Program-made: the position numbers and the translations under genes | Source of the DNA: Candidatus Enterococcus ferrettii | GTDB lineage: Bacteria > Bacillota > Bacilli > Lactobacillales > Enterococcaceae | Reading direction: 5' to 3' | Length of the DNA: 64,000 bases | Assembly (NCBI RefSeq): GCF_017377655.1 | Contig: NZ_JAFREL010000045.1 | Location: 30,587-94,586 of the forward strand | Notes under the pieces: model-generated | What the model saw: the letters and a program-made list of their open reading frames with translations, nothing else | Database searches by the model: none | What the model was told of the DNA's origin: nothing | Shown: positions 1-64,000 of the stretch, piece after piece | Layout: every line of letters starts with the position of its first letter | Position numbering within the stretch: position 1 is the stretch's first letter

Positions 1-1932
1 ATCAACGATAAAGATCAGGCCTTCTTGTCTAAAGAGCTTGCAACTATCATAACAGATGCTCCAGTAGCAATTTCGCTAGAAGATCTGGCCTATTTTGGAA
101 AGGATTTAGACAAGCTGGTAACTTTTTATAAAGATATGGACTTCAAACAATTTTTAAGTAAATTGAATATTGAAGAGGAACCGGTCGAATTGGAAGATAT
201 CATGTATCAAGTTGTCAATGAGTATGATGCTTCCATGTTCTCTCCAGATGCTGGCTTATATGTAGAAATGCTTGAGGATAATTATCATACTGCAGATATT
301 GTTGGTGTAGCTTGGGGAACTAAGAAAAAAGTATATGTGACAGACGATTTAGCTATTTTTGACAATTCTGATTTTAAATTATGGTTAGAAGAATCAAATA
401 GCAAGAAGGTTTACGATGCCAAACGTACCTATGTAGGGTTAAATCGTTACATCGGTAAAACCGAAGGCATAAACTTTGATGTATTATTAGCAGCATATCT
501 TTTAGATACGAACGATAATAGCAATGATATCGCTGGGGTAGCACAGCATTATGGCTATACGGAGATTCAACCAGATGAACAGGTTTACGGAAAAGGTGCT
601 AAAAAGGGTTTGCCAGAAGATGAAGAAGTTTTCTACAATCATTTGGCACGTAAAATCAAAGCAATCAACTATTTAAGTGATCATCTTGGAGAAGAACTTG
701 AAGAAAAGAAACAAGATGAGCTGTTCTATAAGATGGAATTACCGCTGTCGCGTATTTTAGCTGAAATGGAAATTATTGGTATTAAGGTTGATGCTCAACG
801 CTTGCAAAGTATGCGCGGAGAGTTTTCTAAACGTCTTCAGGAAATTGAGCAAAGGATTCATGAAGAAGCAGGCGAAGAATTTAATATCAATTCACCAAAA
901 CAGTTAGGCGTTATCCTATTTGAAAAGATGCACCTTCCTGTGATTAAGAAGACGAAAACGGGTTATTCAACTGCGGTCGATGTTTTAGAGCAATTAAGAG
1001 AACAAGCTCCTATAGTAAATGATATTTTGAATTACCGACAAATTGCTAAGATCCAATCAACCTATGTTGAGGGTCTTTTGAAGGTTATTCAATCAGATAA
1101 CAAAGTGCATACGCGTTATTTGCAAACTTTAACACAAACTGGTCGCTTAAGTTCAGTGGATCCTAATTTACAAAATATTCCTATCCGTTTGGAAGAGGGC
1201 CGGAAAATTCGAGAAGCTTTTGTTCCCAGTGAGAAAAACTGGTTAATTTATTCTTCTGACTATTCTCAAATTGAATTACGGGTGTTGGCTCATATTTCTG
1301 GAGATAAGCATTTGATTGAAGCTTTTAAGGAAGGAATGGACATCCATGCTAGTACTGCAATGCGAATTTTTGGTGTAGAAAAAGATCAAGTGACCCCAAA
1401 TATGCGTCGGGATGCTAAGGCAGTCAATTTTGGTATTGTGTATGGGATTTCTGATTATGGATTGTCTCAAAATTTAGGAATATCTCGGAAAGCAGCTCAG
1501 GAGTATATTGATACTTATTTCGAAAACTATCCGGACGTAAAACGGTATATGGAAGAAAGTGTTCGAGAAGCAAAGGATCTTGGATATTCTGCTACCTTGT
1601 ACAATCGTCGTCGATATCTGCCAGATATTAATTCGCGTAATTTCAATGTTCGATCATTTGCTGAACGAACAGCTATTAATACCCCTATTCAAGGAAGCGC
1701 AGCAGATATATTAAAATTAGCTATGATTGAATTGGATAAACGATTAAAAGAGGAAAAACTACAAGCGAACATGCTGTTACAAGTACATGATGAATTAGTT
1801 TTTGAAGTACCTGAAGCAGAGCTAGAAACATTAGATAAGCTGGTTAAGGAAGTAATGGAAAATACTGTACAGCTGGATGTTCCATTAGTTACTGATAGCA
1901 GTTGGGGAAAAACTTGGTATGAAGCAAAATAA
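1..1932 (+). CDS. polA: DNA polymerase I, 5'-truncated by window edge
   Basis: DNA repair and Okazaki-fragment polymerase. The frame is open from base 1, so the 5' nuclease domain lies outside the window; the visible 643 codons hold the 3'-5' exonuclease-like domain and the whole polymerase domain. Family A motifs are clear: motif A (YSSDYSQIELRVLAH), motif B (RRDAKAVNFGIVYG) and motif C (QVHDELVFE) with catalytic Asp, Lys/Tyr and His-Asp. The exonuclease-like part shows no obvious acidic catalytic set, as is usual in Bacillota PolA. It precedes mutM and coaE, a common Bacillota repair cluster. The TTG at 25 is internal, not the start. Confidence 0.97.
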   Translation: MNDKDQAFLSKELATIITDAPVAISLEDLAYFGKDLDKLVTFYKDMDFKQFLSKLNIEEEPVELEDIMYQVVNEYDASMFSPDAGLYVEMLEDNYHTADIVGVAWGTKKKVYVTDDLAIFDNSDFKLWLEESNSKKVYDAKRTYVGLNRYIGKTEGINFDVLLAAYLLDTNDNSNDIAGVAQHYGYTEIQPDEQVYGKGAKKGLPEDEEVFYNHLARKIKAINYLSDHLGEELEEKKQDELFYKMELPLSRILAEMEIIGIKVDAQRLQSMRGEFSKRLQEIEQRIHEEAGEEFNINSPKQLGVILFEKMHLPVIKKTKTGYSTAVDVLEQLREQAPIVNDILNYRQIAKIQSTYVEGLLKVIQSDNKVHTRYLQTLTQTGRLSSVDPNLQNIPIRLEEGRKIREAFVPSEKNWLIYSSDYSQIELRVLAHISGDKHLIEAFKEGMDIHASTAMRIFGVEKDQVTPNMRRDAKAVNFGIVYGISDYGLSQNLGISRKAAQEYIDTYFENYPDVKRYMEESVREAKDLGYSATLYNRRRYLPDINSRNFNVRSFAERTAINTPIQGSAADILKLAMIELDKRLKEEKLQANMLLQVHDELVFEVPEAELETLDKLVKEVMENTVQLDVPLVTDSSWGKTWYEAK

Positions 1933-1935
1933 CTA

Positions 1936-1960
1936 GAAGCTGGAATTTTTCCAGCTTTTC
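1936..1960 (+). terminator. hairpin between polA and mutM, weak terminator
   Basis: A 9-bp perfect stem (1937-1945 with 1949-1957) with a 3-nt loop is followed by only a short T stretch. It may partly terminate or protect the polA transcript before mutM. Confidence 0.4.
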
Positions 1961-1977
1961 CCTTAGGAGTGAAAAAA

Positions 1978-2808
1978 GTGCCAGAATTACCAGAAGTTGA
2001 AACAGTCCGCCGTGGATTAGTTTCTTTAGTTATAGGAAAAACTATTCGCAGGGTCGATGTTCTTTGGCCCAAAATCATTGAATCCCCAGAAGTTGATCAG
2101 TTTCGAAATGAGTTGGTAGGAGAGACTATTGAAGGTGTTGGCCGTAGAGGTAAATATTTAATTTTTCATTTTACTCATTATGATATGGTATCTCATCTAA
2201 GAATGGAAGGGAAATACGAATTTTTCCCTGAAGCTACAACGTTAGATAAGCATAGTCACATACGTTTCGTTTTTACTGATGATTCTGAATTAATTTACAA
2301 TGATGTGCGTAAATTTGGTCGAATGAGTTTAATGAAAAAAAATACTGGTTTGCAATATAAAGGAATTCAACAGTTAGGCCCTGAGCCTACGAATGAAACA
2401 TTTGATTTAGCAGAGTTTGAGACTCGCTTAAATAAGGCGCATACGATGATTAAGCCCCTGTTGTTGAACCAAAAAATTGTTGCGGGTCTTGGGAACATTT
2501 ATGTAGATGAAGTATTGTGGTTGTCAAAAATACATCCAGAGCAGCCAGCCAATACGCTAACAACTAAAGAAGTTGAAATTTTACATCAAGCGATTATTAC
2601 TGTCATTAATAAGGCAAAAGAAGCAGGTGGGACAACTATCAGAACCTATCTAAATGCTTTAGGGGAAGCCGGACATTTTCAGCAGGAGCTTAATGTATAT
2701 GGACAAACTGGAAAACCTTGCCCGCGTTGTGGGACACCCATAGCTAAAATGAAAGTTGCTCAACGTGGAACCCATTATTGTCCACATTGCCAACAACTGA
2801 AGAGGTGA
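1978..2808 (+). CDS. mutM: formamidopyrimidine-DNA glycosylase
   Basis: Bifunctional glycosylase/AP lyase that removes 8-oxoguanine and FAPy lesions. I place the start at GTG 1978, not the in-frame GTG at 1969, because the product then begins M-PELPEVETVRRGL; Pro2 and Glu3 are the catalytic residues once Met is removed. A TAGGAG ribosome site lies 8 nt upstream. The product is 276 residues, normal for the family. The C-terminus has the zinc finger with four Cys (CPRC..GT..YCPHC) that contacts DNA. It ends 5 nt before coaE, suggesting co-transcription. Confidence 0.95.
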   Translation: MPELPEVETVRRGLVSLVIGKTIRRVDVLWPKIIESPEVDQFRNELVGETIEGVGRRGKYLIFHFTHYDMVSHLRMEGKYEFFPEATTLDKHSHIRFVFTDDSELIYNDVRKFGRMSLMKKNTGLQYKGIQQLGPEPTNETFDLAEFETRLNKAHTMIKPLLLNQKIVAGLGNIYVDEVLWLSKIHPEQPANTLTTKEVEILHQAIITVINKAKEAGGTTIRTYLNALGEAGHFQQELNVYGQTGKPCPRCGTPIAKMKVAQRGTHYCPHCQQLKR

Positions 2809-2813
2809 AAAAA

Positions 2814-3413
2814 ATGAGTTATGTGTTAGGGATTACTGGTGGTATCGCTAGTGGAAAATCGACAGTAGTTAATGTATTTCGCTCAGCTGGATTTCCTATT
2901 GTAGACGGGGATGTAGTGGCTCGTGAAGTTGTCGAGCCAGGTACTCCCGGTCTTTTTGCACTTGTTGAAGCTTTTGGTGAAATGATCATTACACCTAAAG
3001 GAACATTAAATCGAAGAAAATTAGGCAATCTTATTTTTAGGGATGAAGAAGAACGTAAAAAACTTAACCGAACACTTGAACCTTTTATTCGTAATGAAAT
3101 TGATCGGCAGATAGAAGTTGCCAGAAAAAGTAATTCGTTAGTAATTGCTGATATTCCTTTACTTTATGAAGGACATTATGAAAACAAAATGGATGCTATT
3201 GCTGTTGTTTATATCGATCAGGATACTCAATTGAGACGTTTGATGGTTAGAAATCAATTATCAGAAATGGAAGCAATGAACCGAATTAACAGCCAAATGC
3301 CTCTAAATGAAAAAAAGCATCTGGCAGATGTTATTTTTGATAATAGTGGAACTTTAGAGGAAACAGCTGACCAAGTGATAAAATGGTTAAAAAAACAAGC
3401 CTTTATTGAATAA
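2814..3413 (+). CDS. coaE: dephospho-CoA kinase
   Basis: Last step of coenzyme A synthesis: ATP-dependent phosphorylation of the 3'-hydroxyl of dephospho-CoA. The P-loop GITGGIASGKST is at the N-terminus, with the DGD and ADIPLLYE motifs of the family following. The ATG at 2814 is chosen over an upstream in-frame ATG at 2778 lying inside mutM, because it follows an AGAGGTG ribosome site and gives the usual 199-residue length. It lies 5 nt after mutM and belongs to the polA-mutM-coaE cluster. Confidence 0.95.
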   Translation: MSYVLGITGGIASGKSTVVNVFRSAGFPIVDGDVVAREVVEPGTPGLFALVEAFGEMIITPKGTLNRRKLGNLIFRDEEERKKLNRTLEPFIRNEIDRQIEVARKSNSLVIADIPLLYEGHYENKMDAIAVVYIDQDTQLRRLMVRNQLSEMEAMNRINSQMPLNEKKHLADVIFDNSGTLEETADQVIKWLKKQAFIE

Positions 3414-3451
3414 AGATTCGAAAAATGGCATAACAAAGCTTTTTTTAGCCA

Positions 3452-3479
3452 TTAGGATATGATAAACTCGTGTTACAAT
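3452..3479 (+). promoter_or_regulatory. candidate extended -10 promoter for nrdR
   Basis: TACAAT at 3474-3479 is preceded by TG-n (3471-3473), an extended -10. The upstream -35 match (TTAGGA, 3452) is poor. It lies 29 nt before the nrdR start codon. Confidence 0.4.
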
Positions 3480-3507
3480 AAAATACTATCATCTGAGAGG
3501 TGAAAAA

Positions 3508-3996
3508 ATGCGTTGCCCAAGATGTAATCATAATAACTCAAGAGTCATTGATAGTCGTCAAACCGATGATGGACGTGCCATCCGAAGACGCAGAGAATGT
3601 GAAAATTGCGGTTTCCGTTTTACAACTTTTGAACGGATTGAAGCTGCACCGCTTTTAGTTGTTAAGCGTAATGGCGATCGGGAAGAATTTAATCGCGACA
3701 AGATTCTGCGCGGGCTAATTCGTTCGGCCGAAAAACGTCCTGTTGCCATGGAGCAAATGGAACAGATTGTTGATCATGTAGAAAATCGTGTTCGCGGTTT
3801 AGGTGAAAATGAAATATCTACCAGTTTAATCGGTGAATATGTTATGGAATATTTAATGAATGTTGATGAAATTGCATATATTCGTTTTGCCAGTGTTTAT
3901 CGCCAATTTAAGGACATGTCGGTGTTCTTAAAAGAATTACAGGAAATCGTAGATAAAGCCAAATCTGCTGATGGAAAAGAACAGGATTTGTTTTAA
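3508..3996 (+). CDS. nrdR: transcriptional repressor NrdR
   Basis: Zinc-ribbon/ATP-cone repressor of ribonucleotide reductase genes that senses ATP/dATP. The N-terminal zinc ribbon (CPRC at residues 3-6, CENCGFRF at about 31-38) is followed by the ATP-cone ([21 protein letters not shown] onward). The 162-residue length is typical. The ATG follows an AGAGGTG ribosome site. It sits immediately before dnaB-dnaI, the usual Bacillota order linking dNTP supply to replication initiation. No NrdR boxes were seen in this window, so its targets lie elsewhere. Confidence 0.96.
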
Positions 3997-4060
3997 ACTT
4001 TGACAGGAACTGAGGCAATTATCGAACTGATTGTTACTGAATATTTTAGGGGGCTAGTTT

Positions 4061-5389
4061 GTGACATCTGAATTAAGGCCAACGACTATTTACTCCGTCT
4101 ATGGCAGTCCTCTGCTGGATGAGAGCCGCCAGCAAGCACTATTATTTTTATACCAACCGATTATAGGTGCGGAAGCTCTGAGTCTGTATTTAAACCTATC
4201 TAGCGATATTACAGTCGAAGGAAAAAGCCCTGAGTTGATGCATGCTGATTTATTGGCCGCCATAGATAACGGGTTAGCTGCAATGTTGAAAGCCCGTGAA
4301 AAGCTGGAAGGTATCGGCTTGTTAAATACTTTTCAGAAAGAAGATAATGAATTGGGGATGACGCTATTTTATCAATTAATTCCTCCGTTAATGCCTATCG
4401 ATTTTTTTCAGGACGCATTAATGTGTTATTTGTTAATGGAAAAAATTGGTGAACGCCGTTTTCAACGATTAGTTGAACGTTTCCGTCCAAAGGTAGTTCC
4501 AACAGAAGGATTAACCAACATTACAAAACGGTTTCGCGATAGTTATCGATTTGAAGAAACGAGGTTTGCTGCGAATACGGAACTATTTGATGATACCCAT
4601 GATAAATTTATTCAACCAAAAGTAGCAGCTAGTACTTTTGACTGGACCTTCTTCAATCAGCAGCTAGAGAAGTTTAGTTTGACATTAGAGGAAGAAGATC
4701 AAAAAAAAATCGAGGCTTTACATCAAATGTACGGGATTGATGAAATGGAAATGCTGGATTTTGCTGTAAAATCCAGTGAACGAAATCAGATTCAGTTAAC
4801 TTTTTTAAGAAATTTAATTGTAAAAAGCAAACAAATAAAATCCGTAGACGGTGAGACAGAAGTACAATTAGCTGATAATCGAAATTTATCAGGAGAATTT
4901 TCAAAGGCCGAACAGGAAATAATCCGTCAAAGTGAAAGGATACCACCAATCAAATATCTGCAGGCAATTAAAAAGCAAAAGGGTGGGTACGAAACTAATC
5001 AAGAAATTCGCTTGATTGAAGATTTGCTGAGTCGTCACTTATTTCCAAATAGTGTAGTGAATATACTAATTAACTACATATTAGTGATTCAGAATCAGGC
5101 AGTAATTAATCAAAACTATCTGAATGCAATCGCTAATGATTGGGCTCAAAGGAAGATTCAACGACCGGAAGAAGCCATTGTACATGTTCGTCAAGCGGAC
5201 CAAAAGCTGGTCAAGAAAAAGACCACCAATCGCCGTAATAATGCTGCTGGTCGGAAGACACAAGGTAGAAAAGAAATTCTGCCGTCGCACATTAAAGAAC
5301 CACCAAAAGAGAAGAAGATTAGTCCAGAAAAAGAGGCCGAGTTGAATCGCAAGCTGGCGGAATATCTGAACAAAGAGGGTGAGAGCTGA
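4061..5389 (+). CDS. dnaB: replication initiation and membrane attachment protein DnaB
   Basis: Bacillota primosome protein that acts with DnaD and DnaI to load the replicative helicase at the origin; it is not the E. coli DnaB helicase. The GTG start follows AGGGGG with 7-nt spacing. The 442-residue product has the two-part organisation of the family (N-terminal oligomerisation part, then a DnaB/DnaD-type C-terminal part) and a Lys/Arg-rich tail (about 385-435), likely DNA-binding. Its TGA overlaps the dnaI ATG by one base, so the two are translationally coupled. Confidence 0.92.
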   Translation: MTSELRPTTIYSVYGSPLLDESRQQALLFLYQPIIGAEALSLYLNLSSDITVEGKSPELMHADLLAAIDNGLAAMLKAREKLEGIGLLNTFQKEDNELGMTLFYQLIPPLMPIDFFQDALMCYLLMEKIGERRFQRLVERFRPKVVPTEGLTNITKRFRDSYRFEETRFAANTELFDDTHDKFIQPKVAASTFDWTFFNQQLEKFSLTLEEEDQKKIEALHQMYGIDEMEMLDFAVKSSERNQIQLTFLRNLIVKSKQIKSVDGETEVQLADNRNLSGEFSKAEQEIIRQSERIPPIKYLQAIKKQKGGYETNQEIRLIEDLLSRHLFPNSVVNILINYILVIQNQAVINQNYLNAIANDWAQRKIQRPEEAIVHVRQADQKLVKKKTTNRRNNAAGRKTQGRKEILPSHIKEPPKEKKISPEKEAELNRKLAEYLNKEGES

Positions 5390-6315
5390 TGGAAGATGTA
5401 GGCAAAGAACTGAATCGAATTATTAAGTCACGCGGAGTAGATGGCAGGTACCAGCAGATGATGCAGGAAGTACTTCAAGATTCCGATGTACGTGATTTTA
5501 TAGAGCAACATAAGGCAAAATTGACACAAGAAGATATCGAGAAATCCTTTGCCAAGCTGTACGAATTTGTTCAAGAAAAGAAAAAATTTTTGGCAGATGA
5601 TCCTACTATGATCGCTCCTGGATATGAACCTAAATTAACGCTTAATTTTCATTTTATTGATGTAACCTATGTTCCTACTGATGAATTATTGATGCGCAAA
5701 AAAGAAGAAGAAATTCGCAATCGAATTAATTCGGTTGATATGCCTAAAGATATTCGTCAGGCATCGATTCGGACCTTTGAAGTGACTTCTGGTCGAAGTG
5801 AAGCATTAGAAGCTTCTTTAGATTTCATAAACCAATATAATGCTGCTCCAAAGGATTTTCATAAAGCATTATATTTAGTAGGAGATTTTGGAGTTGGAAA
5901 AACTTACTTGCTAGGAGCCATGGCCCATGAGCTAGCAGTAAAAGGGTATGAGACAACATTAGTTCATTTTCCTACTTTTGCTGGTGAAATGAAACAAGCG
6001 ATTTCTACAGATAAAGTTGGACCGAAATTAGACAGCGTTAAGCGGGCTCCAATTTTAATGATCGATGATATTGGAGCCGACTCAATGAGTGCTTGGATTC
6101 GAGACGATGTTTTAGGAGTCATCCTTCAATATCGTATGCAAGAACAACTGCCTACTTTCTTTTCATCAAATTTTGACATGATACAACTGGAGGAGCATCT
6201 ATCTGTGACGCAGCGGGGAGATGAAGAACCATTGAAGGCGAAACGAATTATGGAGCGTATTCGTTATTTAAGTCGTGAGATTTGGATGATCGGTGAAAAT
6301 CGTCGAAATGGCTAA
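5389..6315 (+). CDS. dnaI: primosomal helicase loader DnaI
   Basis: AAA+ ATPase that opens and loads the hexameric replicative helicase. The C-terminal half has Walker A (GDFGVGKTYLL, about residues 164-174) and Walker B (ILMIDDIGAD). The N-terminal helicase-interaction part contains no cysteine, whereas the B. subtilis protein binds zinc there through Cys/His ligands; the fold must be held together differently here. It overlaps dnaB by one base and is followed by a strong terminator, closing the nrdR-dnaB-dnaI unit. Length 308 is normal. Confidence 0.93.
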   Translation: MEDVGKELNRIIKSRGVDGRYQQMMQEVLQDSDVRDFIEQHKAKLTQEDIEKSFAKLYEFVQEKKKFLADDPTMIAPGYEPKLTLNFHFIDVTYVPTDELLMRKKEEEIRNRINSVDMPKDIRQASIRTFEVTSGRSEALEASLDFINQYNAAPKDFHKALYLVGDFGVGKTYLLGAMAHELAVKGYETTLVHFPTFAGEMKQAISTDKVGPKLDSVKRAPILMIDDIGADSMSAWIRDDVLGVILQYRMQEQLPTFFSSNFDMIQLEEHLSVTQRGDEEPLKAKRIMERIRYLSREIWMIGENRRNG

Positions 6316-6344
6316 AAAAAGAATTTACTGAGAAGAAACAAAAT

Positions 6345-6394
6345 ACCTCATTAAAAAGCGAAGTTGACTCGCCTTTTTTTGAGGTTCTTTTTTT
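6345..6394 (+). terminator. Rho-independent terminator after dnaI
   Basis: A long hairpin (ACCTCA at 6345-6350 paired with TGAGGT at 6380-6385, inner A-rich/T-rich arms and GGCGAG-type pairing) is followed by a T tract at 6386-6394. Confidence 0.8.
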
Positions 6395-6400
6395 GATGAG

Positions 6401-6409
6401 TGCTATAAT
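6401..6409 (+). promoter_or_regulatory. extended -10 promoter for trmK
   Basis: TGC directly precedes a perfect TATAAT (6404-6409). Transcription should begin near 6416, after the in-frame ATG at 6412, which supports the ATG at 6430 as the real trmK start. Confidence 0.6.
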
Positions 6410-6429
6410 CAATGATAGGAAGTGACGAA

Positions 6430-7140
6430 ATGAATGCTAATGAATTATCGCTACGTTTACAAGTAGTGGCTAATTATGTGCCAAAAAAAGCTCGACTAGC
6501 GGATATTGGTTCCGACCACGCGTATTTACCTGTAGCTTTAGTGCGGAATGAAAGAATTCAGTATGCGATTGCTGGTGAGGTGGTTCAAGGTCCGTATGAA
6601 GCAGCAAGAAAACAAGTATCTAAAAATGGATTAGAGCAGTTTATTGAGATACGCTTAGGTGATGGAATGGAAGTTGTTTTTCTAGAAGATAACATCGAAG
6701 CCGTCACAATTTGTGGAATGGGCGGTGTTTTGATACGAGATATTTTAGAGCGCGGAAAAAGGATGCATCGCTTTTCAGGCAAAGAAAGATTGATTTTGCA
6801 GCCTAATGTTGGTGAAAAACAATTGAGAGAGTGGTTAGCAGCAGAGGGCTACACAATTATTGCTGAGACAATTCTAGAAGATCATCACAAGATCTATGAA
6901 GTGATGGTAGCTGAAAAACTAGATTCAACTGCGAGTTACACGCAACATGAATTACTTTTTGGACCACATTTATTGCAGGAGCGGTCAACTGTTTTCTTGA
7001 AGAAATGGCAGCATCAGCTTGGAAAATTAGAAAAGGTTCGTGCCAATTTAGCCAAAAGCGATCAGCAGCTTGAGGATAAAATTATTCAAGTTGAGCGGGA
7101 GATTCAATGGATCAAGGAGGCTTTAGATGAAAGCAAGTAA
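6430..7140 (+). CDS. trmK: tRNA (adenine(22)-N1)-methyltransferase
   Basis: SAM-dependent enzyme that methylates A22 of tRNA in Gram-positive bacteria. The Rossmann SAM-binding motif (LADIGSDHAYLP, near residue 23) and the ICGMGG motif are characteristic of TrmK. The ATG at 6430 is chosen because AGGAAG (6417-6422) sits 7 nt upstream and the promoter start point makes the upstream ATG unusable. The C-terminal third is a long charged helical region, as in the family. The stop overlaps the next gene by 14 nt, a standard pairing of trmK with a Nif3-family gene. Confidence 0.92.
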   Translation: MNANELSLRLQVVANYVPKKARLADIGSDHAYLPVALVRNERIQYAIAGEVVQGPYEAARKQVSKNGLEQFIEIRLGDGMEVVFLEDNIEAVTICGMGGVLIRDILERGKRMHRFSGKERLILQPNVGEKQLREWLAAEGYTIIAETILEDHHKIYEVMVAEKLDSTASYTQHELLFGPHLLQERSTVFLKKWQHQLGKLEKVRANLAKSDQQLEDKIIQVEREIQWIKEALDESK

Positions 7141-8242
7141 ATTTATTGAGCGTTTCAAACAGTATTGTCCCGAATGGTTAATAGAAGATGGGGATCCTGT
7201 CGGGCTGCACATTGGTACTTTAAACAAAGATATCCAAAGAGTCATGATGAGTTTAGATGTTCGTCCAGCAGTAGTAGCAGAAGCGATTGAAAAAAAGATT
7301 GATTTGCTGATTGTTAAACATCCGCCTATTTTTCGCCCTATTGATCGTTTGACGACGGATGACTTTCAAACAAAAATGTATGTAGATTTGTTAAAGCATG
7401 ATATTGCTGTCTATGCTGCACATACGAACATGGACATTATTCCTAATGGTTTAAACGACTGGTTCTGTGAATTGCTAGAGGTTAAAAATACTACTTATTT
7501 AGTGGAGAGTCAGTCGATTCCTCTAAAAAAGTTAGCCGTTTATGTACCAATGGACTATAGTAAAGCGATGCGAACAGCGTTAGCCGAAGCAGGAGCTGGC
7601 AAGCAAGGTAATTATGAAGCTACCTCCTATACACTCTCAGGAACTGGACGCTTTACTCCAGTTGGTGAGGCAAATCCGACAATTGGTGAATTGAATCGAC
7701 AGGAACAGGTTCAGGAAAGTAAAATCGAGGTTATTTTTCCAGCTACTTTAGAAGAGCAGGTAGTGGAAGCAATGCTGACAGCTCACCCCTATGAAGAGCC
7801 AGCATACGATATTTATCAGCTAGATAATCCACCGTTAAAATATGGGATTGGCCGTGTAGGCACTTTAGCTGCGCCCCTAACAACCGAAGAATTTATTCAG
7901 CAAGTAAAGAAGGTTTTTAATTTGGATGGGCTAAGAGTAGTTTATCCGAAACAACCAAAAGCTACCGTTCAACGAGTAGCTATCTGTGGCGGAAGCGCTG
8001 AAAAATTTTATAAGGATGCTCTTTTTCAGCAGGCTGATGTATACATTACTGGAGATGTCTATTATCATACCGCTCATGATATGCAAGAATCAGGTATGTT
8101 GGTTATTGATCCTGGGCACTATATTGAAGCTTTGTGCAAGAGAAAAATGGTCGAACTATTTAATCAATGGAAAGACGAAGAGGATTGGGATGTTTCATTC
8201 TATGTCTCAGAAGTCTCAACCAATCCTTTTTCTTTTAAATAA
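7127..8242 (+). CDS. Nif3-like dinuclear metal centre protein (YqfO type)
   Basis: Member of the NIF3/DUF34 family, hexameric proteins with a dinuclear metal site. Metal-ligand motifs are visible: LLIVKHPPIF, AAHTNMD and the C-terminal DPGHYIEAL. The 371-residue length includes the inserted PII-like/CutA-like middle domain (about 135-240, with AHPYEEPAYDIY) found in the B. subtilis YqfO form. A GGAGG ribosome site lies inside trmK, and the genes overlap by 14 nt. The family's reaction is not firmly established; roles in GTP cyclohydrolase regulation or metallochaperone activity have been proposed. Confidence 0.9.
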   Translation: MKASKFIERFKQYCPEWLIEDGDPVGLHIGTLNKDIQRVMMSLDVRPAVVAEAIEKKIDLLIVKHPPIFRPIDRLTTDDFQTKMYVDLLKHDIAVYAAHTNMDIIPNGLNDWFCELLEVKNTTYLVESQSIPLKKLAVYVPMDYSKAMRTALAEAGAGKQGNYEATSYTLSGTGRFTPVGEANPTIGELNRQEQVQESKIEVIFPATLEEQVVEAMLTAHPYEEPAYDIYQLDNPPLKYGIGRVGTLAAPLTTEEFIQQVKKVFNLDGLRVVYPKQPKATVQRVAICGGSAEKFYKDALFQQADVYITGDVYYHTAHDMQESGMLVIDPGHYIEALCKRKMVELFNQWKDEEDWDVSFYVSEVSTNPFSFK

Positions 8243-8264
8243 TATATAAGAGGAGAGAAGCAGT

Positions 8265-9494
8265 ATGTACGAAAATTTATTACCTCGTTTCCTACGCTAT
8301 GTAAAAACAGAAACTCGTTCTGATGCGACAAGTACCACCACTCCAACTACTCAAACTCAGGTAGCTTTCGCTCATGAGTTGATGAAGGAGTTAGAAGAAA
8401 TAGGGATGCAGGATATTCTTTACAATGAAAGTAACGGATATGTCATCGCAACTTTGCCAAGTAATATCGACAAAAAGGTACGTAAGATTGGTTTTATTGC
8501 TCACATGGACACTGCTGATTTCAATGCTGAGGGTGTGAATCCACAAATCATAGAAAACTATGATGGTGAGTCGACGATTAAATTGGACAAAAATGGAAAG
8601 TATACGTTAAATACAAAAGATTTTCCTAACTTGAAAAATTATAAAGATCAAACGTTGATTACTACGGATGGTTCAACTCTTTTAGGAGCAGATGATAAAT
8701 CTGGAATTGCTGAAATTATGACAGCGATGGAATATTTGATCAAGCATCCTGAAATCAAACACGGAGAAATTCGTATTGGTTTTGGTCCGGATGAAGAAAT
8801 AGGCATTGGAGCAGATAAATTTGATGTTAAACAATTTAATACAGATTTTGCTTATACTATGGATGGCGGTCCTTTGGGTGAACTTCAATATGAAACTTTC
8901 AGCGCAGCTCAAGCGACTATCACATTAGTAGGTAAGAACGTCCATCCAGGTACAGCTAAAAATACCATGATTAATGCTTTACAATTAGCTATTGATTTCC
9001 ATAATCAGTTGCCAGAAGCAGATCGACCAGAAAAAACTGAAGGTCGTGAAGGATTTTATCACTTATTAGCTTTGGATGGAAATGTTGAAGAAGCAAAAAT
9101 GACATATATCATTCGCGATCATGATCGTGAAAGATTTGAAGCTCGCAAAACGCAAATCTTGGCTATTCAAAAAGAAATGAACCAGCAATTTGATGTGGAA
9201 CGTGTTGTAGTTGATATGTATGATCAATATTACAACATGGGCGAAATTATCGAAAAGGACATGACAGTCATTGAATTGGCTAAACAAGCTATGGAAGAAG
9301 TTAATATTACTCCTGTAATTGAACCAATTCGTGGGGGAACAGATGGGTCGAAGATCTCCTTCTTAGGAATAGCTACTCCTAATATTTTTGCCGGTGGCGA
9401 AAATATGCACGGACGTTTTGAGTTTGTCTCCTTGCAAACGATGGAAAAAGCAGTCGATGTCATCGTCAAAATTATTGAAAACAATGGAAAATAA
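8265..9494 (+). CDS. pepT: peptidase T (tripeptidase)
   Basis: Cytosolic M20-family zinc aminotripeptidase that takes the N-terminal residue from tripeptides. Metal and catalytic motifs are present: [11 protein letters not shown] (His, Asp), [13 protein letters not shown] (bridging Asp), [13 protein letters not shown] (Glu-Glu), MDGGPLGE and a late His in [10 protein letters not shown]. Length 409 matches the family. AGGAGAG precedes the ATG by 7 nt, and a strong terminator follows, so it is probably last in a trmK-nif3-pepT unit or singly expressed. Confidence 0.95.
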
Positions 9495-9506
9495 TTAAGT
9501 ACAACG

Positions 9507-9572
9507 AACAAACTTTTTATGTGAAAATCCCAATTTACTCTTGAGGATTTTGCGTAAAAAGTTTGTTTTTTT
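9507..9572 (+). terminator. Rho-independent terminator after pepT
   Basis: AACAAACTTTTTA at 9507-9519 pairs with TAAAAAGTTTG at about 9555-9565 and an inner GAAAATCC/GGATTTT stem; a T run follows. Confidence 0.85.
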
Positions 9573-9642
9573 AGACTTGTTTTTTTGCTCCAGAATAAAT
9601 AGTATGATAGGCTAGTACAAAATAGATGAATGAGGGTCCCAA

Positions 9643-10692
9643 ATGAATCTTTCTGTTAATCGAAAGTTGATCTTAAACATCCTTTTATTTTTGGTTGTTA
9701 TTGGATTAATAATTTTTGTAATCCGTGACTCTTTAGGTGAGATTTTCGAAGAACTAACGACAACATCTTGGCCAATTGTATTAGGTGTTACTGTATTAGG
9801 TGTAGTGAGTCAATTGATTGAAGGCTACACAATAAAAAATATTGCTTCAGAGTATAATCCATCGTTTACAATTATGGATGGTTTCTTTGGATCAGCTTAT
9901 GCGACTTTTTATCGAGTGGTCACGTTCGGAACGGGTTCAATAGTAGCTGAGGTTATCTATTATCGAAAAAAAGGCTTGAAGCTTTCACAAGGAACGGGTG
10001 TCACTGCTTTACGAATGGTAACTTATAAAATTGCTGTTATGATCTGGGCCTTAGTATTTTTGGTCTTGGAATCAGATGTTTTGCGTCAAGAAGTACCGAA
10101 TGGCATTATGCTGGTTTTAATTGGTATGTCGGTAACATTAGCAATCGTAACAGTATTATTGCTTTTTAGCTTGAATGTCAGTGCACAAGTAATTTTTGTG
10201 AAAATTTCCAATCGTATCTTTAAAAGACAACGCTGGCGTGATCTAGTAGACAAGGCCAATTTGCAGTTTTATTCATTGAGAGAAACGATTCAAACTTTTA
10301 TTAAAAATAAACATGTAGTGGTTAAGGTATTTGCCTCAAATATGGCTAAGCTAGCTGTCTGGTATGCTATTCCTTATTTTATTCTAAGTCAGAGTTATCC
10401 CAACCTTTCACTATCTTTGTCGATAGCACTTATTAGTTTTACAATTACTTTAGGCGGAGTTTTACCAGCACCTGGAGGCATTGGTGGGTTAGAATTTGTT
10501 TACGTCTTGCTGTTTAAACATGTTGTTAGTAATGTAGATGCTGTATCCTCATTGCTGCTTTATCGGTATGCAACTTACTTAATGCCTTTCTTTATAGGAA
10601 TGATCTATGTGCTAGTGACAAAACAAAAAGAAATTAAAACAGAATTTGAAGAAGCAAAAGAAAATAAAAAGGAAGCCGACAACCAGTCATAG
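9643..10692 (+). CDS. flippase-like (YbhN/AglD/MprF N-domain family) membrane protein
   Basis: Polytopic membrane protein of the lysylphosphatidylglycerol-synthase transmembrane-domain family (UPF0104). About eight hydrophobic segments run from residue 9 to 330, and the family signature GGVLPAPGGIGGLEFVYVLL lies near residue 270. MprF proteins use this module to flip lipids, but here the soluble aminoacyl-transferase domain is absent, so the substrate is unknown. It is a single gene flanked by terminators. The charged C-terminal tail (KEIKTEFEEAKENKKEAD) is cytoplasmic, and its end forms the arm of the terminator. Confidence 0.85.
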   Translation: MNLSVNRKLILNILLFLVVIGLIIFVIRDSLGEIFEELTTTSWPIVLGVTVLGVVSQLIEGYTIKNIASEYNPSFTIMDGFFGSAYATFYRVVTFGTGSIVAEVIYYRKKGLKLSQGTGVTALRMVTYKIAVMIWALVFLVLESDVLRQEVPNGIMLVLIGMSVTLAIVTVLLLFSLNVSAQVIFVKISNRIFKRQRWRDLVDKANLQFYSLRETIQTFIKNKHVVVKVFASNMAKLAVWYAIPYFILSQSYPNLSLSLSIALISFTITLGGVLPAPGGIGGLEFVYVLLFKHVVSNVDAVSSLLLYRYATYLMPFFIGMIYVLVTKQKEIKTEFEEAKENKKEADNQS

Positions 10693-10706
10693 GCTTCCTT
10701 TTTTTG
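10667..10706 (+). terminator. terminator overlapping the flippase-like gene's stop
   Basis: AAGGAAGCC (10669-10677) pairs with GGCTTCCTT (10692-10700), followed by a T run. A-rich sequence on the other side makes it usable from the convergent oxidoreductase gene too. Confidence 0.85.
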
Positions 10707-10708
10707 TA

Positions 10709-11719
10709 TTAATAGCGGATAACCAATTTACCAATCATTTTATCCGCTTCTACTATTTGATGAGCATGATAAAATGTTTCAGGGGAAAGTCCATCTAAGG
10801 TTTCGGTCAGGGTCGATTGAATTTTTTCGGTAGACAATAGATGAGTTAAGAGTGTTAAGGCTTCTCCCTGTGATTTAATATGATAGTCATAATCAGTTTT
10901 TGCAAACATGTACTCCCATACAAAGCTGCCTGATTTTGCTTTTAGCTTAGCCAGATTATGATCCTTAGCAGTTGCTACAGTTGAACCAAGATAACCAAAA
11001 GGACTTAATAAGTCAGCCATTTCATCATAATAATGGTCAGAAGAATGTAAGACAGCAATATAAGGAAGGGCATCGTAACCTAACTTCTTGACTTGCTTAG
11101 TCAAGTCTTTATGATGATTCAGGATTTGATCGGCCCCTAACTTCTCGCACCAATCTGCTGTTTCTGGCCTTGAAGCAGTTGCTAGAACTGTGAGACCTGC
11201 CCACTTAGCTAATTGAATCATGATCGAACCTACTCCGCCTGCACCATTTATGATTAATAATGTTGCATCATTTCCGTTTTCTTTTGAAACCAAATCCATT
11301 TTCTCGAAAAGTAGTTCATAAGCTGTTAAAAATGTTAAGGGCAAGGCTGCTGCTTTTTCAGCAGGAATGTTTTCCGGTAGTTTTGCAACGATGCGTGAAT
11401 CCACAATTTGTTTTTCACTGTAGCTGCCGTAGCGGTTGGTTGTTCCCGCAAAAATTACGCGGTCGCCAGCAACAAGGTGAGGAACCTGATCGCCCACTTG
11501 TGTAACAATTCCAACACTGTCAAAACCTAAAATGTGAGGAGCTTTAGTTCCTTTTCCTGTTTGACGTAATTTAGTGTCAACAGGATTTATTGATATCGCG
11601 ATGTTTTGAACCATCACGTCATATTTCATTAGTTTAGGCAGCATAATTTCGAAAGTTTCAAAAAAATTACCTTCTGATAATTCAAACCCTTTCTCAAATC
11701 CAATGGCTCTAGAAATCAT
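10709..11719 (-). CDS. zinc-type MDR family alcohol dehydrogenase/quinone oxidoreductase
   Basis: Medium-chain dehydrogenase/reductase, NADPH-dependent, of the zinc-binding-alcohol-dehydrogenase-like/quinone oxidoreductase group. The N-terminal GroES-like domain (ISINPVDTKLRQTG, GFDSVGIV) is followed by a Rossmann domain with GAGGVGSIMIQLAKWAG at about residue 155. No catalytic Zn-ligand Cys set is evident, so it is probably a quinone reductase type. Length 336 is normal. It is transcribed convergently to the flippase-like gene and divergently from clpB. The substrate cannot be read from the sequence. Confidence 0.85.
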   Translation of the reverse strand: MISRAIGFEKGFELSEGNFFETFEIMLPKLMKYDVMVQNIAISINPVDTKLRQTGKGTKAPHILGFDSVGIVTQVGDQVPHLVAGDRVIFAGTTNRYGSYSEKQIVDSRIVAKLPENIPAEKAAALPLTFLTAYELLFEKMDLVSKENGNDATLLIINGAGGVGSIMIQLAKWAGLTVLATASRPETADWCEKLGADQILNHHKDLTKQVKKLGYDALPYIAVLHSSDHYYDEMADLLSPFGYLGSTVATAKDHNLAKLKAKSGSFVWEYMFAKTDYDYHIKSQGEALTLLTHLLSTEKIQSTLTETLDGLSPETFYHAHQIVEADKMIGKLVIRY

Positions 11720-11795
11720 CTACTCATCTCCTTTGATAAAATTGTAGCATTTTACTTAAAAGTCTACGAAAGTTATGCTTTTCAAATAGAAAAAT

Positions 11796-11825
11796 TTTGA
11801 CCAATCCTGACCAAAAGAGTATAAT
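11796..11825 (+). promoter_or_regulatory. clpB promoter with overlapping CtsR operator
   Basis: TTGACC (11797-11802), a 17-bp spacer and TATAAT (11820-11825) form a near-consensus sigma-A promoter. TTTGACC (11796-11802), a 3-nt gap and CCTGACC (11806-11812) match the tandem heptad CtsR box in reverse orientation with two mismatches. An operator covering the -35 box implies repression by CtsR and release on heat shock. Confidence 0.8.
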
Positions 11826-11870
11826 TTTATTCGTGAGGGAAACCTCAAAAGGTTTAGAGGAGGTAATTGA

Positions 11871-14474
11871 ATGAATATTGAAAAAATGACTACTACCTTA
11901 CAAGAGGCGATTGCTGAGGCTCAACAAATTGCTATGACGCGTCAACATCAAGAAATTGATATTGCCCATCTATGGAAAATATTATTACAGCCTAATCATT
12001 TCGGCCGCAATTTTTACACAGATGCTGGTATAGATGTGGAAGCATTTGAAATAGAAATTGATCGTGCGCTAGATGACTATCCTACAGTCGCCGGTGAAAA
12101 TATTGTTTACGGACATAATCTTAGCCAAAATTTGTTTTCCTTGTTAAGGGAAGCAGATAAATTAAGAGAAGACTATCAAGATGAATATTTGTCTACTGAG
12201 ATTGTAATACTTGCATTAATGAGCTTGAAAAATTATCGCTTGACGAAATACCTTAATCAAGTTGGGTTAAACAAAAAAGAAGTACAAAAAAATATTGAAG
12301 ATATTAGAGGGGGAGATCGTGTGACTTCTCAAAATCAAGAAGAAACCTATAAAGCCTTAGAAAAATATGGAGTTGACTTAGTTCAACAAGTAAAAAATGG
12401 TAAACAAGATCCAATTATTGGTCGGGACGAAGAAATTCGGGATGTCATCCGAATTCTATCTCGTAAGACCAAAAATAATCCGGTCTTAATTGGTGAACCT
12501 GGAGTTGGTAAAACGGCTATCGTGGAAGGATTGGCCCAACGGATTGTTCGCAAAGATGTACCGGAAAATCTAAAAAACAAAACTATTTTTTCGCTAGATA
12601 TGGGATCACTTATCGCTGGAGCAAAATTCAGGGGAGAATTTGAGGAACGATTAAAATCTGTCTTAAAGGAAGTTAAAAAATCCGACGGACAAATTCTACT
12701 CTTTATCGATGAAATCCATAATATTGTAGGTGCTGGTAAAACGGAGGGAAGTATGGATGCTGGAAACCTGCTGAAACCCATGCTAGCTCGTGGAGAATTA
12801 CATTTAATTGGTGCTACAACCTTAGATGAATATCGACAATATATGGAAAAAGATAAAGCGTTAGAACGTCGTTTCCAAAAAGTTTTGGTAAAAGAACCGA
12901 CAGTCCAAGATACAATTAGTATTTTGCGAGGATTAAAAGAGCGTTTCGAAATTCATCATAGTGTTAATATTCATGATAATGCATTAGTGGCTGCGGCCAC
13001 TTTATCTGATCGATACATTACGGATCGCTTTTTACCTGATAAAGCAATAGACCTAGTGGATGAAGCTAGTGCAAGCATTCGTGTAGAAATGAATTCTATG
13101 CCAACAGAACTGGATCAAGTTACTCGACGCTTAATGCAGTTGGAGATTGAGGAAGCTGCATTGAAAAAGGAAACCGACGATGCTAGTAAGAAACGTTTAG
13201 GTAATCTGCAGGAAGAATTAGCAGACTTGCGAGAAGAAGCGAATGCCATGCGTTTGCAATGGGAAACAGAAAAGGAAGAAGTTAATGCGGTCTCTAATAA
13301 ACGAGCCGAAATTGATCAGGCGAAACATGAATTAGAAGATGCAGAGAATAATTATGATTTAGAAAGAGCCGCAGTGTTACGTCATGGCACAATCCCTCAG
13401 TTGGAGAAAGAATTAGAAGACCTTGAATCTAAGAATGAAAGCAGTGATATTCGGATGGTTCAAGAATCGGTGACTGAAAATGAAATTGCCCAAGTGGTTG
13501 CTCGTTTAACGGGTATTCCGGTAACTAAGCTAGTAGAGGGTGACCGAGCGAAACTGTTGAATTTAAACAGTACATTGCATCAACGTGTAATCGGACAAGA
13601 TGAAGCAGTTGATGCAGTAAGTGATGCAGTGCTTCGATCTCGAGCTGGGCTGCAAGATCCAAATCGCCCATTAGGTTCTTTTCTGTTCTTAGGACCAACG
13701 GGTGTCGGAAAAACGGAATTAGCAAAGGCATTAGCTGAAAATCTGTTCGATTCACAGGACCATATGGTTCGAATAGACATGAGTGAATATATGGAAAAAC
13801 ATGCTGTTTCACGATTGGTTGGGGCCCCTCCAGGATATATAGGTTATGAAGAGGGCGGTCAGCTGACAGAAGCGGTTCGCCGCAATCCATATACCATCAT
13901 TTTATTGGATGAAATTGAGAAGGCACATCCGGATGTTTTCAACATTTTGCTTCAGGTGTTAGATGATGGGCGTCTGACCGACTCTAAAGGTCGTGTCGTA
14001 GACTTCAAAAATACTGTGTTAATTATGACTAGTAATATCGGCTCACAGCTACTGTTAGACGGTGTAACTGCTGATGGAGAAATACCTGAATCAGTTCAGG
14101 AACAGGTTATGAACATGCTGAGAGGGCACTTTAAGCCTGAATTCTTGAATCGAATTGACGATACAATTTTGTTTACACCATTAAGCTTGGAAAACGTGAA
14201 AGGAATCGTAGAAAAATTAGTTGCTCAGCTTTCACTTCGGTTAGAGGATCAGGAAATTCAATTGATTATTACTGATCAGGCAAAATCTTGGATTGCTGAA
14301 AATGCGTATGAACCTCAGTACGGGGCACGACCTCTGAAACGTTTCATTACTCGTGAAGTAGAGACGCCGCTGGCAAAAGAAATTATTGCGGGGCGAATAT
14401 TGCCAAAAACACAGGTAACACTCGAATTATTAAATGATCAATTAGTATTTCTAAAAGAACCGATCGAAGAATAA
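11871..14474 (+). CDS. clpB: ATP-dependent chaperone/disaggregase ClpB
   Basis: Hexameric HSP100 disaggregase that works with DnaK to rescue aggregated proteins. The N-domain (1-150) precedes NBD1 with Walker [11 protein letters not shown] (about 206) and Walker [11 protein letters not shown], then a coiled-coil middle domain (about 405-520, rich in Glu/Lys/Ala), which distinguishes ClpB from ClpC/ClpA, and NBD2 with [10 protein letters not shown] and [10 protein letters not shown]. No ClpP-binding loop was noticed. Length 867 is normal. The AGAGGAGG ribosome site and CtsR-controlled promoter indicate class III heat-shock regulation. Confidence 0.97.
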
Positions 14475-14505
14475 TTCCTACACTTAATTAACGGAGCAGG
14501 TGAGA

Positions 14506-14548
14506 ATGATGAATTTGTGATGAAAGTTTTCATGAATCATCATTTTTA
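14506..14548 (+). terminator. terminator after clpB
   Basis: ATGATGA (14506-14512) pairs with TCATCAT (14537-14543), with an inner TGAAA/TTTCA stem, followed by a short T run. Confidence 0.65.
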
Positions 14549-14549
14549 C

Positions 14550-14578
14550 TTGCTTTTTCTTTTCAAAATGTGGATAAT
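14550..14578 (+). promoter_or_regulatory. xpt-pbuX promoter
   Basis: TTGCTT (14550-14555), a 17-bp spacer and GATAAT (14573-14578) place the transcript start near 14585, just ahead of the guanine aptamer. Confidence 0.6.
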
Positions 14579-14595
14579 GCTACTATATTTTTAAA

Positions 14596-14660
14596 GCTTA
14601 TATATCGTCATGATAGGGATGACAGTTTCTACCTTGTGCCGTAAACGCAAGACTATAAGC
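14596..14660 (+). ncRNA. guanine (purine) riboswitch aptamer
   Basis: P1 is GCTTATA (14596-14602) with TATAAGC (14654-14660). P2 GTCAT/ATGAC carries loop GATAGGG; P3 CTTGTG/CGCAAG carries loop CCGTAAA. The conserved core AGTTTCTACC is intact. The J3/1 stretch reads GACTAT; cytosine at the discriminator position specifies guanine rather than adenine. It is the classic leader of xpt-pbuX: ligand binding should favour the downstream terminator and switch expression off. Confidence 0.95.
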
Positions 14661-14691
14661 AAAAATTGTACGTTTGGCGTACCTTTTTTGC
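14661..14691 (+). terminator. riboswitch expression-platform terminator
   Basis: GTACG (14668-14672) and CGTAC (14678-14682), extendable through the A-rich and T-rich flanks, precede a T run (14684-14689). The antiterminator would borrow the 3' strand of P1. Confidence 0.85.
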
Positions 14692-14747
14692 TTTATGCAG
14701 AATTGGTGCGTCTTTTGTTTAAACTTACCATAGAGAGGAAGAGAATT

Positions 14748-15329
14748 ATGAAAGAATTGACAGAACGCATCAAAAAAAATGGACGTGTATTAGGCGACGG
14801 GGTACTTAAGGTCGATGAATTTGTGACTCACCAAGTCGATCCAATATTGATGGAAGCAACTGGTAAACGTTTTGCTGAAGTCTTTGCAGATCAAAAAATT
14901 ACAAAGGTAGTTACTATCGAAGCTTCCGGAATCGCTCCAGCAGTCTATGCTGCTCAAGCGTTAGGAGTGCCAATGATTTTTGCTCGCAAGTCAAAAAGCC
15001 TAACCATGGATGAAGAATTATTAACTTCTTCTGTCTATTCTTTTACTAAACAGCTTACTAGTACTATTTCAATTTCTCGAAAATTCTTGTCTAGCGAAGA
15101 CCGTGTACTGTTGATAGACGATTTCTTAGCAAACGGCCAAGCTGCCAAAGGCTTGATCGAATTATGCCGCCAAGCGGGTGCTGAGGTAGCTGGCATTGGT
15201 ATCTTAATTGAAAAATCTTTTCAAGATGGACGTCAATTATTAGAAGACATGGGTATTCCAGTTGTTTCACTTGCTAGAATTGCTTCTCTTGATGACGGTA
15301 AAGTAGCATTTTTAGAGGAGGATGCATAA
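14748..15329 (+). CDS. xpt: xanthine phosphoribosyltransferase
   Basis: Purine salvage: xanthine plus PRPP gives XMP. The PRPP-binding motif [14 protein letters not shown] is present, as are the N-terminal EFVTHQVDP and the KSKSLT segment of Xpt. The start is ATG 14748, following GAGAGGAAGAG; an open frame back to 14610 runs through the riboswitch and is not coding. The protein is 193 residues, typical. It lies 2 nt before pbuX, forming a two-gene salvage operon repressed by guanine. Confidence 0.95.
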
Positions 15330-15331
15330 TT

Positions 15332-16645
15332 TTGTCAAATCAAAATGGAAATGGAAAGGCCGCTGTTTTAGGGCTGCAACATTTATTAGCGATGTATGCC
15401 GGAGCGGTAGCTGTTCCTTTATTAATCGGAACAGGTTTAGGATTTAACGAATCACAAATGACGTATCTAATTTCCATTGATATTTTTATGTGTGGAATAG
15501 CCACATTACTTCAGCTAACAGTAAACAAGTTTTTTGGGATTGGGCTACCTGTTGTTTTAGGCTGTGCAATTCAAGCTGTAGCACCATTGATTTTAATCGG
15601 TCAGACAAAGGGGATCGGTGCTATTTATGGCTCGATCATTGCTGCTGGAGTATTTATTGTCTTGATTGCAGGGTTCTTTTCCAAGGTCGAAAAGCTGTTT
15701 CCATCAGTAGTTACCGGTACGGTAATTACAACGATCGGATTGACTCTAATTCCAGTTGCAATCACAAAAATGGGCGGCGGTGATGCAGCTGCTTCGAATT
15801 TTGGTGATCCGACAACCTTGTTGTTGGCTTTCGTAACTATCGCACTTATATTAGTCATTCAAATTTTTGGTAAAGGTTTTATTCGTTCCATTGCAGTGTT
15901 AGTCGGTTTAGTTGGTGGAACACTTTTAGCGATGGTTTTAAATCGAGTAGACTTTTCGGCAATTGGTCATGCTCCGTTATTTCATGTGCCACAGCCTTTT
16001 TACTTTGGGACGCCGACTTTTGATATTTCTTCAATTCTACTGATGATTATTATCTCGATTGTTAGTATGGTGGAGTCAACGGGTGTATATTTTGCGCTTG
16101 GTGATATCACAGGAAAGAAAATACAAGAAGATGATTTGAAACGAGGATATCGTGCAGAGGGATTGGCAGTTGTTTTAGGTGGAATATTTAATACTTTCCC
16201 TTATACTGGTTTTTCGCAAAATGTAGGTCTGGTTCAACTATCCGGTATTAAGACCCGTAAACCAATTTATTTCTCAGCTTTTTTTCTGATTATCTTAGGC
16301 TTATTTCCAAAAATTGGGGCGCTAGCACAAATTATTCCTGAGCCTGTATTAGGTGGCGGCATGCTGGTAATGTTTGGAATGGTGGCTGTTCAAGGTATGA
16401 AGATGCTCTCAACAATTGATTTTCATAACGAAAAAAATTTGTTGATTGTTGCAATTTCAATTGGTTTTGGTCTAGGCTTCAATGCAATGCCGACCTTGTT
16501 CAATCAGCTGCCAGCAACTGTTCAAATGTTTACTGGTAACGGAATTGTTATGAGCAGTTTATCAGCAATTGTTTTAAATCTAGTCTTTCACGGTTATTCT
16601 GGTAAAGCAAAAGCTTCGATTAAAGCAACTAATTCACATACGTAA
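15332..16645 (+). CDS. pbuX: xanthine permease
   Basis: Proton-coupled xanthine uptake protein of the NCS2 (nucleobase:cation symporter 2) family. It is hydrophobic throughout with about 12-14 membrane segments; the family signatures LGLQHLLAMYAGAVAVPLLIG and VESTGVYFALGD are visible. The TTG start at 15332 follows AGAGGAGG with 10-nt spacing and begins 2 nt after the xpt stop. Length 437 is typical. It supplies the substrate for Xpt and shares its guanine riboswitch control. Confidence 0.95.
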   Translation: MSNQNGNGKAAVLGLQHLLAMYAGAVAVPLLIGTGLGFNESQMTYLISIDIFMCGIATLLQLTVNKFFGIGLPVVLGCAIQAVAPLILIGQTKGIGAIYGSIIAAGVFIVLIAGFFSKVEKLFPSVVTGTVITTIGLTLIPVAITKMGGGDAAASNFGDPTTLLLAFVTIALILVIQIFGKGFIRSIAVLVGLVGGTLLAMVLNRVDFSAIGHAPLFHVPQPFYFGTPTFDISSILLMIIISIVSMVESTGVYFALGDITGKKIQEDDLKRGYRAEGLAVVLGGIFNTFPYTGFSQNVGLVQLSGIKTRKPIYFSAFFLIILGLFPKIGALAQIIPEPVLGGGMLVMFGMVAVQGMKMLSTIDFHNEKNLLIVAISIGFGLGFNAMPTLFNQLPATVQMFTGNGIVMSSLSAIVLNLVFHGYSGKAKASIKATNSHT

Positions 16646-16653
16646 AAATAGCA

Positions 16654-16750
16654 AGGTAATCCAAACTGCTAATTGTTTCGATCCCTAAGAGTTAGACTAA
16701 AAATTTAACTTTTTATGGTCATTACAAATTGCTCTTTGGATTGCCTTTTT
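16654..16750 (+). terminator. long branched terminator after pbuX
   Basis: A 12-bp stem with one G-U pair (AGGTAATCCAAA at 16654-16665, TTTGGATTGCCT at 16735-16746) closes a 69-nt loop containing a smaller AGTTA/TAACT hairpin and ends in a T run. Confidence 0.75.
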
Positions 16751-16847
16751 GTTTAGAAAAATATTATTTAGGATGCTCACTAAGAAAATGGCAACTATCT
16801 CAGTAATCTATGTTGAAAATCAGAAATTATTACCGATATATCTAATT

Positions 16848-16924
16848 AAACACGAACAATAGCTGAGATTCTATGTCTATTATTCGAATATTGTTTTGAC
16901 TTCATTTTAATTGCTTGTTAAAAT
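16848..16924 (+). promoter_or_regulatory. purEKB promoter with paired PurBoxes
   Basis: AAACACGAACAATA (16848-16861) is a PurR box; an inverted partner (TATTATTCGAATATTG, 16879-16894) follows, their CG cores lying 34 nt apart. Immediately after are TTGACT (16896-16901), a 17-bp spacer and TAAAAT (16919-16924). PurR-PRPP control is expected as in B. subtilis. Confidence 0.8.
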
Positions 16925-16952
16925 GTGAATGACATAATGAAAGGAGCAATTT

Positions 16953-17441
16953 ATGAAGCCAGAAGTAGCGATTATTATGGGAAGTACTTCCGATTGGGAA
17001 ACAATGAAACATGCTTGTGACAGCTTAGACGAACTAGAAATTTCTTATGAGAAACAGGTGGTTTCCGCCCATCGTACACCAGATTTAATGTTTGAATTTG
17101 CTGAAAAAGCGCGAAGCAGAGGGATCAAAGTTATCATTGCTGGAGCAGGCGGTGCAGCACATTTGCCAGGCATGGTAGCGGCTAAAACTACTCTACCTGT
17201 TATCGGTGTACCCGTTCAATCGAAGGCTCTTAATGGATTGGATTCCCTTTTGTCAATTGTTCAAATGCCTGGTGGAGTTCCTGTGGCAACAACAGCTATT
17301 GGAAAAGCCGGGGCAACAAACGCTGGACTACTTGCGGCTCAGATGCTTTCAATGTATGATGAAAACATAGCTGTTCGTTTAGATGCTAAACGTCAGAAAA
17401 TGAAAGATTCTGTATTGGAAAGTAGTGAACAACTTGGTTAA
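16953..17441 (+). CDS. purE: N5-carboxyaminoimidazole ribonucleotide mutase
   Basis: Converts N5-CAIR to CAIR in IMP synthesis. The class I PurE signatures [31 protein letters not shown] and [16 protein letters not shown] are all present in 162 residues. The ATG follows AAAGGAG with 7-nt spacing. It is first in purEKB, overlapping purK by 17 nt, so the two steps that fix CO2 are translationally linked. Confidence 0.97.
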
Positions 17442-18555
17442 ACCTTTACAACCTGGCGCAACAATTGGAATTGTGGGCGGGGGGCAATTAGGTCGGATGA
17501 TGGCGATTAGTGCGAAAGAAATGGGGTTTCGCATTGGCATTATCGATCCAACTGAAGACTGTCCAGCCTCTCAAGTTTCAGATTGGCATATCATCGCCCC
17601 TTACGATGACCAGGCGGCGCTAGAAGAAATGGCTCGCCGTACGCAAGTCATTACCTATGAATTTGAGAATGTGGATGTTGATGCATTGAATCAAATTGTC
17701 GACCGAGCTAACATTCCTCAAGGAACGGATTTACTGGCTATTACTCAAGATCGTTTAATGGAGAAAGCCTTTTTAGAGGGGAATAATATTGTGATTGCTC
17801 CCTATGCCACAATTATCAGCCCGACGGATATACAGGATGCTATCGAAGGTATCGGGTATCCTTGTGTATTGAAAACGACACGCGGCGGATACGATGGACA
17901 TGGTCAATACGTGTTGAAAGGAACTTCTGATTTAGCTCCTTCCATGAATTTGTTGCGCTCTGGAACTTGTGTGCTAGAAGCATGGATTCCTTTTGAAAAG
18001 GAGCTTTCTGTTTTAGTCGCTGGAAATGGCTACGGAGAATATGTGACTTTTCCTGTTGTAGAAAATAATCATCGGAACAATATTTTGCATGAGACTATAG
18101 CTCCAGCTCAAATTATTCCCGCCGTTGCTGAGGAAGCCAAACGGATTGCGGAAGTAATTGCAGAGGGTGTTGAGTTAGTAGGAACTTTGTGTGTTGAATT
18201 GTTTTTGACCAAAGCCGGCGCATTATATGTTAATGAAATGGCACCTCGTCCTCATAATTCCGGTCATTATACGATTGAGGCTTGTTCCATGAGCCAATTT
18301 GACGCGCATGTTCGGGGTGTTTGTGGATGGCCACTCGCTCAACCAAAATTATTGTCGGATGCGATTATGGTAAATGTATTAGGGGAAAACTTACTTGGAA
18401 CTTATGAAATTATCGACGAAAAACCTGATTGGCATTTTCATTATTATGGTAAAGCAATGGCTAAAAAGGGTAGAAAAATGGGACATATTACCTTGCTGAC
18501 AGAAGATATTGGCCAATCATTAAAAGAAATTAAAAATACTGAAATCTGGGATTAA
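17425..18555 (+). CDS. purK: N5-carboxyaminoimidazole ribonucleotide synthase
   Basis: ATP-grasp enzyme that carboxylates AIR to N5-CAIR using bicarbonate. The N-terminus [14 protein letters not shown] and the ATP-grasp motifs ([31 protein letters not shown]) identify PurK. The start is either GTG 17425 or TTG 17434; both lie inside purE and neither has an ideal ribosome site, consistent with translational coupling. The 376-residue length matches the family. Confidence 0.95.
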
Positions 18556-18567
18556 AAGGAGAACAAC

Positions 18568-19863
18568 ATGATACCTCGTTATACTCGACCTGAAATGGGT
18601 GAAATTTGGAGTGATGAAAATCGCTACCGTGCTTGGCTGGAAGTAGAAATTTTAGCGGATGAAGCTTGGGCTGAATTAGGTGAGATCCCTAAAGAAGATG
18701 TTAAAAAAATTCGTGAAAATGCTGATTTTGATATCGATCGTATCTTAGAAATTGAACAATCAACTAAGCATGATGTTGTAGCTTTTACGCGTGCAGTTTC
18801 TGAAACATTAGGTGAAGAACGCAAATGGGTTCATTATGGATTAACTAGTACAGATGTAGTTGACACAGCTTATGGTTACTTGTATAAACAAGCCAATGAC
18901 ATTTTACGCGAAGATTTAGCTGTTTTTTTGGCGATCATTGGTGAAAAAGCCAAGGAACACAAATATACAGTAATGATGGGGCGTACACACGGTGTGCACG
19001 CTGAACCAACAACTTTTGGTTTAAAATTAGCAACGTGGTATTCAGAAATAAAAAGAAATATTGAAAGATTTGATCGTGCAGCAAAAGGGGTAGAGGCCGG
19101 TAAAATTTCTGGAGCAGTTGGAACGTTTGCTAATATTCCACCCTTTGTAGAAAAATATGTTTGCGAAAATTTAGGCATTCGCCCACAAGAAATTTCTACT
19201 CAAGTTTTACCTAGGGACTTGCACGCTGAATATTTTTCAGCTTTGGCGCTAATCGCAACTTCAATTGAACGATTTGCTACAGAGATTCGTGGATTACAAA
19301 AATCTGAAACGCGTGAAGTAGAGGAATTTTTTGCAAAAGGTCAAAAAGGTTCTTCTGCAATGCCTCATAAACGTAATCCAATTGGTTCTGAAAATATGAC
19401 GGGATTGGCTCGTGTGGTTCGCGGACATATGGTAACTGCATATGAGGATGTTGCGCTTTGGCATGAACGGGATATTTCTCATTCTTCAGCTGAGCGGATT
19501 ATCGTTCCTGACACAACTATTTTAGTGGATTATATGTTGCACCGTTTTGGCAATATCGTAAAAAATTTGACGGTCTTCCCGGAAAATATGAAACGCAATA
19601 TGGATGCTACATTTGGACTAATTTACAGCCAACGTGTAATGTTAAAACTAATCGACAATGGCATGACTCGCGAGGAGGCTTACGACCTAGTCCAACCCAA
19701 AACAGCTTATGCTTGGGATAACCAAACAGCCTTCCGTCCATTACTAGAAGCCGACGAAAAGATTACTAACGTCTTATCCGAAAACGAATTAGACGATGCA
19801 TTTGATTATAACTATCATTTGAAAAATGTTGACGAAGTATTCAAACGTATTGGTATAAACTAA
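18568..19863 (+). CDS. purB: adenylosuccinate lyase
   Basis: Cleaves SAICAR in IMP synthesis and adenylosuccinate in AMP synthesis. The fumarase/aspartase-superfamily signature [11 protein letters not shown] is present, with TSTDVVDTA and the catalytic-His region [14 protein letters not shown]. Length 431 is typical. It follows purK by 12 nt with its own AAGGAG site and is terminated by a strong bidirectional hairpin, closing the first pur unit. Confidence 0.97.
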
Positions 19864-19871
19864 TTTTTGAT

Positions 19872-19912
19872 ACAAAAAAACCCGCATATAATCAGAATAT
19901 GCGGGTTTTTTA
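19872..19912. terminator. bidirectional terminator between purB and a convergent gene
   Basis: A-rich flank, then ACCCGCATAT pairing with ATATGCGGGT and a T run on the right. The symmetrical A/T flanks serve both strands. Confidence 0.9.
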
Positions 19913-20284
19913 CTATGCATAAGATTCTATTTCCATAAAATAAGTCTGCTTTAAATGATCAAGCAACGAAGAAATCAATGAATAATCGTAGGAATGATTC
20001 TTATAGTTGATTTCAATACGATAAGAGTTCTTTAAGAAGGAATGATCCTTCAGCTGTGTAATAATTAATTCATCCTGCTGATCATTTTTGAAGTGTAATG
20101 ATTGCATACATTCGGAGCGTTTAGGCTTCAACAATTTTCTTAAATTGCGACAAGAATAGAAGCTGACATTACAGTTGCTAGTGTGGGTTTCATCAAGTCC
20201 TAATAGTGAATTAAGCAATAGTTGTTTATCATATTCAGATAGTGTAGCAATAAATTCTTGAGCTGCTGACTGCGAATCTAACAT
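19913..20284 (-). CDS. hypothetical protein between the two pur units
   Basis: A 123-residue protein of no family I recognise. It has no signal peptide or membrane segment, an amphipathic N-terminal helix (MLDSQSAAQEFIATLSEYDKQLLL), several Cys (three between about residues 38 and 60) and a mixed beta/alpha C-terminal half. GGGGGAA lies 6 nt before the ATG on the minus strand. It interrupts what is a continuous purEKBCSQLFMNHD operon in Bacillus, so the position suggests a lineage-specific insertion. A link to purine metabolism cannot be claimed. Confidence 0.7.
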   Translation of the reverse strand: MLDSQSAAQEFIATLSEYDKQLLLNSLLGLDETHTSNCNVSFYSCRNLRKLLKPKRSECMQSLHFKNDQQDELIITQLKDHSFLKNSYRIEINYKNHSYDYSLISSLLDHLKQTYFMEIESYA

Positions 20285-20390
20285 AATAATTCCCCCGATA
20301 TTATTCTCTCATGTAAAATATATCATCCTTAGAATAAATTGTAAACGTTATCTATGGTCGATACCTTTTTTTGAAATCTCATATTTAGTA

Positions 20391-20492
20391 AAACACGAAC
20401 GATAGAAAGAAAAAATAATTATAATATACGATAATATGTTGACCCATTTTTTTTGGCTTGTTAAACTATAGATGATAAAGAAACGAACGATT
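20391..20492 (+). promoter_or_regulatory. purC operon promoter with PurBoxes
   Basis: AAACACGAACGATAG (20391-20405) is a PurBox; a weaker inverted element lies around 20421-20438 with its CG core 35 nt on. TTGACC (20439-20444), a 17-bp spacer and TAAACT (20462-20467) form the promoter. A third CGAAC-containing element (20481-20492) lies in the transcribed leader. Confidence 0.75.
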
Positions 20493-20538
20493 CATGTTAG
20501 ATGTGATCGGATTGTTCATTATGAAGGAGCGTATATCT

Positions 20539-21258
20539 GTGAAAAAAGGAGCATTGCTTTATGAAGGCAAAGCAAAACAATTGTTTAATACCGATGATTC
20601 AGATGTTGTATGGGTAGAGTATTTGAATCAAGCAACAGCTTTAAATGGTGCAAAGAAAGATCAAATTTCTGGTAAAGGCGAACTTAACAATCAGATTACA
20701 AGTTTAATTTTTTCTTATCTGCACCAAGCAGGCATTGAGAATCATTTTATTGAACAGATTTCAAAGACAGAACAATTAATTCGTTCAGTTTCAATTATCC
20801 CTCTGGAAGTCGTAGTTCGAAATGTTGCTGCTGGCAGTTTTTCTAAACGACTGGCAATTACTGAAGGGACTCCTCTAAAATTTCCGATCGTTGAGTTTTA
20901 CTTTAAAAACGATGACTTAGACGATCCAATGATCACCGAAGATCACATCAAAGTATTAGAAATTGCCTCTGAACAAGAAATTGCAGCCTTACGTAAAAAA
21001 GCGTTGCAAGTGAATGAGGTCCTAAAAAAATTATTCACCGAAATCAATATTCAATTAATTGACTTTAAATTGGAATTTGGCAGGACTGCTAATGGTGATA
21101 TTCTGCTAGCTGATGAAGTTTCACCAGATACCTGCCGTCTGTGGGATTTAACTACAAATGCCCATTTAGATAAAGATATTTATCGCCGTGATTTGGGGGA
21201 TATCATTCCCGTTTATCAAGAAGTTTTCAATCGATTAAACCAACGAAAAGGAGCTTAA
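20539..21258 (+). CDS. purC: SAICAR synthetase
   Basis: Joins aspartate to CAIR in the eighth step of IMP synthesis. KKGALLYEGKAKQLF at the N-terminus, EVVVRNVAAGSF and the DFKLEFGR motif are diagnostic. GTG 20539 is taken as the start: AAGGAG lies 9 nt upstream and the length (239) and first residues match the family, whereas the open frame extends back to an ATG at 20494 that adds unrelated residues. First gene of the purCSQLFMNHD unit. Confidence 0.95.
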   Translation: MKKGALLYEGKAKQLFNTDDSDVVWVEYLNQATALNGAKKDQISGKGELNNQITSLIFSYLHQAGIENHFIEQISKTEQLIRSVSIIPLEVVVRNVAAGSFSKRLAITEGTPLKFPIVEFYFKNDDLDDPMITEDHIKVLEIASEQEIAALRKKALQVNEVLKKLFTEINIQLIDFKLEFGRTANGDILLADEVSPDTCRLWDLTTNAHLDKDIYRRDLGDIIPVYQEVFNRLNQRKGA

Positions 21259-21260
21259 CT

Positions 21261-21515
21261 ATGTATTTTGTAAAAGTTTATGTCACGTATAAAGAATCTG
21301 TTTTGGATCCTCAGGGAGAAGCTGTGAAAGGAGCAGTTCATCGTTTGGGGTATGAAGAAATTGAAGAAATTCGGATTGGTAAATATTTCGAAATGAAAGT
21401 AGCCAAAAGTGATCGTTCTATCGAAGAAATGATTGAAGAGGTTTGTGACAAGTTGTTGGCAAATATCAACATGGAAACGTATCGTTTTGAAATCCTTGAG
21501 ATGGAGGAAGTCTAG
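21261..21515 (+). CDS. purS: FGAM synthase subunit PurS
   Basis: Small structural subunit of the three-part formylglycinamidine ribonucleotide synthase (PurSQL). The protein is 84 residues with the PurS pattern [19 protein letters not shown] and an RIGKYFE segment. It starts 2 nt after purC and ends 1 nt before purQ, so all are translated from one message in fixed ratio. Confidence 0.95.
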
Positions 21516-21516
21516 C

Positions 21517-22197
21517 ATGAAGTTTGCTGTCGTTGTTTTTCCGGGTTCTAACTGCGATATGGATATGTACTGGGCGATGAAAGAGATCATGGGTGCGGAT
21601 TGCGAATACGTTCGTTATGATGCTTCTAGTTTAGAAGGCTTCGACGGAGTGCTGCTACCCGGCGGATTTTCTTACGGCGATTATTTGCGCTGTGGGGCAA
21701 TTGCTCGTTTTGCTACTATTATGAATGAAGTAGTTCGTTTTGCTCAAGAAGGTAAACCAGTTTTTGGTACCTGTAATGGATTCCAAATATTAACTGAAGC
21801 AGGGTTGCTGCCAGGAGCTTTGCGTCGTAATGATACATTAAAATTTATCAGCAAAATTACTCCGTTAGCAGTTGTGAATAATCAAACGAAATTTACCAGT
21901 GAGTATGAGCAAGATGAGACGATACAGATTCCTGTGGCCCATGGTGAAGGCAATTACTATTGTGACGAAGAAACTTTGGCGGAGCTAAAGGCTAACAATC
22001 AAATAGTTTTCGCTTATGAAGGAGAAAATATTAATGGTAGTGTAGAGAACATTGCTGGAATAATTAACAAACAAGGCAATGTTCTAGGTATGATGCCTCA
22101 TCCAGAACGAGCTATGGAAAAAATACTAGGCTCAGAAGACGGCAAAAAGTTCTTTGCCTCAATTTTAAGAAACTTCGGAAAGGTGAACGCTAACTAA
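21517..22197 (+). CDS. purQ: FGAM synthase glutaminase subunit PurQ
   Basis: Class I glutamine amidotransferase that feeds ammonia to Pur[17 protein letters not shown] opens the protein; nucleophile Cys lies in [10 protein letters not shown], and the His/Glu pair in [13 protein letters not shown] 21517 follows GGAGG with good spacing, and gives the standard 226 residues; longer in-frame openings reach back into purS and are rejected. The stop overlaps the purL start by one base. Confidence 0.96.
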
Positions 22198-24416
22198 TGA
22201 TAAATGTAGAACCGACACCACAACAAATTAAAGATCAGCGCATTTATGCCGAGTGGGGATTAACAGATGAAGAATACCGCCTAATTTCTGAGGATATCTT
22301 GGATCGTATGCCAAATTATACGGAAACAGGCCTATTTTCTGTTATGTGGAGTGAACATTGCTCGTACAAAAATTCTAAACCGGTTTTGCGGAAGTTCCCA
22401 ACTGAAGGAAAACAAGTATTACAAGGCCCTGGTGAAGGTGCTGGGATAGTTGATATTGGTGATGGACAAGCAGTTGTATTTAAAGCTGAAAGTCATAATC
22501 ATCCATCGGCAGTTGAACCTTATGAAGGAGCCGCTACTGGTGTAGGAGGAATTATTCGGGATATTTTCAGTATGGGAGCTCGTCCAATTGCGTGTTTAGA
22601 TTCATTACGCTTTGGTGAATTAGATAATGCTCGTACGAAATATTTATTAGAGGAAGTAGTAGCAGGTATTAGCGGCTACGGTAACTGTATTGGAATTCCT
22701 ACTGTTGGTGGCGAAGTAGCCTTTGATCCATGCTATGAAGGTAATCCATTGGTAAATGCTATGTGTGTTGGATTGATTGATCATAAAGATATCCAAAAGG
22801 GCCAAGCTAAAGGTGTAGGTAATTCGATTATGTATGTCGGGGCAAAAACTGGTCGTGATGGTATTCATGGTGCAACTTTCGCTTCAGAAGAATTTGTTGA
22901 GGGCGAAGAGCAGCAGCGTTCAGCAGTTCAGGTTGGGGATCCATTTATGGAAAAGCTGCTTTTAGAAGCTTGTTTAGAACTAATTTTAGAACACGCTGAT
23001 ATTTTAGTAGGCATTCAAGATATGGGGGCAGCGGGTTTAGTATCTTCAAGTGCTGAAATGGCCTCAAAAGCTGGATCAGGCTTAAAATTATATCTCGATG
23101 ATGTTCCACAACGGGAAACTAATATGACACCGTATGAAATGATGCTATCAGAATCTCAAGAACGTATGTTGATTTGTGTTGAACAGGGCCATGAAGCTGA
23201 AGTAGTTGAGTTGTTCAAAAAGTATGAATTGGATGCTGTAACAATAGGTGAAGTAACTGATGATGGAATGTATCGCTTGTACCATCATGGAGCTGAAGTA
23301 GCGAACTTACCAGTAGATGCTTTAGCTGAAGATGCACCAGTTTACGAAAATGAACGGACTGAACCAGCTCGTATTCAGAAATTTGCAGCAATGGCTGATT
23401 TTGTTCCAAAAGTAGAAAATGCCACTGAGACTTTATTAGAATTATTAAAACAACCAACTGTTGCTTCAAAGCGTTCGATCTATGAAACCTACGATTCGCA
23501 GGTACGTACTAACACAGTTGTCCGACCAGGAAGCGACGCGGCTGTATTGCGTGTTCGTGGAACGAATAAAGCATTAGCGATGACTACTGACTGCAATGCT
23601 CGCTACTTATATTTGAATCCAGAAATTGGTGGGCAAATTGCGGTTGCTGAAGCAGCTCGCAACATTGTGGCGTCTGGTGGACAGCCGCTAGCCATAACAG
23701 ATTGTTTGAATTATGGTTCTCCAGAAAAGCCAGAAGTATTCTGGGAATTGTGGACTTCTGCAGATGGGATTTCAGAAGCGTGTCGTACATTGAACACACC
23801 AGTTATCTCGGGGAATGTTTCCTTATACAATGAAACTAATGGAAAAGCAATCTATCCGACACCAATGATTGGTATGGTTGGCTTAATTGAAGACCTGAAT
23901 CATATCACCACCCAAGAATTCAAACAAGCGGGAGACTTGGTGTATGTAATTGGAAAAACTAGTGATGATTTTAACGGGTCTGAGATTCAAAAAATGAAGC
24001 TTGGGCGTATCGAAGGAAAATTGATGAACTTTGATCTAGCTACTGAGAAAGCAAACCAAGAGATGATGCTGAAAGCTATCAAAGCGGGATACGTTTCAAG
24101 CTGTCATGATTGTGCAGAAGGTGGCTTAGCAGTAGCGATTGCTGAAGCAGCTTTTTCTAATGAATTGGGTGTGGACGTGAAATTGGCACTTTCTAAAGAA
24201 AAATTATTTGCTGAAACTCAATCACGTTTCGTTGTTTCTATTCCAACAGTGCAACAAGCAGCTTTTGAAGAACTAATGGGAACAAAGGCTCAGTTGATTG
24301 GTGAAGTGACTAACAGTGGTGAATTGATAATTCAAGCAGAGAACGCTCGTATTCAAGTTGCAACTAAGACGGCCGCACAATTATGGGAGGAAGCTATTCC
24401 ATGTCTTATGAAGTAA
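22197..24416 (+). CDS. purL: FGAM synthase large subunit PurL
   Basis: Small-type PurL (739 residues) catalysing ATP-dependent amidation of FGAR with ammonia from PurQ. Motifs seen: [58 protein letters not shown] and a second-half GNVSLYNE. It overlaps purQ by one base at its start and purF by 16 nt at its end. Confidence 0.97.
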
Positions 24417-25840
24417 GAAGCTTAAATGAAGAATGTGGCGTATTCGGCATCTGGGGTCACCCAGATGCTTCTCGCGTCACTTATTTTGGTTTGCACAGTT
24501 TGCAGCATCGGGGACAAGAAGGTGCTGGAATTGTAGCCAATAATAACGGGAAATTGATCGGATATCGTGGTTTAGGATTATTGTCTGAGGTATTTGAAGA
24601 TGACCAGCAGTTAGAAAAATTAGCAGGTCAAGCTGCAATAGGTCACGTCCGTTATGCGACAGCTGGTAACGGCAGTGTGGACAACATTCAACCATTTCTG
24701 TTTAAATTTTACGATGGCGATTTGGCTTTAGCTCATAATGGTAATTTGACTAACGCTAAAAGCTTGCGTAAAGAGTTGGAGAAGGATGGTGCAATTTTTC
24801 ATTCGAATTCTGATACTGAAATTTTGATGCACTTAATCCGTCGCAGTCAAAAAGAAACTTTTTTGGATCGACTAAAAGAATCCCTGAATGCCGTAAAGGG
24901 CGGCTTTGCTTATCTAATTGCGACAGAAGATTCGATGGTAGCAGCATTAGATGCCAATGGATTTCGACCTTTATCAATTGGTCGCATGGTAAACGGAGCC
25001 TATGTAGTAGCTTCAGAAACCTGCGCCTTAGAGGTTGTTGGTGCTGAATTCATTCAGGATGTGAATCCTGGAGAAATCATCATTATTAATGATGAAGGGT
25101 TAACGGTTGATCACTTTACCGAAGATACACAGCATGCAATTTGTTCAATGGAATATATTTATTTTGCTCGTCCAGATTCAAATATTGCTGGTGTGAACGT
25201 TCATAGTGCTCGGAAAAAAATGGGTAAAACATTGGCAAAAGAATCACCTGTAGACGCTGATATGGTTGTCGGCGTTCCAAATTCTTCGCTTTCCGCTGCC
25301 AGTGGTTATGCTGAAGCTTCCGGTATCCCTTACGAAATGGGATTAGTAAAAAATCAATATGTTGCGCGCACTTTTATTCAGCCGACCCAAGAATTGCGGG
25401 AGCAAGGGGTTCGCATGAAGCTCTCAGCCGTGAGTGGTGTGGTAGAGGGTAAAAAAGTAATTATGGTTGATGATTCAATCGTTCGGGGAACCACAAGCCG
25501 TCGAATTGTTAATCTTTTAAAAGAAGCTGGAGCTAAAGAGGTACATGTTCGTATTGCTTCGCCGCCTTTACGTTATCCTTGTTTTTATGGAATTGATATT
25601 CAGACACGCAAAGAATTAATAGCTGCCAATCATACGGTAGATGAAATTCGTGAATGTATAGAAGCCGATTCGCTTTCATTTTTGAGCGAGGATGGTTTGA
25701 TCCAGTCGATTGGATTAAATTTCGACGCACCGTATTCTGGTTTGTGTATGGCTTATTTTAACGGGGATTTTCCAACGCCGTTGTACGATTATGAAGAACA
25801 ATACCAAGCATCACTAAAAGAAAAAATATCTTTTTTCTAA
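24401..25840 (+). CDS. purF: glutamine PRPP amidotransferase
   Basis: Committed step of purine synthesis. An 11-residue propeptide ([11 protein letters not shown]) precedes catalytic Cys12 ([12 protein letters not shown]), as in the B. subtilis enzyme. The PRPP loop [16 protein letters not shown] is present. ATG 24401 follows GGGAGG; an upstream in-frame ATG at 24383 lacks a site. Three of the four cysteines that bind the 4Fe-4S cluster in B. subtilis PurF appear conserved ([19 protein letters not shown]) but the fourth is Tyr (CMAY), so an intact cluster is doubtful. 479 residues. Confidence 0.96.
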
Positions 25841-25886
25841 ATTAGAATTAAGCACCAAACGAATGAGAAAAAAAGGGGCGAATATA

Positions 25887-26933
25887 GTGGGAAACGCGTA
25901 TGCAAAAGCCGGCGTTGATGTAGAAGCTGGTTATGAAGTAGTAGAGCGAATCAAAAAGCACGTAAAAAGAACTGAACGCAAGGGTGTCATGGGAGCGATT
26001 GGTGGATTTGGCGGTTGTTTCGATTTAAGTCAATTCGATTTGAAAGAACCTGTTTTAGTCTCTGGTACAGACGGAGTTGGAACTAAATTGATGGTGGCCA
26101 TTCAATCAGATCAGCATGATCAAATCGGTATTGATTGTGTTGCTATGTGTGTAAACGACATCGTTGCTCAAGGTGCTGAACCACTCTATTTTTTAGACTA
26201 TATTGCAACTGGTAAAAACATTCCAGCTCGTTTGGAACAAGTAGTAGCTGGCGTGGCAGAAGGTTGTGTTCAAGCTGGTGCCGCTTTAATCGGGGGAGAA
26301 ACAGCAGAAATGCCTGGCATGTATAGTGAAGACGATTATGATTTAGCTGGATTTACTGTAGGAATTGCTGAAAAAAGTCAAATGATCACTGGTGAAAAAA
26401 TTCAAGCAGGGGATGTCTTAATTGGTTTGTCTTCTTCAGGAATTCATTCAAATGGTTATTCTTTAGTACGTAAAATTTTCTTTGAACAGCATAAATTAGC
26501 AATCGATGCTAAAATTCCTGAACTGGCAAATAAAAAATTAGCTGACGAACTACTAACACCAACCAAAATCTATGTTTCCGCTGTTTTACCATTAGTAAAA
26601 CAAGAATTAGTGAATGGCATTGCTCATGTAACTGGCGGTGGTTTTGTTGAAAATATTCCACGGATGCTACCGGATAATTTAGCTTGTGAAATTAATTTGG
26701 GAACTTGGCCAGTTTTACCAATTTTTAAAGTAATGGAAAAATACGGTGAAATTCCAGCCATGGAAATGTATGAAATTTTCAATATGGGTATTGGGATGGT
26801 ACTAGCTGTTTCTCCTGAAAAAGTTTCGCAGGTAGAAGCGACCTTGAAGAGTGAAAAAGAAGAGTTTTATACGATTGGACAAGTAGTGGATCGTAAAGAC
26901 ACGCCAATCAGCTTTAAAGGAGCTCAGCTATGA
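25887..26933 (+). CDS. purM: AIR synthetase
   Basis: Phosphoribosylformylglycinamidine cyclo-ligase, closing the imidazole ring to give [19 protein letters not shown] opens it; [19 protein letters not shown] and [14 protein letters not shown] are family motifs. GTG 25887 is preferred over ATG 25863: AAGGGG lies 8 nt before the GTG and nothing lies before the ATG, and the length becomes the usual 348 residues. Its end overlaps purN by 4 nt (ATGA). Confidence 0.95.
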
Positions 26934-27502
26934 GATTAGCTGTTCTAGCTTCAGGTAATGGCTCAAATTTCGAGGCAATTATACAAGCGGTTGAGGTGGG
27001 TGAAATTCCAGCTGAAATAGTTTTATTGTTTGCTGATCATCATGATGCGTATGTATTAAAACGTGCCAAGGATCATAATATTCCATATGTTTCGTTTGAG
27101 CTGAAAGAGTTTGAGGACAAGCAAGCGTATGAAGCAGCATTATTAGAGCTTTTAGCTGACCATGAAATTGAGCTTATCGTTTTAGCAGGATATATGCGGA
27201 TTATTGGTAAAAGTCTGCTGCAGGCTTACGCAAATAGAATTATAAACCTTCATCCAGCATTGTTACCAAATTTTCCAGGTTTACACGGCATCCGAGATGC
27301 TTATGACGCGAAAGTCAGTGAGACTGGCGTGACGGTTCATTACATTGACAGCGGTGTAGATACTGGGCCGATTATTGCTCAAGAAGCGGTTAAGATCGAA
27401 TCGTCGGATACATTAGAACAATTGGAAGAAAAAATTCATCAAGTAGAACATCAGCTCTATCCACGAGTAATTGCTGAAATTGTAAAGGAGATTCAAAGAT
27501 GA
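26930..27502 (+). CDS. purN: GAR transformylase (folate-dependent)
   Basis: Transfers formyl from 10-formyl-THF to glycinamide ribonucleotide. Active-site Asn-His-Asp are visible in [13 protein letters not shown] and the [13 protein letters not shown] segment; the N-terminal [15 protein letters not shown] binds the ribonucleotide. 190 residues, normal. It overlaps purM and purH by 4 nt each. Confidence 0.96.
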
Positions 27503-29034
27503 GACGAGCACTAATTAGTGTATCAGATAAAACAGGAATTGTAGAATTTACCAAAGGTTTAGTTGAACAAGGAATCGAGGTTATTTCAACTGGTGGAACT
27601 AAGAAAGTGTTGGATGAGGCAGGAATTGCAACATTAGCAATTGATGAAGTAACTGGTTTTCCAGAAATGATGGACGGACGGGTAAAAACATTACATCCCA
27701 AAATTCACGGTGGACTACTGGGCCGTCGAGATGTAGTGGAGCACATGAGTGCAATGAAGAAACATGATATCCAACCGATTGATTTTGTTTGTGTAAATTT
27801 ATACCCTTTCAAAGAAACCATCAGCAGGTCTAGTGTTACTGAAGAGGAAGCGATTGAAAATATCGATATCGGAGGACCAAGCATGCTGCGTTCAGCTGCT
27901 AAAAACTTCAATGCAGTAACAGTGGTCGTTGATCCGAAAGATTATGAAGTTGTTTTGAGCGAATTAAAGGAAGAACAGAAAACTACCTTAGAAACACGAA
28001 AACGTTTGGCTGCTAAGGTTTTCCGACACACAGCAGCATACGATGCCTTAATTGCGGAGTATCTGACTAAAGCAGTGGAGGAAACTAAACCAGAAAAATT
28101 GACCTTGACGTACGATTTGAAGCAGACCTTGCGTTACGGTGAGAATAGCCACCAAAACGCTGCGTTTTATCAATCTGCCTTGCCTGTATCGTTTTCGATT
28201 GCCAGCGCCAAACAGCTGCATGGTAAAGAACTATCTTATAATAATATCAAAGATGCAGATGCTGCTTTACGAATTATACGTGAATTCGAAGAACCAACGG
28301 TGGTAGCTTTAAAGCATATGAATCCCTGTGGAATTGGCAGCGGTAGAACAATTGCTGAAGCCTATCAATTTGCTTATGAAGCAGATCCAAAATCAATTTT
28401 TGGTGGAATCTTGATTGCTAATCGTCCGATTGATTTAAAAACTGCGGAAGAAATGCACAAACTGTTCTTAGAAATTATTGTGGCACCTGCTTTTGATCAA
28501 GAGGCTTTTGATTTATTAGCTTCAAAGAAAAATCTGCGATTGATGCAATTAGACTTTGATCAAATGAAGGAAAATTACTCTCCAGAGACTGTTTCTGTTT
28601 TAGGTGGGTTACTGGTTCAAGACCAAGATTTAGTAACTGAAACTCCTGATACTTGGGAGATAGCGACTGATCGCAAACCAACTGAAGAAGAATTGAAGGC
28701 CTTGAGCTTTGCTTGGAAAGCAGTTAAACATGTGAAGTCCAATGCGATTGTTGTAGCAAATGAACACCAAACAGTTGGTATTGGTGCAGGCCAAATGAAT
28801 CGGGTTGGTTCAGTTGAGATTGCATTAGAACAGGCCAAAGAAAAAATGGATGGCGCTGTTTTAGCCAGCGATGCGTACTTCCCAATGGATGATAGTGTAG
28901 AGTATGCAGCACAGCACGGTATCAAAGCAATAGTTCAACCGGGTGGAAGCATTCGTGACAAGGACTCTATTGCTATGGCAAATAAATATGGTGTTGCTAT
29001 GGTTTTCACTGGCGGACGGCACTTCAGACATTAA
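27499..29034 (+). CDS. purH: bifunctional AICAR transformylase/IMP cyclohydrolase
   Basis: Last two steps to IMP. The N-terminal IMP cyclohydrolase domain ([32 protein letters not shown]) is followed by the AICARFT domain from about 200 ([26 protein letters not shown], and KSNAIV). Length 511 is typical. Translationally coupled to purN by a 4-nt overlap and followed 14 nt later by purD. Confidence 0.97.
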
Positions 29035-29048
29035 TGGGGAGGAAATAA

Positions 29049-30299
29049 ATGAGAGTATTAATTATCGGCAGTGGTGGACGTGAACATGCTATTGCAAAGA
29101 AAATTCTTTCCAGTCCTAAAGTAAGCGATGTGTTTTGTGCAATGGGAAACCCTGGGATGGAAAAAGACGGCATTCAAACGGTTGCGATTCAAGAAGACAA
29201 CCATTCAGAATTAATTAAGTTCGCTAAAGACCAGCAAATTTCTTGGACCTTTGTGGGTCCAGAAGTTCCTTTGCTGAATGGAATTGTAGATGATTTTCAG
29301 GCGGCCAACTTAAAAATCTTCGGACCAAATAAAAAGGCAGCAATGATTGAAGGATCAAAGGAATTTGCCAAAGAGATTATGGTGAATAACCAGATCCCAA
29401 CTGCGGATTACCAAGCCTTTACTAATTACGAAGAAGCCGTTTCTTATGTAAAAGAAAAAGGTGCGCCGATTGTCATTAAAGCAGATGGATTAGCAGCGGG
29501 TAAGGGCGTTACAGTTGCTATGACATTGGATGAAGCTTTGGCTGCCTTGAAGGAAATGATGACAGATTTAAAATTTGGAGCAAGTGGTTCAAAAGTGGTT
29601 GTGGAAGAATTTCTTGAAGGAGAAGAATTTTCATTGCTTGCCTTTGTTCGCAATGAAGAGGTTTATCCGATGGTAATCTCTCAGGATCATAAGCGTGCAT
29701 ATGATCAGGATAAAGGACCAAACACTGGAGGTATGGGAGCCTATTCTCCCGTTCCACAAATTTCTGAAGCTACTGTACAACAGGCGATTGAAAAAGTACT
29801 TTATCCAGCAGCCATCGGCATGGTGAAAAATGATACACCCTTTACGGGGATTTTATATGCCGGTTTAATTGCAACAGGAGCTGGTCCTAAAGTAATTGAA
29901 TTCAATGCTCGCTTTGGCGATCCGGAAACCCAGGTAGTTCTCCCGCGAATGGAGAGTGATTTAACAATAGTACTTGATGATCTGATAAATGGCAAAAAGC
30001 CTCAGTTGAATTGGAAGGAAAATGCCGCTGTGGGAGTAGTAATCGCTGCTGAAGGTTATCCGGGATCCTACAAAAAAGACATACCAATACCGAACTTTAC
30101 CGAAGATGTTACCGTTTATTATGCTGGAGTAGCTGGAGAAAAAGACCAGTTGAAATCTTCAGGAGGGCGAGTATTTTTAATTGAAGCTGAAGCAGCAACT
30201 ATCCAAGAAGCACAGACTAAGGTCTATCAAGCATTAAAATCAGTTGATACCACTGATTTTTTCTATCGTAATGATATAGGAGATAAAAGTAAACAGTAA
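29049..30299 (+). CDS. purD: GAR synthetase
   Basis: ATP-grasp enzyme that joins glycine to phosphoribosylamine, the second step of the pathway. N-terminal VLIIGSGGREHAIAKK, the ATP-grasp loop APIVIKADGLAAGKGV and the metal-binding EFNARFGDPETQ are clear. 416 residues. It ends the operon, followed by a strong terminator. Confidence 0.97.
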   Translation: MRVLIIGSGGREHAIAKKILSSPKVSDVFCAMGNPGMEKDGIQTVAIQEDNHSELIKFAKDQQISWTFVGPEVPLLNGIVDDFQAANLKIFGPNKKAAMIEGSKEFAKEIMVNNQIPTADYQAFTNYEEAVSYVKEKGAPIVIKADGLAAGKGVTVAMTLDEALAALKEMMTDLKFGASGSKVVVEEFLEGEEFSLLAFVRNEEVYPMVISQDHKRAYDQDKGPNTGGMGAYSPVPQISEATVQQAIEKVLYPAAIGMVKNDTPFTGILYAGLIATGAGPKVIEFNARFGDPETQVVLPRMESDLTIVLDDLINGKKPQLNWKENAAVGVVIAAEGYPGSYKKDIPIPNFTEDVTVYYAGVAGEKDQLKSSGGRVFLIEAEAATIQEAQTKVYQALKSVDTTDFFYRNDIGDKSKQ

Positions 30300-30313
30300 T
30301 CAAAATTAATTCG

Positions 30314-30348
30314 TCAGCTGTCCGTATTCATTGGGCAGCTGCTTTTTT
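30314..30348 (+). terminator. terminator of the purC-purD operon
   Basis: CAGCTGTCC (30315-30323) pairs with GGGCAGCTG (30333-30341), followed by TTTTTT. Confidence 0.9.
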
Positions 30349-30423
30349 GTGTAAGATTCTATAATTGAAAATTTAAGTGAGAATTTTTAATTCTTTACAA
30401 CTAGCTATTTAAAAGTACTTTAC

Positions 30424-30457
30424 AAAAACTCATCAAATTAGTTCTCGATGGGTTTTT
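30424..30457 (+). terminator. orphan terminator-like hairpin in the purD-AKR gap
   Basis: AAAA-ACTCATC pairs with GATGGGT-TTTT around a 12-nt loop. No gene lies between it and the purD terminator; it may end a short transcript or be a backup terminator. Apart from this hairpin I see no coding sequence in 30349-30616. Confidence 0.45.
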
Positions 30458-30616
30458 AGTGGGAATAATTCAAATGGTTTTATCAACTAAATGAAAGCGC
30501 CATTTAGCATATCTTTGCAAATCAGAAAGAACATTGCATTTAAAATGACAGAATCAGTTTAAAATGGTAAACTGATTATGATAAAACGATTAGAGAATCG
30601 GAAAAGGGGATATTTC

Positions 30617-31531
30617 ATGAAGAAGATTAAATTTGGTTCGACTGATTTAGAAGTTTCAGCCGTTATTTTAGGCTGTATGCGAATGAATAAAGCAAAAGAT
30701 CCTGTTCGAGTGATCGAGACAGCGGTTGAGCATGGTATTAATTTTTTTGATCATGCAGACATATATAGTAACGGTGAATGCGAAGAGGTTTTCCGTGATG
30801 CGTTGAAAAAAACGAACATTAAACGAGAAGATTTGATTATCCAAAGTAAATGCGGGATTGTTCCGGGTGTTATGTTCGATTTTTCAAAAGAACATATTAT
30901 TAAAGCCGTAGAGGGGAGTCTGCAACGTCTAGGTACAGATTATTTGGATGCTTTGCTGCTCCACCGTCCAGACGCATTGGTGGAGCCCGAGGAAGTGGCA
31001 GAAGCCTTTTCTAAGCTAGAAAAAGAAGGAAAAGTTCGTCATTTTGGTGTAAGCAACCAGAATCCAAGTCAAATTGATTTACTAAAAACTGCTGTAAAGC
31101 AACCGTTAGTAGCTAATCAATTACAATTTGGAATTATGCATACCGGAATGATTGATCAAGGAATTCACGTGAATATGACGGATGAACGCAGTTTAGATCA
31201 TGATGGTGGATTAATTGACTACTCGCGTATTAATGATATGACCATCCAAGCATGGTCGCCTTATCAATACGGATTTTTTGAGGGTGTCTTCATTGATAAT
31301 CCTAAATTTCCTGAACTAAATGAAAAATTAAAAGAACTGGCAACACGTTATGGTACTACATCGACAGGGTTAGCAAGTGCTTGGATTTTACGTCATCCAG
31401 CCAAAATGCAAGTCATTGCTGGAACAATGAATGAACAGCGAATTAAGGAAATTGCAGAGGCAGCGGATGTAGTCTTGACGAGAGAAGATTGGTATAGTAT
31501 CTATCTCGCTGCAGGAAATGACTTACCTTAA
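30617..31531 (+). CDS. aldo/keto reductase
   Basis: NADPH-dependent reductase of the AKR family (YdhF/YcsN-like). TIM-barrel catalytic residues are visible: Asp/Tyr in INFFDHADIYSNG, Lys in LIIQSKCGI and His in DALLLHRPD; NADP-binding motifs lie near the C-terminus (VIAGTMNEQRIKE). ATG 30617 follows GGGGATATTTC and gives 304 residues; an upstream in-frame ATG at 30578 lacks a ribosome site. The substrate is unknown. The next gene begins immediately after, so they are probably co-transcribed. Confidence 0.9.
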   Translation: MKKIKFGSTDLEVSAVILGCMRMNKAKDPVRVIETAVEHGINFFDHADIYSNGECEEVFRDALKKTNIKREDLIIQSKCGIVPGVMFDFSKEHIIKAVEGSLQRLGTDYLDALLLHRPDALVEPEEVAEAFSKLEKEGKVRHFGVSNQNPSQIDLLKTAVKQPLVANQLQFGIMHTGMIDQGIHVNMTDERSLDHDGGLIDYSRINDMTIQAWSPYQYGFFEGVFIDNPKFPELNEKLKELATRYGTTSTGLASAWILRHPAKMQVIAGTMNEQRIKEIAEAADVVLTREDWYSIYLAAGNDLP

Positions 31532-31548
31532 TGAAAGAGGCGAGTGAT

Positions 31549-31986
31549 ATGGAAAACAAATGGCAAACATCCCAAATGGAAGCAGCCAAGCCGGATTTAG
31601 ATCAGTTTATGGACTTTTTACCGAATGCCCATTACTTGAAAATTTTACTTGCACAATTAAATCGACATTATGATCCAGAAATCAAAATTATGTTTCAAAA
31701 AAGATTTGGTTGGTATATTGAAGTGGCTCAATATGACGGCGTTTTATGCCGAATCATTATTCATAATGATTACTTTTCTGTAGTAACACCTTTTCCAGAA
31801 TTTAGTCGGAGTTACCTCGAACCGATGTTGCAGGTAATGTCTAATGAATTTAAAGAACAGTATGCCCACGTGACGAAAGCTACTAAGCAATTTGAAATGG
31901 ACGTTACTACTGAGGCTGAGATGGAAGATGTCATCTATCTAGTTAGTCTCCAGGCAAAAAAATTAAGAGAGACCCAAAAAGTTTAG
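31549..31986 (+). CDS. hypothetical protein following the aldo/keto reductase
   Basis: A soluble 145-residue protein without signal or membrane segment and with no family I can name confidently. It has an N-terminal helical part and a central beta-rich part (GWYIEVAQYDGVLCRIIIHNDYFSVVTPF). ATG 31549 is chosen because AAAGAGG lies 9 nt upstream; the in-frame ATG at 31531 overlaps the AKR stop and would add six residues. The coupling suggests a shared role with the AKR, which the sequence does not reveal. Confidence 0.75.
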   Translation: MENKWQTSQMEAAKPDLDQFMDFLPNAHYLKILLAQLNRHYDPEIKIMFQKRFGWYIEVAQYDGVLCRIIIHNDYFSVVTPFPEFSRSYLEPMLQVMSNEFKEQYAHVTKATKQFEMDVTTEAEMEDVIYLVSLQAKKLRETQKV

Positions 31987-31989
31987 TGG

Positions 31990-32054
31990 AATGTTCGGTT
32001 TTCACGAACATTAATTAAAAAAAGCTTGCTTTTTATTTTGAATTGTTGTAAATT
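31990..32054 (+). promoter_or_regulatory. guaC promoter with back-to-back PurBoxes
   Basis: 31990-32002 read on the minus strand gives AAAACCGAACATT, a consensus-like PurBox; 32001-32013 reads TTCACGAACATTA on the plus strand. Together they make ATGTTCG/CGAACAT inverted repeats. TTGCTT (32026-32031), a 17-bp spacer and TAAATT (32049-32054) follow. Confidence 0.65.
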
Positions 32055-32085
32055 ACATAGGGCTGAAAAGCCCTATGTTTTTTTA
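32055..32085 (+). terminator. GAAA-tetraloop terminator just before guaC
   Basis: A 10-bp perfect stem (ACATAGGGCT, AGCCCTATGT) closed by GAAA and followed by seven T ends read-through from the AKR unit. It also overlaps the predicted guaC transcript start (about 32061). Confidence 0.85.
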
Positions 32086-32111
32086 CGTCATTCAATTTAT
32101 GGAGGAAATTC

Positions 32112-33089
32112 ATGAAAGTATTTGATTATGAGGATATTCAATTAATTCCCAATAAGTGTATTGTAAACAGTCGATCAGAATGCGACACTAGCGTAACTTT
32201 AGGTGAACACACTTTTAAAATGCCGGTGGTTCCAGCCAATATGCAGACAATTATTGACGAAAAAATTGCCGAATTTTTAGCAAAAAATGGTTATTTCTAT
32301 ATCATGCATCGTTTTTATGAAGAGGAAAGAATTCCTTTTATCAAAAAGATGGACAAACAAGGCTTAATTACATCTATCAGTGTAGGTGTTAAGGAAAGTG
32401 AGTACAACTTCGTAAAAGAATTGGCTGATAAAAAACTGGTCCCGGATTATATCACAATTGACATAGCCCACGGACATTCAGATCCAGTGATTAAGATGAT
32501 TAAGTATATTAAAGAATTATTGCCAAAAACTTTCGTAATTGCGGGAAATGTAGGAACGCCAGCGGCGGTCAGAGAATTGGAGAATGCTGGTGCTGACGCG
32601 ACTAAGGTCGGTATCGGACCTGGTAAAGTATGTATTACGAAGATTAAAACAGGTTTTGGAACAGGTGGCTGGCAATTAGCAGCATTGGCTTGGTGTGCAA
32701 AAGCTGCACGTAAACCAATTATTGCAGATGGCGGAATCCGCACTCATGGTGATATTGCAAAATCTGTGCGCTTTGGAGCATCAATGGTGATGATTGGTTC
32801 ATTGTTTGCTGGTCATGAAGAATCACCAGGAGAAACAATGGTTCAAGATGGTGTGGTTTATAAAGAATACTTCGGCAGTGCCTCAGAATTTCAAAAGGGC
32901 GAAAAGAAAAATGTCGAGGGGAAAAAAATCTGGATAACCTATAAAGGGAATTTAGCAGATACCTTAATAGAAATGCAGCAAGATTTACAGTCTTCAATTT
33001 CTTATGCTGGTGGAAATGATCTTGAAGCTATTCGGACAGTGGATTATGTTGTTGTGAAAAATTCTATTTTTAATGGTGACACTATTTAA
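32112..33089 (+). CDS. guaC: GMP reductase
   Basis: NADPH-dependent deamination of GMP to IMP, balancing adenine and guanine nucleotides. The TIM barrel has the IMPDH/GMPR active-site loop with catalytic Cys ([22 protein letters not shown]) and NMQTIIDE; it lacks CBS domains, separating it from IMP dehydrogenase. Length 325 matches the Gram-positive GuaC. ATG follows GGAGG at 9-nt spacing. PurBoxes upstream fit PurR control, as known for guaC of B. subtilis. Confidence 0.96.
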
Positions 33090-33112
33090 GAAAGATACAT
33101 TTTAGTATTTCA

Positions 33113-33166
33113 ATAAAAAAAGATCCCGTTGCAGCTTTTAATCAGCTGCAGCGGGATCTTTTTAAA
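33113..33166. terminator. bidirectional terminator between guaC and the HAD gene
   Basis: AAAAAAGATCCCGTTGCAGC pairs with its near-perfect complement (GCTGCAGCGGGATCTTTTT) around a 9-nt loop. The poly-A and poly-T flanks serve both convergent genes. Confidence 0.92.
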
Positions 33167-33776
33167 TAGTTATTTCAATATCAAAGTCAATTAGATATTC
33201 TTTTAGAGCAAAGAGATTCTTGCGGAAAACAAAGCTTTCCATCCCGATTGCTCGGGCGCCCGATACATTTACTGGCAGATCATCTAAGAAAATGCATTGA
33301 GAGGGAATCAGCTGAAAATGATGACAAAAAGTATAGTAAACTTGGGCTTCTGGCTTAATTATTTTCCAATCAGCAGTTACGAAGATACCATCCATGTACT
33401 TCAAAGCAGGAATATTTTTTTCGTATTTATAGAAATCATCTGGAGCGTTTGAGAGAACATAAAGTTTATAGCCTTGATCTTTTAATTGTTTTACAATAGC
33501 TTCCATCTCAGGAATAGGCACGATTTCTTGGTACCAAGTAGCCAAAATGTTAGGGATAATTTCTTTTAATTCAGCAGGTGCTTTTTTGAGCGCGCGACGA
33601 GCAATTTCATCCTTTGTAATAGTTCCACGGTCAAAATCAATCCATTCCGCAGTTAAAAAAATATTTTCAAGTAAAAACTTTTGATGAAGAGAATTATTTG
33701 TAAATTTCGTGATAAACTTTGTTGGCTCATAATTAACCAGAACATTACCTAAATCAAAAACGATATTTTTAATCAT
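33162..33776 (-). CDS. HAD family hydrolase (class IA, YihX-like)
   Basis: Haloacid-dehalogenase fold phosphatase. Motif I is IVFDLGNVLV, with the nucleophile Asp; the usual second Asp is Gly, as in the YihX-like group. Motif II is LYVLSNAP, motif III around IIKPEAQVY and motif IV CIFLDDLPVNVSGA. A helical cap lies at about 15-85. 204 residues, convergent with guaC. The substrate is likely a small phosphomonoester but cannot be specified. Confidence 0.88.
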   Translation of the reverse strand: MIKNIVFDLGNVLVNYEPTKFITKFTNNSLHQKFLLENIFLTAEWIDFDRGTITKDEIARRALKKAPAELKEIIPNILATWYQEIVPIPEMEAIVKQLKDQGYKLYVLSNAPDDFYKYEKNIPALKYMDGIFVTADWKIIKPEAQVYYTFCHHFQLIPSQCIFLDDLPVNVSGARAIGMESFVFRKNLFALKEYLIDFDIEITI

Positions 33777-33911
33777 GAATATTCCTCACCTTCATTGATC
33801 TTGTTAGCACATTACCTGTCTATTGTAACAAAATTGGAGAGAAAGTTGGCATTTGCTGAGAAGGTTTAAACAAAAAAGGAGTTTTGGATAGTTTTGTTAA
33901 GGGAGTAATAC

Positions 33912-33970
33912 TTGTTTAGTTTAAAATCTATTTAGTATTGACACTCCTATAAAATTGGTTTAGTTTTAAG
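33912..33970 (+). promoter_or_regulatory. repeats upstream of the MocR regulator
   Basis: Two similar direct repeats (TGTTTAGTTTAAAA at 33912-33925, GGTTTAGTTTTAAG at 33957-33970) lie 45 nt apart, flanking TTGACA (33937-33942). Direct-repeat operators are usual for MocR proteins, so autoregulation is plausible. No good -10 was found. Confidence 0.35.
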
Positions 33971-33998
33971 CCATCCAATGAAAAAATGAGGACCTAGT

Positions 33999-35438
33999 AT
34001 GTGGAAATTAGAGAGCACGAAAAAGATACCTGTTTATCAGCAAATCATGGAACAAATCATTGAATACATTCAAAAGGGACAATTAAATCCAGGGGATCAT
34101 TTACCCTCTGAACGTAAACTGGCTGCTAGCTATCAAGTGAATCGTTCGACTGTGGTCCATGCTTTGGAGGAATTAGTCAGTTTAGGTTGGATTATTCGTC
34201 AACAAGGCAGTGGCACATTGGTTAACGAAGGAAGATGGGGACGTAGTGCAACACCTCGCATGAATTGGCGGCAATTATTAAGCAGAGAAACGCCACAAAC
34301 AGAACCCTATCTGCTGGAGCTGCATGAAATTCAGAAAGATACTCAGACCTTAGATCTATACACAGGAGAACTGCCATTAGATTTAATCCCAGATTTTCGT
34401 TTACCCGCGTATACTTGGGAGGAGTTGCTGATTGAAGAAAAGAAACAGAGGGATTTAGGCTATCCGCCTTTACAGAGAATCATATGCGAACGGTTGTATA
34501 GAGAGCAGGGATTAGAAGCAGCAACTAATCAGGTATTGATTACTTCTGGTGCCCAACAAGCATTATTTCTGTTGTTGCAGGTGATGCTTGAAGCAGGAGA
34601 CAGTGTAGCGATTGAAGATCCTTCGTTTTTGTACTCTTTACCAATTTTTGATACAGCCGGTGTTCGATTATACGGTGTGGCGATGGATGAAGAGGGAATG
34701 CAGATCGAGGCATTAGAGCAATTGATTCTAGCCAAAAGAGTTAAGTTAATTATCGTAAATCCGACATTTCAAAATCCCACTGGTAACACCATGACTTTGA
34801 AACGTCGCAAACAATTAATTGCTTTGAGTGAAAAATACCAGCTGCCAATTGTAGAGGACGATGTTTTTAGTGAACTAAACTTTTTACAGCTTCCCCCTTC
34901 ACTGAAATCCTTGGCTCCTCACCAAGTGATTCATTTAGGGTCACTGTCAAAAATTTTCGGTTCCTCCATTAAGATTGGTTGGATTGTTGCTGATCAAAGT
35001 CTGATTCAGCGTTTATCTGAGGCTAAACAAATGATGGACTTCTCTATTAGTGTTTTCCCTCAAGTAGTCGCGTATACGGCACTGACCGATCAGTCCTTCG
35101 AAACTAATCGTCAAGAGCTGATTGACACTCTCAAACATAAGAGGGATTGTTTCTATAGCTGTGCCCAATCAGTTTCCAGCGATTGGCAATTTGAAGAGAT
35201 CGACGGGGGACTTTACGTTTGGCTGAAGTGGCGTCACCAAAAGTTGACTCGCAAAGATTGGGGTCTTTTTTTACAAGAAAAGCTCTTGGTAGCTCCCTCA
35301 TTTCTCTTTAGTAATGATACAATGGCTATGCGGGTGAATTATTCCCGGATGACAGAAGAGGAGTGTTACATCTTTTTTGTTAAGCTGCAAAAGATATCAG
35401 AAATTATAGGAGGTCGTAAGTATGAAAGAGATAATTGA
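33999..35438 (+). CDS. MocR/GntR-type PLP-dependent transcriptional regulator
   Basis: A GntR-family winged helix (residues 1-75: PVYQQIMEQIIEYIQKGQLNPGDHLPSERKLAA) is fused to a fold-type I aminotransferase domain (about 110-479) that binds PLP; the Schiff-base Lys is in HLGSLSKIFGSSIKIGW, and the NPTFQNPTG motif is present. Relatives include PdxR and GabR. The last codons overlap the nitroreductase gene, its likely target or partner. Nothing in the window points to vitamin B6 or GABA genes. Confidence 0.9.
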   Translation: MWKLESTKKIPVYQQIMEQIIEYIQKGQLNPGDHLPSERKLAASYQVNRSTVVHALEELVSLGWIIRQQGSGTLVNEGRWGRSATPRMNWRQLLSRETPQTEPYLLELHEIQKDTQTLDLYTGELPLDLIPDFRLPAYTWEELLIEEKKQRDLGYPPLQRIICERLYREQGLEAATNQVLITSGAQQALFLLLQVMLEAGDSVAIEDPSFLYSLPIFDTAGVRLYGVAMDEEGMQIEALEQLILAKRVKLIIVNPTFQNPTGNTMTLKRRKQLIALSEKYQLPIVEDDVFSELNFLQLPPSLKSLAPHQVIHLGSLSKIFGSSIKIGWIVADQSLIQRLSEAKQMMDFSISVFPQVVAYTALTDQSFETNRQELIDTLKHKRDCFYSCAQSVSSDWQFEEIDGGLYVWLKWRHQKLTRKDWGLFLQEKLLVAPSFLFSNDTMAMRVNYSRMTEEECYIFFVKLQKISEIIGGRKYERDN

Positions 35439-36150
35439 AGTATTAAATAATCATCGTACCTATCGGGATTTTGATGAGAACTATCAATTGCCAGATGAGG
35501 ATTTACAACAAATATTGGATGCAAGCCGTCAAGCGCCGAGCTGGATGAATGGTCAAATGTACAGCATCATTGTAGTCAAGAACCAAAAACTTCGCCAAAA
35601 ATTTGTTGAGCTCAATCCAGGTAATCCTCATATGCTGAAAAGTTCGGTTTTCTTATTGTTTGTTGCAGATTTAAAACGCACACAGAAAGTAGCAGAGCAT
35701 TATCAAGTGGACTACTCAATTGCTGAAGGAATCGATCCACTGATAACGGCTGTCACTGATACTGCACTAGCTTTGCAAAATGCTGTTGTTGCAACTGAAG
35801 CATTAGGACTAGGTAGTGTGGTAGTGGGCAGCATTCGTAAAGATATAAAAAAAATCAGTGAATTGCTGAACCTTCCCGACTACGTACTGCCAGTGGCTGG
35901 GGTAAGTATTGGTAAGCCTACTATGGAAATGCGTATTAAACCACGCTTACCGGAAAAAGCAGTTGTTCATTATGATGGTTATCAAGAGTATGATTACGAA
36001 GAAATTGAAGCGTACGATCAAACCATGGAAGTTTTTGCTGAAGCCCGAGAAACTAAATTGTGGAGTAAAAAGTTTGCGGATTATTTTAGTAATAAGCCAA
36101 ATGTTACCATCGATGAATTTGTGAAAGAACAACGTTTGTTAAAAGAATAA
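35422..36150 (+). CDS. NADPH-dependent flavin nitroreductase (NfsA/FRP type)
   Basis: FMN-binding oxidoreductase of the nitroreductase superfamily. The N-terminal VLNNHRTYRDFDENYQLP and ASRQAPSWMNGQMYSIIVV bind FMN, and a GLGSVVVGSIRKD segment follows. 242 residues, the size of NfsA/FRase I enzymes that reduce quinones and nitroaromatics. The ATG lies 17 nt inside the MocR gene with an AGGAGG site, so translation is coupled. Confidence 0.9.
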   Translation: MKEIIEVLNNHRTYRDFDENYQLPDEDLQQILDASRQAPSWMNGQMYSIIVVKNQKLRQKFVELNPGNPHMLKSSVFLLFVADLKRTQKVAEHYQVDYSIAEGIDPLITAVTDTALALQNAVVATEALGLGSVVVGSIRKDIKKISELLNLPDYVLPVAGVSIGKPTMEMRIKPRLPEKAVVHYDGYQEYDYEEIEAYDQTMEVFAEARETKLWSKKFADYFSNKPNVTIDEFVKEQRLLKE

Positions 36151-36253
36151 AAGCTTGAAGAATTGTTACTATCTCTTCTCTTTTTAAATTGGGAGATCCA
36201 GAGAACATACTGTTCAACTTCTTTTCAAATTCTCACATAAGTTGCTCTTTTTG

Positions 36254-36282
36254 TTGACACTCAGTGCTATCTTTACTATAGT
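36254..36282 (+). promoter_or_regulatory. mgtA promoter
   Basis: Consensus TTGACA (36254-36259), a 17-bp spacer and TATAGT (36277-36282); transcription should begin near 36289, just before the M-box. Confidence 0.75.
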
Positions 36283-36295
36283 AAAAGTGGAAATT

Positions 36296-36456
36296 GTATC
36301 AGTTGTTAGGTGAGGCTCCTATATGGACACAAGCTGCTGCCGCGAAAGAATCGAGAGACTCTTAGTTGGTGGAACAGGAATCATCGTGAAGGTGATTCAT
36401 AACGCAGCTGACAGATAAAACTGTCTACGCCCTATAGTGCTAAAGCTCGACGATGA
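36296..36456 (+). ncRNA. M-box (ykoK) magnesium riboswitch
   Basis: Hallmark conserved stretches occur in order: GTTAGGTGAGGCTCCTATAT (36305-36324), GCTGCTGCC (36333 onward), a GAGAGACTC arm, and the 3' core CGCCCTATAGTGCTAAAGCTC. This is the Mg2+-sensing aptamer; Mg2+ binding compacts it and favours the terminator. The downstream Mg2+ ATPase confirms the assignment. The outer limits are approximate. Confidence 0.95.
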
Positions 36457-36470
36457 CCGTGATTATTTTT

Positions 36471-36501
36471 GCGCGCGCTCATTATCGAGCGCGCGCTTTT
36501 T
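36471..36501 (+). terminator. M-box expression-platform terminator
   Basis: A 10-bp GC-only stem (GCGCGCGCTC, GAGCGCGCGC) with loop ATTATC and TTTTTG tail. When Mg2+ is scarce an alternative pairing must prevent this very stable hairpin. Confidence 0.92.
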
Positions 36502-36534
36502 GCTTTGCCAATAAAGAAAGGACGGTGATGAGTC

Positions 36535-36660
36535 ATGGACTATCCAGATGAGAGTCGACCGAAAATAGTTAAAAATGTAGGGAAGACACTGATTTTCTCT
36601 GCTGGTAGGAGGAAATATAATGATGAACAAAAAGAGCCTCATCACACGAAAAATAAGTAA
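36535..36660 (+). CDS. possible 41-codon leader ORF overlapping mgtA start
   Basis: Between the riboswitch terminator and mgtA, an ATG preceded by AAAGGACGGTGATG opens a 41-residue frame that runs 41 nt into mgtA in another frame. Its first nine residues, MDYPDESRP, are rich in acidic residues and proline. Nothing else supports expression and it could be chance. If translated, it would couple with or compete against mgtA initiation. Confidence 0.3.
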   Translation: MDYPDESRPKIVKNVGKTLIFSAGRRKYNDEQKEPHHTKNK

Positions 36661-39223
36661 AGATCAAGAGTTGAAAAAACTCGCATTATTATCGGATCGT
36701 GATTTGTTCCTGAATCTGCGAACATCTTTAAACGGATTATCAGAAGAAGATGCTAAAGCGAGACTGGAAGAATATGGTCCCAACGAAGTATCGGCTCAAA
36801 AGCCAACCCCTGCAATCATTTTGTTTCTTCAAGCATTTAATGATTTGTTTGTTTATGTATTGGCCTTATTAATGGTTGTCTCTTTTTTGACTTCTGATTA
36901 TGAAGCAGCTGTGGTTATGGGAATAATGATTTTAGCCAGCGTGCTGATTACCTTTATTCAAGAATATCGTTCACAAAAAGCAAGTATTGAATTACGAGAA
37001 ATGATCGAGAATACGGCCGCAATTACGCGTGAAGGCCAAACAAAAGAAATTCCAATGGATGAAGTGGTGCCGGGAGACATTTTAACTTTAGCAACGGGAG
37101 ATATGATTCCAGCAGATGCAGTATTAATTTGGACGAAGGATTTATTTGTGAATCAGTCTTCTTTGACTGGAGAATCAATGCCAGTTGAAAAGTCTGCTTC
37201 CGTTGCTTCAGATGATGAGAACAATGCATTGGATATGTCGAACTTAGTTTTTATGGGAACGGACGTATTAAGTGGACAAGGTCGGGCAATTATCTTAAAG
37301 ACTGGGCAACAGACTTTCTTTGGCGACATTGCGAAAAATGCCACAACCAAACGCGGCAAGACAACCTTTGATGTCGGTTTAGCCCGTGTCAGTAAAGTAT
37401 TGTTGCGCTTGATTATGGTACTTTTCCCATTAGTGTTCTTAATTAATGGCATCACAAAAGGTGATTGGAGCAATGCATTTTTCTTCGCTATCGCTGTAGC
37501 AGTGGGCTTAACGCCAGAAATGCTACCAATGATTGTCAGCTCTAATTTAGCAAAAGGAGCCTTGACCTTGTCGAAGCATAAAGTAATTGTGAAGGAATTA
37601 CCATCTATTCAAAATTTGGGTAGTATGGATGTCTTGTGTACGGATAAGACAGGAACCATCACCGAAGACCGAGTAGTATTGGTTCAGCATCTTGATCCTT
37701 TAGGTAAAGAAAACACCCAAGTATTGGATTTGGCCTTTCTGAATTCGAATTACCAAACAGGTTGGAAAAATCTGATGGACATTGCTGTGATTAATTACTA
37801 TGAAGAAGAAAACCGACAAGTGCCTTTTCAGTCGATTCAAAAAATTGACGAAATACCTTTTGATTTTTCTCGTCGCCGATTAACTGTCGTAGTAAAAGCT
37901 GATAAGCATCAGTGGATGATTACAAAAGGTGCCGTTGAGGAAATGGCTTCGATTTGTAAATATGTTGAAATTGATGGAGAGGTATTGGAATTTACTAAAG
38001 AACTGCATCAGGAATTACAACAGGTTAATGAGCGCATGAATCGTCAAGGGATGCGGGTGATCACTGTAGCTATAAAACGGGATGCTCATGATGAAGCAGT
38101 TTATAGCACAGAAGACGAAAGAGATATGACTCTAATCGGATTCATGGGCTTCTTGGACCCTGCAAAAGAATCTGCGATTACGGCTATCTCTTCTTTACAT
38201 GAACATGGAGTGGATGTAAAAGTTTTGACGGGTGACAACGCAATTGTAGCTCAAAAAGTTTGCCAAGATGTTGGAATTGATGCAGATAAATTTGTTCTAG
38301 GTAATCAAGTGGATCAGATGAGTGATGAAGAACTACAACAGGCTGTAGATAAAATTCACTTATTTGCTAAATTGAATCCTATGCAAAAAGCTAGAATTAT
38401 TGAATCCTTACAAACAAAAGGTCACACAGTTGGCTTTATGGGCGATGGTATTAACGATGCACCTGCATTACGAAAAGCCGATGTAGGTATTTCAGTAGAT
38501 ACTGCTGCGGACATTACAAAGGATGCTAGTTCAATTATTCTTTTAGAAAAAAGCTTGGATGTATTAGAAAGTGGTGTAATCGAAGGCCGACGAGTATTTA
38601 GTAACATGATGAAATATATTAAGATTACCATCAGTTCCAATTTTGGAAATGTGTTCTCAATCTTAATTGCTAGTGCTTTCTTACCATTTCTGCCAATGCT
38701 TTCTTTACAGTTGCTATTGCAAAACTTGATTTATGATTTTGCTCAACTGACTATACCTTGGGACAACGTAGACGATGAGGAGTTATTAACACCAACGAAA
38801 TGGGAAACGAAAGGACTAATGAAATTTACTGTCTGTATTGGTCCAGTCAGCTCCATTTTCGATGTAATTACTTTCCTAGTTATGTGGTTTGTATTTGGGG
38901 CAAATACGGTAGCAAATCAAAGCTTATTCCAAACCGGCTGGTTCATGGTTGGATTAGCGACACAAGCTTTAGTCGTACTGATGGTAAGAACCCGAAAAGT
39001 TCCATTCATTCAAAGTCGACCTTCCTTGCCAGTTTTTAGCAGTATCATGGCTGCAGTCGTTTTAGGAATGATTATTGTTTTATCACCATTCCGCGAACAA
39101 TTTGAATTTGTGCAATTACCTGCTAGCTACTGGATTTGGTTTGTAGGGATTGTGGCTGCATATATGGCTGCAGTTCAATTTGCTAAGTTCCTTTATATAA
39201 AAATTGCAAAAGAATGGATCTAA
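36620..39223 (+). CDS. mgtA: magnesium-translocating P-type ATPase
   Basis: P-type (IIIB) Mg2+ importer of the MgtA/MgtB group, 867 residues. Motifs: TGES in the actuator domain (SSLTGESMPVEK), phosphorylated Asp in VLCTDKTGTIT, ATP-binding KGAVEEM, hinge GDGINDAPAL. About ten membrane segments in the usual 2+2+6 pattern. AGGAGG lies 7 nt before the first of two ATGs (36620, 36623). An M-box riboswitch controls it, so it is made when Mg2+ is low. A single-gene unit closed by a strong terminator. Confidence 0.96.
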   Translation: MMNKKSLITRKISKDQELKKLALLSDRDLFLNLRTSLNGLSEEDAKARLEEYGPNEVSAQKPTPAIILFLQAFNDLFVYVLALLMVVSFLTSDYEAAVVMGIMILASVLITFIQEYRSQKASIELREMIENTAAITREGQTKEIPMDEVVPGDILTLATGDMIPADAVLIWTKDLFVNQSSLTGESMPVEKSASVASDDENNALDMSNLVFMGTDVLSGQGRAIILKTGQQTFFGDIAKNATTKRGKTTFDVGLARVSKVLLRLIMVLFPLVFLINGITKGDWSNAFFFAIAVAVGLTPEMLPMIVSSNLAKGALTLSKHKVIVKELPSIQNLGSMDVLCTDKTGTITEDRVVLVQHLDPLGKENTQVLDLAFLNSNYQTGWKNLMDIAVINYYEEENRQVPFQSIQKIDEIPFDFSRRRLTVVVKADKHQWMITKGAVEEMASICKYVEIDGEVLEFTKELHQELQQVNERMNRQGMRVITVAIKRDAHDEAVYSTEDERDMTLIGFMGFLDPAKESAITAISSLHEHGVDVKVLTGDNAIVAQKVCQDVGIDADKFVLGNQVDQMSDEELQQAVDKIHLFAKLNPMQKARIIESLQTKGHTVGFMGDGINDAPALRKADVGISVDTAADITKDASSIILLEKSLDVLESGVIEGRRVFSNMMKYIKITISSNFGNVFSILIASAFLPFLPMLSLQLLLQNLIYDFAQLTIPWDNVDDEELLTPTKWETKGLMKFTVCIGPVSSIFDVITFLVMWFVFGANTVANQSLFQTGWFMVGLATQALVVLMVRTRKVPFIQSRPSLPVFSSIMAAVVLGMIIVLSPFREQFEFVQLPASYWIWFVGIVAAYMAAVQFAKFLYIKIAKEWI

Positions 39224-39226
39224 TTG

Positions 39227-39266
39227 TAACAGAGTAACGAATTTCGTTACTCTGTTTCTTTTTTTG
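39227..39266 (+). terminator. terminator after mgtA
   Basis: AACAGAGTAACGAA pairs with TTCGTTACTCTGTT, nearly without a loop, and is followed by a long T run. Confidence 0.92.
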
Positions 39267-39495
39267 TATTTGCAATAATGACTACTAGTTTAGATCGTTT
39301 CTAATTTCACATGGAAATTACTTAACATAAGATAATTAAAGAACCTTGATATAGCGATCCTTTAGGCAAGAGATTAAGTAGAACGTTTTCAGTATTTAAA
39401 GAAAAAGAAACTTGAAATTAGAAGAGTTTGTTTTTTTTGTCACAATTCGCTGGAGAAAATCGCTTCTTTTTCTTCAAAATACTACAGCATATTGG

Positions 39496-40717
<1,222 letters not shown>

Positions 40718-40719
40718 AA

Positions 40720-41697
40720 ATGGCACAAAAAACAATGATCCAAGCAATTACAGATGCCTTAGCTCTGATGCTTGAAAAAGATGACGATGTCCTAGTTTTC
40801 GGTGAAGACGTTGGTAAAAATGGCGGAGTTTTCCGGGCAACAGAGGGACTACAAGATAAATTTGGTGAAGAAAAAGTATTCGATACTCCTCTTGCTGAAT
40901 CAGGTATTGGCGGCTTAGCTTTTGGTTTAGCTCTTGAAGGATTCCGTCCAGTTCCTGAAATTCAATTCTTTGGATTCGTTTTTGAGACCATGGACGAAAT
41001 CGTAGGCCAAATGGCACGTACTCGTTATCGTATGGGCAACACTCGCAATTTACCAGTGACTGTTCGTGCACCATTCGGGGGCGGCGTGCACACTCCTGAG
41101 CTTCATTCAGATAACTTAGAAGGACTAATGGCTCAATCTCCAGGTTTACGTGTGGTTATTCCATCAAATCCATATGATGCAAAAGGTTTATTGATTGCGT
41201 CTATCCGCAACAACGACCCAGTGGTGTTCTTGGAGCACATGAAGTTATACCGCTCGTTCCGTGAGGAAGTGCCTGAAGGTATTTATGAAGTACCATTGGA
41301 TAAAGCAGCTGTAACAAGAGAAGGTTCTGATGTATCTATCATTACTTATGGAGCGATGGTTCGTGAAGCAATCAAAGCAGCTGACAATTTAGCAAAAGAA
41401 AATATTAATGCTGAAATCATTGATTTACGTACAGTTGCACCGTTGGATGTGGAAACAATTATCAAATCAGTTGAAAAAACTGGTCGGGTAGTCGTTGTCC
41501 AAGAGGCCCAAAAACAAGCAGGTGTTTCTGCTCAAGTCATTTCCGAAATTTCCGAACGTGCTATTCTTTCATTAGAAGCACCAATTGGACGTGTTTCTGC
41601 TCCAGATACGATTTTCCCATTTGGACAAGCAGAAGGCATCTGGCTTCCTAATGCAGCAGATATCGAAGCAAAAGTGAAAGAAATCGTAGAGTTTTAA
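40720..41697 (+). CDS. pdhB: pyruvate dehydrogenase E1 beta subunit
   Basis: Forms the E1 heterotetramer with Pdh[22 protein letters not shown] N-terminus (here [20 protein letters not shown]), [21 protein letters not shown], and the transketolase C-domain [11 protein letters not shown] are diagnostic. 325 residues, standard. AAGGAG lies before the ATG inside the end of pdhA. In an anaerobe-tolerant lactic acid bacterium the complex supplies acetyl-CoA when NADH is low. Confidence 0.96.
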
Positions 41698-41717
41698 GAA
41701 AAGGAGCGAATACAAAC

Positions 41718-43367
41718 ATGGCTTTCCAATTTAAGCTGCCAGACATTGGCGAAGGTATCGCAGAAGGTGAAATCGTTAAGTGGTTTGTGAAACCTGGCGA
41801 TAAAATCGAAGAAGACGATACATTACTAGAAGTACAAAATGATAAATCTGTGGAGGAAATTCCATCTCCAGTAACAGGAACAATTAAAAAGATTGTAGTT
41901 GACGAAGGAACAGTCGCAAATGTTGGGGATATCTTAGTTGAAATCGATGCTCCTGGACATGAGGACGACAGTAAAGAAGAAACACCAGCACCTGCTGAAG
42001 CGCAAACACCAGCCCATCCAGCGGCTGAGCCAACCGAGGCTGAAAGCAGTAATGAAGGTGGAGGAATCTTCCAATTTAAACTACCAGATATTGGTGAAGG
42101 AATTGCGGAAGGCGAAATCGTCAAATGGTTTGTTAAAAATGGTGACAAGATCGAAGAAGACGATACGTTATTAGAAGTACAAAATGATAAATCTGTCGAA
42201 GAAATTCCATCTCCAGTGACCGGAACAATCAAAAAGATTATTGTTGATGAAGGAACAGTTGCAAATGTTGGTGATGTTTTAGTTGAAATTGATGCACCTG
42301 GACACAACAGCGATACAGCAACTACAGGATCGGCTGAAACAAGTAAAACGACCGAAGCAGTTGAGACTTCTGCTGAAGCAGGACCGGTCGTGCAAGCATC
42401 TGATCCAGATAAACGTGTTTTGGCTATGCCTTCTGTTCGTCAATATGCTCGCGAAAAAGATGTTGATATTACTCAGGTAAGTGCAACGGGTAAAGGCGGA
42501 CGGGTGACTAAAGAAGATATTGATACTTTTGCATCTGGTGGCCAACAAGCGAGTGTAACTGCTGAAAGTCAAGAAGCGGCGCAAGAAGACACAGCACCAC
42601 AAGCTGCAAGTGAGTCAGCTAAACCAGCAGCGCCAGCTAAACCATTCACTTCTAACATGGGAGAAATGGAAACTCGTGAAAAGCTAACACCAATGCGCAA
42701 AGCAATTTCTAAAGCAATGGTTAATAGTAAACACACTGCACCTCACGTAACCTTACATGATGAAGTTGAAGTATCAAAACTTTGGGATCATCGTAAGAAA
42801 TTTAAACAAGTTGCAGCTGATAATGGTACGAAGTTAACATTCTTGCCGTACGTTGTAAAAGCGTTGACAGCAACAGTGAAGAAATATCCAGTCTTGAATG
42901 CCTCAATTGATGATGAAGCGCAAGAAATTGTTTATAAAAACTATTACAATATCGGTATCGCAACTGATACGGACGCTGGTTTGTATGTACCAAATATCAA
43001 GAATGCTAACATGAAAGGCATGTTTGCAATTGCTGATGAAATTAACGAAAAAGCAGCTATGGCTCATGAAGGCAAACTTTCCGCAGATGATATGCGTAAT
43101 GGAACAATCACAATTTCAAATATCGGTTCAGTAGGCGGTGGTTTCTTTACACCAGTAATTAACTACCCTGAAGTAGCTATCTTAGGTGTGGGTACAATTG
43201 CTCAACAACCAATCGTAAACGCTGAAGGTGAATTGGCTGTTGGTCGAGTAATGAAACTGTCACTAAGCTTTGACCATCGTATCGTGGATGGTGCAACTGC
43301 TCAACAAGCCATGAATAACATCAAACGTCTATTGGCTGAACCAGAATTATTACTAATGGAAGGATGA
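41718..43367 (+). CDS. pdhC: pyruvate dehydrogenase E2, dihydrolipoamide acetyltransferase
   Basis: Core of the complex. Two lipoyl domains: residues 2-79 with lipoyl Lys43 and 117-195 with Lys158, each in VQNDKSVEE. Ala/Pro/Glu-rich flexible linkers connect them to a peripheral-subunit-binding domain (about 233-270, [22 protein letters not shown]) and the acetyltransferase domain (about 320-549) with the catalytic SFDHRIVDG. The lipoyl domains are nearly identical in sequence. 549 residues; 20 nt after pdhB. Confidence 0.97.
41724..41960 (+). repeat. pdhC internal direct repeat, copy 1 (lipoyl domain 1)
   Basis: A 237-nt block that matches 42069-42305 codon for codon with mostly silent differences. 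Confidence 0.9.
42069..42305 (+). repeat. pdhC internal direct repeat, copy 2 (lipoyl domain 2)
   Basis: Second 237-nt copy of the lipoyl block; protein differences are few (for example KPGDK versus KNGDK). Confidence 0.9.
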
Positions 43368-43374
43368 TAGAAAC

Positions 43375-44781
43375 ATGGTAGTTGGAGATTTTGCTATTGA
43401 ATTAGACACAGTCGTTATCGGTTCCGGGCCTGGCGGATATGTTGCCGCTATCCGGGCCGCTGAAATGGGACAAACAGTTGCGATTATTGAACGGGAATTT
43501 ATTGGGGGTGTCTGCCTGAATGTTGGGTGTATCCCTTCGAAAGCTTTGATTTCAGCAGGACATCACTATCAGGAAGCATTAGATTCTTCAACCTTTGGTG
43601 TGACTGCCGAAAACGTTAAGTTAGATTTTGAAAAGACTCAAGAGTGGAAAGAAAACGGCGTGGTTAACAAATTAACTTCTGGCGTAAAATTCCTATTGAA
43701 GAAACACAAAGTTGAAATTATTGAAGGAGAAGCCTTCTTTGTGGATGATAAAACGTTGCGCGTGATCCACCCAGATTCTGCGCAAACTTATTCATTTAAC
43801 AATGCGATTATCGCGACTGGATCACGACCAATCGAAATCCCAGGCTTCAAATTTGGTGGACGAGTATTAGATTCAACTGGCGGTTTATCACTAAAAGAAG
43901 TACCTAAAAAATTCGTCATCATTGGTGGCGGCGTCATAGGTGCAGAGCTAGGTGCAGCGTATGCTAACTTAGGCTCTGAAGTAACGATTATTGAAGGAAC
44001 ACCTCAGATTTTACCTACTTATGAAAAAGATATGGTAAAAATTGTTGAAGAAGACTTTAAGAAAAAAAGTGTTAAAATTGTTACCTCAGCAATGGCTCGT
44101 GAAGCCGTTGACAATGGTGATAGTGTAACCGTCCGTTATGAAGTAGACGGCAAGGAAGAAACTGTCGATGCAGATTACGTAATGGTAACTGTTGGCCGTC
44201 GACCTAACACAAATGATATGGGATTAGAACAAGCTGGTGTTGAAATGAACGAACGCGGACTAATTCAAGTGGACAAACAAGGGCGTACCAATATTCCAAA
44301 TATTTACGCGATCGGGGATATTGTACCTGGAGCAGCGCTAGCTCACAAAGCTAGCTATGAAGCAAAAATTGCTGCTGAGGCCATTTCTGGTAAGAAAGTA
44401 GCTGTAGACTATAAAGCAATGCCAGCTGTTGCCTTTACTGATCCAGAGTTAGCTTCTGTTGGTATGACTATTAAGGAAGCTAAAGAAGCAGGACTTGAAG
44501 CAAAAGCTTTCAAATTCCCATTCTCTGGGAACGGCCGTGCGTTGTCCTTAGCTAAAACAGAAGGATTTATCCGTTTAGTGACTACTGTTGAAGACAATGT
44601 AATTATCGGTGCACAAATTGCTGGCGTGGGTGCCAGCGACATGGTTTCCGAATTAGCATTGGCGATTGAATCAGGGATGAATGCAGAAGATATTGCATTA
44701 ACTATTCACCCACACCCATCGTTAGGGGAAATTGTGATGGATGCTTCTGAGTTAGCTCTTGGAATGCCAATCCACATTTAA
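43375..44781 (+). CDS. pdhD: dihydrolipoamide dehydrogenase (E3)
   Basis: FAD/NAD+ disulfide oxidoreductase that reoxidises the lipoyl groups. FAD motif [19 protein letters not shown], redox disulfide [16 protein letters not shown] motif [18 protein letters not shown] and the C-terminal His-Glu pair in HPHPSLGE are present. 468 residues. ATG 43375 follows the pdhC stop by 7 nt. Last gene of the pdh operon. Confidence 0.97.
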
Positions 44782-44800
44782 TATAAAATAGACACTCTAG

Positions 44801-44836
44801 CAGACAATACATGATTGTGTATTGTCTGTTTTTTTG
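44801..44836 (+). terminator. terminator of the pdh operon
   Basis: CAGACAATACA (44801-44811), loop TGATTG, and TGTATTGTCTG (44818-44828), followed by seven T. Confidence 0.92.
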
Positions 44837-44874
44837 CGTTTTAAGAAAGAAAATACTGAAAGAAAGCCTGTCTA

Positions 44875-45041
44875 TGATTAACGAAAAGCAAAAATATGAT
44901 GTTTATGAATATTTAATTTTGAATGATCAATTTATCTATTACCATAAGGGAATTCAAAGAGAGATGTTAATAACTAGAAGGGGGCTTTTCGGCGAATTAA
45001 TTTTTAAAAAAGTTGCTTTTTTTAGGTTTGTAATTAGATAG
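44875..45041 (+). CDS. small ORF of doubtful status between pdhD and the recombinase region
   Basis: A 55-codon frame beginning MINEKQKYDVYEYLIL, mainly charged and aromatic, with a basic end. The upstream sequence (GAAAGAAAG) is a weak ribosome site. It may be a gene remnant. The frame stays open upstream to 44811 inside the pdh terminator. Nothing else recognisable lies between it and the left inverted repeat at 45267. Confidence 0.25.
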
Positions 45042-45266
45042 CAGGAGAGAATCGGATACTAAAAAAAGTCCAGTTACTCCAATATATACATATGTCAAAT
45101 TAAATTGATCACTTTTGGGTTTTTGATGATTTACAAATGAATATAACGAAAAAACAATGATAAAGTTGTGGGGTAATTATATAATAAGTTTTTGAGTAAT
45201 AGAGGTTGCTTATCTAACTTATGGTACTTTGAAATAGAAAATCTTTTACTGATAAAAGGATATGGA

Positions 45267-45292
45267 TTTCTTAGTTTTAGGAAGACTAGGAA
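45267..45292 (+). repeat. left 26-bp inverted repeat of the candidate invertible segment
   Basis: This 26-nt sequence (core TTAGTTTTAGGAAGACTAGG) is the exact reverse complement of 46881-46906. No target-site duplication flanks the pair. Confidence 0.92.
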
Positions 45293-45345
45293 GAAGGAGG
45301 TTTTGAAAAGACGCTTGTTTATTTTTTCTCTTGTTCACGTTTTTT

Positions 45346-45374
45346 ATTATAGATTACGAAGAAAAAATACGCAA
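45346..45374 (-). promoter_or_regulatory. outward-facing sigma-A promoter inside the invertible segment
   Basis: On the minus strand, TTGCGT (45374-45369), a 17-bp spacer and a perfect TATAAT (45351-45346). It points left, out through the left repeat, toward no coding target as drawn. Inversion would make it point right into the operon at 47021 with a leader of roughly 185 nt. Confidence 0.7.
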
Positions 45375-45475
45375 TATCTTTTTAAAAAATAATCAAAATA
45401 AATTTTTGACTCTTAGGAAACGCAAAAAACTGATTTAGGAAGCTGATAGAACTTCGAAAACCAACAAAAATCTAT

Positions 45476-45497
45476 TTACCGTCAAAATTACCGTCGA
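45476..45497 (+). repeat. tandem ACCGTC repeats upstream of the recombinase gene
   Basis: Two TTACCGTC-like units 12 nt apart (ACCGTC at 45478 and 45490). A similar pair lies downstream at 46821-46836 in the same orientation; possible arm-type recombinase sites. Confidence 0.5.
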
Positions 45498-45518
45498 GTT
45501 TTAGGAAAGGAGAAAAAC

Positions 45519-46625
45519 ATGCGCAGAGGCGAAAATATTTATCGCAGAAAAGATAAAAGATGGGAAGGGAGGTACCCAATTGGAAAAAAAGCCAATGGTA
45601 AAACAAAATATGCTTCAGTTTATGGTAAAACTCTTAAAGCAGTTCGTGAGAAGCTTTACCCATTAAAGTTGAAATATCAACTAATTCAGGAAGTTCAGGG
45701 TAATTCTGCTATTTCTTTTCAGGAATGGGGAGATATTTGGCTAAATGAAACAAATGTAGGCGTTAAGCAATCGACATATGCGAACTATAAACATAAATTG
45801 AATTACTATGTACTTTCAGAAATTGGACAATATGGTTTAAATGAGTTGAATGAAGAACTTGCAGAGAATTTACTTCAATCACTTAAAGACCGAAAGTTAA
45901 AGGCTTCAACAATTCAGTCTATCTTTCGCATTGTGAACCAATGTTTAAATCTAGCTATCCGTAAAAAACTTATTAAAGAAAATCCATTTACATCCGTTAA
46001 ACTTCCAAAAGTAATTAAAGAAAACAATCAGTCTCTCACGTTACAAGAGCAGCATCAACTAGAAAAAGCAGCTGTAACTGAAAAAGATGGAAATGGTCTA
46101 CCTATACTTTTAGCTCTTCATGCTGGCTTACGAATTGGTGAAATTTCAGCCCTAAGCTGGAAGGATATTGATTTTCAAAACAATCTGATTCATATCAAGG
46201 CGACTTATCAAAGAACTCTGAGTGTATTGGGGGAATGTAAAACAACATTGATTTATACAGACTCTAAGACTCAATCTGCGACCCGAACTATCCCAATGAG
46301 CGATACAATAAAGCAGATATTACTTCAACAAAAAGCCCAATCTTCAAGTGCTTTCGTTGCTTCAAATAAGCAAAAACCAATTGAACCACGCCTTTTGACC
46401 TATCGTTTCCATAGGATGCGAATGAAGGCGGGGTTGGATAAAATCCATTTTCATCAGCTTCGTCACACATTTGCAACTCGTTGTCTTGAAAGCAATGGGG
46501 ATGTTGTTAGTGTGAGTGCCTTGATGGGTCACAGTTCTACACAGATGACTTTGGATACATACGCGAGCTCATTGATAGAGCAGCGGATTCAAGTTATTGC
46601 AAAAATGGAAAAAAGAATCAGCTAA
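45519..46625 (+). CDS. tyrosine recombinase/integrase
   Basis: Site-specific recombinase of the phage/ICE integrase family, 368 residues. An N-terminal arm-binding (AP2-like) domain (1-45: RKDKRWEGRYPIGKKANGKTKY) and a SAM-like core-binding domain (about 62-160) precede the catalytic domain. Catalytic residues: Arg in LHAGLRIGEIS, HQLRHTFATR (His-x-x-Arg), His in LMGHSS and nucleophile Tyr in TLDTYAS. AGGAAAGGAG precedes the ATG. No excisionase, phage or conjugation genes adjoin it; instead it is bracketed by perfect inverted repeats, which suits a DNA invertase better than an integrative element. Confidence 0.93.
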   Translation: MRRGENIYRRKDKRWEGRYPIGKKANGKTKYASVYGKTLKAVREKLYPLKLKYQLIQEVQGNSAISFQEWGDIWLNETNVGVKQSTYANYKHKLNYYVLSEIGQYGLNELNEELAENLLQSLKDRKLKASTIQSIFRIVNQCLNLAIRKKLIKENPFTSVKLPKVIKENNQSLTLQEQHQLEKAAVTEKDGNGLPILLALHAGLRIGEISALSWKDIDFQNNLIHIKATYQRTLSVLGECKTTLIYTDSKTQSATRTIPMSDTIKQILLQQKAQSSSAFVASNKQKPIEPRLLTYRFHRMRMKAGLDKIHFHQLRHTFATRCLESNGDVVSVSALMGHSSTQMTLDTYASSLIEQRIQVIAKMEKRIS

Positions 46626-46674
46626 AACGTTTTCAAAAAGATTTGAAACACGTCATAGTGGGTCTTTTTTTATT

Positions 46675-46703
46675 TTTTAGAAAGAAAGCGCTTACTGTAT
46701 AGT
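46675..46703 (+). promoter_or_regulatory. weak promoter-like sequence with cre-like site
   Basis: TATAGT (46698-46703) with a poor -35 (TTTTAG, 46675-46680). AGAAAGCGCTTACT (46683-46696) between them resembles a CcpA cre site. A rightward transcript would meet the terminator at 46828. Confidence 0.35.
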
Positions 46704-46820
46704 GTGCGTTGAAAAATTAAAACTTATTAAGTTTTTCGTGTCATAAATCTATTTACTAATATTTTCCCGGATAAAATGACATGATTTAACCGATTTTAAA
46801 AATAAAAAATAAACTTTTAA

Positions 46821-46836
46821 ACCGTCAGTTACCGTC
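46821..46836 (+). repeat. second ACCGTC repeat pair near the right end
   Basis: ACCGTC at 46821 and 46831, 10 nt apart, in the same orientation as the upstream pair. Confidence 0.5.
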
Positions 46837-46853
46837 AAATGGTAGCTTTTTTT
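46828..46853 (+). terminator. terminator just inside the right inverted repeat
   Basis: GTTACC (46828-46833) pairs with GGTAGC (46841-46846) around a 7-nt loop, followed by seven T. It would insulate the downstream operon from the recombinase transcript in the present orientation. Confidence 0.65.
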
Positions 46854-46880
46854 ATTGCCTAATCAATCTCTCTAATAATT

Positions 46881-46906
46881 TTCCTAGTCTTCCTAAAACT
46901 AAGAAA
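46881..46906 (+). repeat. right 26-bp inverted repeat of the candidate invertible segment
   Basis: Exact reverse complement of 45267-45292. The stretch 46907-47020 between it and the first operon gene holds no convincing sigma-A promoter. Confidence 0.92.
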
Positions 46907-47020
46907 GAAAATCAATTCTTTCCTTGTTAAAAGTATATCACGGACCTAGGAAAAGGGGTGAGATTAGTAGGAAATTATTAGAAAGTTACAGATCTTTAAA
47001 GAAACAAAGGAGGAGCCTGC

Positions 47021-47935
47021 ATGTTCGGATTAGGCAAGCAGAAAAGAGACACCTATCATGAGCCGCAACAAGATGATTATTTTTATGATGAGTATGATAA
47101 CGAAGGGTATGAAGGAGAATATGGATATGATTCATATCCAGAAGATAGCTATGAACGTTCGATGGAAACCTACATTGATTATGAACCAAATGAACGGGAA
47201 AGGCAGAGAAGAAGAGCGAATATTGACGGGCGCCACGACCGCCGATATGACAATGAAGAGCAAATAAAATCCTCCCGAGGCATTGAAGATGATTCGACAG
47301 TACAGTCGGACTCAATGGTCAACCAAGAGATTGAACGTTTAGAGGAAACCGTAGCCCAGCTGAAATATCAACTAGAAACTAAACATACTGAAATGACGAA
47401 CATGGCTTCTAGTTTAACGGAAAAGGAACAAAAAATACATGACCAGCAAATGGATAAAGAAAAGGCAGTCCAAGAGCTGCAAAAACAGGTCAAACAACAA
47501 ATGCTAGATCAAAAAAAAGATTATGAGAGACAGTTAGATCAAATAAGTAATCAAAACAAGCAATTAACGACTCAACTTCAAAATAATCAAAAAGATCAAT
47601 CGGAAACGTTGATGCAGGCGCATTTACAAATTGAAGAGTTGAAAAAAACTCAAATAGACAACGAAGAAATGAAAGCTGAATTGGCAACTATTTTGATTGA
47701 AACAAAAAAACAAGAACGTGCCATACTGGAACGTGCAGAATTTGAAGCTAAAGGAATTCGAAGTCAGGCCGAACAAGAAGCCCATCAAGTAATTCATGAT
47801 GCTTCTCTTGAGTTGCGCGTGATGAAGCAAGAAATAAAAAACTATCGGAAACGTCTACGATCTGTGCAAGAGGAGACTACACAATTCTTTGTGCGTTTAT
47901 TAGCTAACAGTGATGCACTGTTGGAAGATGAGTAG
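47021..47935 (+). CDS. cytoplasmic coiled-coil protein with acidic Tyr-rich N-terminus
   Basis: First gene of the surface-fibre operon, 304 residues, family not recognised. Residues 12-60 are acidic and tyrosine-rich (YFYDEYDNEGYEGEYGYDSY). From about 95 to 290 it is a long Gln/Glu/Lys coiled coil, its final part (ERAEFEAKGIRSQAEQEAHQ) recalling DivIVA-type tails. No signal or membrane segment. A strong AAAGGAGG site precedes the ATG. It could be a cytoplasmic scaffold that positions the secretion proteins; that is inference from context. Confidence 0.75.
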   Translation: MFGLGKQKRDTYHEPQQDDYFYDEYDNEGYEGEYGYDSYPEDSYERSMETYIDYEPNERERQRRRANIDGRHDRRYDNEEQIKSSRGIEDDSTVQSDSMVNQEIERLEETVAQLKYQLETKHTEMTNMASSLTEKEQKIHDQQMDKEKAVQELQKQVKQQMLDQKKDYERQLDQISNQNKQLTTQLQNNQKDQSETLMQAHLQIEELKKTQIDNEEMKAELATILIETKKQERAILERAEFEAKGIRSQAEQEAHQVIHDASLELRVMKQEIKNYRKRLRSVQEETTQFFVRLLANSDALLEDE

Positions 47936-47950
47936 TGGAAAGGGTGAGCA

Positions 47951-49090
47951 TTGGTAATGCAATTCGAGAGTCAAGTGACCCTATATCCTGCACCAGCTCC
48001 TATGATGCAGGATGAGTTAATTTCGCTGCCGATTTTAGCAGAAATCGAAAAGACATGTGAATATCTTTTTGCACCTCATGGGACATTGAGTAACGAACAG
48101 AGGGAAAAAATAAATCAACATTTTCAACAGTTATTTAAGTTTATGGACAGCAGCTATCATGTTGAGCTTTTAGTAAGTGCAGATGGATTTAATTGGTCAG
48201 ATTTTTGGCAGGCGATTCATCAGTTTTTTCCACAATTCGCTTGGACAAAGATTCAGACAGAACCACCTAAATACGGGAAACAAATGTTTCGCATTGATTT
48301 TATCCCTTTGCTTTATCAAGAAACTGGTTTTCCGTTTGCTGTTCGTCTAGAAGAAAGCTTGAAGCAACAATTCACACTTCTAGAATCAGATACGGTTAAG
48401 CACGCAGAACAATTGATAAGAGATTTAGCAGAACAGCAGATAAAGGAAACAACAAGCGAAAATTCGGTTGTTGTTGAACAGGCTGAAACAGAAGAAATAA
48501 GAATGGCGATCAATCCTATTCAAGAAGAAAATGTACGACAGGAAAGTCAAAGTAAGGCTCGTTTAAGGGCAGTCAATCAGAAACTTGAGATGGTCATCGA
48601 AAAGTTAGAGCTGTCTATGCTACACAGTGGTATTCAATATTTCGACCAGGATTACACAAAAGAAGAAAGTGATTGGGATAAACAATTAACGATTAGTTTA
48701 CGTGAGTACACCCATTTGCTGCAGAAGGCCCGTTTTCTTGAACAAATGTGGAATTTGAACGGTGAGTTAATTAATAAGACTGAAAAGATGACTGTTACTG
48801 GAAATAAGCTGATCTATGAAAGAGATCAGGTCAAACAAATTAAAGCAAATCTTTCTACCCGAGACATTCATTTTGTTTTGTATGAATGCCAAGTAATTGA
48901 ATCACGAGCGAAAGTTCATGCTAGGCCTTGGTTTAGAAAACCATATGTCAAATTGATGAAAATGGACTATGACAATCTTTTGAGTAAAGCTGCTTACTTT
49001 GATCTTTTACAGGGTGAAAGCTCAATTTTAGAAAAATTTGTAAGAGAGCATAAAGATATATCTGCTAGCAAAGCTCAGGAGGTAGGCTGA
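47951..49090 (+). CDS. cytoplasmic protein of unknown function in the fibre operon
   Basis: A 379-residue soluble protein with no family I recognise. The N-terminal 160 residues look globular (ending FRIDFIPLLYQETGFPFAVRL); a helical, partly coiled region follows (about 160-290), then a Lys/Arg-rich helical end. The start is TTG 47951 (AAAGGG 7 nt upstream) or ATG 47957. It lies 15 nt after the coiled-coil gene and before a signal peptidase, so a role in assembly is likely but unproven. Confidence 0.7.
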   Translation: MVMQFESQVTLYPAPAPMMQDELISLPILAEIEKTCEYLFAPHGTLSNEQREKINQHFQQLFKFMDSSYHVELLVSADGFNWSDFWQAIHQFFPQFAWTKIQTEPPKYGKQMFRIDFIPLLYQETGFPFAVRLEESLKQQFTLLESDTVKHAEQLIRDLAEQQIKETTSENSVVVEQAETEEIRMAINPIQEENVRQESQSKARLRAVNQKLEMVIEKLELSMLHSGIQYFDQDYTKEESDWDKQLTISLREYTHLLQKARFLEQMWNLNGELINKTEKMTVTGNKLIYERDQVKQIKANLSTRDIHFVLYECQVIESRAKVHARPWFRKPYVKLMKMDYDNLLSKAAYFDLLQGESSILEKFVREHKDISASKAQEVG

Positions 49091-49144
49091 GGAAAAAAGC
49101 GTAGTAATTTTTTTCATAAGAATAGTTCAATTCAATTTATTGGT

Positions 49145-49600
49145 TTGTTAGTTATTGGCTACGTATTTTTTTTCAGTTTATTTCGTGCTTATAACCATTT
49201 GTATCCTAAATACTCTGTTAATGGAGAATCCATGAATCCAACATTTTTGGAGCAGGAATTGGTTCAGGTGAAGGCACATCATAAGCCGAAGCGTTTTGAT
49301 GTGGTGGTTCTTCATCCTCCTAATGATCCTGATGCATTATACCTAAAAAGAGTTGTTGGATTACCAGGAGAGAAAATTGATTTTGCGAATGGACAATTAT
49401 TTATTAACGAAGAATTAATAGCTGATAAATTTTCGCATGAAACGGAGCGATTTGATTGGGACGATAGATATGATCAGCCAATCCCTCCAAAGTATTATTT
49501 TGTTCTCGGAGATAATCGGGCCATTTCGAAAGATAGCCGAATTTTTGGTTTGGTTTCAGAAAAACAAATTTTAGGAATTGTCGAAGAGGGGAACAAATAA
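49145..49600 (+). CDS. signal peptidase I (Ser/Lys type), start uncertain
   Basis: Type I signal peptidase: nucleophile Ser in VNGESMNPTF, general-base Lys in ALYLKRVVGLPGE, box E GDNRAISKDSR. One N-terminal membrane segment. The start is a problem: the frame is open from 49091, just after the previous stop and next to a perfect AGGAGG (49077-49082), but contains no ATG, GTG or TTG until TTG 49145, which lacks a ribosome site and shortens the membrane segment. One A fewer in the A6 run at 49093-49098 would give a CTG-initiated MRKKRSNFFHKN. Either a rare start is used or the gene is damaged. Confidence 0.8.
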   Translation: MLVIGYVFFFSLFRAYNHLYPKYSVNGESMNPTFLEQELVQVKAHHKPKRFDVVVLHPPNDPDALYLKRVVGLPGEKIDFANGQLFINEELIADKFSHETERFDWDDRYDQPIPPKYYFVLGDNRAISKDSRIFGLVSEKQILGIVEEGNK

Positions 49601-49602
49601 GC

Positions 49603-49908
49603 ATGAAGACATTACAAGAAAAAATTGAATGGTACTCCTTTTGGTACTGGGTATACTGGCTCTTCTCTTTGGTTGTTCTTTTGGGAGTTGTTGTATTAGG
49701 AATCTTCTTCTACTTTACCGATTTTCAAGAGGTTGTAACGGTCAGCCAATTATTTTTACTACTGTTATTGATGATATTAGCTATTTATTTACGAATGACA
49801 GCTTTGCATTATCACAGTGTTCTATTGAAACTTCAACAAGCGGCAGCGAGACCAAGAAAACCGAGAGAACGACCTCAACCACGTCCACAAGAAAGGCGGA
49901 CCCCTTAA
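49603..49908 (+). CDS. small two-TM membrane protein with Arg/Pro-rich tail
   Basis: A 101-residue protein with an aromatic N-terminus (EKIEWYSFWYWVYWLF), two membrane segments (about 16-38 and 46-66) and a basic Pro-rich tail (ARPRKPRERPQPRPQERR). No family recognised. Both ends are probably cytoplasmic. Its TAA overlaps the next ATG. The tail resembles that of the SipW-type peptidase in the same operon, suggesting a shared partner. Confidence 0.75.
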   Translation: MKTLQEKIEWYSFWYWVYWLFSLVVLLGVVVLGIFFYFTDFQEVVTVSQLFLLLLLMILAIYLRMTALHYHSVLLKLQQAAARPRKPRERPQPRPQERRTP

Positions 49909-51008
49909 TGAAGGGTAAGATCTTACTTGGTAGTTTAGTTACTGGCATTTTTATCATTATTGGTTATCAAACACAAATAGAGCAGATCGTATCAGCTGAA
50001 ACGAAGGAATTATTTTCGTCTCAACAGGGGTCCGTATCTAGTATGGCAACTAGTAACACCGCTGCCAGTACAACTAGTGGAAAATCAATAGCATCAACTA
50101 GTTCTTCAGTAGATTTTTCTACGGAAGAAATTAAGGAAAGTGAGTCGGTAGAATGGAAACCGACTGCTTCAATAACTACATCGAAGGAATCAGAAAAGGC
50201 AACAGAAGAGTCACTTGCAGTTGCGTCACAGGTAGTTCCAGAAGCAGGTGACAAAGATCAGATATCCGTAGTACCTGCAACGAAGGTAGAAGAGAATTAC
50301 CAGATTTCGGTGACAAAAAATCAAACGACCGAAGAATTCATCCAAACAATTGGAAAAGATGCTCAGGCGATTGCCTGGAACGAAGACCTATATGCCTCAG
50401 TGATGATCGCACAGGCAATTTTAGAAACCGGATCTGGAAACAGTCAATTGGCTCGTCCGCCGTATCATAATTTGTTTGGGATTAAAGGCAGTTATCAAGG
50501 AAAGCAAGTGTCCTTTAGTACCCAGGAGGATGAAGGCAGCGGACAGCTCTATACGATCCATTCAGCTTTTCGCCAGTATCCCAGCTATAAAGACTCATTG
50601 GAAGATTATGCTGCCCTTTTGAAAAAGGGACTTTCAGGAAATGTTGGTTTTTATCAAGGAACATGGAAGTCAAATGCCGCAACCTTCCAAGAAGCAGCGA
50701 AAGCCTTAACTGGGAAATACGCAACGGATACTGCCTATGATAAGAAATTGATTGCCTTGATCGAAGCGTATAATTTAGCCTCCTATGATCAGGATCTAGC
50801 AACAAATGATGAAGTGGAACAAGAAAAAGCAGCTACTGATCAGGTCAAACTAGATGCTAGTGTAGAAGAAAAACAGGTGCCTGAGTATTTCAGTGAGAGC
50901 AGTGAACAAAAACTTCGGGTCAATCAAACAAAGCAACCGGTAATTGTTGTTCCGCCTGCCGCTCAACGGCCAGCAAAGCAACTGACAGGCAATCGAATTG
51001 TTCAATGA
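49908..51008 (+). CDS. secreted/anchored GH73 glucosaminidase
   Basis: Peptidoglycan N-acetylglucosaminidase of the LytG/FlgJ type. An N-terminal hydrophobic segment (5-20, possibly cleaved after SA30) is followed by a Ser/Thr-rich stalk (35-105) and the GH73 domain (about 135-300) with catalytic Glu173 in AQAILETGSGNS and YHNLFGIKGSYQG. A Gln/Pro tail follows. ATG 49908 overlaps the previous stop; longer in-frame openings are out of phase with the membrane gene and rejected. Its likely job is to open the cell wall for fibre passage. Confidence 0.88.
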   Translation: MKGKILLGSLVTGIFIIIGYQTQIEQIVSAETKELFSSQQGSVSSMATSNTAASTTSGKSIASTSSSVDFSTEEIKESESVEWKPTASITTSKESEKATEESLAVASQVVPEAGDKDQISVVPATKVEENYQISVTKNQTTEEFIQTIGKDAQAIAWNEDLYASVMIAQAILETGSGNSQLARPPYHNLFGIKGSYQGKQVSFSTQEDEGSGQLYTIHSAFRQYPSYKDSLEDYAALLKKGLSGNVGFYQGTWKSNAATFQEAAKALTGKYATDTAYDKKLIALIEAYNLASYDQDLATNDEVEQEKAATDQVKLDASVEEKQVPEYFSESSEQKLRVNQTKQPVIVVPPAAQRPAKQLTGNRIVQ

Positions 51009-51021
51009 AAGAAGGGGAGAT

Positions 51022-51972
51022 ATGTCGAAACAACGTGAATATCGAAATCATGACTATGATTTTGACGAACCACTCTATCGCGAACGAGCCCCTTCCAATC
51101 GTCGACCACCTAGAAGGGGGGGCTATCAAGAGGACTATGACGACAGAAGACCATATCCACCTCAAAGACCAGCTAATCGGAATCGTGAAGCGGAAGAACA
51201 ACGGCGAATAGCGCAATCTCAATACGATCCTTATCCAGCGCGAGGTGTACCAGAACGTTATGGGAATCCACGGCCGGCTAATTACGGTTATGAACGGCAG
51301 CGGACACCACCGCCAAGGGCGCGACCTCAACGGCCAGCACCTGCTCAACAAGGGGGGCAACCTTTACAGGAAGCAAAAAAGTCTACAAATCGCAAGATAT
51401 TCCTGTTCGTGTATAACTTGTTCTTTTACACCTTAACGATCGGAATTCTGTTGAGCTCTTTGATGTTTGCTTTTAGTGAAAAATCCGATGCTGCTATCTT
51501 TGGCTATCGCTTCTACCAAGTCTTGACCAACTCAATGGCGCCACAACCAGATTCGTCTTCAAAAGGATTCTATGCGGGAGACATCGTACTAGTGAAAATG
51601 GTCGACGGCAGTCAGGTGAAAGAAGGCGACATCGTTACCTTCCAAGTTGGAGATGGGGATCGTTACCTAACCCACAGAATGGTGGAGCGGCTAGATGAAC
51701 TAAATGGGGAAAAAGGCGACTATATTGTTACTAAAGGGGATGCCAACAACAGTAAGGACCCACCGATTTCGGCAGACCGAGTCTACGGAAAAGTAACCTT
51801 TGTGATTCCGAAAATGGGTGGTGTCCTGAACTTTGTTCAGGAAAATCTGTGGTTGTGTTTAGTGTGTGTCTTATCAACATTCGGGTTCTTCCTAGTTCTG
51901 AAAGCTTATTTTCTACAGCCGGAACCAGCGAGAAAACCAATGAAACAAAAGAATTATCCAAGAGGGGTATAA
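51022..51972 (+). CDS. sipW: SipW-type signal peptidase with long basic N-terminal extension
   Basis: ER-type signal peptidase that processes TasA/BsaA-class precursors. Residues 1-124 form a disordered cytoplasmic extension rich in Arg, Tyr and Pro (for example NRRPPRRGGYQEDYDDRRPY). A membrane segment (126-150), catalytic Ser171 in LTNSMAP, His218 in YLTHRMV replacing Lys, Asp in TKGDANNSKD, and a second membrane segment (273-297) follow. Typical SipW is about 190 residues without the extension. ATG 51022 follows AAGGGGAG. It lies directly before the main TasA-like gene. Confidence 0.92.
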   Translation: MSKQREYRNHDYDFDEPLYRERAPSNRRPPRRGGYQEDYDDRRPYPPQRPANRNREAEEQRRIAQSQYDPYPARGVPERYGNPRPANYGYERQRTPPPRARPQRPAPAQQGGQPLQEAKKSTNRKIFLFVYNLFFYTLTIGILLSSLMFAFSEKSDAAIFGYRFYQVLTNSMAPQPDSSSKGFYAGDIVLVKMVDGSQVKEGDIVTFQVGDGDRYLTHRMVERLDELNGEKGDYIVTKGDANNSKDPPISADRVYGKVTFVIPKMGGVLNFVQENLWLCLVCVLSTFGFFLVLKAYFLQPEPARKPMKQKNYPRGV

Positions 51973-51975
51973 CTG

Positions 51976-51989
51976 CTTGTATTTACAAG
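51976..51989 (+). promoter_or_regulatory. short hairpin between sipW and the TasA-like gene
   Basis: CTTGTA/TACAAG with a 2-nt centre. It lacks a T run and may be an mRNA processing or stability element that raises fibre-protein output. Confidence 0.3.
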
Positions 51990-52032
51990 TATTTATATAA
52001 AAGTAAAAAAAGGATGTATAGGAGGAAAAGAA

Positions 52033-53349
52033 ATGAAGAAGAATAGTAAGAAGAAAAAGCTGATGGCAGCAGCAGCAGCTCTAGCGTTAATCGCAGCCAT
52101 CTCCGGGACGTTTGCCTGGATTACTGCGCAGGATCAACGGATTAACCGGGCAGAATCAGCAGCGGTTAATGACAACAGTGTAACGGTGAAAGAAACTTGG
52201 GAACCAAAACCATTGGTACCAGGAACAGAAGCAACCAAAGAAGTAGCTGTATCGAATACAGGTACGGCGAGTGTATTTGTTCGTGTATCTTACGAAGAAG
52301 TGTTGAAGCATTTGGATAAATTAGGTGCTGAAAAGTATGATGCAAGTTCAGTTACGGGAGCGAAATATACTTACGTGGCGAACGATTCAGGTTTGAACAA
52401 ACATATGCCGATCAACTTTAATGGGGATCAAACCTACAAAGATGGTTTTATTATTGTACCTGCGAGTCAGATTACCGGCTTAGCAACGCCAGCAGACGAC
52501 AACGTGAAGCTATTGGTTAAGGGTGGAAAAACAGTCGACGCAGTTACTGGCGTTGAAAAAATCAGTTATGAATCTAAACTAATGCATGAATACTTTACCC
52601 ATGCAGATAACTCTGGGAAAAATCCTGGCGATGTCGGCTATGATGCAAGCAAAAACAAGTATCAAGCAATGAGCTTTGATATCGCAGTGAACAATGAAAA
52701 CAGTAGCCTTGATGCAAAAGACTGGAACTTTACCTTAAGTAATGTGAAATACGGTTACTATGAAAATGGCTATAAGAATACAGCTGTTAACTGGGCAAAA
52801 TCTTCTCTACCAGATGAAGATGGTGCAGCGACAGGTCGCGCATTGCTTGGTACTGACGGTGTTCGTTACAGCGTAGATTATGACTATACTTTCGGTGGAC
52901 TAGGTTATACCAATGCGGCTGGTCTTCCAGCGGTAACCCCAGCAACAGTAGCAGATCAAATCCCAACTGCAACCGGCAATAAAGGCGTTCAAGCAGATAC
53001 AAATGGTTTAGGCAAGAATAATATCCGTATTGGGTACAGCGCGGATATGACAAATACGACTGCTTTAGACAGTAATAAATGGGTTTATAACGCAGATGAT
53101 GGCTGGTTCTATTACACAGTACCAGTGAAATCAGGCGAAACAACGAAGAATTTATTAGAAAAACTAGTCTTTGAAAGCGCAATGGGTACTGAATACACCA
53201 ATGCTTCGTATGATTTGATTGTGAAAATGGAAGCTGTCCAAGCAAATGCGGATGCACTAATTGACACAGCAGGTTGGAACTTAGGTGAAGGTTCAGCACC
53301 AACGGGTGATACTTTACTAATTGTGAACAAACTTAAAGCAGGCATTTAA
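52033..53349 (+). CDS. TasA/BsaA-like SipW-dependent fibre protein 1
   Basis: Likely the major surface-fibre subunit, 438 residues. A basic N-terminus (KKNSKKKK) and hydrophobic stretch end in the SipW-class cleavage region SGTFAWITAQDQRINRAE. The mature part is beta-rich with repeated Tyr-Gly and Asn/Asp motifs and the TasA-like opening EVAVSNTGTASVFVRVSY. No LPXTG. A strong AGGAGG and a codon choice that looks optimised suggest high expression. C. perfringens BsaA and B. subtilis TasA are the closest known types; assignment is by signal peptide and context. Confidence 0.88.
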   Translation: MKKNSKKKKLMAAAAALALIAAISGTFAWITAQDQRINRAESAAVNDNSVTVKETWEPKPLVPGTEATKEVAVSNTGTASVFVRVSYEEVLKHLDKLGAEKYDASSVTGAKYTYVANDSGLNKHMPINFNGDQTYKDGFIIVPASQITGLATPADDNVKLLVKGGKTVDAVTGVEKISYESKLMHEYFTHADNSGKNPGDVGYDASKNKYQAMSFDIAVNNENSSLDAKDWNFTLSNVKYGYYENGYKNTAVNWAKSSLPDEDGAATGRALLGTDGVRYSVDYDYTFGGLGYTNAAGLPAVTPATVADQIPTATGNKGVQADTNGLGKNNIRIGYSADMTNTTALDSNKWVYNADDGWFYYTVPVKSGETTKNLLEKLVFESAMGTEYTNASYDLIVKMEAVQANADALIDTAGWNLGEGSAPTGDTLLIVNKLKAGI

Positions 53350-53363
53350 TTGAAAAGGACACC

Positions 53364-54125
53364 ATGAAAGGAAGGGAGAAGTGGCAGATGTTGAGAAAAC
53401 TTACAACAGTAGTAAGCAGCATCCTGTGTTTCTGTTTCTTCTTTTGCGGTACGTACTCAGTACAAGCAGCAAAAGCACTTCCTCCCGGCATGGTGATCGG
53501 GGATTCTGAAGGAATGTATGCCACATCTGAGGGAGAGTATTACATTGATTTAGTGGATATTCTCCCAGGAGATGTGTACAAGAAAGAAATAACTATTCGT
53601 AGTTTGGACTTAGAAGCCCCCTTTTCTTTAGGCATGCTGGTTGAAGAAATAGACTCAACCGGATCGTTAGATTGGAAAAACCACATAACCATGACCTTAA
53701 CTTTGGATGGCGAACAAATCTACCAAGGTTCGCTATTAGGTGATAGCGGTAAAGATTGGAGTAAAGTCCCATTGGAATTAGGAGTATGTAAGTATGGAAC
53801 AGATAAACTGATGATCGCTGAATTCGCGGTAGATTCCCAATTAACAAATGAAAATTTGCGGGAAAAAAGCGCGTTGAACTTCTACTGGACATTTGTAGGG
53901 ACAAAGGATCAGCCGATCGAGCCAACTAAACCCTCTGTACCTGAAGAACCTACGCCTTCTATTGAAAAACAAACTTTACCGAAAACAAAACCAAGTGTTC
54001 AGTCAAACGGAAAGCGGTTGCCCCAAACGGGTGAACACATTGTCTACAAATTTCTTTCGGGATTATTATTAGTTCTAATCGCCTTGTTCTTATGGAAAAA
54101 ACGCCGGGAGGAGGAGGAAGTATGA
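53364..54125 (+). CDS. LPXTG cell-wall anchored protein
   Basis: A 253-residue sortase substrate. An ordinary Sec signal peptide ends near SVQA; the mature domain (about 36-185) is beta-rich. A Pro-rich spacer (PIEPTKPSVPEEPTPS) leads to LPQTGEH at 219-225, a hydrophobic helix and a charged KKRREEEE tail. Start is ATG 53364 or ATG 53388 (AAGGGAG 9 nt upstream). In context it probably fixes the fibre to peptidoglycan, as TapA or minor pilins do in other systems. No sortase gene lies in the window. Confidence 0.9.
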   Translation: MKGREKWQMLRKLTTVVSSILCFCFFFCGTYSVQAAKALPPGMVIGDSEGMYATSEGEYYIDLVDILPGDVYKKEITIRSLDLEAPFSLGMLVEEIDSTGSLDWKNHITMTLTLDGEQIYQGSLLGDSGKDWSKVPLELGVCKYGTDKLMIAEFAVDSQLTNENLREKSALNFYWTFVGTKDQPIEPTKPSVPEEPTPSIEKQTLPKTKPSVQSNGKRLPQTGEHIVYKFLSGLLLVLIALFLWKKRREEEEV

Positions 54126-54967
54126 GTCAACGTGAAAAACTTCGCCATTTACTGCGAGTGTTTTACAAAAGCAAAGCATTCTTCGCCTTCTTCTCTCTTT
54201 TATTGAGTCTATTATTGGTAATGGGTAGCACTTATGCTTGGATTACTTCCAATGATGAACGAGTAAATCGGACCGAGGCGAATAAAAGAAAACTTTCGGC
54301 AAAGATCGATGGTGATCTCGATATGGTTCGTCATTTTGCTCCTGGAACGAAGGAATCAAAAGAAATTCGTGTCACAAATAATGGAGAAGTTCCAGCAGTT
54401 GTACGACTATCATTAACTGAATCATTTGTCAGTTTTGAAACGGATGTAAAGGATAATCATAGTATCGGCAACGGGAATGGCGATCTGACCTCCTATGGAA
54501 CTCCGATTCTTCCGGCAATAAATTTAAATGATACTAGTACTTGGATCATAGGTAAGACGTATGAAATCAGCGCAGATAAGCATTATAAAGCAAACTATGT
54601 ACTGAAGGACTTACCTTATGTTTATCAAGGAACACGTCCAGAACCGATGCCCGCAATTCAACTAGATTTTACCAGCGGAAAGGTTTTCGATAGCAATACG
54701 CAGCCATCTGGTACAGACTCTGCCTACTGGTATTACGAAGACGGCTTCTTTTATTATTCAGAAGTCCTTAATTCTGGAGAAAGTTCAACCAATTTATTGA
54801 CTAGCGTTACTTTAAATTCCGCCTATTTAAATCGGTATAAAGGAGCGTTTTATAAATTGGTTCCTGAGATGGATGCGCATGATATTACCAAGGAATTGTT
54901 TTCTGATTGGGGAATTAATTCTACTGATTTTGCCTATGGCATGTACCAAAATCAATTATATAAATAA
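54122..54967 (+). CDS. TasA/BsaA-like SipW-dependent protein 2
   Basis: 281 residues. The basic, hydrophobic N-terminus ends GSTYAWITSNDERVNRTE, almost the same cleavage region as protein 1, so SipW should process it. The mature part starts with EIRVTNNGEVPAVVRLSL, the TasA-type beta opening, and has the shared YWYYEDGFFYYSEVLNSGE segment. ATG 54122 follows GGAGGAGG and overlaps the LPXTG stop by 4 nt. Likely a minor or tip subunit. Confidence 0.88.
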   Translation: MSQREKLRHLLRVFYKSKAFFAFFSLLLSLLLVMGSTYAWITSNDERVNRTEANKRKLSAKIDGDLDMVRHFAPGTKESKEIRVTNNGEVPAVVRLSLTESFVSFETDVKDNHSIGNGNGDLTSYGTPILPAINLNDTSTWIIGKTYEISADKHYKANYVLKDLPYVYQGTRPEPMPAIQLDFTSGKVFDSNTQPSGTDSAYWYYEDGFFYYSEVLNSGESSTNLLTSVTLNSAYLNRYKGAFYKLVPEMDAHDITKELFSDWGINSTDFAYGMYQNQLYK

Positions 54968-54978
54968 GGAGGAGTAAG

Positions 54979-55623
54979 ATGAAACGGAAAAAAACATTGA
55001 CTCGAAAACTGAGTTATTTACTTGTTTCAATCGTTCTCGTCCTCCTTTTGCTTGGTGGCAGTTACTTTGTGTATGCTGCAATGACAGCTAAAGATCGTCG
55101 AACAACTGATTTTCAAATCGGGCAAGTAGAAACACAGCTTGATGAAGACTTTGATGAGACAATTACAGAAATTCATAAAGATCAAAGTAGAATAAAGAAA
55201 GTAACGGTCAAAAACACTGGAACCATCAAACAATTTATTCGGGTAATGGTATTGCCGGAAACACAGGTGGATGTTGCGGATGATCCTCAAAGCAGACAAG
55301 CACTACCAATTGCTGTTGGAACAGATTTAATATTGGAACATTTAAATACAGCGGACTGGAAATATGGCGGTGATGGCTATTACTACTATACAAAAGAAGC
55401 TGTGAAACCATTGAAAAATACAGAACCTCTGTTTAGTTCAATTAAACTCGATAGCAACTTGAGTCCAATTTATCATCAGTCATCTTTTACTATTTCAGTT
55501 AAGGTAGAAGCTGTGAATTGTGCAGAATATGTATATCGTGATGCTTGGTGGCAAGGAGCAGTTCCAACTGATCCAACACTAAAAGCAATTGATGATAACT
55601 TGAAGGCTCTTGTAGAAAATTAA
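54979..55623 (+). CDS. TasA/BsaA-like SipW-dependent protein 3
   Basis: 214 residues, the shortest of the three. The signal segment ends GSYFVYAAMTAKDRRTTDF; the mature part has KKVTVKNTGTIKQFIRVMV and GGDGYYYYTKEAVKPL, matching the other two. It may be a minor subunit or a cap. AAGGAGGAG precedes the ATG. Last gene of the first unit, before a terminator. Confidence 0.85.
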   Translation: MKRKKTLTRKLSYLLVSIVLVLLLLGGSYFVYAAMTAKDRRTTDFQIGQVETQLDEDFDETITEIHKDQSRIKKVTVKNTGTIKQFIRVMVLPETQVDVADDPQSRQALPIAVGTDLILEHLNTADWKYGGDGYYYYTKEAVKPLKNTEPLFSSIKLDSNLSPIYHQSSFTISVKVEAVNCAEYVYRDAWWQGAVPTDPTLKAIDDNLKALVEN

Positions 55624-55627
55624 TGTT

Positions 55628-55664
55628 GAAAAAGGGACTCAGGACAATCCTGTTTCCCTTTTTT
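55628..55664 (+). terminator. terminator of the fibre operon
   Basis: AAAAAGGGA pairs with TTCCCTTTTT around an inner AGGA/TCCT stem, with a T-rich end. Confidence 0.8.
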
Positions 55665-55689
55665 AAAAGAATGGCATTAGGCTTATAAT
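55661..55689 (+). promoter_or_regulatory. candidate promoter of the regulator unit
   Basis: Perfect TATAAT (55684-55689) with a weak -35 (TTTTAA, 55661-55666) at 17 bp, partly in the terminator tail. Confidence 0.45.
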
Positions 55690-55745
55690 TCTTGGATTAA
55701 TAAGTATGAGTCGAATGGGATTAATTATAGAAGGAAGAGTGAAAT

Positions 55746-55940
55746 TTGGTGGTCTATTTATTGTTGCTGGTATTAGGACTCGCGTTAATTGTTCACAGTT
55801 ATCTAATTATGTCATTGATAAAGAATCAAAAAGATATCCAGATAAAGCTGGTACGTTTATCTCGCCTGAAAGAACAAAGACGACCGATTCAGAAAGCAGT
55901 ACCACCTCGAAAAAAGTATACAAGGGAAAATTTGAGATAG
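55746..55940 (+). CDS. small single-TM protein
   Basis: A 64-residue protein: one membrane helix (MVVYLLLLVLGLALIVHSYL) and a basic cytoplasmic tail. TTG 55746 follows AAGGAAG at 8-nt spacing. A longer overlapping frame from 55706 (94 codons) is less plausible since it has no ribosome site and no structure. Function unknown; it precedes the recombinase-like membrane protein by 12 nt. Confidence 0.6.
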   Translation: MVVYLLLLVLGLALIVHSYLIMSLIKNQKDIQIKLVRLSRLKEQRRPIQKAVPPRKKYTRENLR

Positions 55941-55952
55941 AAGGGGTAAGGA

Positions 55953-56705
55953 ATGATGAATCTTGGTTATGCACGAGGATCTCAATTTAATCGACAGCTA
56001 GACATGCTAGAGGATTATCCAATAGAAGAACTTTTTTCTGATGGAAATCAGGAAATTGAGGAGATTGACGCTCCTGCTAGCGAATTTCAGGCATTGTTAA
56101 ATTTCGCTCAATCAGGTGATCACTTAGTTATCACATCCTGGGAAGTAATCTCTCGAGATTATCGACAAATCTTAGCATGCCTAGATCAATTAGAAGCGTT
56201 GGAGCTGACTTTAGATGTATTGACTCTTCCGCACTTAACAGTTGAAGAATGGCGACAAATATTTCGTTGGTCTATACATAACGATCGCTTGCTGCATCCA
56301 ACCTTATTTAAGTTGGGGAAAGAAAGGGAACGTAGCAAGGCTGCCTATTCTCTCTTTAGCAAGGAGCCTGAAGCACGAAAACTATACCGCGAAATCATCT
56401 GGTTGTTAGTGGAAAAACAAACGATACGTCAGGTCGCACGTCAAAAACGAGTACCGCTGGAGACTGTCTATCGCATCCAGCAAAACCTGAAACAAATTCA
56501 ATTGGCCATAATACTGGTTCTTTGTTTTTTACTCGCTATATTCAGCATTAAGCTAGCTGAATCTTATTTTGATCAATTGTGGATACAAATAGTCATTTGT
56601 ATCGCAGTAACATTGTTTATTATTTGGAATGTGCTGTTGGATACAGAGGATGAAGAATCCACAGAAAAAGGAAAGAAAATTATAGAAAACAAGAAGAGAA
56701 GGTGA
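55953..56705 (+). CDS. membrane-anchored degenerate serine-recombinase-like protein
   Basis: 250 residues. Residues 1-105 resemble a resolvase/invertase catalytic domain: LGYARGSQFNRQLDML aligns with YARVS..Q..QLDAL, keeping the nucleophile Ser, but the later Arg-x-x-Arg pair reads EVISRDYRQ, losing the first Arg. A resolvase-type helix-turn-helix (about 148-180, QTIRQVARQKRVPLETVYRI) follows, then two membrane helices (about 188-206, 211-230) and a charged tail. Membrane tethering argues against recombination; a DNA-binding sensor is more likely. Two ATGs (55953, 55956). Confidence 0.7.
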   Translation: MMNLGYARGSQFNRQLDMLEDYPIEELFSDGNQEIEEIDAPASEFQALLNFAQSGDHLVITSWEVISRDYRQILACLDQLEALELTLDVLTLPHLTVEEWRQIFRWSIHNDRLLHPTLFKLGKERERSKAAYSLFSKEPEARKLYREIIWLLVEKQTIRQVARQKRVPLETVYRIQQNLKQIQLAIILVLCFLLAIFSIKLAESYFDQLWIQIVICIAVTLFIIWNVLLDTEDEESTEKGKKIIENKKRR

Positions 56706-56710
56706 TTCTA

Positions 56711-57424
56711 ATGCAACATGCATTGATTTTGACAAAGAATACAGTATCAGAAGAAGGAATTATTGGGAAATTAAGACGGTTAAATTATGAAACATTGTGT
56801 TCAACAGATTTACTATACCATTTACAAAAATATGTATCCTCTTCATTTTTCACTTATTTTCATTGGGTGTTTTTAAGCGAAACGTTGTGTAACGAAGAAG
56901 TTGATCTTATCCTGAATCAGTTGAAAAATTACCCAGTTTTTTTAGTACGAATAGTAGAAAAGACAATGGATGATGAAGAAATCGCTTATTGGGAAGAAAA
57001 AGGAATGTCTGGCAGCTTAAAGAAAGACGCTACCTTTGAAGAAATCCGGGAAAAACTGCATGAACTGCAAAAAGAGCTCCGTGATAAGCAAATAATTAAT
57101 AATAAGATCGTAGTTTTAGGAAATGCTGAGAAGGATGGATTAAAGCCGCTCACATCTAGACTTTCCAAGACAGAAAAGAAACTTTTTGAGAACCTGTTAA
57201 ATGCATACTCGAAAGGTATCGTTCTTTCACGAGTTGAATTATGTGAACGATTATGGCCGGAAGGATCAACACCTTCTAACATGAGTCAACTCTCTTGCTT
57301 AATAAATAAACTGAAACGAAAGCTCGAAGAAGGTGGCATTACTGGCGAAACAATTATCACTTTATGGGGGAGAGGCTACAAGTTAGGCAGTGAGCTTTCT
57401 GAATTTTGGATTCAGCATGCTTAA
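56711..57424 (+). CDS. atypical OmpR/PhoB-type regulator without phospho-acceptor
   Basis: 237 residues. The C-terminal winged helix is clear (about 145-232: LSKTEKKLFENLL, VLSRVELCERLWPEG, CLINKLKRKLEE, TLWGRGYKL). The N-terminal 120 residues have a receiver-like alternation but no Asp after the third strand (HWVFLSETL), and no histidine kinase adjoins it, so phosphorylation is unlikely. ATG 56711 follows GAAGG at 8 nt. It lies beside the fibre operon and is the best candidate for its direct transcription factor. Confidence 0.8.
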   Translation: MQHALILTKNTVSEEGIIGKLRRLNYETLCSTDLLYHLQKYVSSSFFTYFHWVFLSETLCNEEVDLILNQLKNYPVFLVRIVEKTMDDEEIAYWEEKGMSGSLKKDATFEEIREKLHELQKELRDKQIINNKIVVLGNAEKDGLKPLTSRLSKTEKKLFENLLNAYSKGIVLSRVELCERLWPEGSTPSNMSQLSCLINKLKRKLEEGGITGETIITLWGRGYKLGSELSEFWIQHA

Positions 57425-57522
57425 TTTGTAGCTGTTATCTGAACCGAGTTTTATTGTTGTTAAGTGTCAGCTATACAAAAAAGCTTCGATGGTTTTTGTG
57501 CTGAAAAGTAGGTCTGAAAGGG

Positions 57523-60225
57523 ATGATCCAAAAAATGAAAGTAAAATTCAGGTATAAAATAGGAGCAATTATCTTAGCAATAGCAGTACTAGGAACGATT
57601 TTCTTATTCGGGGCAGAATCTGCTGTAAAACCCAAAACTGTTAAAGCAATGTCCGACAGCATTTCTGGAGATTTAAGCTTTGAAGACCATAAAGCACTTT
57701 TTCAGGACTCCTATCTTGCGGCAAATGATGCCTATAACACTAAGCATGGATTTGATCCATTGAGCGGAAAGGTCGTTACTGTAGATACGTTCAGTTCAAC
57801 TACTTCTAGTGCGAATCAGTGGGGATATGGATTTGTAGAAGCTTACCAGGATGAAGATGTCACGAAGATCCTTATGTTGAATGATATTAATTCGCCAACA
57901 AGTGGCTCGGGAAACATTGGTAAACGGAAAAGCTCAATCGAAATTGATGGGGGTGGGTTTAAACTTTTACTTTATCGTAGAAATTTATCCATAGCTGAGC
58001 CAGCCAGTGGAACTCAATCAGTTTTCCATATGCACGATTTGACAGCAGCTCAATCAACCGATTACTCTGGATCTGGTGGATCAGAAGCTGCATATCGTAA
58101 ATCTCTAATTAGAGGGGATAATGGCATCCATGGTGATGGCGATATTTCTAAGAATTGGTATTTTAGATTTGGAAATGTTTTTACAGATTATGATGCAAGC
58201 AAGTATGAAGGAGAAAACAGGGATTATTCAACATTTGTAGGACGTTGGGCAAGAGTGAATCAGTCGGAAGTGACTATGTATGGTTATAATATATTGGTTA
58301 CTGGTGCTGAGAACTTTTATACAGGTAGCATAGTAGTTGAGGATAATACGGTTTGGAAAGGAACCAATTGTGGACAAAACTATTCAGTAGTGTGGTTTAC
58401 AACGCGACAGCTTGATGGTTCGACTGGAATAAATGGTGAATTTACTATTGGGAAAAATGCTTTTGTCTATTTGAGAAATACTACAACTGGCACTGGTTAT
58501 CCAGCAATTTATGATAATTATTCAACGATTACAGTAGGGGAAGGTTCCTATTATAATGCAAACATGCAAGGAAGAGCTGTCTCTAATTATGATGGGACAG
58601 AGCTAAACAACAGGTATCCTTCTAAAAAGTTTATTGCTAAAGAAAATTCACATGTGAATCTTTTGTCACGAGGAAATGGTTCAGTTGTTAAGCTAGACTA
58701 TAACAATAGCAGCGTTAATTCAGATATGACATTTACAGCTGAAAAAAATTCAGAAGTTTTTATCTATGGCTCTACTACTGATGGCGTTATATCTATGGCT
58801 GGTAACGGAAACTTATTTGAATTAGATACACCAAAAATGTTTGAAATCCGGAACAATAATACACGCTCTTTTCTAAATATTTCTAACAATAATACATTTA
58901 GAATTAAGGATTCAGATATTAATACTTGGAAGAATGCTACCGCTTTAACGAATCCAGCAGACTTTGTTTATGAAAAAGTGGGGCATCTTACTGCTGTTGG
59001 TCCAACTATAACGTCAAGTGATAATGCTTTGCAAAGTAGTTTCACTAGTAATGGATTCCGTAGAATTAATGGATTAAATGTACCTCCTAAAGTAGTTTGG
59101 GATTATGTAACAGATGCAGAAAAATCATATCGTACAAGGGTTAGCTTGGGGTTAATACCTACTGGGCAATTTGATAGCAATGGTGTGGCTATTATGACTG
59201 ATTCATGGGCATTGCCTGGTCAAGGAGTAGTATCAATTAAAGATACTTATGGAAACATCCGTGGACCTCTTGCAATTCAAAGCGATGGCTACGCAAAATA
59301 CACGGATACCGAGTTCCAGAAAGCAACTTTTGACATGGAAGGAACAGCTACTCGAGGAGTTAGCTGGATTGGTGATGTTGATAAAACAACCGTCATTGAT
59401 GTGACACCGCCTACACCAATAAATTTGACTAAAGGAAAGATTACGACTACGGATAAATCATTGAGTGCTACTGGTGTTGAACCAAACGCGAAGGTCTATC
59501 TATCAGTTAACGATGGACCATTAACAGCAGCTGGGAACGCAAACGCGGCGGGTGAATGGACTCATTCATTGGGAACAGCTTATCCAAAGAATACAAAGGT
59601 TCAAATTTATCTGGAGGACAATGCAGCAGATTATCCAGCTGGGTTTAATAGTACAGGCTTAGAGTCTATTCACGTAGCTTCAGGAAATCGTAATCCTAAA
59701 ACAGATGTAACATATAAAGATGCTACGTTTAAAGCCGCAACTACCTATATAGTTGAACAGGCAACTGTCAAATTGCACATTCGTCAAGTGGCAGTAACAT
59801 CAGCCGCCGAAAAAGAAATATTGACTACGCCAACTGAAGGATATCTAACAATCAAAAATACCAATACAATCAATTACAATGCTCATGTTAATAGTGGATA
59901 TGAACTAACCGATGCTACAGATAATGATCAAGTAGATTTTAATTCAATAGTAATTGAGCTTATTGATGCAGATAATGATGGTTTACTTAAGTTAGAACCC
60001 ATCATTCCTGCTTATTATCAAAATGATGGATATATTGTTAGCGATATAAACGAGAAGCCGTCAATAAATACTCATACTGTTCAATCAGGTTATTATGAGT
60101 ATGACTTTGCTGATGGGGTCTATGAAAAATGGATAACGATCTATATTAAACCAAATCAAACCAACATAAAACCTTATAGTTGGGATTACAAACTGAATGA
60201 TATTGGGACAATCAAAATTCCATAA
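57523..60225 (+). CDS. large secreted adhesin-like protein (pectate-lyase-like repeats, Ig-like domain)
   Basis: 900 residues. N-terminal signal peptide (hydrophobic 13-30, cleavage near VKA). Residues about 100-520 hold many short Asn/Gly-rich beta strands (IEIDGGGFKLLL, FTIGKNAFVYLRN, ITVGEGSYYNANM), the pattern of parallel beta-helix pectate-lyase-like adhesive domains in enterococcal surface proteins. An Ig-like domain follows (about 625-710, VTPPTPINLTKGKITTTDKSL), then a C-terminal beta domain. No LPXTG or WxL motif seen. It starts 98 nt after the regulator gene, without a terminator between. ATG 57535 is an alternative start. Confidence 0.75.
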   Translation: MIQKMKVKFRYKIGAIILAIAVLGTIFLFGAESAVKPKTVKAMSDSISGDLSFEDHKALFQDSYLAANDAYNTKHGFDPLSGKVVTVDTFSSTTSSANQWGYGFVEAYQDEDVTKILMLNDINSPTSGSGNIGKRKSSIEIDGGGFKLLLYRRNLSIAEPASGTQSVFHMHDLTAAQSTDYSGSGGSEAAYRKSLIRGDNGIHGDGDISKNWYFRFGNVFTDYDASKYEGENRDYSTFVGRWARVNQSEVTMYGYNILVTGAENFYTGSIVVEDNTVWKGTNCGQNYSVVWFTTRQLDGSTGINGEFTIGKNAFVYLRNTTTGTGYPAIYDNYSTITVGEGSYYNANMQGRAVSNYDGTELNNRYPSKKFIAKENSHVNLLSRGNGSVVKLDYNNSSVNSDMTFTAEKNSEVFIYGSTTDGVISMAGNGNLFELDTPKMFEIRNNNTRSFLNISNNNTFRIKDSDINTWKNATALTNPADFVYEKVGHLTAVGPTITSSDNALQSSFTSNGFRRINGLNVPPKVVWDYVTDAEKSYRTRVSLGLIPTGQFDSNGVAIMTDSWALPGQGVVSIKDTYGNIRGPLAIQSDGYAKYTDTEFQKATFDMEGTATRGVSWIGDVDKTTVIDVTPPTPINLTKGKITTTDKSLSATGVEPNAKVYLSVNDGPLTAAGNANAAGEWTHSLGTAYPKNTKVQIYLEDNAADYPAGFNSTGLESIHVASGNRNPKTDVTYKDATFKAATTYIVEQATVKLHIRQVAVTSAAEKEILTTPTEGYLTIKNTNTINYNAHVNSGYELTDATDNDQVDFNSIVIELIDADNDGLLKLEPIIPAYYQNDGYIVSDINEKPSINTHTVQSGYYEYDFADGVYEKWITIYIKPNQTNIKPYSWDYKLNDIGTIKIP

Positions 60226-60330
60226 TTCCAGATCAAATGAAGTTTCTTCTTGCAAAGGTAAAATATCAGATGCTAATGAAATATTATCCCCAAATTAATC
60301 TATAGTATCAAATTGAAATTAAAAAAAGAG

Positions 60331-60381
60331 ACACCCCTAACAATGTAATCGAATTTGATTGTTTTGTTAGGGGCGTTTTTT
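60331..60381. terminator. bidirectional terminator between adhesin and LysR genes
   Basis: CCCCTAACAA (60334-60343) pairs with TTGTTAGGGG (60364-60373); poly-A and poly-T flanks allow termination in both directions. Confidence 0.88.
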
Positions 60382-60412
60382 GGATGTAGTACTTGTTTTT
60401 TCCTCCCAATTT

Positions 60413-61291
60413 CTAAATAGAAGGGTGTTCTTTAAAATAGTTTTTAGTATACTCAACAAACTTCACAACTGCTGGTGTAACAATATCTTTTGGCAAAAGA
60501 ATACCTAATTCAATAAAAGCTGGTGGATTTAATTTCTTTTTAACTAACGTAACATTTCGTCCTTTAGTAATTAATTCATTCATCACGCTCATACCTAATC
60601 CCTCTTCAATCATGGCTAAAGCAGAATAATTCTCAAAGGTTTGATAACTGATTTTAGGAGTAAGTGAATATTTTCTCAATAAATTGGAAACATCCTCGTC
60701 ATTTCCACCAGCAGTGACGATAAAATCATCATGCTCAATATCTCTCAAGTCGTAAAATTCATTATCTGCTTTGGGATGATCCAAAGGTAAAACAGCGATC
60801 ATTGGGTCAGTACCTAGAGGAATCCATTTATAATTTCCAATATTTTGACTACTAGCAAAACCAAAGTCAACTCTTTTCTCATCTAGTAATTTTAAGATTT
60901 CTTGATTGACTCCTTCAGTTATTTTAATTCTTATTTTAGGGTATTGATGATTAAATTGCTTAATAATTTTTGGTAGCCAATGGTTGGCAACACTGGGATA
61001 GCTTCCAATGTGAATACTCCCTTGATTCAGATCATGCATCTCGCTTAATGTTTGTTCGTATTTTTCTTCTAATTTAATAATAGAACGTAAAATAGGTAAA
61101 AGTTCGGCCCCATCATGAGATAGGGTTACTCCTTTTTTAGAACGAAATAAAATTTTAAACCCGATTTCTTCTTCTAGTGAATTCATCATATGAGAAATAC
61201 CTGAGACCGTATACCCGAGCTCTTCTGCTGCTTTAGTAAAGCTTCCCAAATCCACTACTGTCAACAAAACTTTATACTTTCTAGTATCCAT
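60413..61291 (-). CDS. LysR family transcriptional regulator, divergent from prdC
   Basis: 292 residues. The N-terminal winged HTH (SFTKAAEELGYTVSGISHMMNSLEEEIG, about 17-45) and a periplasmic-binding-like effector domain (about 88-290, beginning GSIHIGSYPSVANHWLP) are typical of LysR proteins. It is transcribed away from prdC across a 422-nt gap, the usual arrangement for a LysR controlling its neighbour. Clostridial prd operons are controlled by the sigma-54-type PrdR, so this would be a different regulator. The ligand may be proline, by inference only. Confidence 0.88.
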   Translation of the reverse strand: MDTRKYKVLLTVVDLGSFTKAAEELGYTVSGISHMMNSLEEEIGFKILFRSKKGVTLSHDGAELLPILRSIIKLEEKYEQTLSEMHDLNQGSIHIGSYPSVANHWLPKIIKQFNHQYPKIRIKITEGVNQEILKLLDEKRVDFGFASSQNIGNYKWIPLGTDPMIAVLPLDHPKADNEFYDLRDIEHDDFIVTAGGNDEDVSNLLRKYSLTPKISYQTFENYSALAMIEEGLGMSVMNELITKGRNVTLVKKKLNPPAFIELGILLPKDIVTPAVVKFVEYTKNYFKEHPSI

Positions 61292-61368
61292 TTATCGTCC
61301 GCCTTTACTCGTATTTTTCAAAGATCTACCACTTAAATCTTTTTTGTTGAATGATTCTCAAGGATAAG

Positions 61369-61399
61369 TTGAAAAACTAGCGATTTACTTAATGATACT
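61369..61399 (+). promoter_or_regulatory. weak candidate promoter for prdC
   Basis: TTGAAA (61369-61374) and GATACT (61394-61399) with a 19-bp spacer. It would give a leader of about 310 nt. The match is poor and other starts are possible. Confidence 0.3.
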
Positions 61400-61489
61400 G
61401 CTAAATTATATTATTCACAAGGACCCCTTTCTATTCAAGAGACTAGTGCCTTTTTTTACAAACGTAAATGAATTGCAAAGTGTCCGTAT

Positions 61490-61576
61490 GACTTTCATTG
61501 TTTAGAAAGCAGGGGAAGTCGAATGGAAATCAAAAGAGTCAGCAACGATATAGTAATCGTAAACAATCCGCTGACT
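61490..61576 (+). other. structured leader RNA upstream of prdC
   Basis: Two foldable elements: GACTTTC (61490-61496) with GGAAGTC (61514-61520); and AGTCAGC (61537-61543) with GCTGACT (61570-61576) enclosing ACGAT/ATCGT (61545-61549, 61556-61560) with loop ATAGTA. A 23-codon frame (61523-61594) with an AGGGGAA site overlaps them. Could be a cis-regulatory RNA or leader peptide; no known class recognised. Confidence 0.35.
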
Positions 61577-61713
61577 GTTGGTTCAAAGTACTAGGAGGAG
61601 CTTCGTTATCTGCTAGTACACTACTATTTTGAAACGATTAGCAAACGCAAATCGTGAGCTATTAATTTCTACTATATAGATAGCGGCATTATAAATACAG
61701 GAGGTGAAATAAA

Positions 61714-63003
61714 TTGACACAAATTCTTATACCATTAAAACAACATGTTGGTGCTCCTTGCAAAGGGATTGTCAAAGCCGGTGAGATAGTTAAACGAGGC
61801 CAGTTGGTTGCGGAGCCAAATGGTCTTGGGGCTAATATTCATAGTAGTTTTTCGGGAAAAGTTGTAGATGTTAGCGAAGAAAGCGTTGTCCTAATGATTG
61901 ATGAAGAACAAGACTTTTCCAGGTATTTACCGATCCCTGAAACAGACACGATGATTAAGGCTGTAGAAGAAGCCGGTGTGGTTGGAGCTGGTGGTGCTGG
62001 TTTTCCAACGTTCTTGAAATTAGCTTGTGATATTCCAGAAGGAGTCTTTATAGCTAATGGAGCGGAATGTGAAGCGTTGCTTGCACATAATGTTAAACAA
62101 ATGGATGAACACATTGATCAACTAATTCGCGGAATGAAGTATTGTATGGAGATGACAAACGCGCCAAAAGGTGTAATTGCTGTAAAGGGCAAGCACCGCT
62201 CATTGGTGGTTCGGTTACTTAAAGCAAGTTCGAAAGTGGCAAATATTGAGGTGTATCAATTGCCGGATATTTATCCAGCAGGGGATGAACGGATGATTGT
62301 TCGTGAAGTCATGGATATTGTTCTAGAACCTGGTCAACTTCCGACTGAAGTCGGTGCGGTCATTGACAATGTTGAAACCATCAAACGTATTGCAGAAGCC
62401 ATTGAAGACCGCAAACCATTTATTGACAAAGATGTCACTGTTTCTGGACGTGTAAAACAAAAAGAAACGGTCTTTGTAGATGTGCCAATCGGAACACCCG
62501 TCAAGACTTTGATTAACAATGTGGGCGGCTATGTAGAACCTCATGGTGAAATCGTCATCGGTGGACCGATGACTGGACGCAGCGGGGAAGAAACCACGCC
62601 AATTACTAAAACAAGTGGGGGCGTGCTCGTAGCTATGCCGTTTCCACAGGAACACCGCAAAGTCGGTTTGCTGATTTGCGAATGCGGAGGGTCCGCAGAA
62701 CGGATGACCGAAATCGTGAATAACATGGGTGCCGAAGTTGTCGCTGCAGAGCGCTGCAAGCGAATGGTAGAAGTGAACGGAAGATATAGGTGTGCCTTAC
62801 CAGGTATATGTCCAGGTCAAGCGAAGACGGTAATGTCCTTGAAGAAACAAGGCGCCGAGGTAGTAATGACTGGATCCTGTTCTGATTGAACGAACACCGT
62901 CATGGGTGTAGCTCCTAGGTTAGGAGTTCCGGTTTATCATCATACAGATCATGTACTGCGGGCGGATGGGCACAGGTTATATCGTAAATTACCGACAAAT
63001 TAA
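61714..63003 (+). CDS. prdC: PrdC, selenocysteine-containing proline reductase electron-transfer protein
   Basis: RnfC-like protein passing electrons to D-proline reductase. It has an RnfC N-terminus, EEAGVVGAGGAGFPTFLKL, a flavin/NADH-type Gly-rich region and a C-terminal Cys-rich part (LLICECGGSAE, CKRMVEVNGRYRCALPGICPG). UGA at 62887-62889 is in frame (codon 392) and forms C389-S-D-U392, a redox CxxU motif; 37 more residues (TNTVMGVAPRLGVPVYHH onward) follow to TAA 63001. Clostridial PrdC is also a selenoprotein. TTG start 61714 follows AGGAGGTG. A caller treating UGA as stop would give only 391 residues. Confidence 0.92.
62910..62928 (+). promoter_or_regulatory. bacterial SECIS-like hairpin in prdC
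   Basis: AGCTCCTA (62910-62917) and TAGGAGTT (62921-62928) form an 8-bp stem (one G-U pair) with the loop GGT. It lies 20 nt after the UGA, with the GGU loop 28 nt after it. A GGU apical loop at this distance is what SelB recognises in bacterial selenoprotein mRNAs. Confidence 0.85.
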
Positions 63004-63028
63004 GAAAAATATTAGGAGGAATTAACGA

Positions 63029-64000
63029 ATGTCCATCACAGCAGAAACTGCGAAAGAACATGCAAAAGATCCTGCAGTATTATGTTGCCGTGCAGAAGCA
63101 GGCAAAGTAATCGCACCAGATGATTTAGAAGATCCAGCAATCTTTGAAGATTTAGAGGATTCAGGCTTGCTGGAAATTCCTGAAAATGCGTTAACAATCG
63201 AACAAGTACTTGGCACAACTTTAAAGGAAACCACAGATGCTTTGATTCCTTTAACAAGAGAAATTCTTGATGGTGTGAAGGAAGTGGAAGAAGCTGCTGC
63301 AGAGCCAGAAGTGGCAGAAGAACCAATGGCTCCAGCAGTACCCGTTCACCCAGCACCGCCTGTATCACCAGCAGCACCTTTTACAGGAGGTACCATCAAA
63401 ATTCATATTGCTGAAGGAAAAGGCATTGACTTAGAAGTCCCTATGTCTGTTGCTGGATCAATGGGCGTTGCAGCACCAGCTGCACCAATGCCAGTTGCTC
63501 CAGAACAAGCAGCCGCTCCTGCACCGCAGGCACCAGTTGCGGAAGTAGAAGAAAAAGTGATTCGCTCAGTTCGTCGTGATTATTTAAAGATTAACAAAGT
63601 AGAATTTGGCGAAGAGACCAAAATTGAAGGAACAACTTTAATTTTACGTAAAATTGAAGAAATGTGTGCGGAAGCAGTTGAGTTAGAAGAACTAGTGGAA
63701 AGTATGACCTTCGAAATTATTACACCCGATCGTTACAACGAATACAGTGAAACCATTATGGATGTTCAACCGATTGCGGCCAAAGCTGAAGGCGATATTG
63801 GCCATGGCGTTACTCGTGTTTTGGATGGCATCGTACTAGTGGTAACTGGAACAGACGCCAACGGCGTACAAATCGGTGAATTTGGTTCATCCGAAGGTGA
63901 ATTGGATCGCAACATCATGTGGGGACGTCCTGGTGCCCCAGAAAAAGGCGAAATTTTCATTAAAACGCAAGTAACGATTAAAGAAGGCGCGAATATGGAG
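63029..64000 (+). CDS. prdA: D-proline reductase proprotein PrdA, 3' end beyond window
   Basis: Start of the proprotein that is cleaved to give the pyruvoyl-bearing subunit of D-proline reductase, which turns D-proline into 5-aminovalerate in Stickland fermentation. The 324 visible codons have the PrdA N-terminus (AKDPAVLCCRAEAGKVIAPDDLEDPAIF), an Ala/Pro-rich linker (about 90-115 and 145-170) and the conserved IRSVRRDYLKINKVEFG and PDRYNEYSETIMDVQPIAAKAEG. ATTAGGAGG precedes the ATG. 25 nt after prdC, same operon. The cleavage site and prdB, itself a selenoprotein, should lie to the right. Confidence 0.93.
   Translation, partial: MSITAETAKEHAKDPAVLCCRAEAGKVIAPDDLEDPAIFEDLEDSGLLEIPENALTIEQVLGTTLKETTDALIPLTREILDGVKEVEEAAAEPEVAEEPMAPAVPVHPAPPVSPAAPFTGGTIKIHIAEGKGIDLEVPMSVAGSMGVAAPAAPMPVAPEQAAAPAPQAPVAEVEEKVIRSVRRDYLKINKVEFGEETKIEGTTLILRKIEEMCAEAVELEELVESMTFEIITPDRYNEYSETIMDVQPIAAKAEGDIGHGVTRVLDGIVLVVTGTDANGVQIGEFGSSEGELDRNIMWGRPGAPEKGEIFIKTQVTIKEGANME

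Follow-up and report, generated by a model that had tools for sequence, protein, structure and literature searches.

A probable self-encoded invertible promoter cassette upstream of a SipW/BsaA surface-fibre operon, a unit present in about two dozen copies in an enterococcal genome

Does a recombinase gene framed by inverted repeats, lying directly upstream of a surface-fibre operon, belong to a segment that turns over and switches that operon? The question is raised by positions 45267-46906 of the DNA analyzed here, a stretch of 64,000 nucleotides (the window) to which all coordinates refer. The sequence and its relatives indicate that this segment is very probably a self-contained invertible promoter cassette that switches the SipW/BsaA operon behind it ON and OFF. 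The features of the cassette and its right flank are as follows.

45267-45292, plus strand: left inverted-repeat arm, with the core CTTAGTTT-TAGGA-AGACTAGG
45346-45351, minus strand: -10 element TATAAT of the predicted outward promoter, Pout; read from the sequence and conserved in paralogues
45369-45374, minus strand: -35 element TTGCGT of Pout, with a 17-bp spacer to the -10; read from the sequence
45479-45495, plus strand: CCGTC pair upstream of the recombinase gene (CCGTC at 45479 and 45491), candidate arm-type binding sites
45519-46625, plus strand: tyrosine recombinase, 368 aa, Pfam Phage_integrase (PF00589)
46822-46836, plus strand: second CCGTC pair, near the right arm (CCGTC at 46822 and 46832)
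46827-46857, plus strand: terminator-like hairpin and T-run, in a similar place in paralogues
46881-46906, minus strand: right inverted-repeat arm, perfect reverse complement of the left arm
46932-46940, minus strand: extended -10 TGATATACT of a putative promoter, Pleft, just outside the right arm and pointing into the cassette; sites of this kind are enriched in the family

A preliminary description of the locus had reported a tyrosine recombinase gene bracketed by a perfect 26-bp inverted repeat, and both parts of this statement were confirmed: the two arms are reverse complements at 26/26 positions, and the protein matched the Phage_integrase model at 93.6 bits (cut-off, 27.1). The domain is Phage_integrase and not the serine recombinase domain of the Hin family. 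The repeat is not attributable to chance, as a scan of the window for perfect inverted repeats of at least 16 bp with arms no more than 5 kb apart returned no pair besides the cassette arms. Pout lies 53 bp inside the left arm and points leftward. Its elements, TTGCGT and TATAAT separated by 17 bp on the minus strand, are present as described, but "near-consensus" was too strong a term for them, since the -35 matches the consensus at only 3/6 positions; Pout is absent from the list of a simple consensus scan. It is credible because its position is conserved across the cassette family, and in close paralogues the -35 is a conserved ATATTGCGTATT. The terminator previously placed at 46828-46853 was found as a hairpin at 46827-46847 followed by a T-run, and it would stop rightward read-through from the recombinase gene. 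The earlier view that phage and integrative-element genes are absent also stood. The recombinase is the sole ORF of at least 150 aa between the arms, and direct repeats in 44500-48000 included none longer than 26 nt, those longer than 20 nt being no more than 83% alike. An integrative or conjugative element or a prophage was therefore rejected: the arms are inverted, and neither direct att repeats nor mobility cargo was found.

The proposed mechanism follows from this layout. The recombinase encoded in the segment would cross over within the 26-bp arms and flip it. In the orientation seen, Pout would fire leftward, away from the operon (OFF); in the inverted orientation, it would fire rightward into the SipW/BsaA operon (ON) through a leader of about 187 nt on our recount, close to the 185 nt first estimated. 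The operon starts 114 bp past the right arm, and the genes behind the cassette are listed here.

47021-47935, plus strand: operon gene 1 (MFGLGKQKR...), no Pfam or NCBIfam match
47951-49090, plus strand: operon gene 2, 379 aa, no family match
49145-49600, plus strand: signal peptidase I (TIGR02227, PF10502)
49603-49908, plus strand: small ORF, 101 aa, N-terminal half hydrophobic, no match
49908-51008, plus strand: glucosaminidase-domain protein (PF01832)
50998-51972, plus strand: SipW-type signal peptidase (TIGR02228 above cut-off; SipW model NF046067 below its cut-off)
52033-53349, plus strand: BsaA-family SipW-dependent matrix protein (TIGR04090, 64.9 bits; cut-off, 60)
53364-54125, plus strand: LPXTG-anchored protein (PF00746, TIGR01167)
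54092-54967, plus strand: BsaA-family SipW-dependent matrix protein (TIGR04090, 61.9 bits; cut-off, 60)
54979-55623, plus strand: third, weaker BsaA-like protein (TIGR04090, 33.7 bits, below cut-off)

With two TIGR04090 proteins above the cut-off and a SipW-type peptidase, the operon is predicted to encode a SipW-dependent fibre of the BsaA/TasA type. For the window copy, we infer that Pout would be the operon's promoter and that phase variation would result.

The preliminary description treated a single locus. Its architecture holds, but it overlooked the multiplicity of the unit: in the source assembly (5.40 Mb, 157 contigs), the recombinase has 38 matches at E≤1e-3, 26 of which reach E≤1e-80. 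Matches were found in 12/20 genomes of the genus at E≤1e-80 (source genome included), in 37/105 genomes of the family at E≤1e-70, and in 18/295 genomes drawn evenly from the order at E≤1e-60, 13 of these 18 within the family. In total, 156 loci were fetched, comprising 29 of the 38 source-genome matches, 80 stretches from the genus, and 47 others; these loci are not independent, since they include paralogues, several E. raffinosus strains, the window's own copy, and both copies from genome G091. Some genomes were fetched in part (G001, 1/6 matches; G015, 1/3; G006, 4/5; G011, 16/18), and other genera are represented by 34 stretches from 13 genomes. The source-genome and genus loci formed a first batch of 109, and the remaining 47 formed a second batch. 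A rightward ORF of at least 80 aa no more than 900 bp past the 3' end of the recombinase gene was present in 140/156 loci, and 126 of these first genes fall into five recurring kinds: the window-type protein (37), regulator-like (32), WxL-type (30), LPXTG/pilin-like (18), and a nine-member group, with 14 others. The name WxL was taken from the annotation of L170, "regulator" from the winged helix of the L205/L206 gene (PF00486 in the L206 member), and LPXTG and pilin from a reading of the sequences.

The anatomy of the window cassette recurs across these loci. A first-batch gate (inverted-repeat score of at least 14, arm1 210-262 bp before the recombinase start) was passed by 88/109 loci, 18 of them in the source genome. 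For ten of the 21 failures, the contig stops close to the recombinase gene, and the others have weaker or differently placed repeats or, at L036, another integrase. In 86/88 loci (exceptions, L018 and L112), the -10 of the highest-scoring leftward promoter falls 31-78 bp inside arm1; the mean score is 11.25, compared with 9.41 on the opposite strand and 9.46 in shuffled sequences, although taken individually only 55/88 outward promoters score at or beyond the top 5% of shuffles. In the second batch, a looser gate (195-330 bp) admitted 34/47 loci, of which 28 carry the promoter 20-110 bp inward of the arm. Rightward promoter scores between arm1 and the recombinase start were on average no higher than those of shuffles. 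Thus, a recombinase gene lies between inverted repeats and a predicted outward promoter lies inside one end, the layout expected of a Hin-like segment.

Tyrosine recombinases are established to cross over with a homologous overlap, which would produce arms with identical centres and divergent half-sites. In 107 cassettes, the left and right arms agree at 94-100% at seven central positions and at 70-81% at several half-site positions; identities were computed without scoring the core for identity, and since the cassettes were still selected for arm similarity, only the contrast between central and half-site positions counts. Arm sequences vary among loci, and the crossover cores are mostly locus specific, with some common to several loci within one genome. 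Recombination between loci is conceivable for L012, L013, and L015 of one genome because they share the core TTAAGTA.

The assembled copies are strongly biased in orientation, another point that the preliminary description overlooked. With OFF defined by the rightward ORF of at least 80 aa within 900 bp of the recombinase 3' end, 140 of the 156 loci are OFF, 2 are ON (L105 and L206), and 14 are unassignable, the last including loci cut by contig ends and, in other genera, stand-alone recombinases without inverted repeats. All 27 assessable loci of the source genome are OFF (L025 is cut; L036 is another integrase), and none of the ten megaplasmid loci from five E. raffinosus strains (L165-L169 and L185-L189) has the opposite orientation. 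The bias means either that the cassettes seldom invert in culture or that some factor keeps them OFF. Three source contigs (C4, C20, and C143) begin exactly at base 1 of an arm (chance expectation, about 0.003, with 54 arm ends assumed), which hints at mixed orientation in the sequenced culture; we gave this no weight because the C4 arm is also present in C1.

Inversion itself was seen in relatives. The locus L105 (E. pallens contig 9) was compared after being turned so that its operon reads right. Against L028, its operon side is collinear at 95.5% identity from the arm on, its left flank is collinear over 88 bp (81%), and its cassette lies on the opposite strand (87%) and ends at the arms. 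Against L102, the same inverted pattern was found at 84-87%, with 136 bp of left flank collinear at 76%. A second case comes from G091, which carries another genus label within the family and in which the first and last ~40 kb of a single large contig are one region (where the two ends were sampled, identity is 99.6% across 3 kb and 100% across 1.6 kb). Such repeated ends resemble those of an untrimmed circular contig; they could instead be a true 40-kb duplication, though both copies reach contig ends. The two copies, L205 and L206, carry the cassette in opposite orientations. Virtual inversion of L205 at the arms converted it into L206 with 2 mismatches in 8761 bp, versus 1090 without turning, and the crossover is placed inside the arm because both mismatches are arm asymmetries outside the core. 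As the L205 recombinase is 44% identical to that of L028, this pair is evidence for the family rather than for the window's copy. The segment thus appears in both orientations for two homologous cassettes, so the suggestion that related genomes be searched for the opposite orientation bore fruit; for the window's own cassette, we infer inversion from these relatives. Together with the recurring anatomy and breakpoints at the arms, they support the original proposal of a self-encoded invertible promoter found in its OFF state.

Four other explanations were weighed. The one that survives best, although we consider it improbable, is a two-way toggle in which the "OFF" orientation is itself productive and drives a leftward gene. 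Among the 136 cassettes with at least 1.2 kb of left-hand sequence, 38 encode, no more than 2.6 kb to the left, a leftward-reading protein of a single family (L018, L088, L149, L151, and 34 others, each facing away from the cassette), and none of the 136 has this family on the right. More than one match was found in L030, L103, L104, L115, and L116. Beside three E. pallens cassettes, the protein matched the ComK model PF06338 at 25.0 bits (cut-off, 22.3) and, below the cut-off, at 20.9 and 20.7 bits; hmmscan of four other members gave no PF06338 match at E≤1. Profile comparison (hhalign) of the left-gene family, its profile built from 32 of the 38 members, with a ComK set gave 96%, and the fold model of the ComK-like protein has a pLDDT of 86. 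Against the toggle, the other 98/136 cassettes have no such gene, and the ComK-like genes may have promoters of their own. The window's left flank has no ComK-like gene either: no leftward ORF of at least 60 aa was found between the left arm and an upstream lpdA-like ORF (43375-44781; named from its sequence) that reads toward the cassette. Elsewhere in the source genome, C124:54666-54998 matched the ComK model at 22.1 bits (22.6 with frame neighbours; cut-off, 22.3), on a contig without a recombinase match. In E. raffinosus L166 and L167, the cassette is separated by a transposase-like ORF from the ComK-like gene, which in strain CX012922 (L165) lies close to the cassette.

It is slightly less likely that the switch is decayed or silent, its recombinase inactive or unexpressed and the cassette frozen OFF. 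The 27/27 OFF copies of the source genome would fit, as would the average lack of a recognizable recombinase promoter between arm1 and the start codon. However, the ORF is intact, the arms are perfect over 26 bp, inverted relatives exist, and the full catalytic set R-K-HxxR-H-Y is present (R205, K250, H312-x-x-R315, H338, and Y348, roles assigned by analogy with the tyrosine recombinase family).

A still smaller likelihood attaches to a constitutive or regulated operon promoter that lies beyond the cassette ends, in which case inversion would be real but would not control the operon. Promoter scans are blind to unusual promoter types, which leaves some room for this explanation; however, the window's right flank has no rightward promoter-like site. 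A consensus scan listed none in 46907-47020, and a second scan over 46907-47016 (row L037), which required at least 5/6 matches in the -10, also listed none, in keeping with the earlier statement that the 114 nt before the operon hold no convincing promoter. That statement passed over the leftward extended -10 at 46932-46940. Across 112 cassettes, sites scoring at least 10 face the cassette from the right flank in 70, whereas in the control directions rightward sites are present in 10 on that same flank and in 24 on the left flank, and leftward sites in 12 on the left flank. Rightward right-flank sites are therefore the rarest of the four directions, and the conserved box of this flank faces the other way. 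On the two window scans and these family counts, an operon promoter in 46907-47016 was rejected.

Least probable of all is a selfish tyrosine-recombinase element with inverted-repeat ends that lies near surface operons by chance and whose promoter is incidental: its many copies per genome, its closest solved structures, which are integrases (6en0/6emy, "Int protein"), and the CCGTC pairs, which look like integrase arm-type sites and at which the recombinase may bind, favor it, but 140/156 copies have the rightward ORF within 900 bp, 126 of them in five kinds, the promoter position is fixed, and the matches in a phage set (1780 of 50,697 records) are all below 60% identity (the best 15 listed, no more than 33.1%), with none confirmed in viral contigs.

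Returning to the invertible promoter cassette, the right-flank sites suggest how its OFF bias might arise. Outside the right arm of the SipW-type loci lies a conserved box whose leftward reading gives either TTGATA-17-TATACT or the extended -10 TGNTATACT. An RNA element was considered for this box and dropped, as the other strand reads as a promoter-like site. Extended -10s face the cassette from the right flank in 33/112 cassettes versus 3, 3, and 3 in the control directions. In the OFF orientation, transcription from Pleft would be antisense to the recombinase gene; in the ON orientation, it would read into the 5' end of that gene, so that more recombinase would be made and the segment reset to OFF. 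A self-resetting switch is proposed on this basis, tentatively. The lack of a recombinase promoter signal between arm1 and the start, taken with Pleft, suggests that the enzyme is made mainly in the ON state, and self-resetting would explain why almost all assembled copies are OFF. The facing promoter would be a concrete reason for that bias. Self-resetting cannot be general, because a good Pleft-type site is missing or weak in 42/112 cassettes (L205/L206 has a weak one) and because 24/112 have, outside the left arm, an inward-facing promoter-like site from which the recombinase could be transcribed in the OFF state. Slightly more speculative is the extension to the whole genome, in which about two dozen cassettes would each act independently as a self-resetting "pulse" switch. 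Every recombinase would be kept silent by antisense transcription in the OFF state and turned on by the facing promoter once its cassette flips, so that a cell would display a given fibre or adhesin briefly; the mostly locus-specific cores would limit crossover between cassettes, and the OFF state would drive a ComK-like regulator at some loci. Were this so, surface structures would be sampled rarely and one at a time, with no master recombinase.

These features can be compared with known systems. Hin is a serine recombinase that works with an enhancer, and the outward promoter of its segment faces the target operon in one orientation. The cassette described here resembles the Hin system of flagellar phase variation in having the recombinase gene inside the segment and an outward promoter directed toward an operon in one orientation; it differs in its tyrosine recombinase, its many paralogous copies per genome, each mostly with its own site, and the promoter-like site that often faces it from outside. 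The cassette thus combines a Hin-like layout with a tyrosine recombinase, and it is one of about two dozen in the genome. The fim-, CwpV-, and flgB-type switches, among them those of UpaE and Clostridioides difficile, share with the cassette short inverted repeats, a tyrosine recombinase, and an invertible promoter or leader before surface genes; unlike here, their recombinase gene is not part of the segment but lies outside it or elsewhere. The Mpi inversions of Bacteroides fragilis control surface structures. One paper describes the Salmonella H segment, with the hin recombinase gene inside it, and Mpi, a single serine master recombinase acting on at least 13 regions with inversions across the genome (PMC5903667). 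The present loci are like those of Mpi in being many per genome and linked to surface structures and unlike them in having a recombinase per locus and mostly their own core. Pneumococcal PsrA is a tyrosine recombinase acting at 15-bp inverted repeats (PMC7096588); its hsdS inversions shuffle coding sequence, unlike a promoter cassette. The Clostridium perfringens BsaA-SipW matrix operon likewise encodes BsaA matrix proteins and is expressed heterogeneously, and a word search of that text found no "inversion" (PMC7395162).

Within the open-access literature, in which full texts were partly available, we found no promoter inversion at an enterococcal SipW/TasA, WxL, or LPXTG operon; subscription journals and preprints are poorly covered there, and a description may exist. 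Nor did this literature yield a description of a genome in which paralogous fibre, WxL, or LPXTG-type operons are preceded by about two dozen self-contained units, every one of which encodes a tyrosine recombinase and most of which have a crossover sequence of their own. Promoter inversion is already known; the multiunit arrangement with self-encoded tyrosine recombinases would be the new part. If the cassettes act as proposed, the surface repertoire of large enterococci would be extensive and for the most part concealed, appearing in assemblies almost exclusively in the OFF state.

Several further ORFs were observed around these loci. Downstream of the fibre genes of the window, 55953-56705 encodes a protein whose N terminus matches a resolvase domain (PF00239, 23.9 bits; cut-off, 23.3); it also has weak HTH matches and hydrophobic segments at the C terminus. 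It may be a regulator that is membrane bound and derived from a serine recombinase, and similar ORFs were found left of the cassettes L013 and L017. The ORF at 56702-57424 resembles the regulator-like proteins that recur beside cassettes. Related recombinases that stand alone, with no clear inverted repeat (L193, L202, L208, L209, L214, L218, and L224), are found in several genomes belonging to a different genus, next to a gene of about 503 aa that reads leftward.
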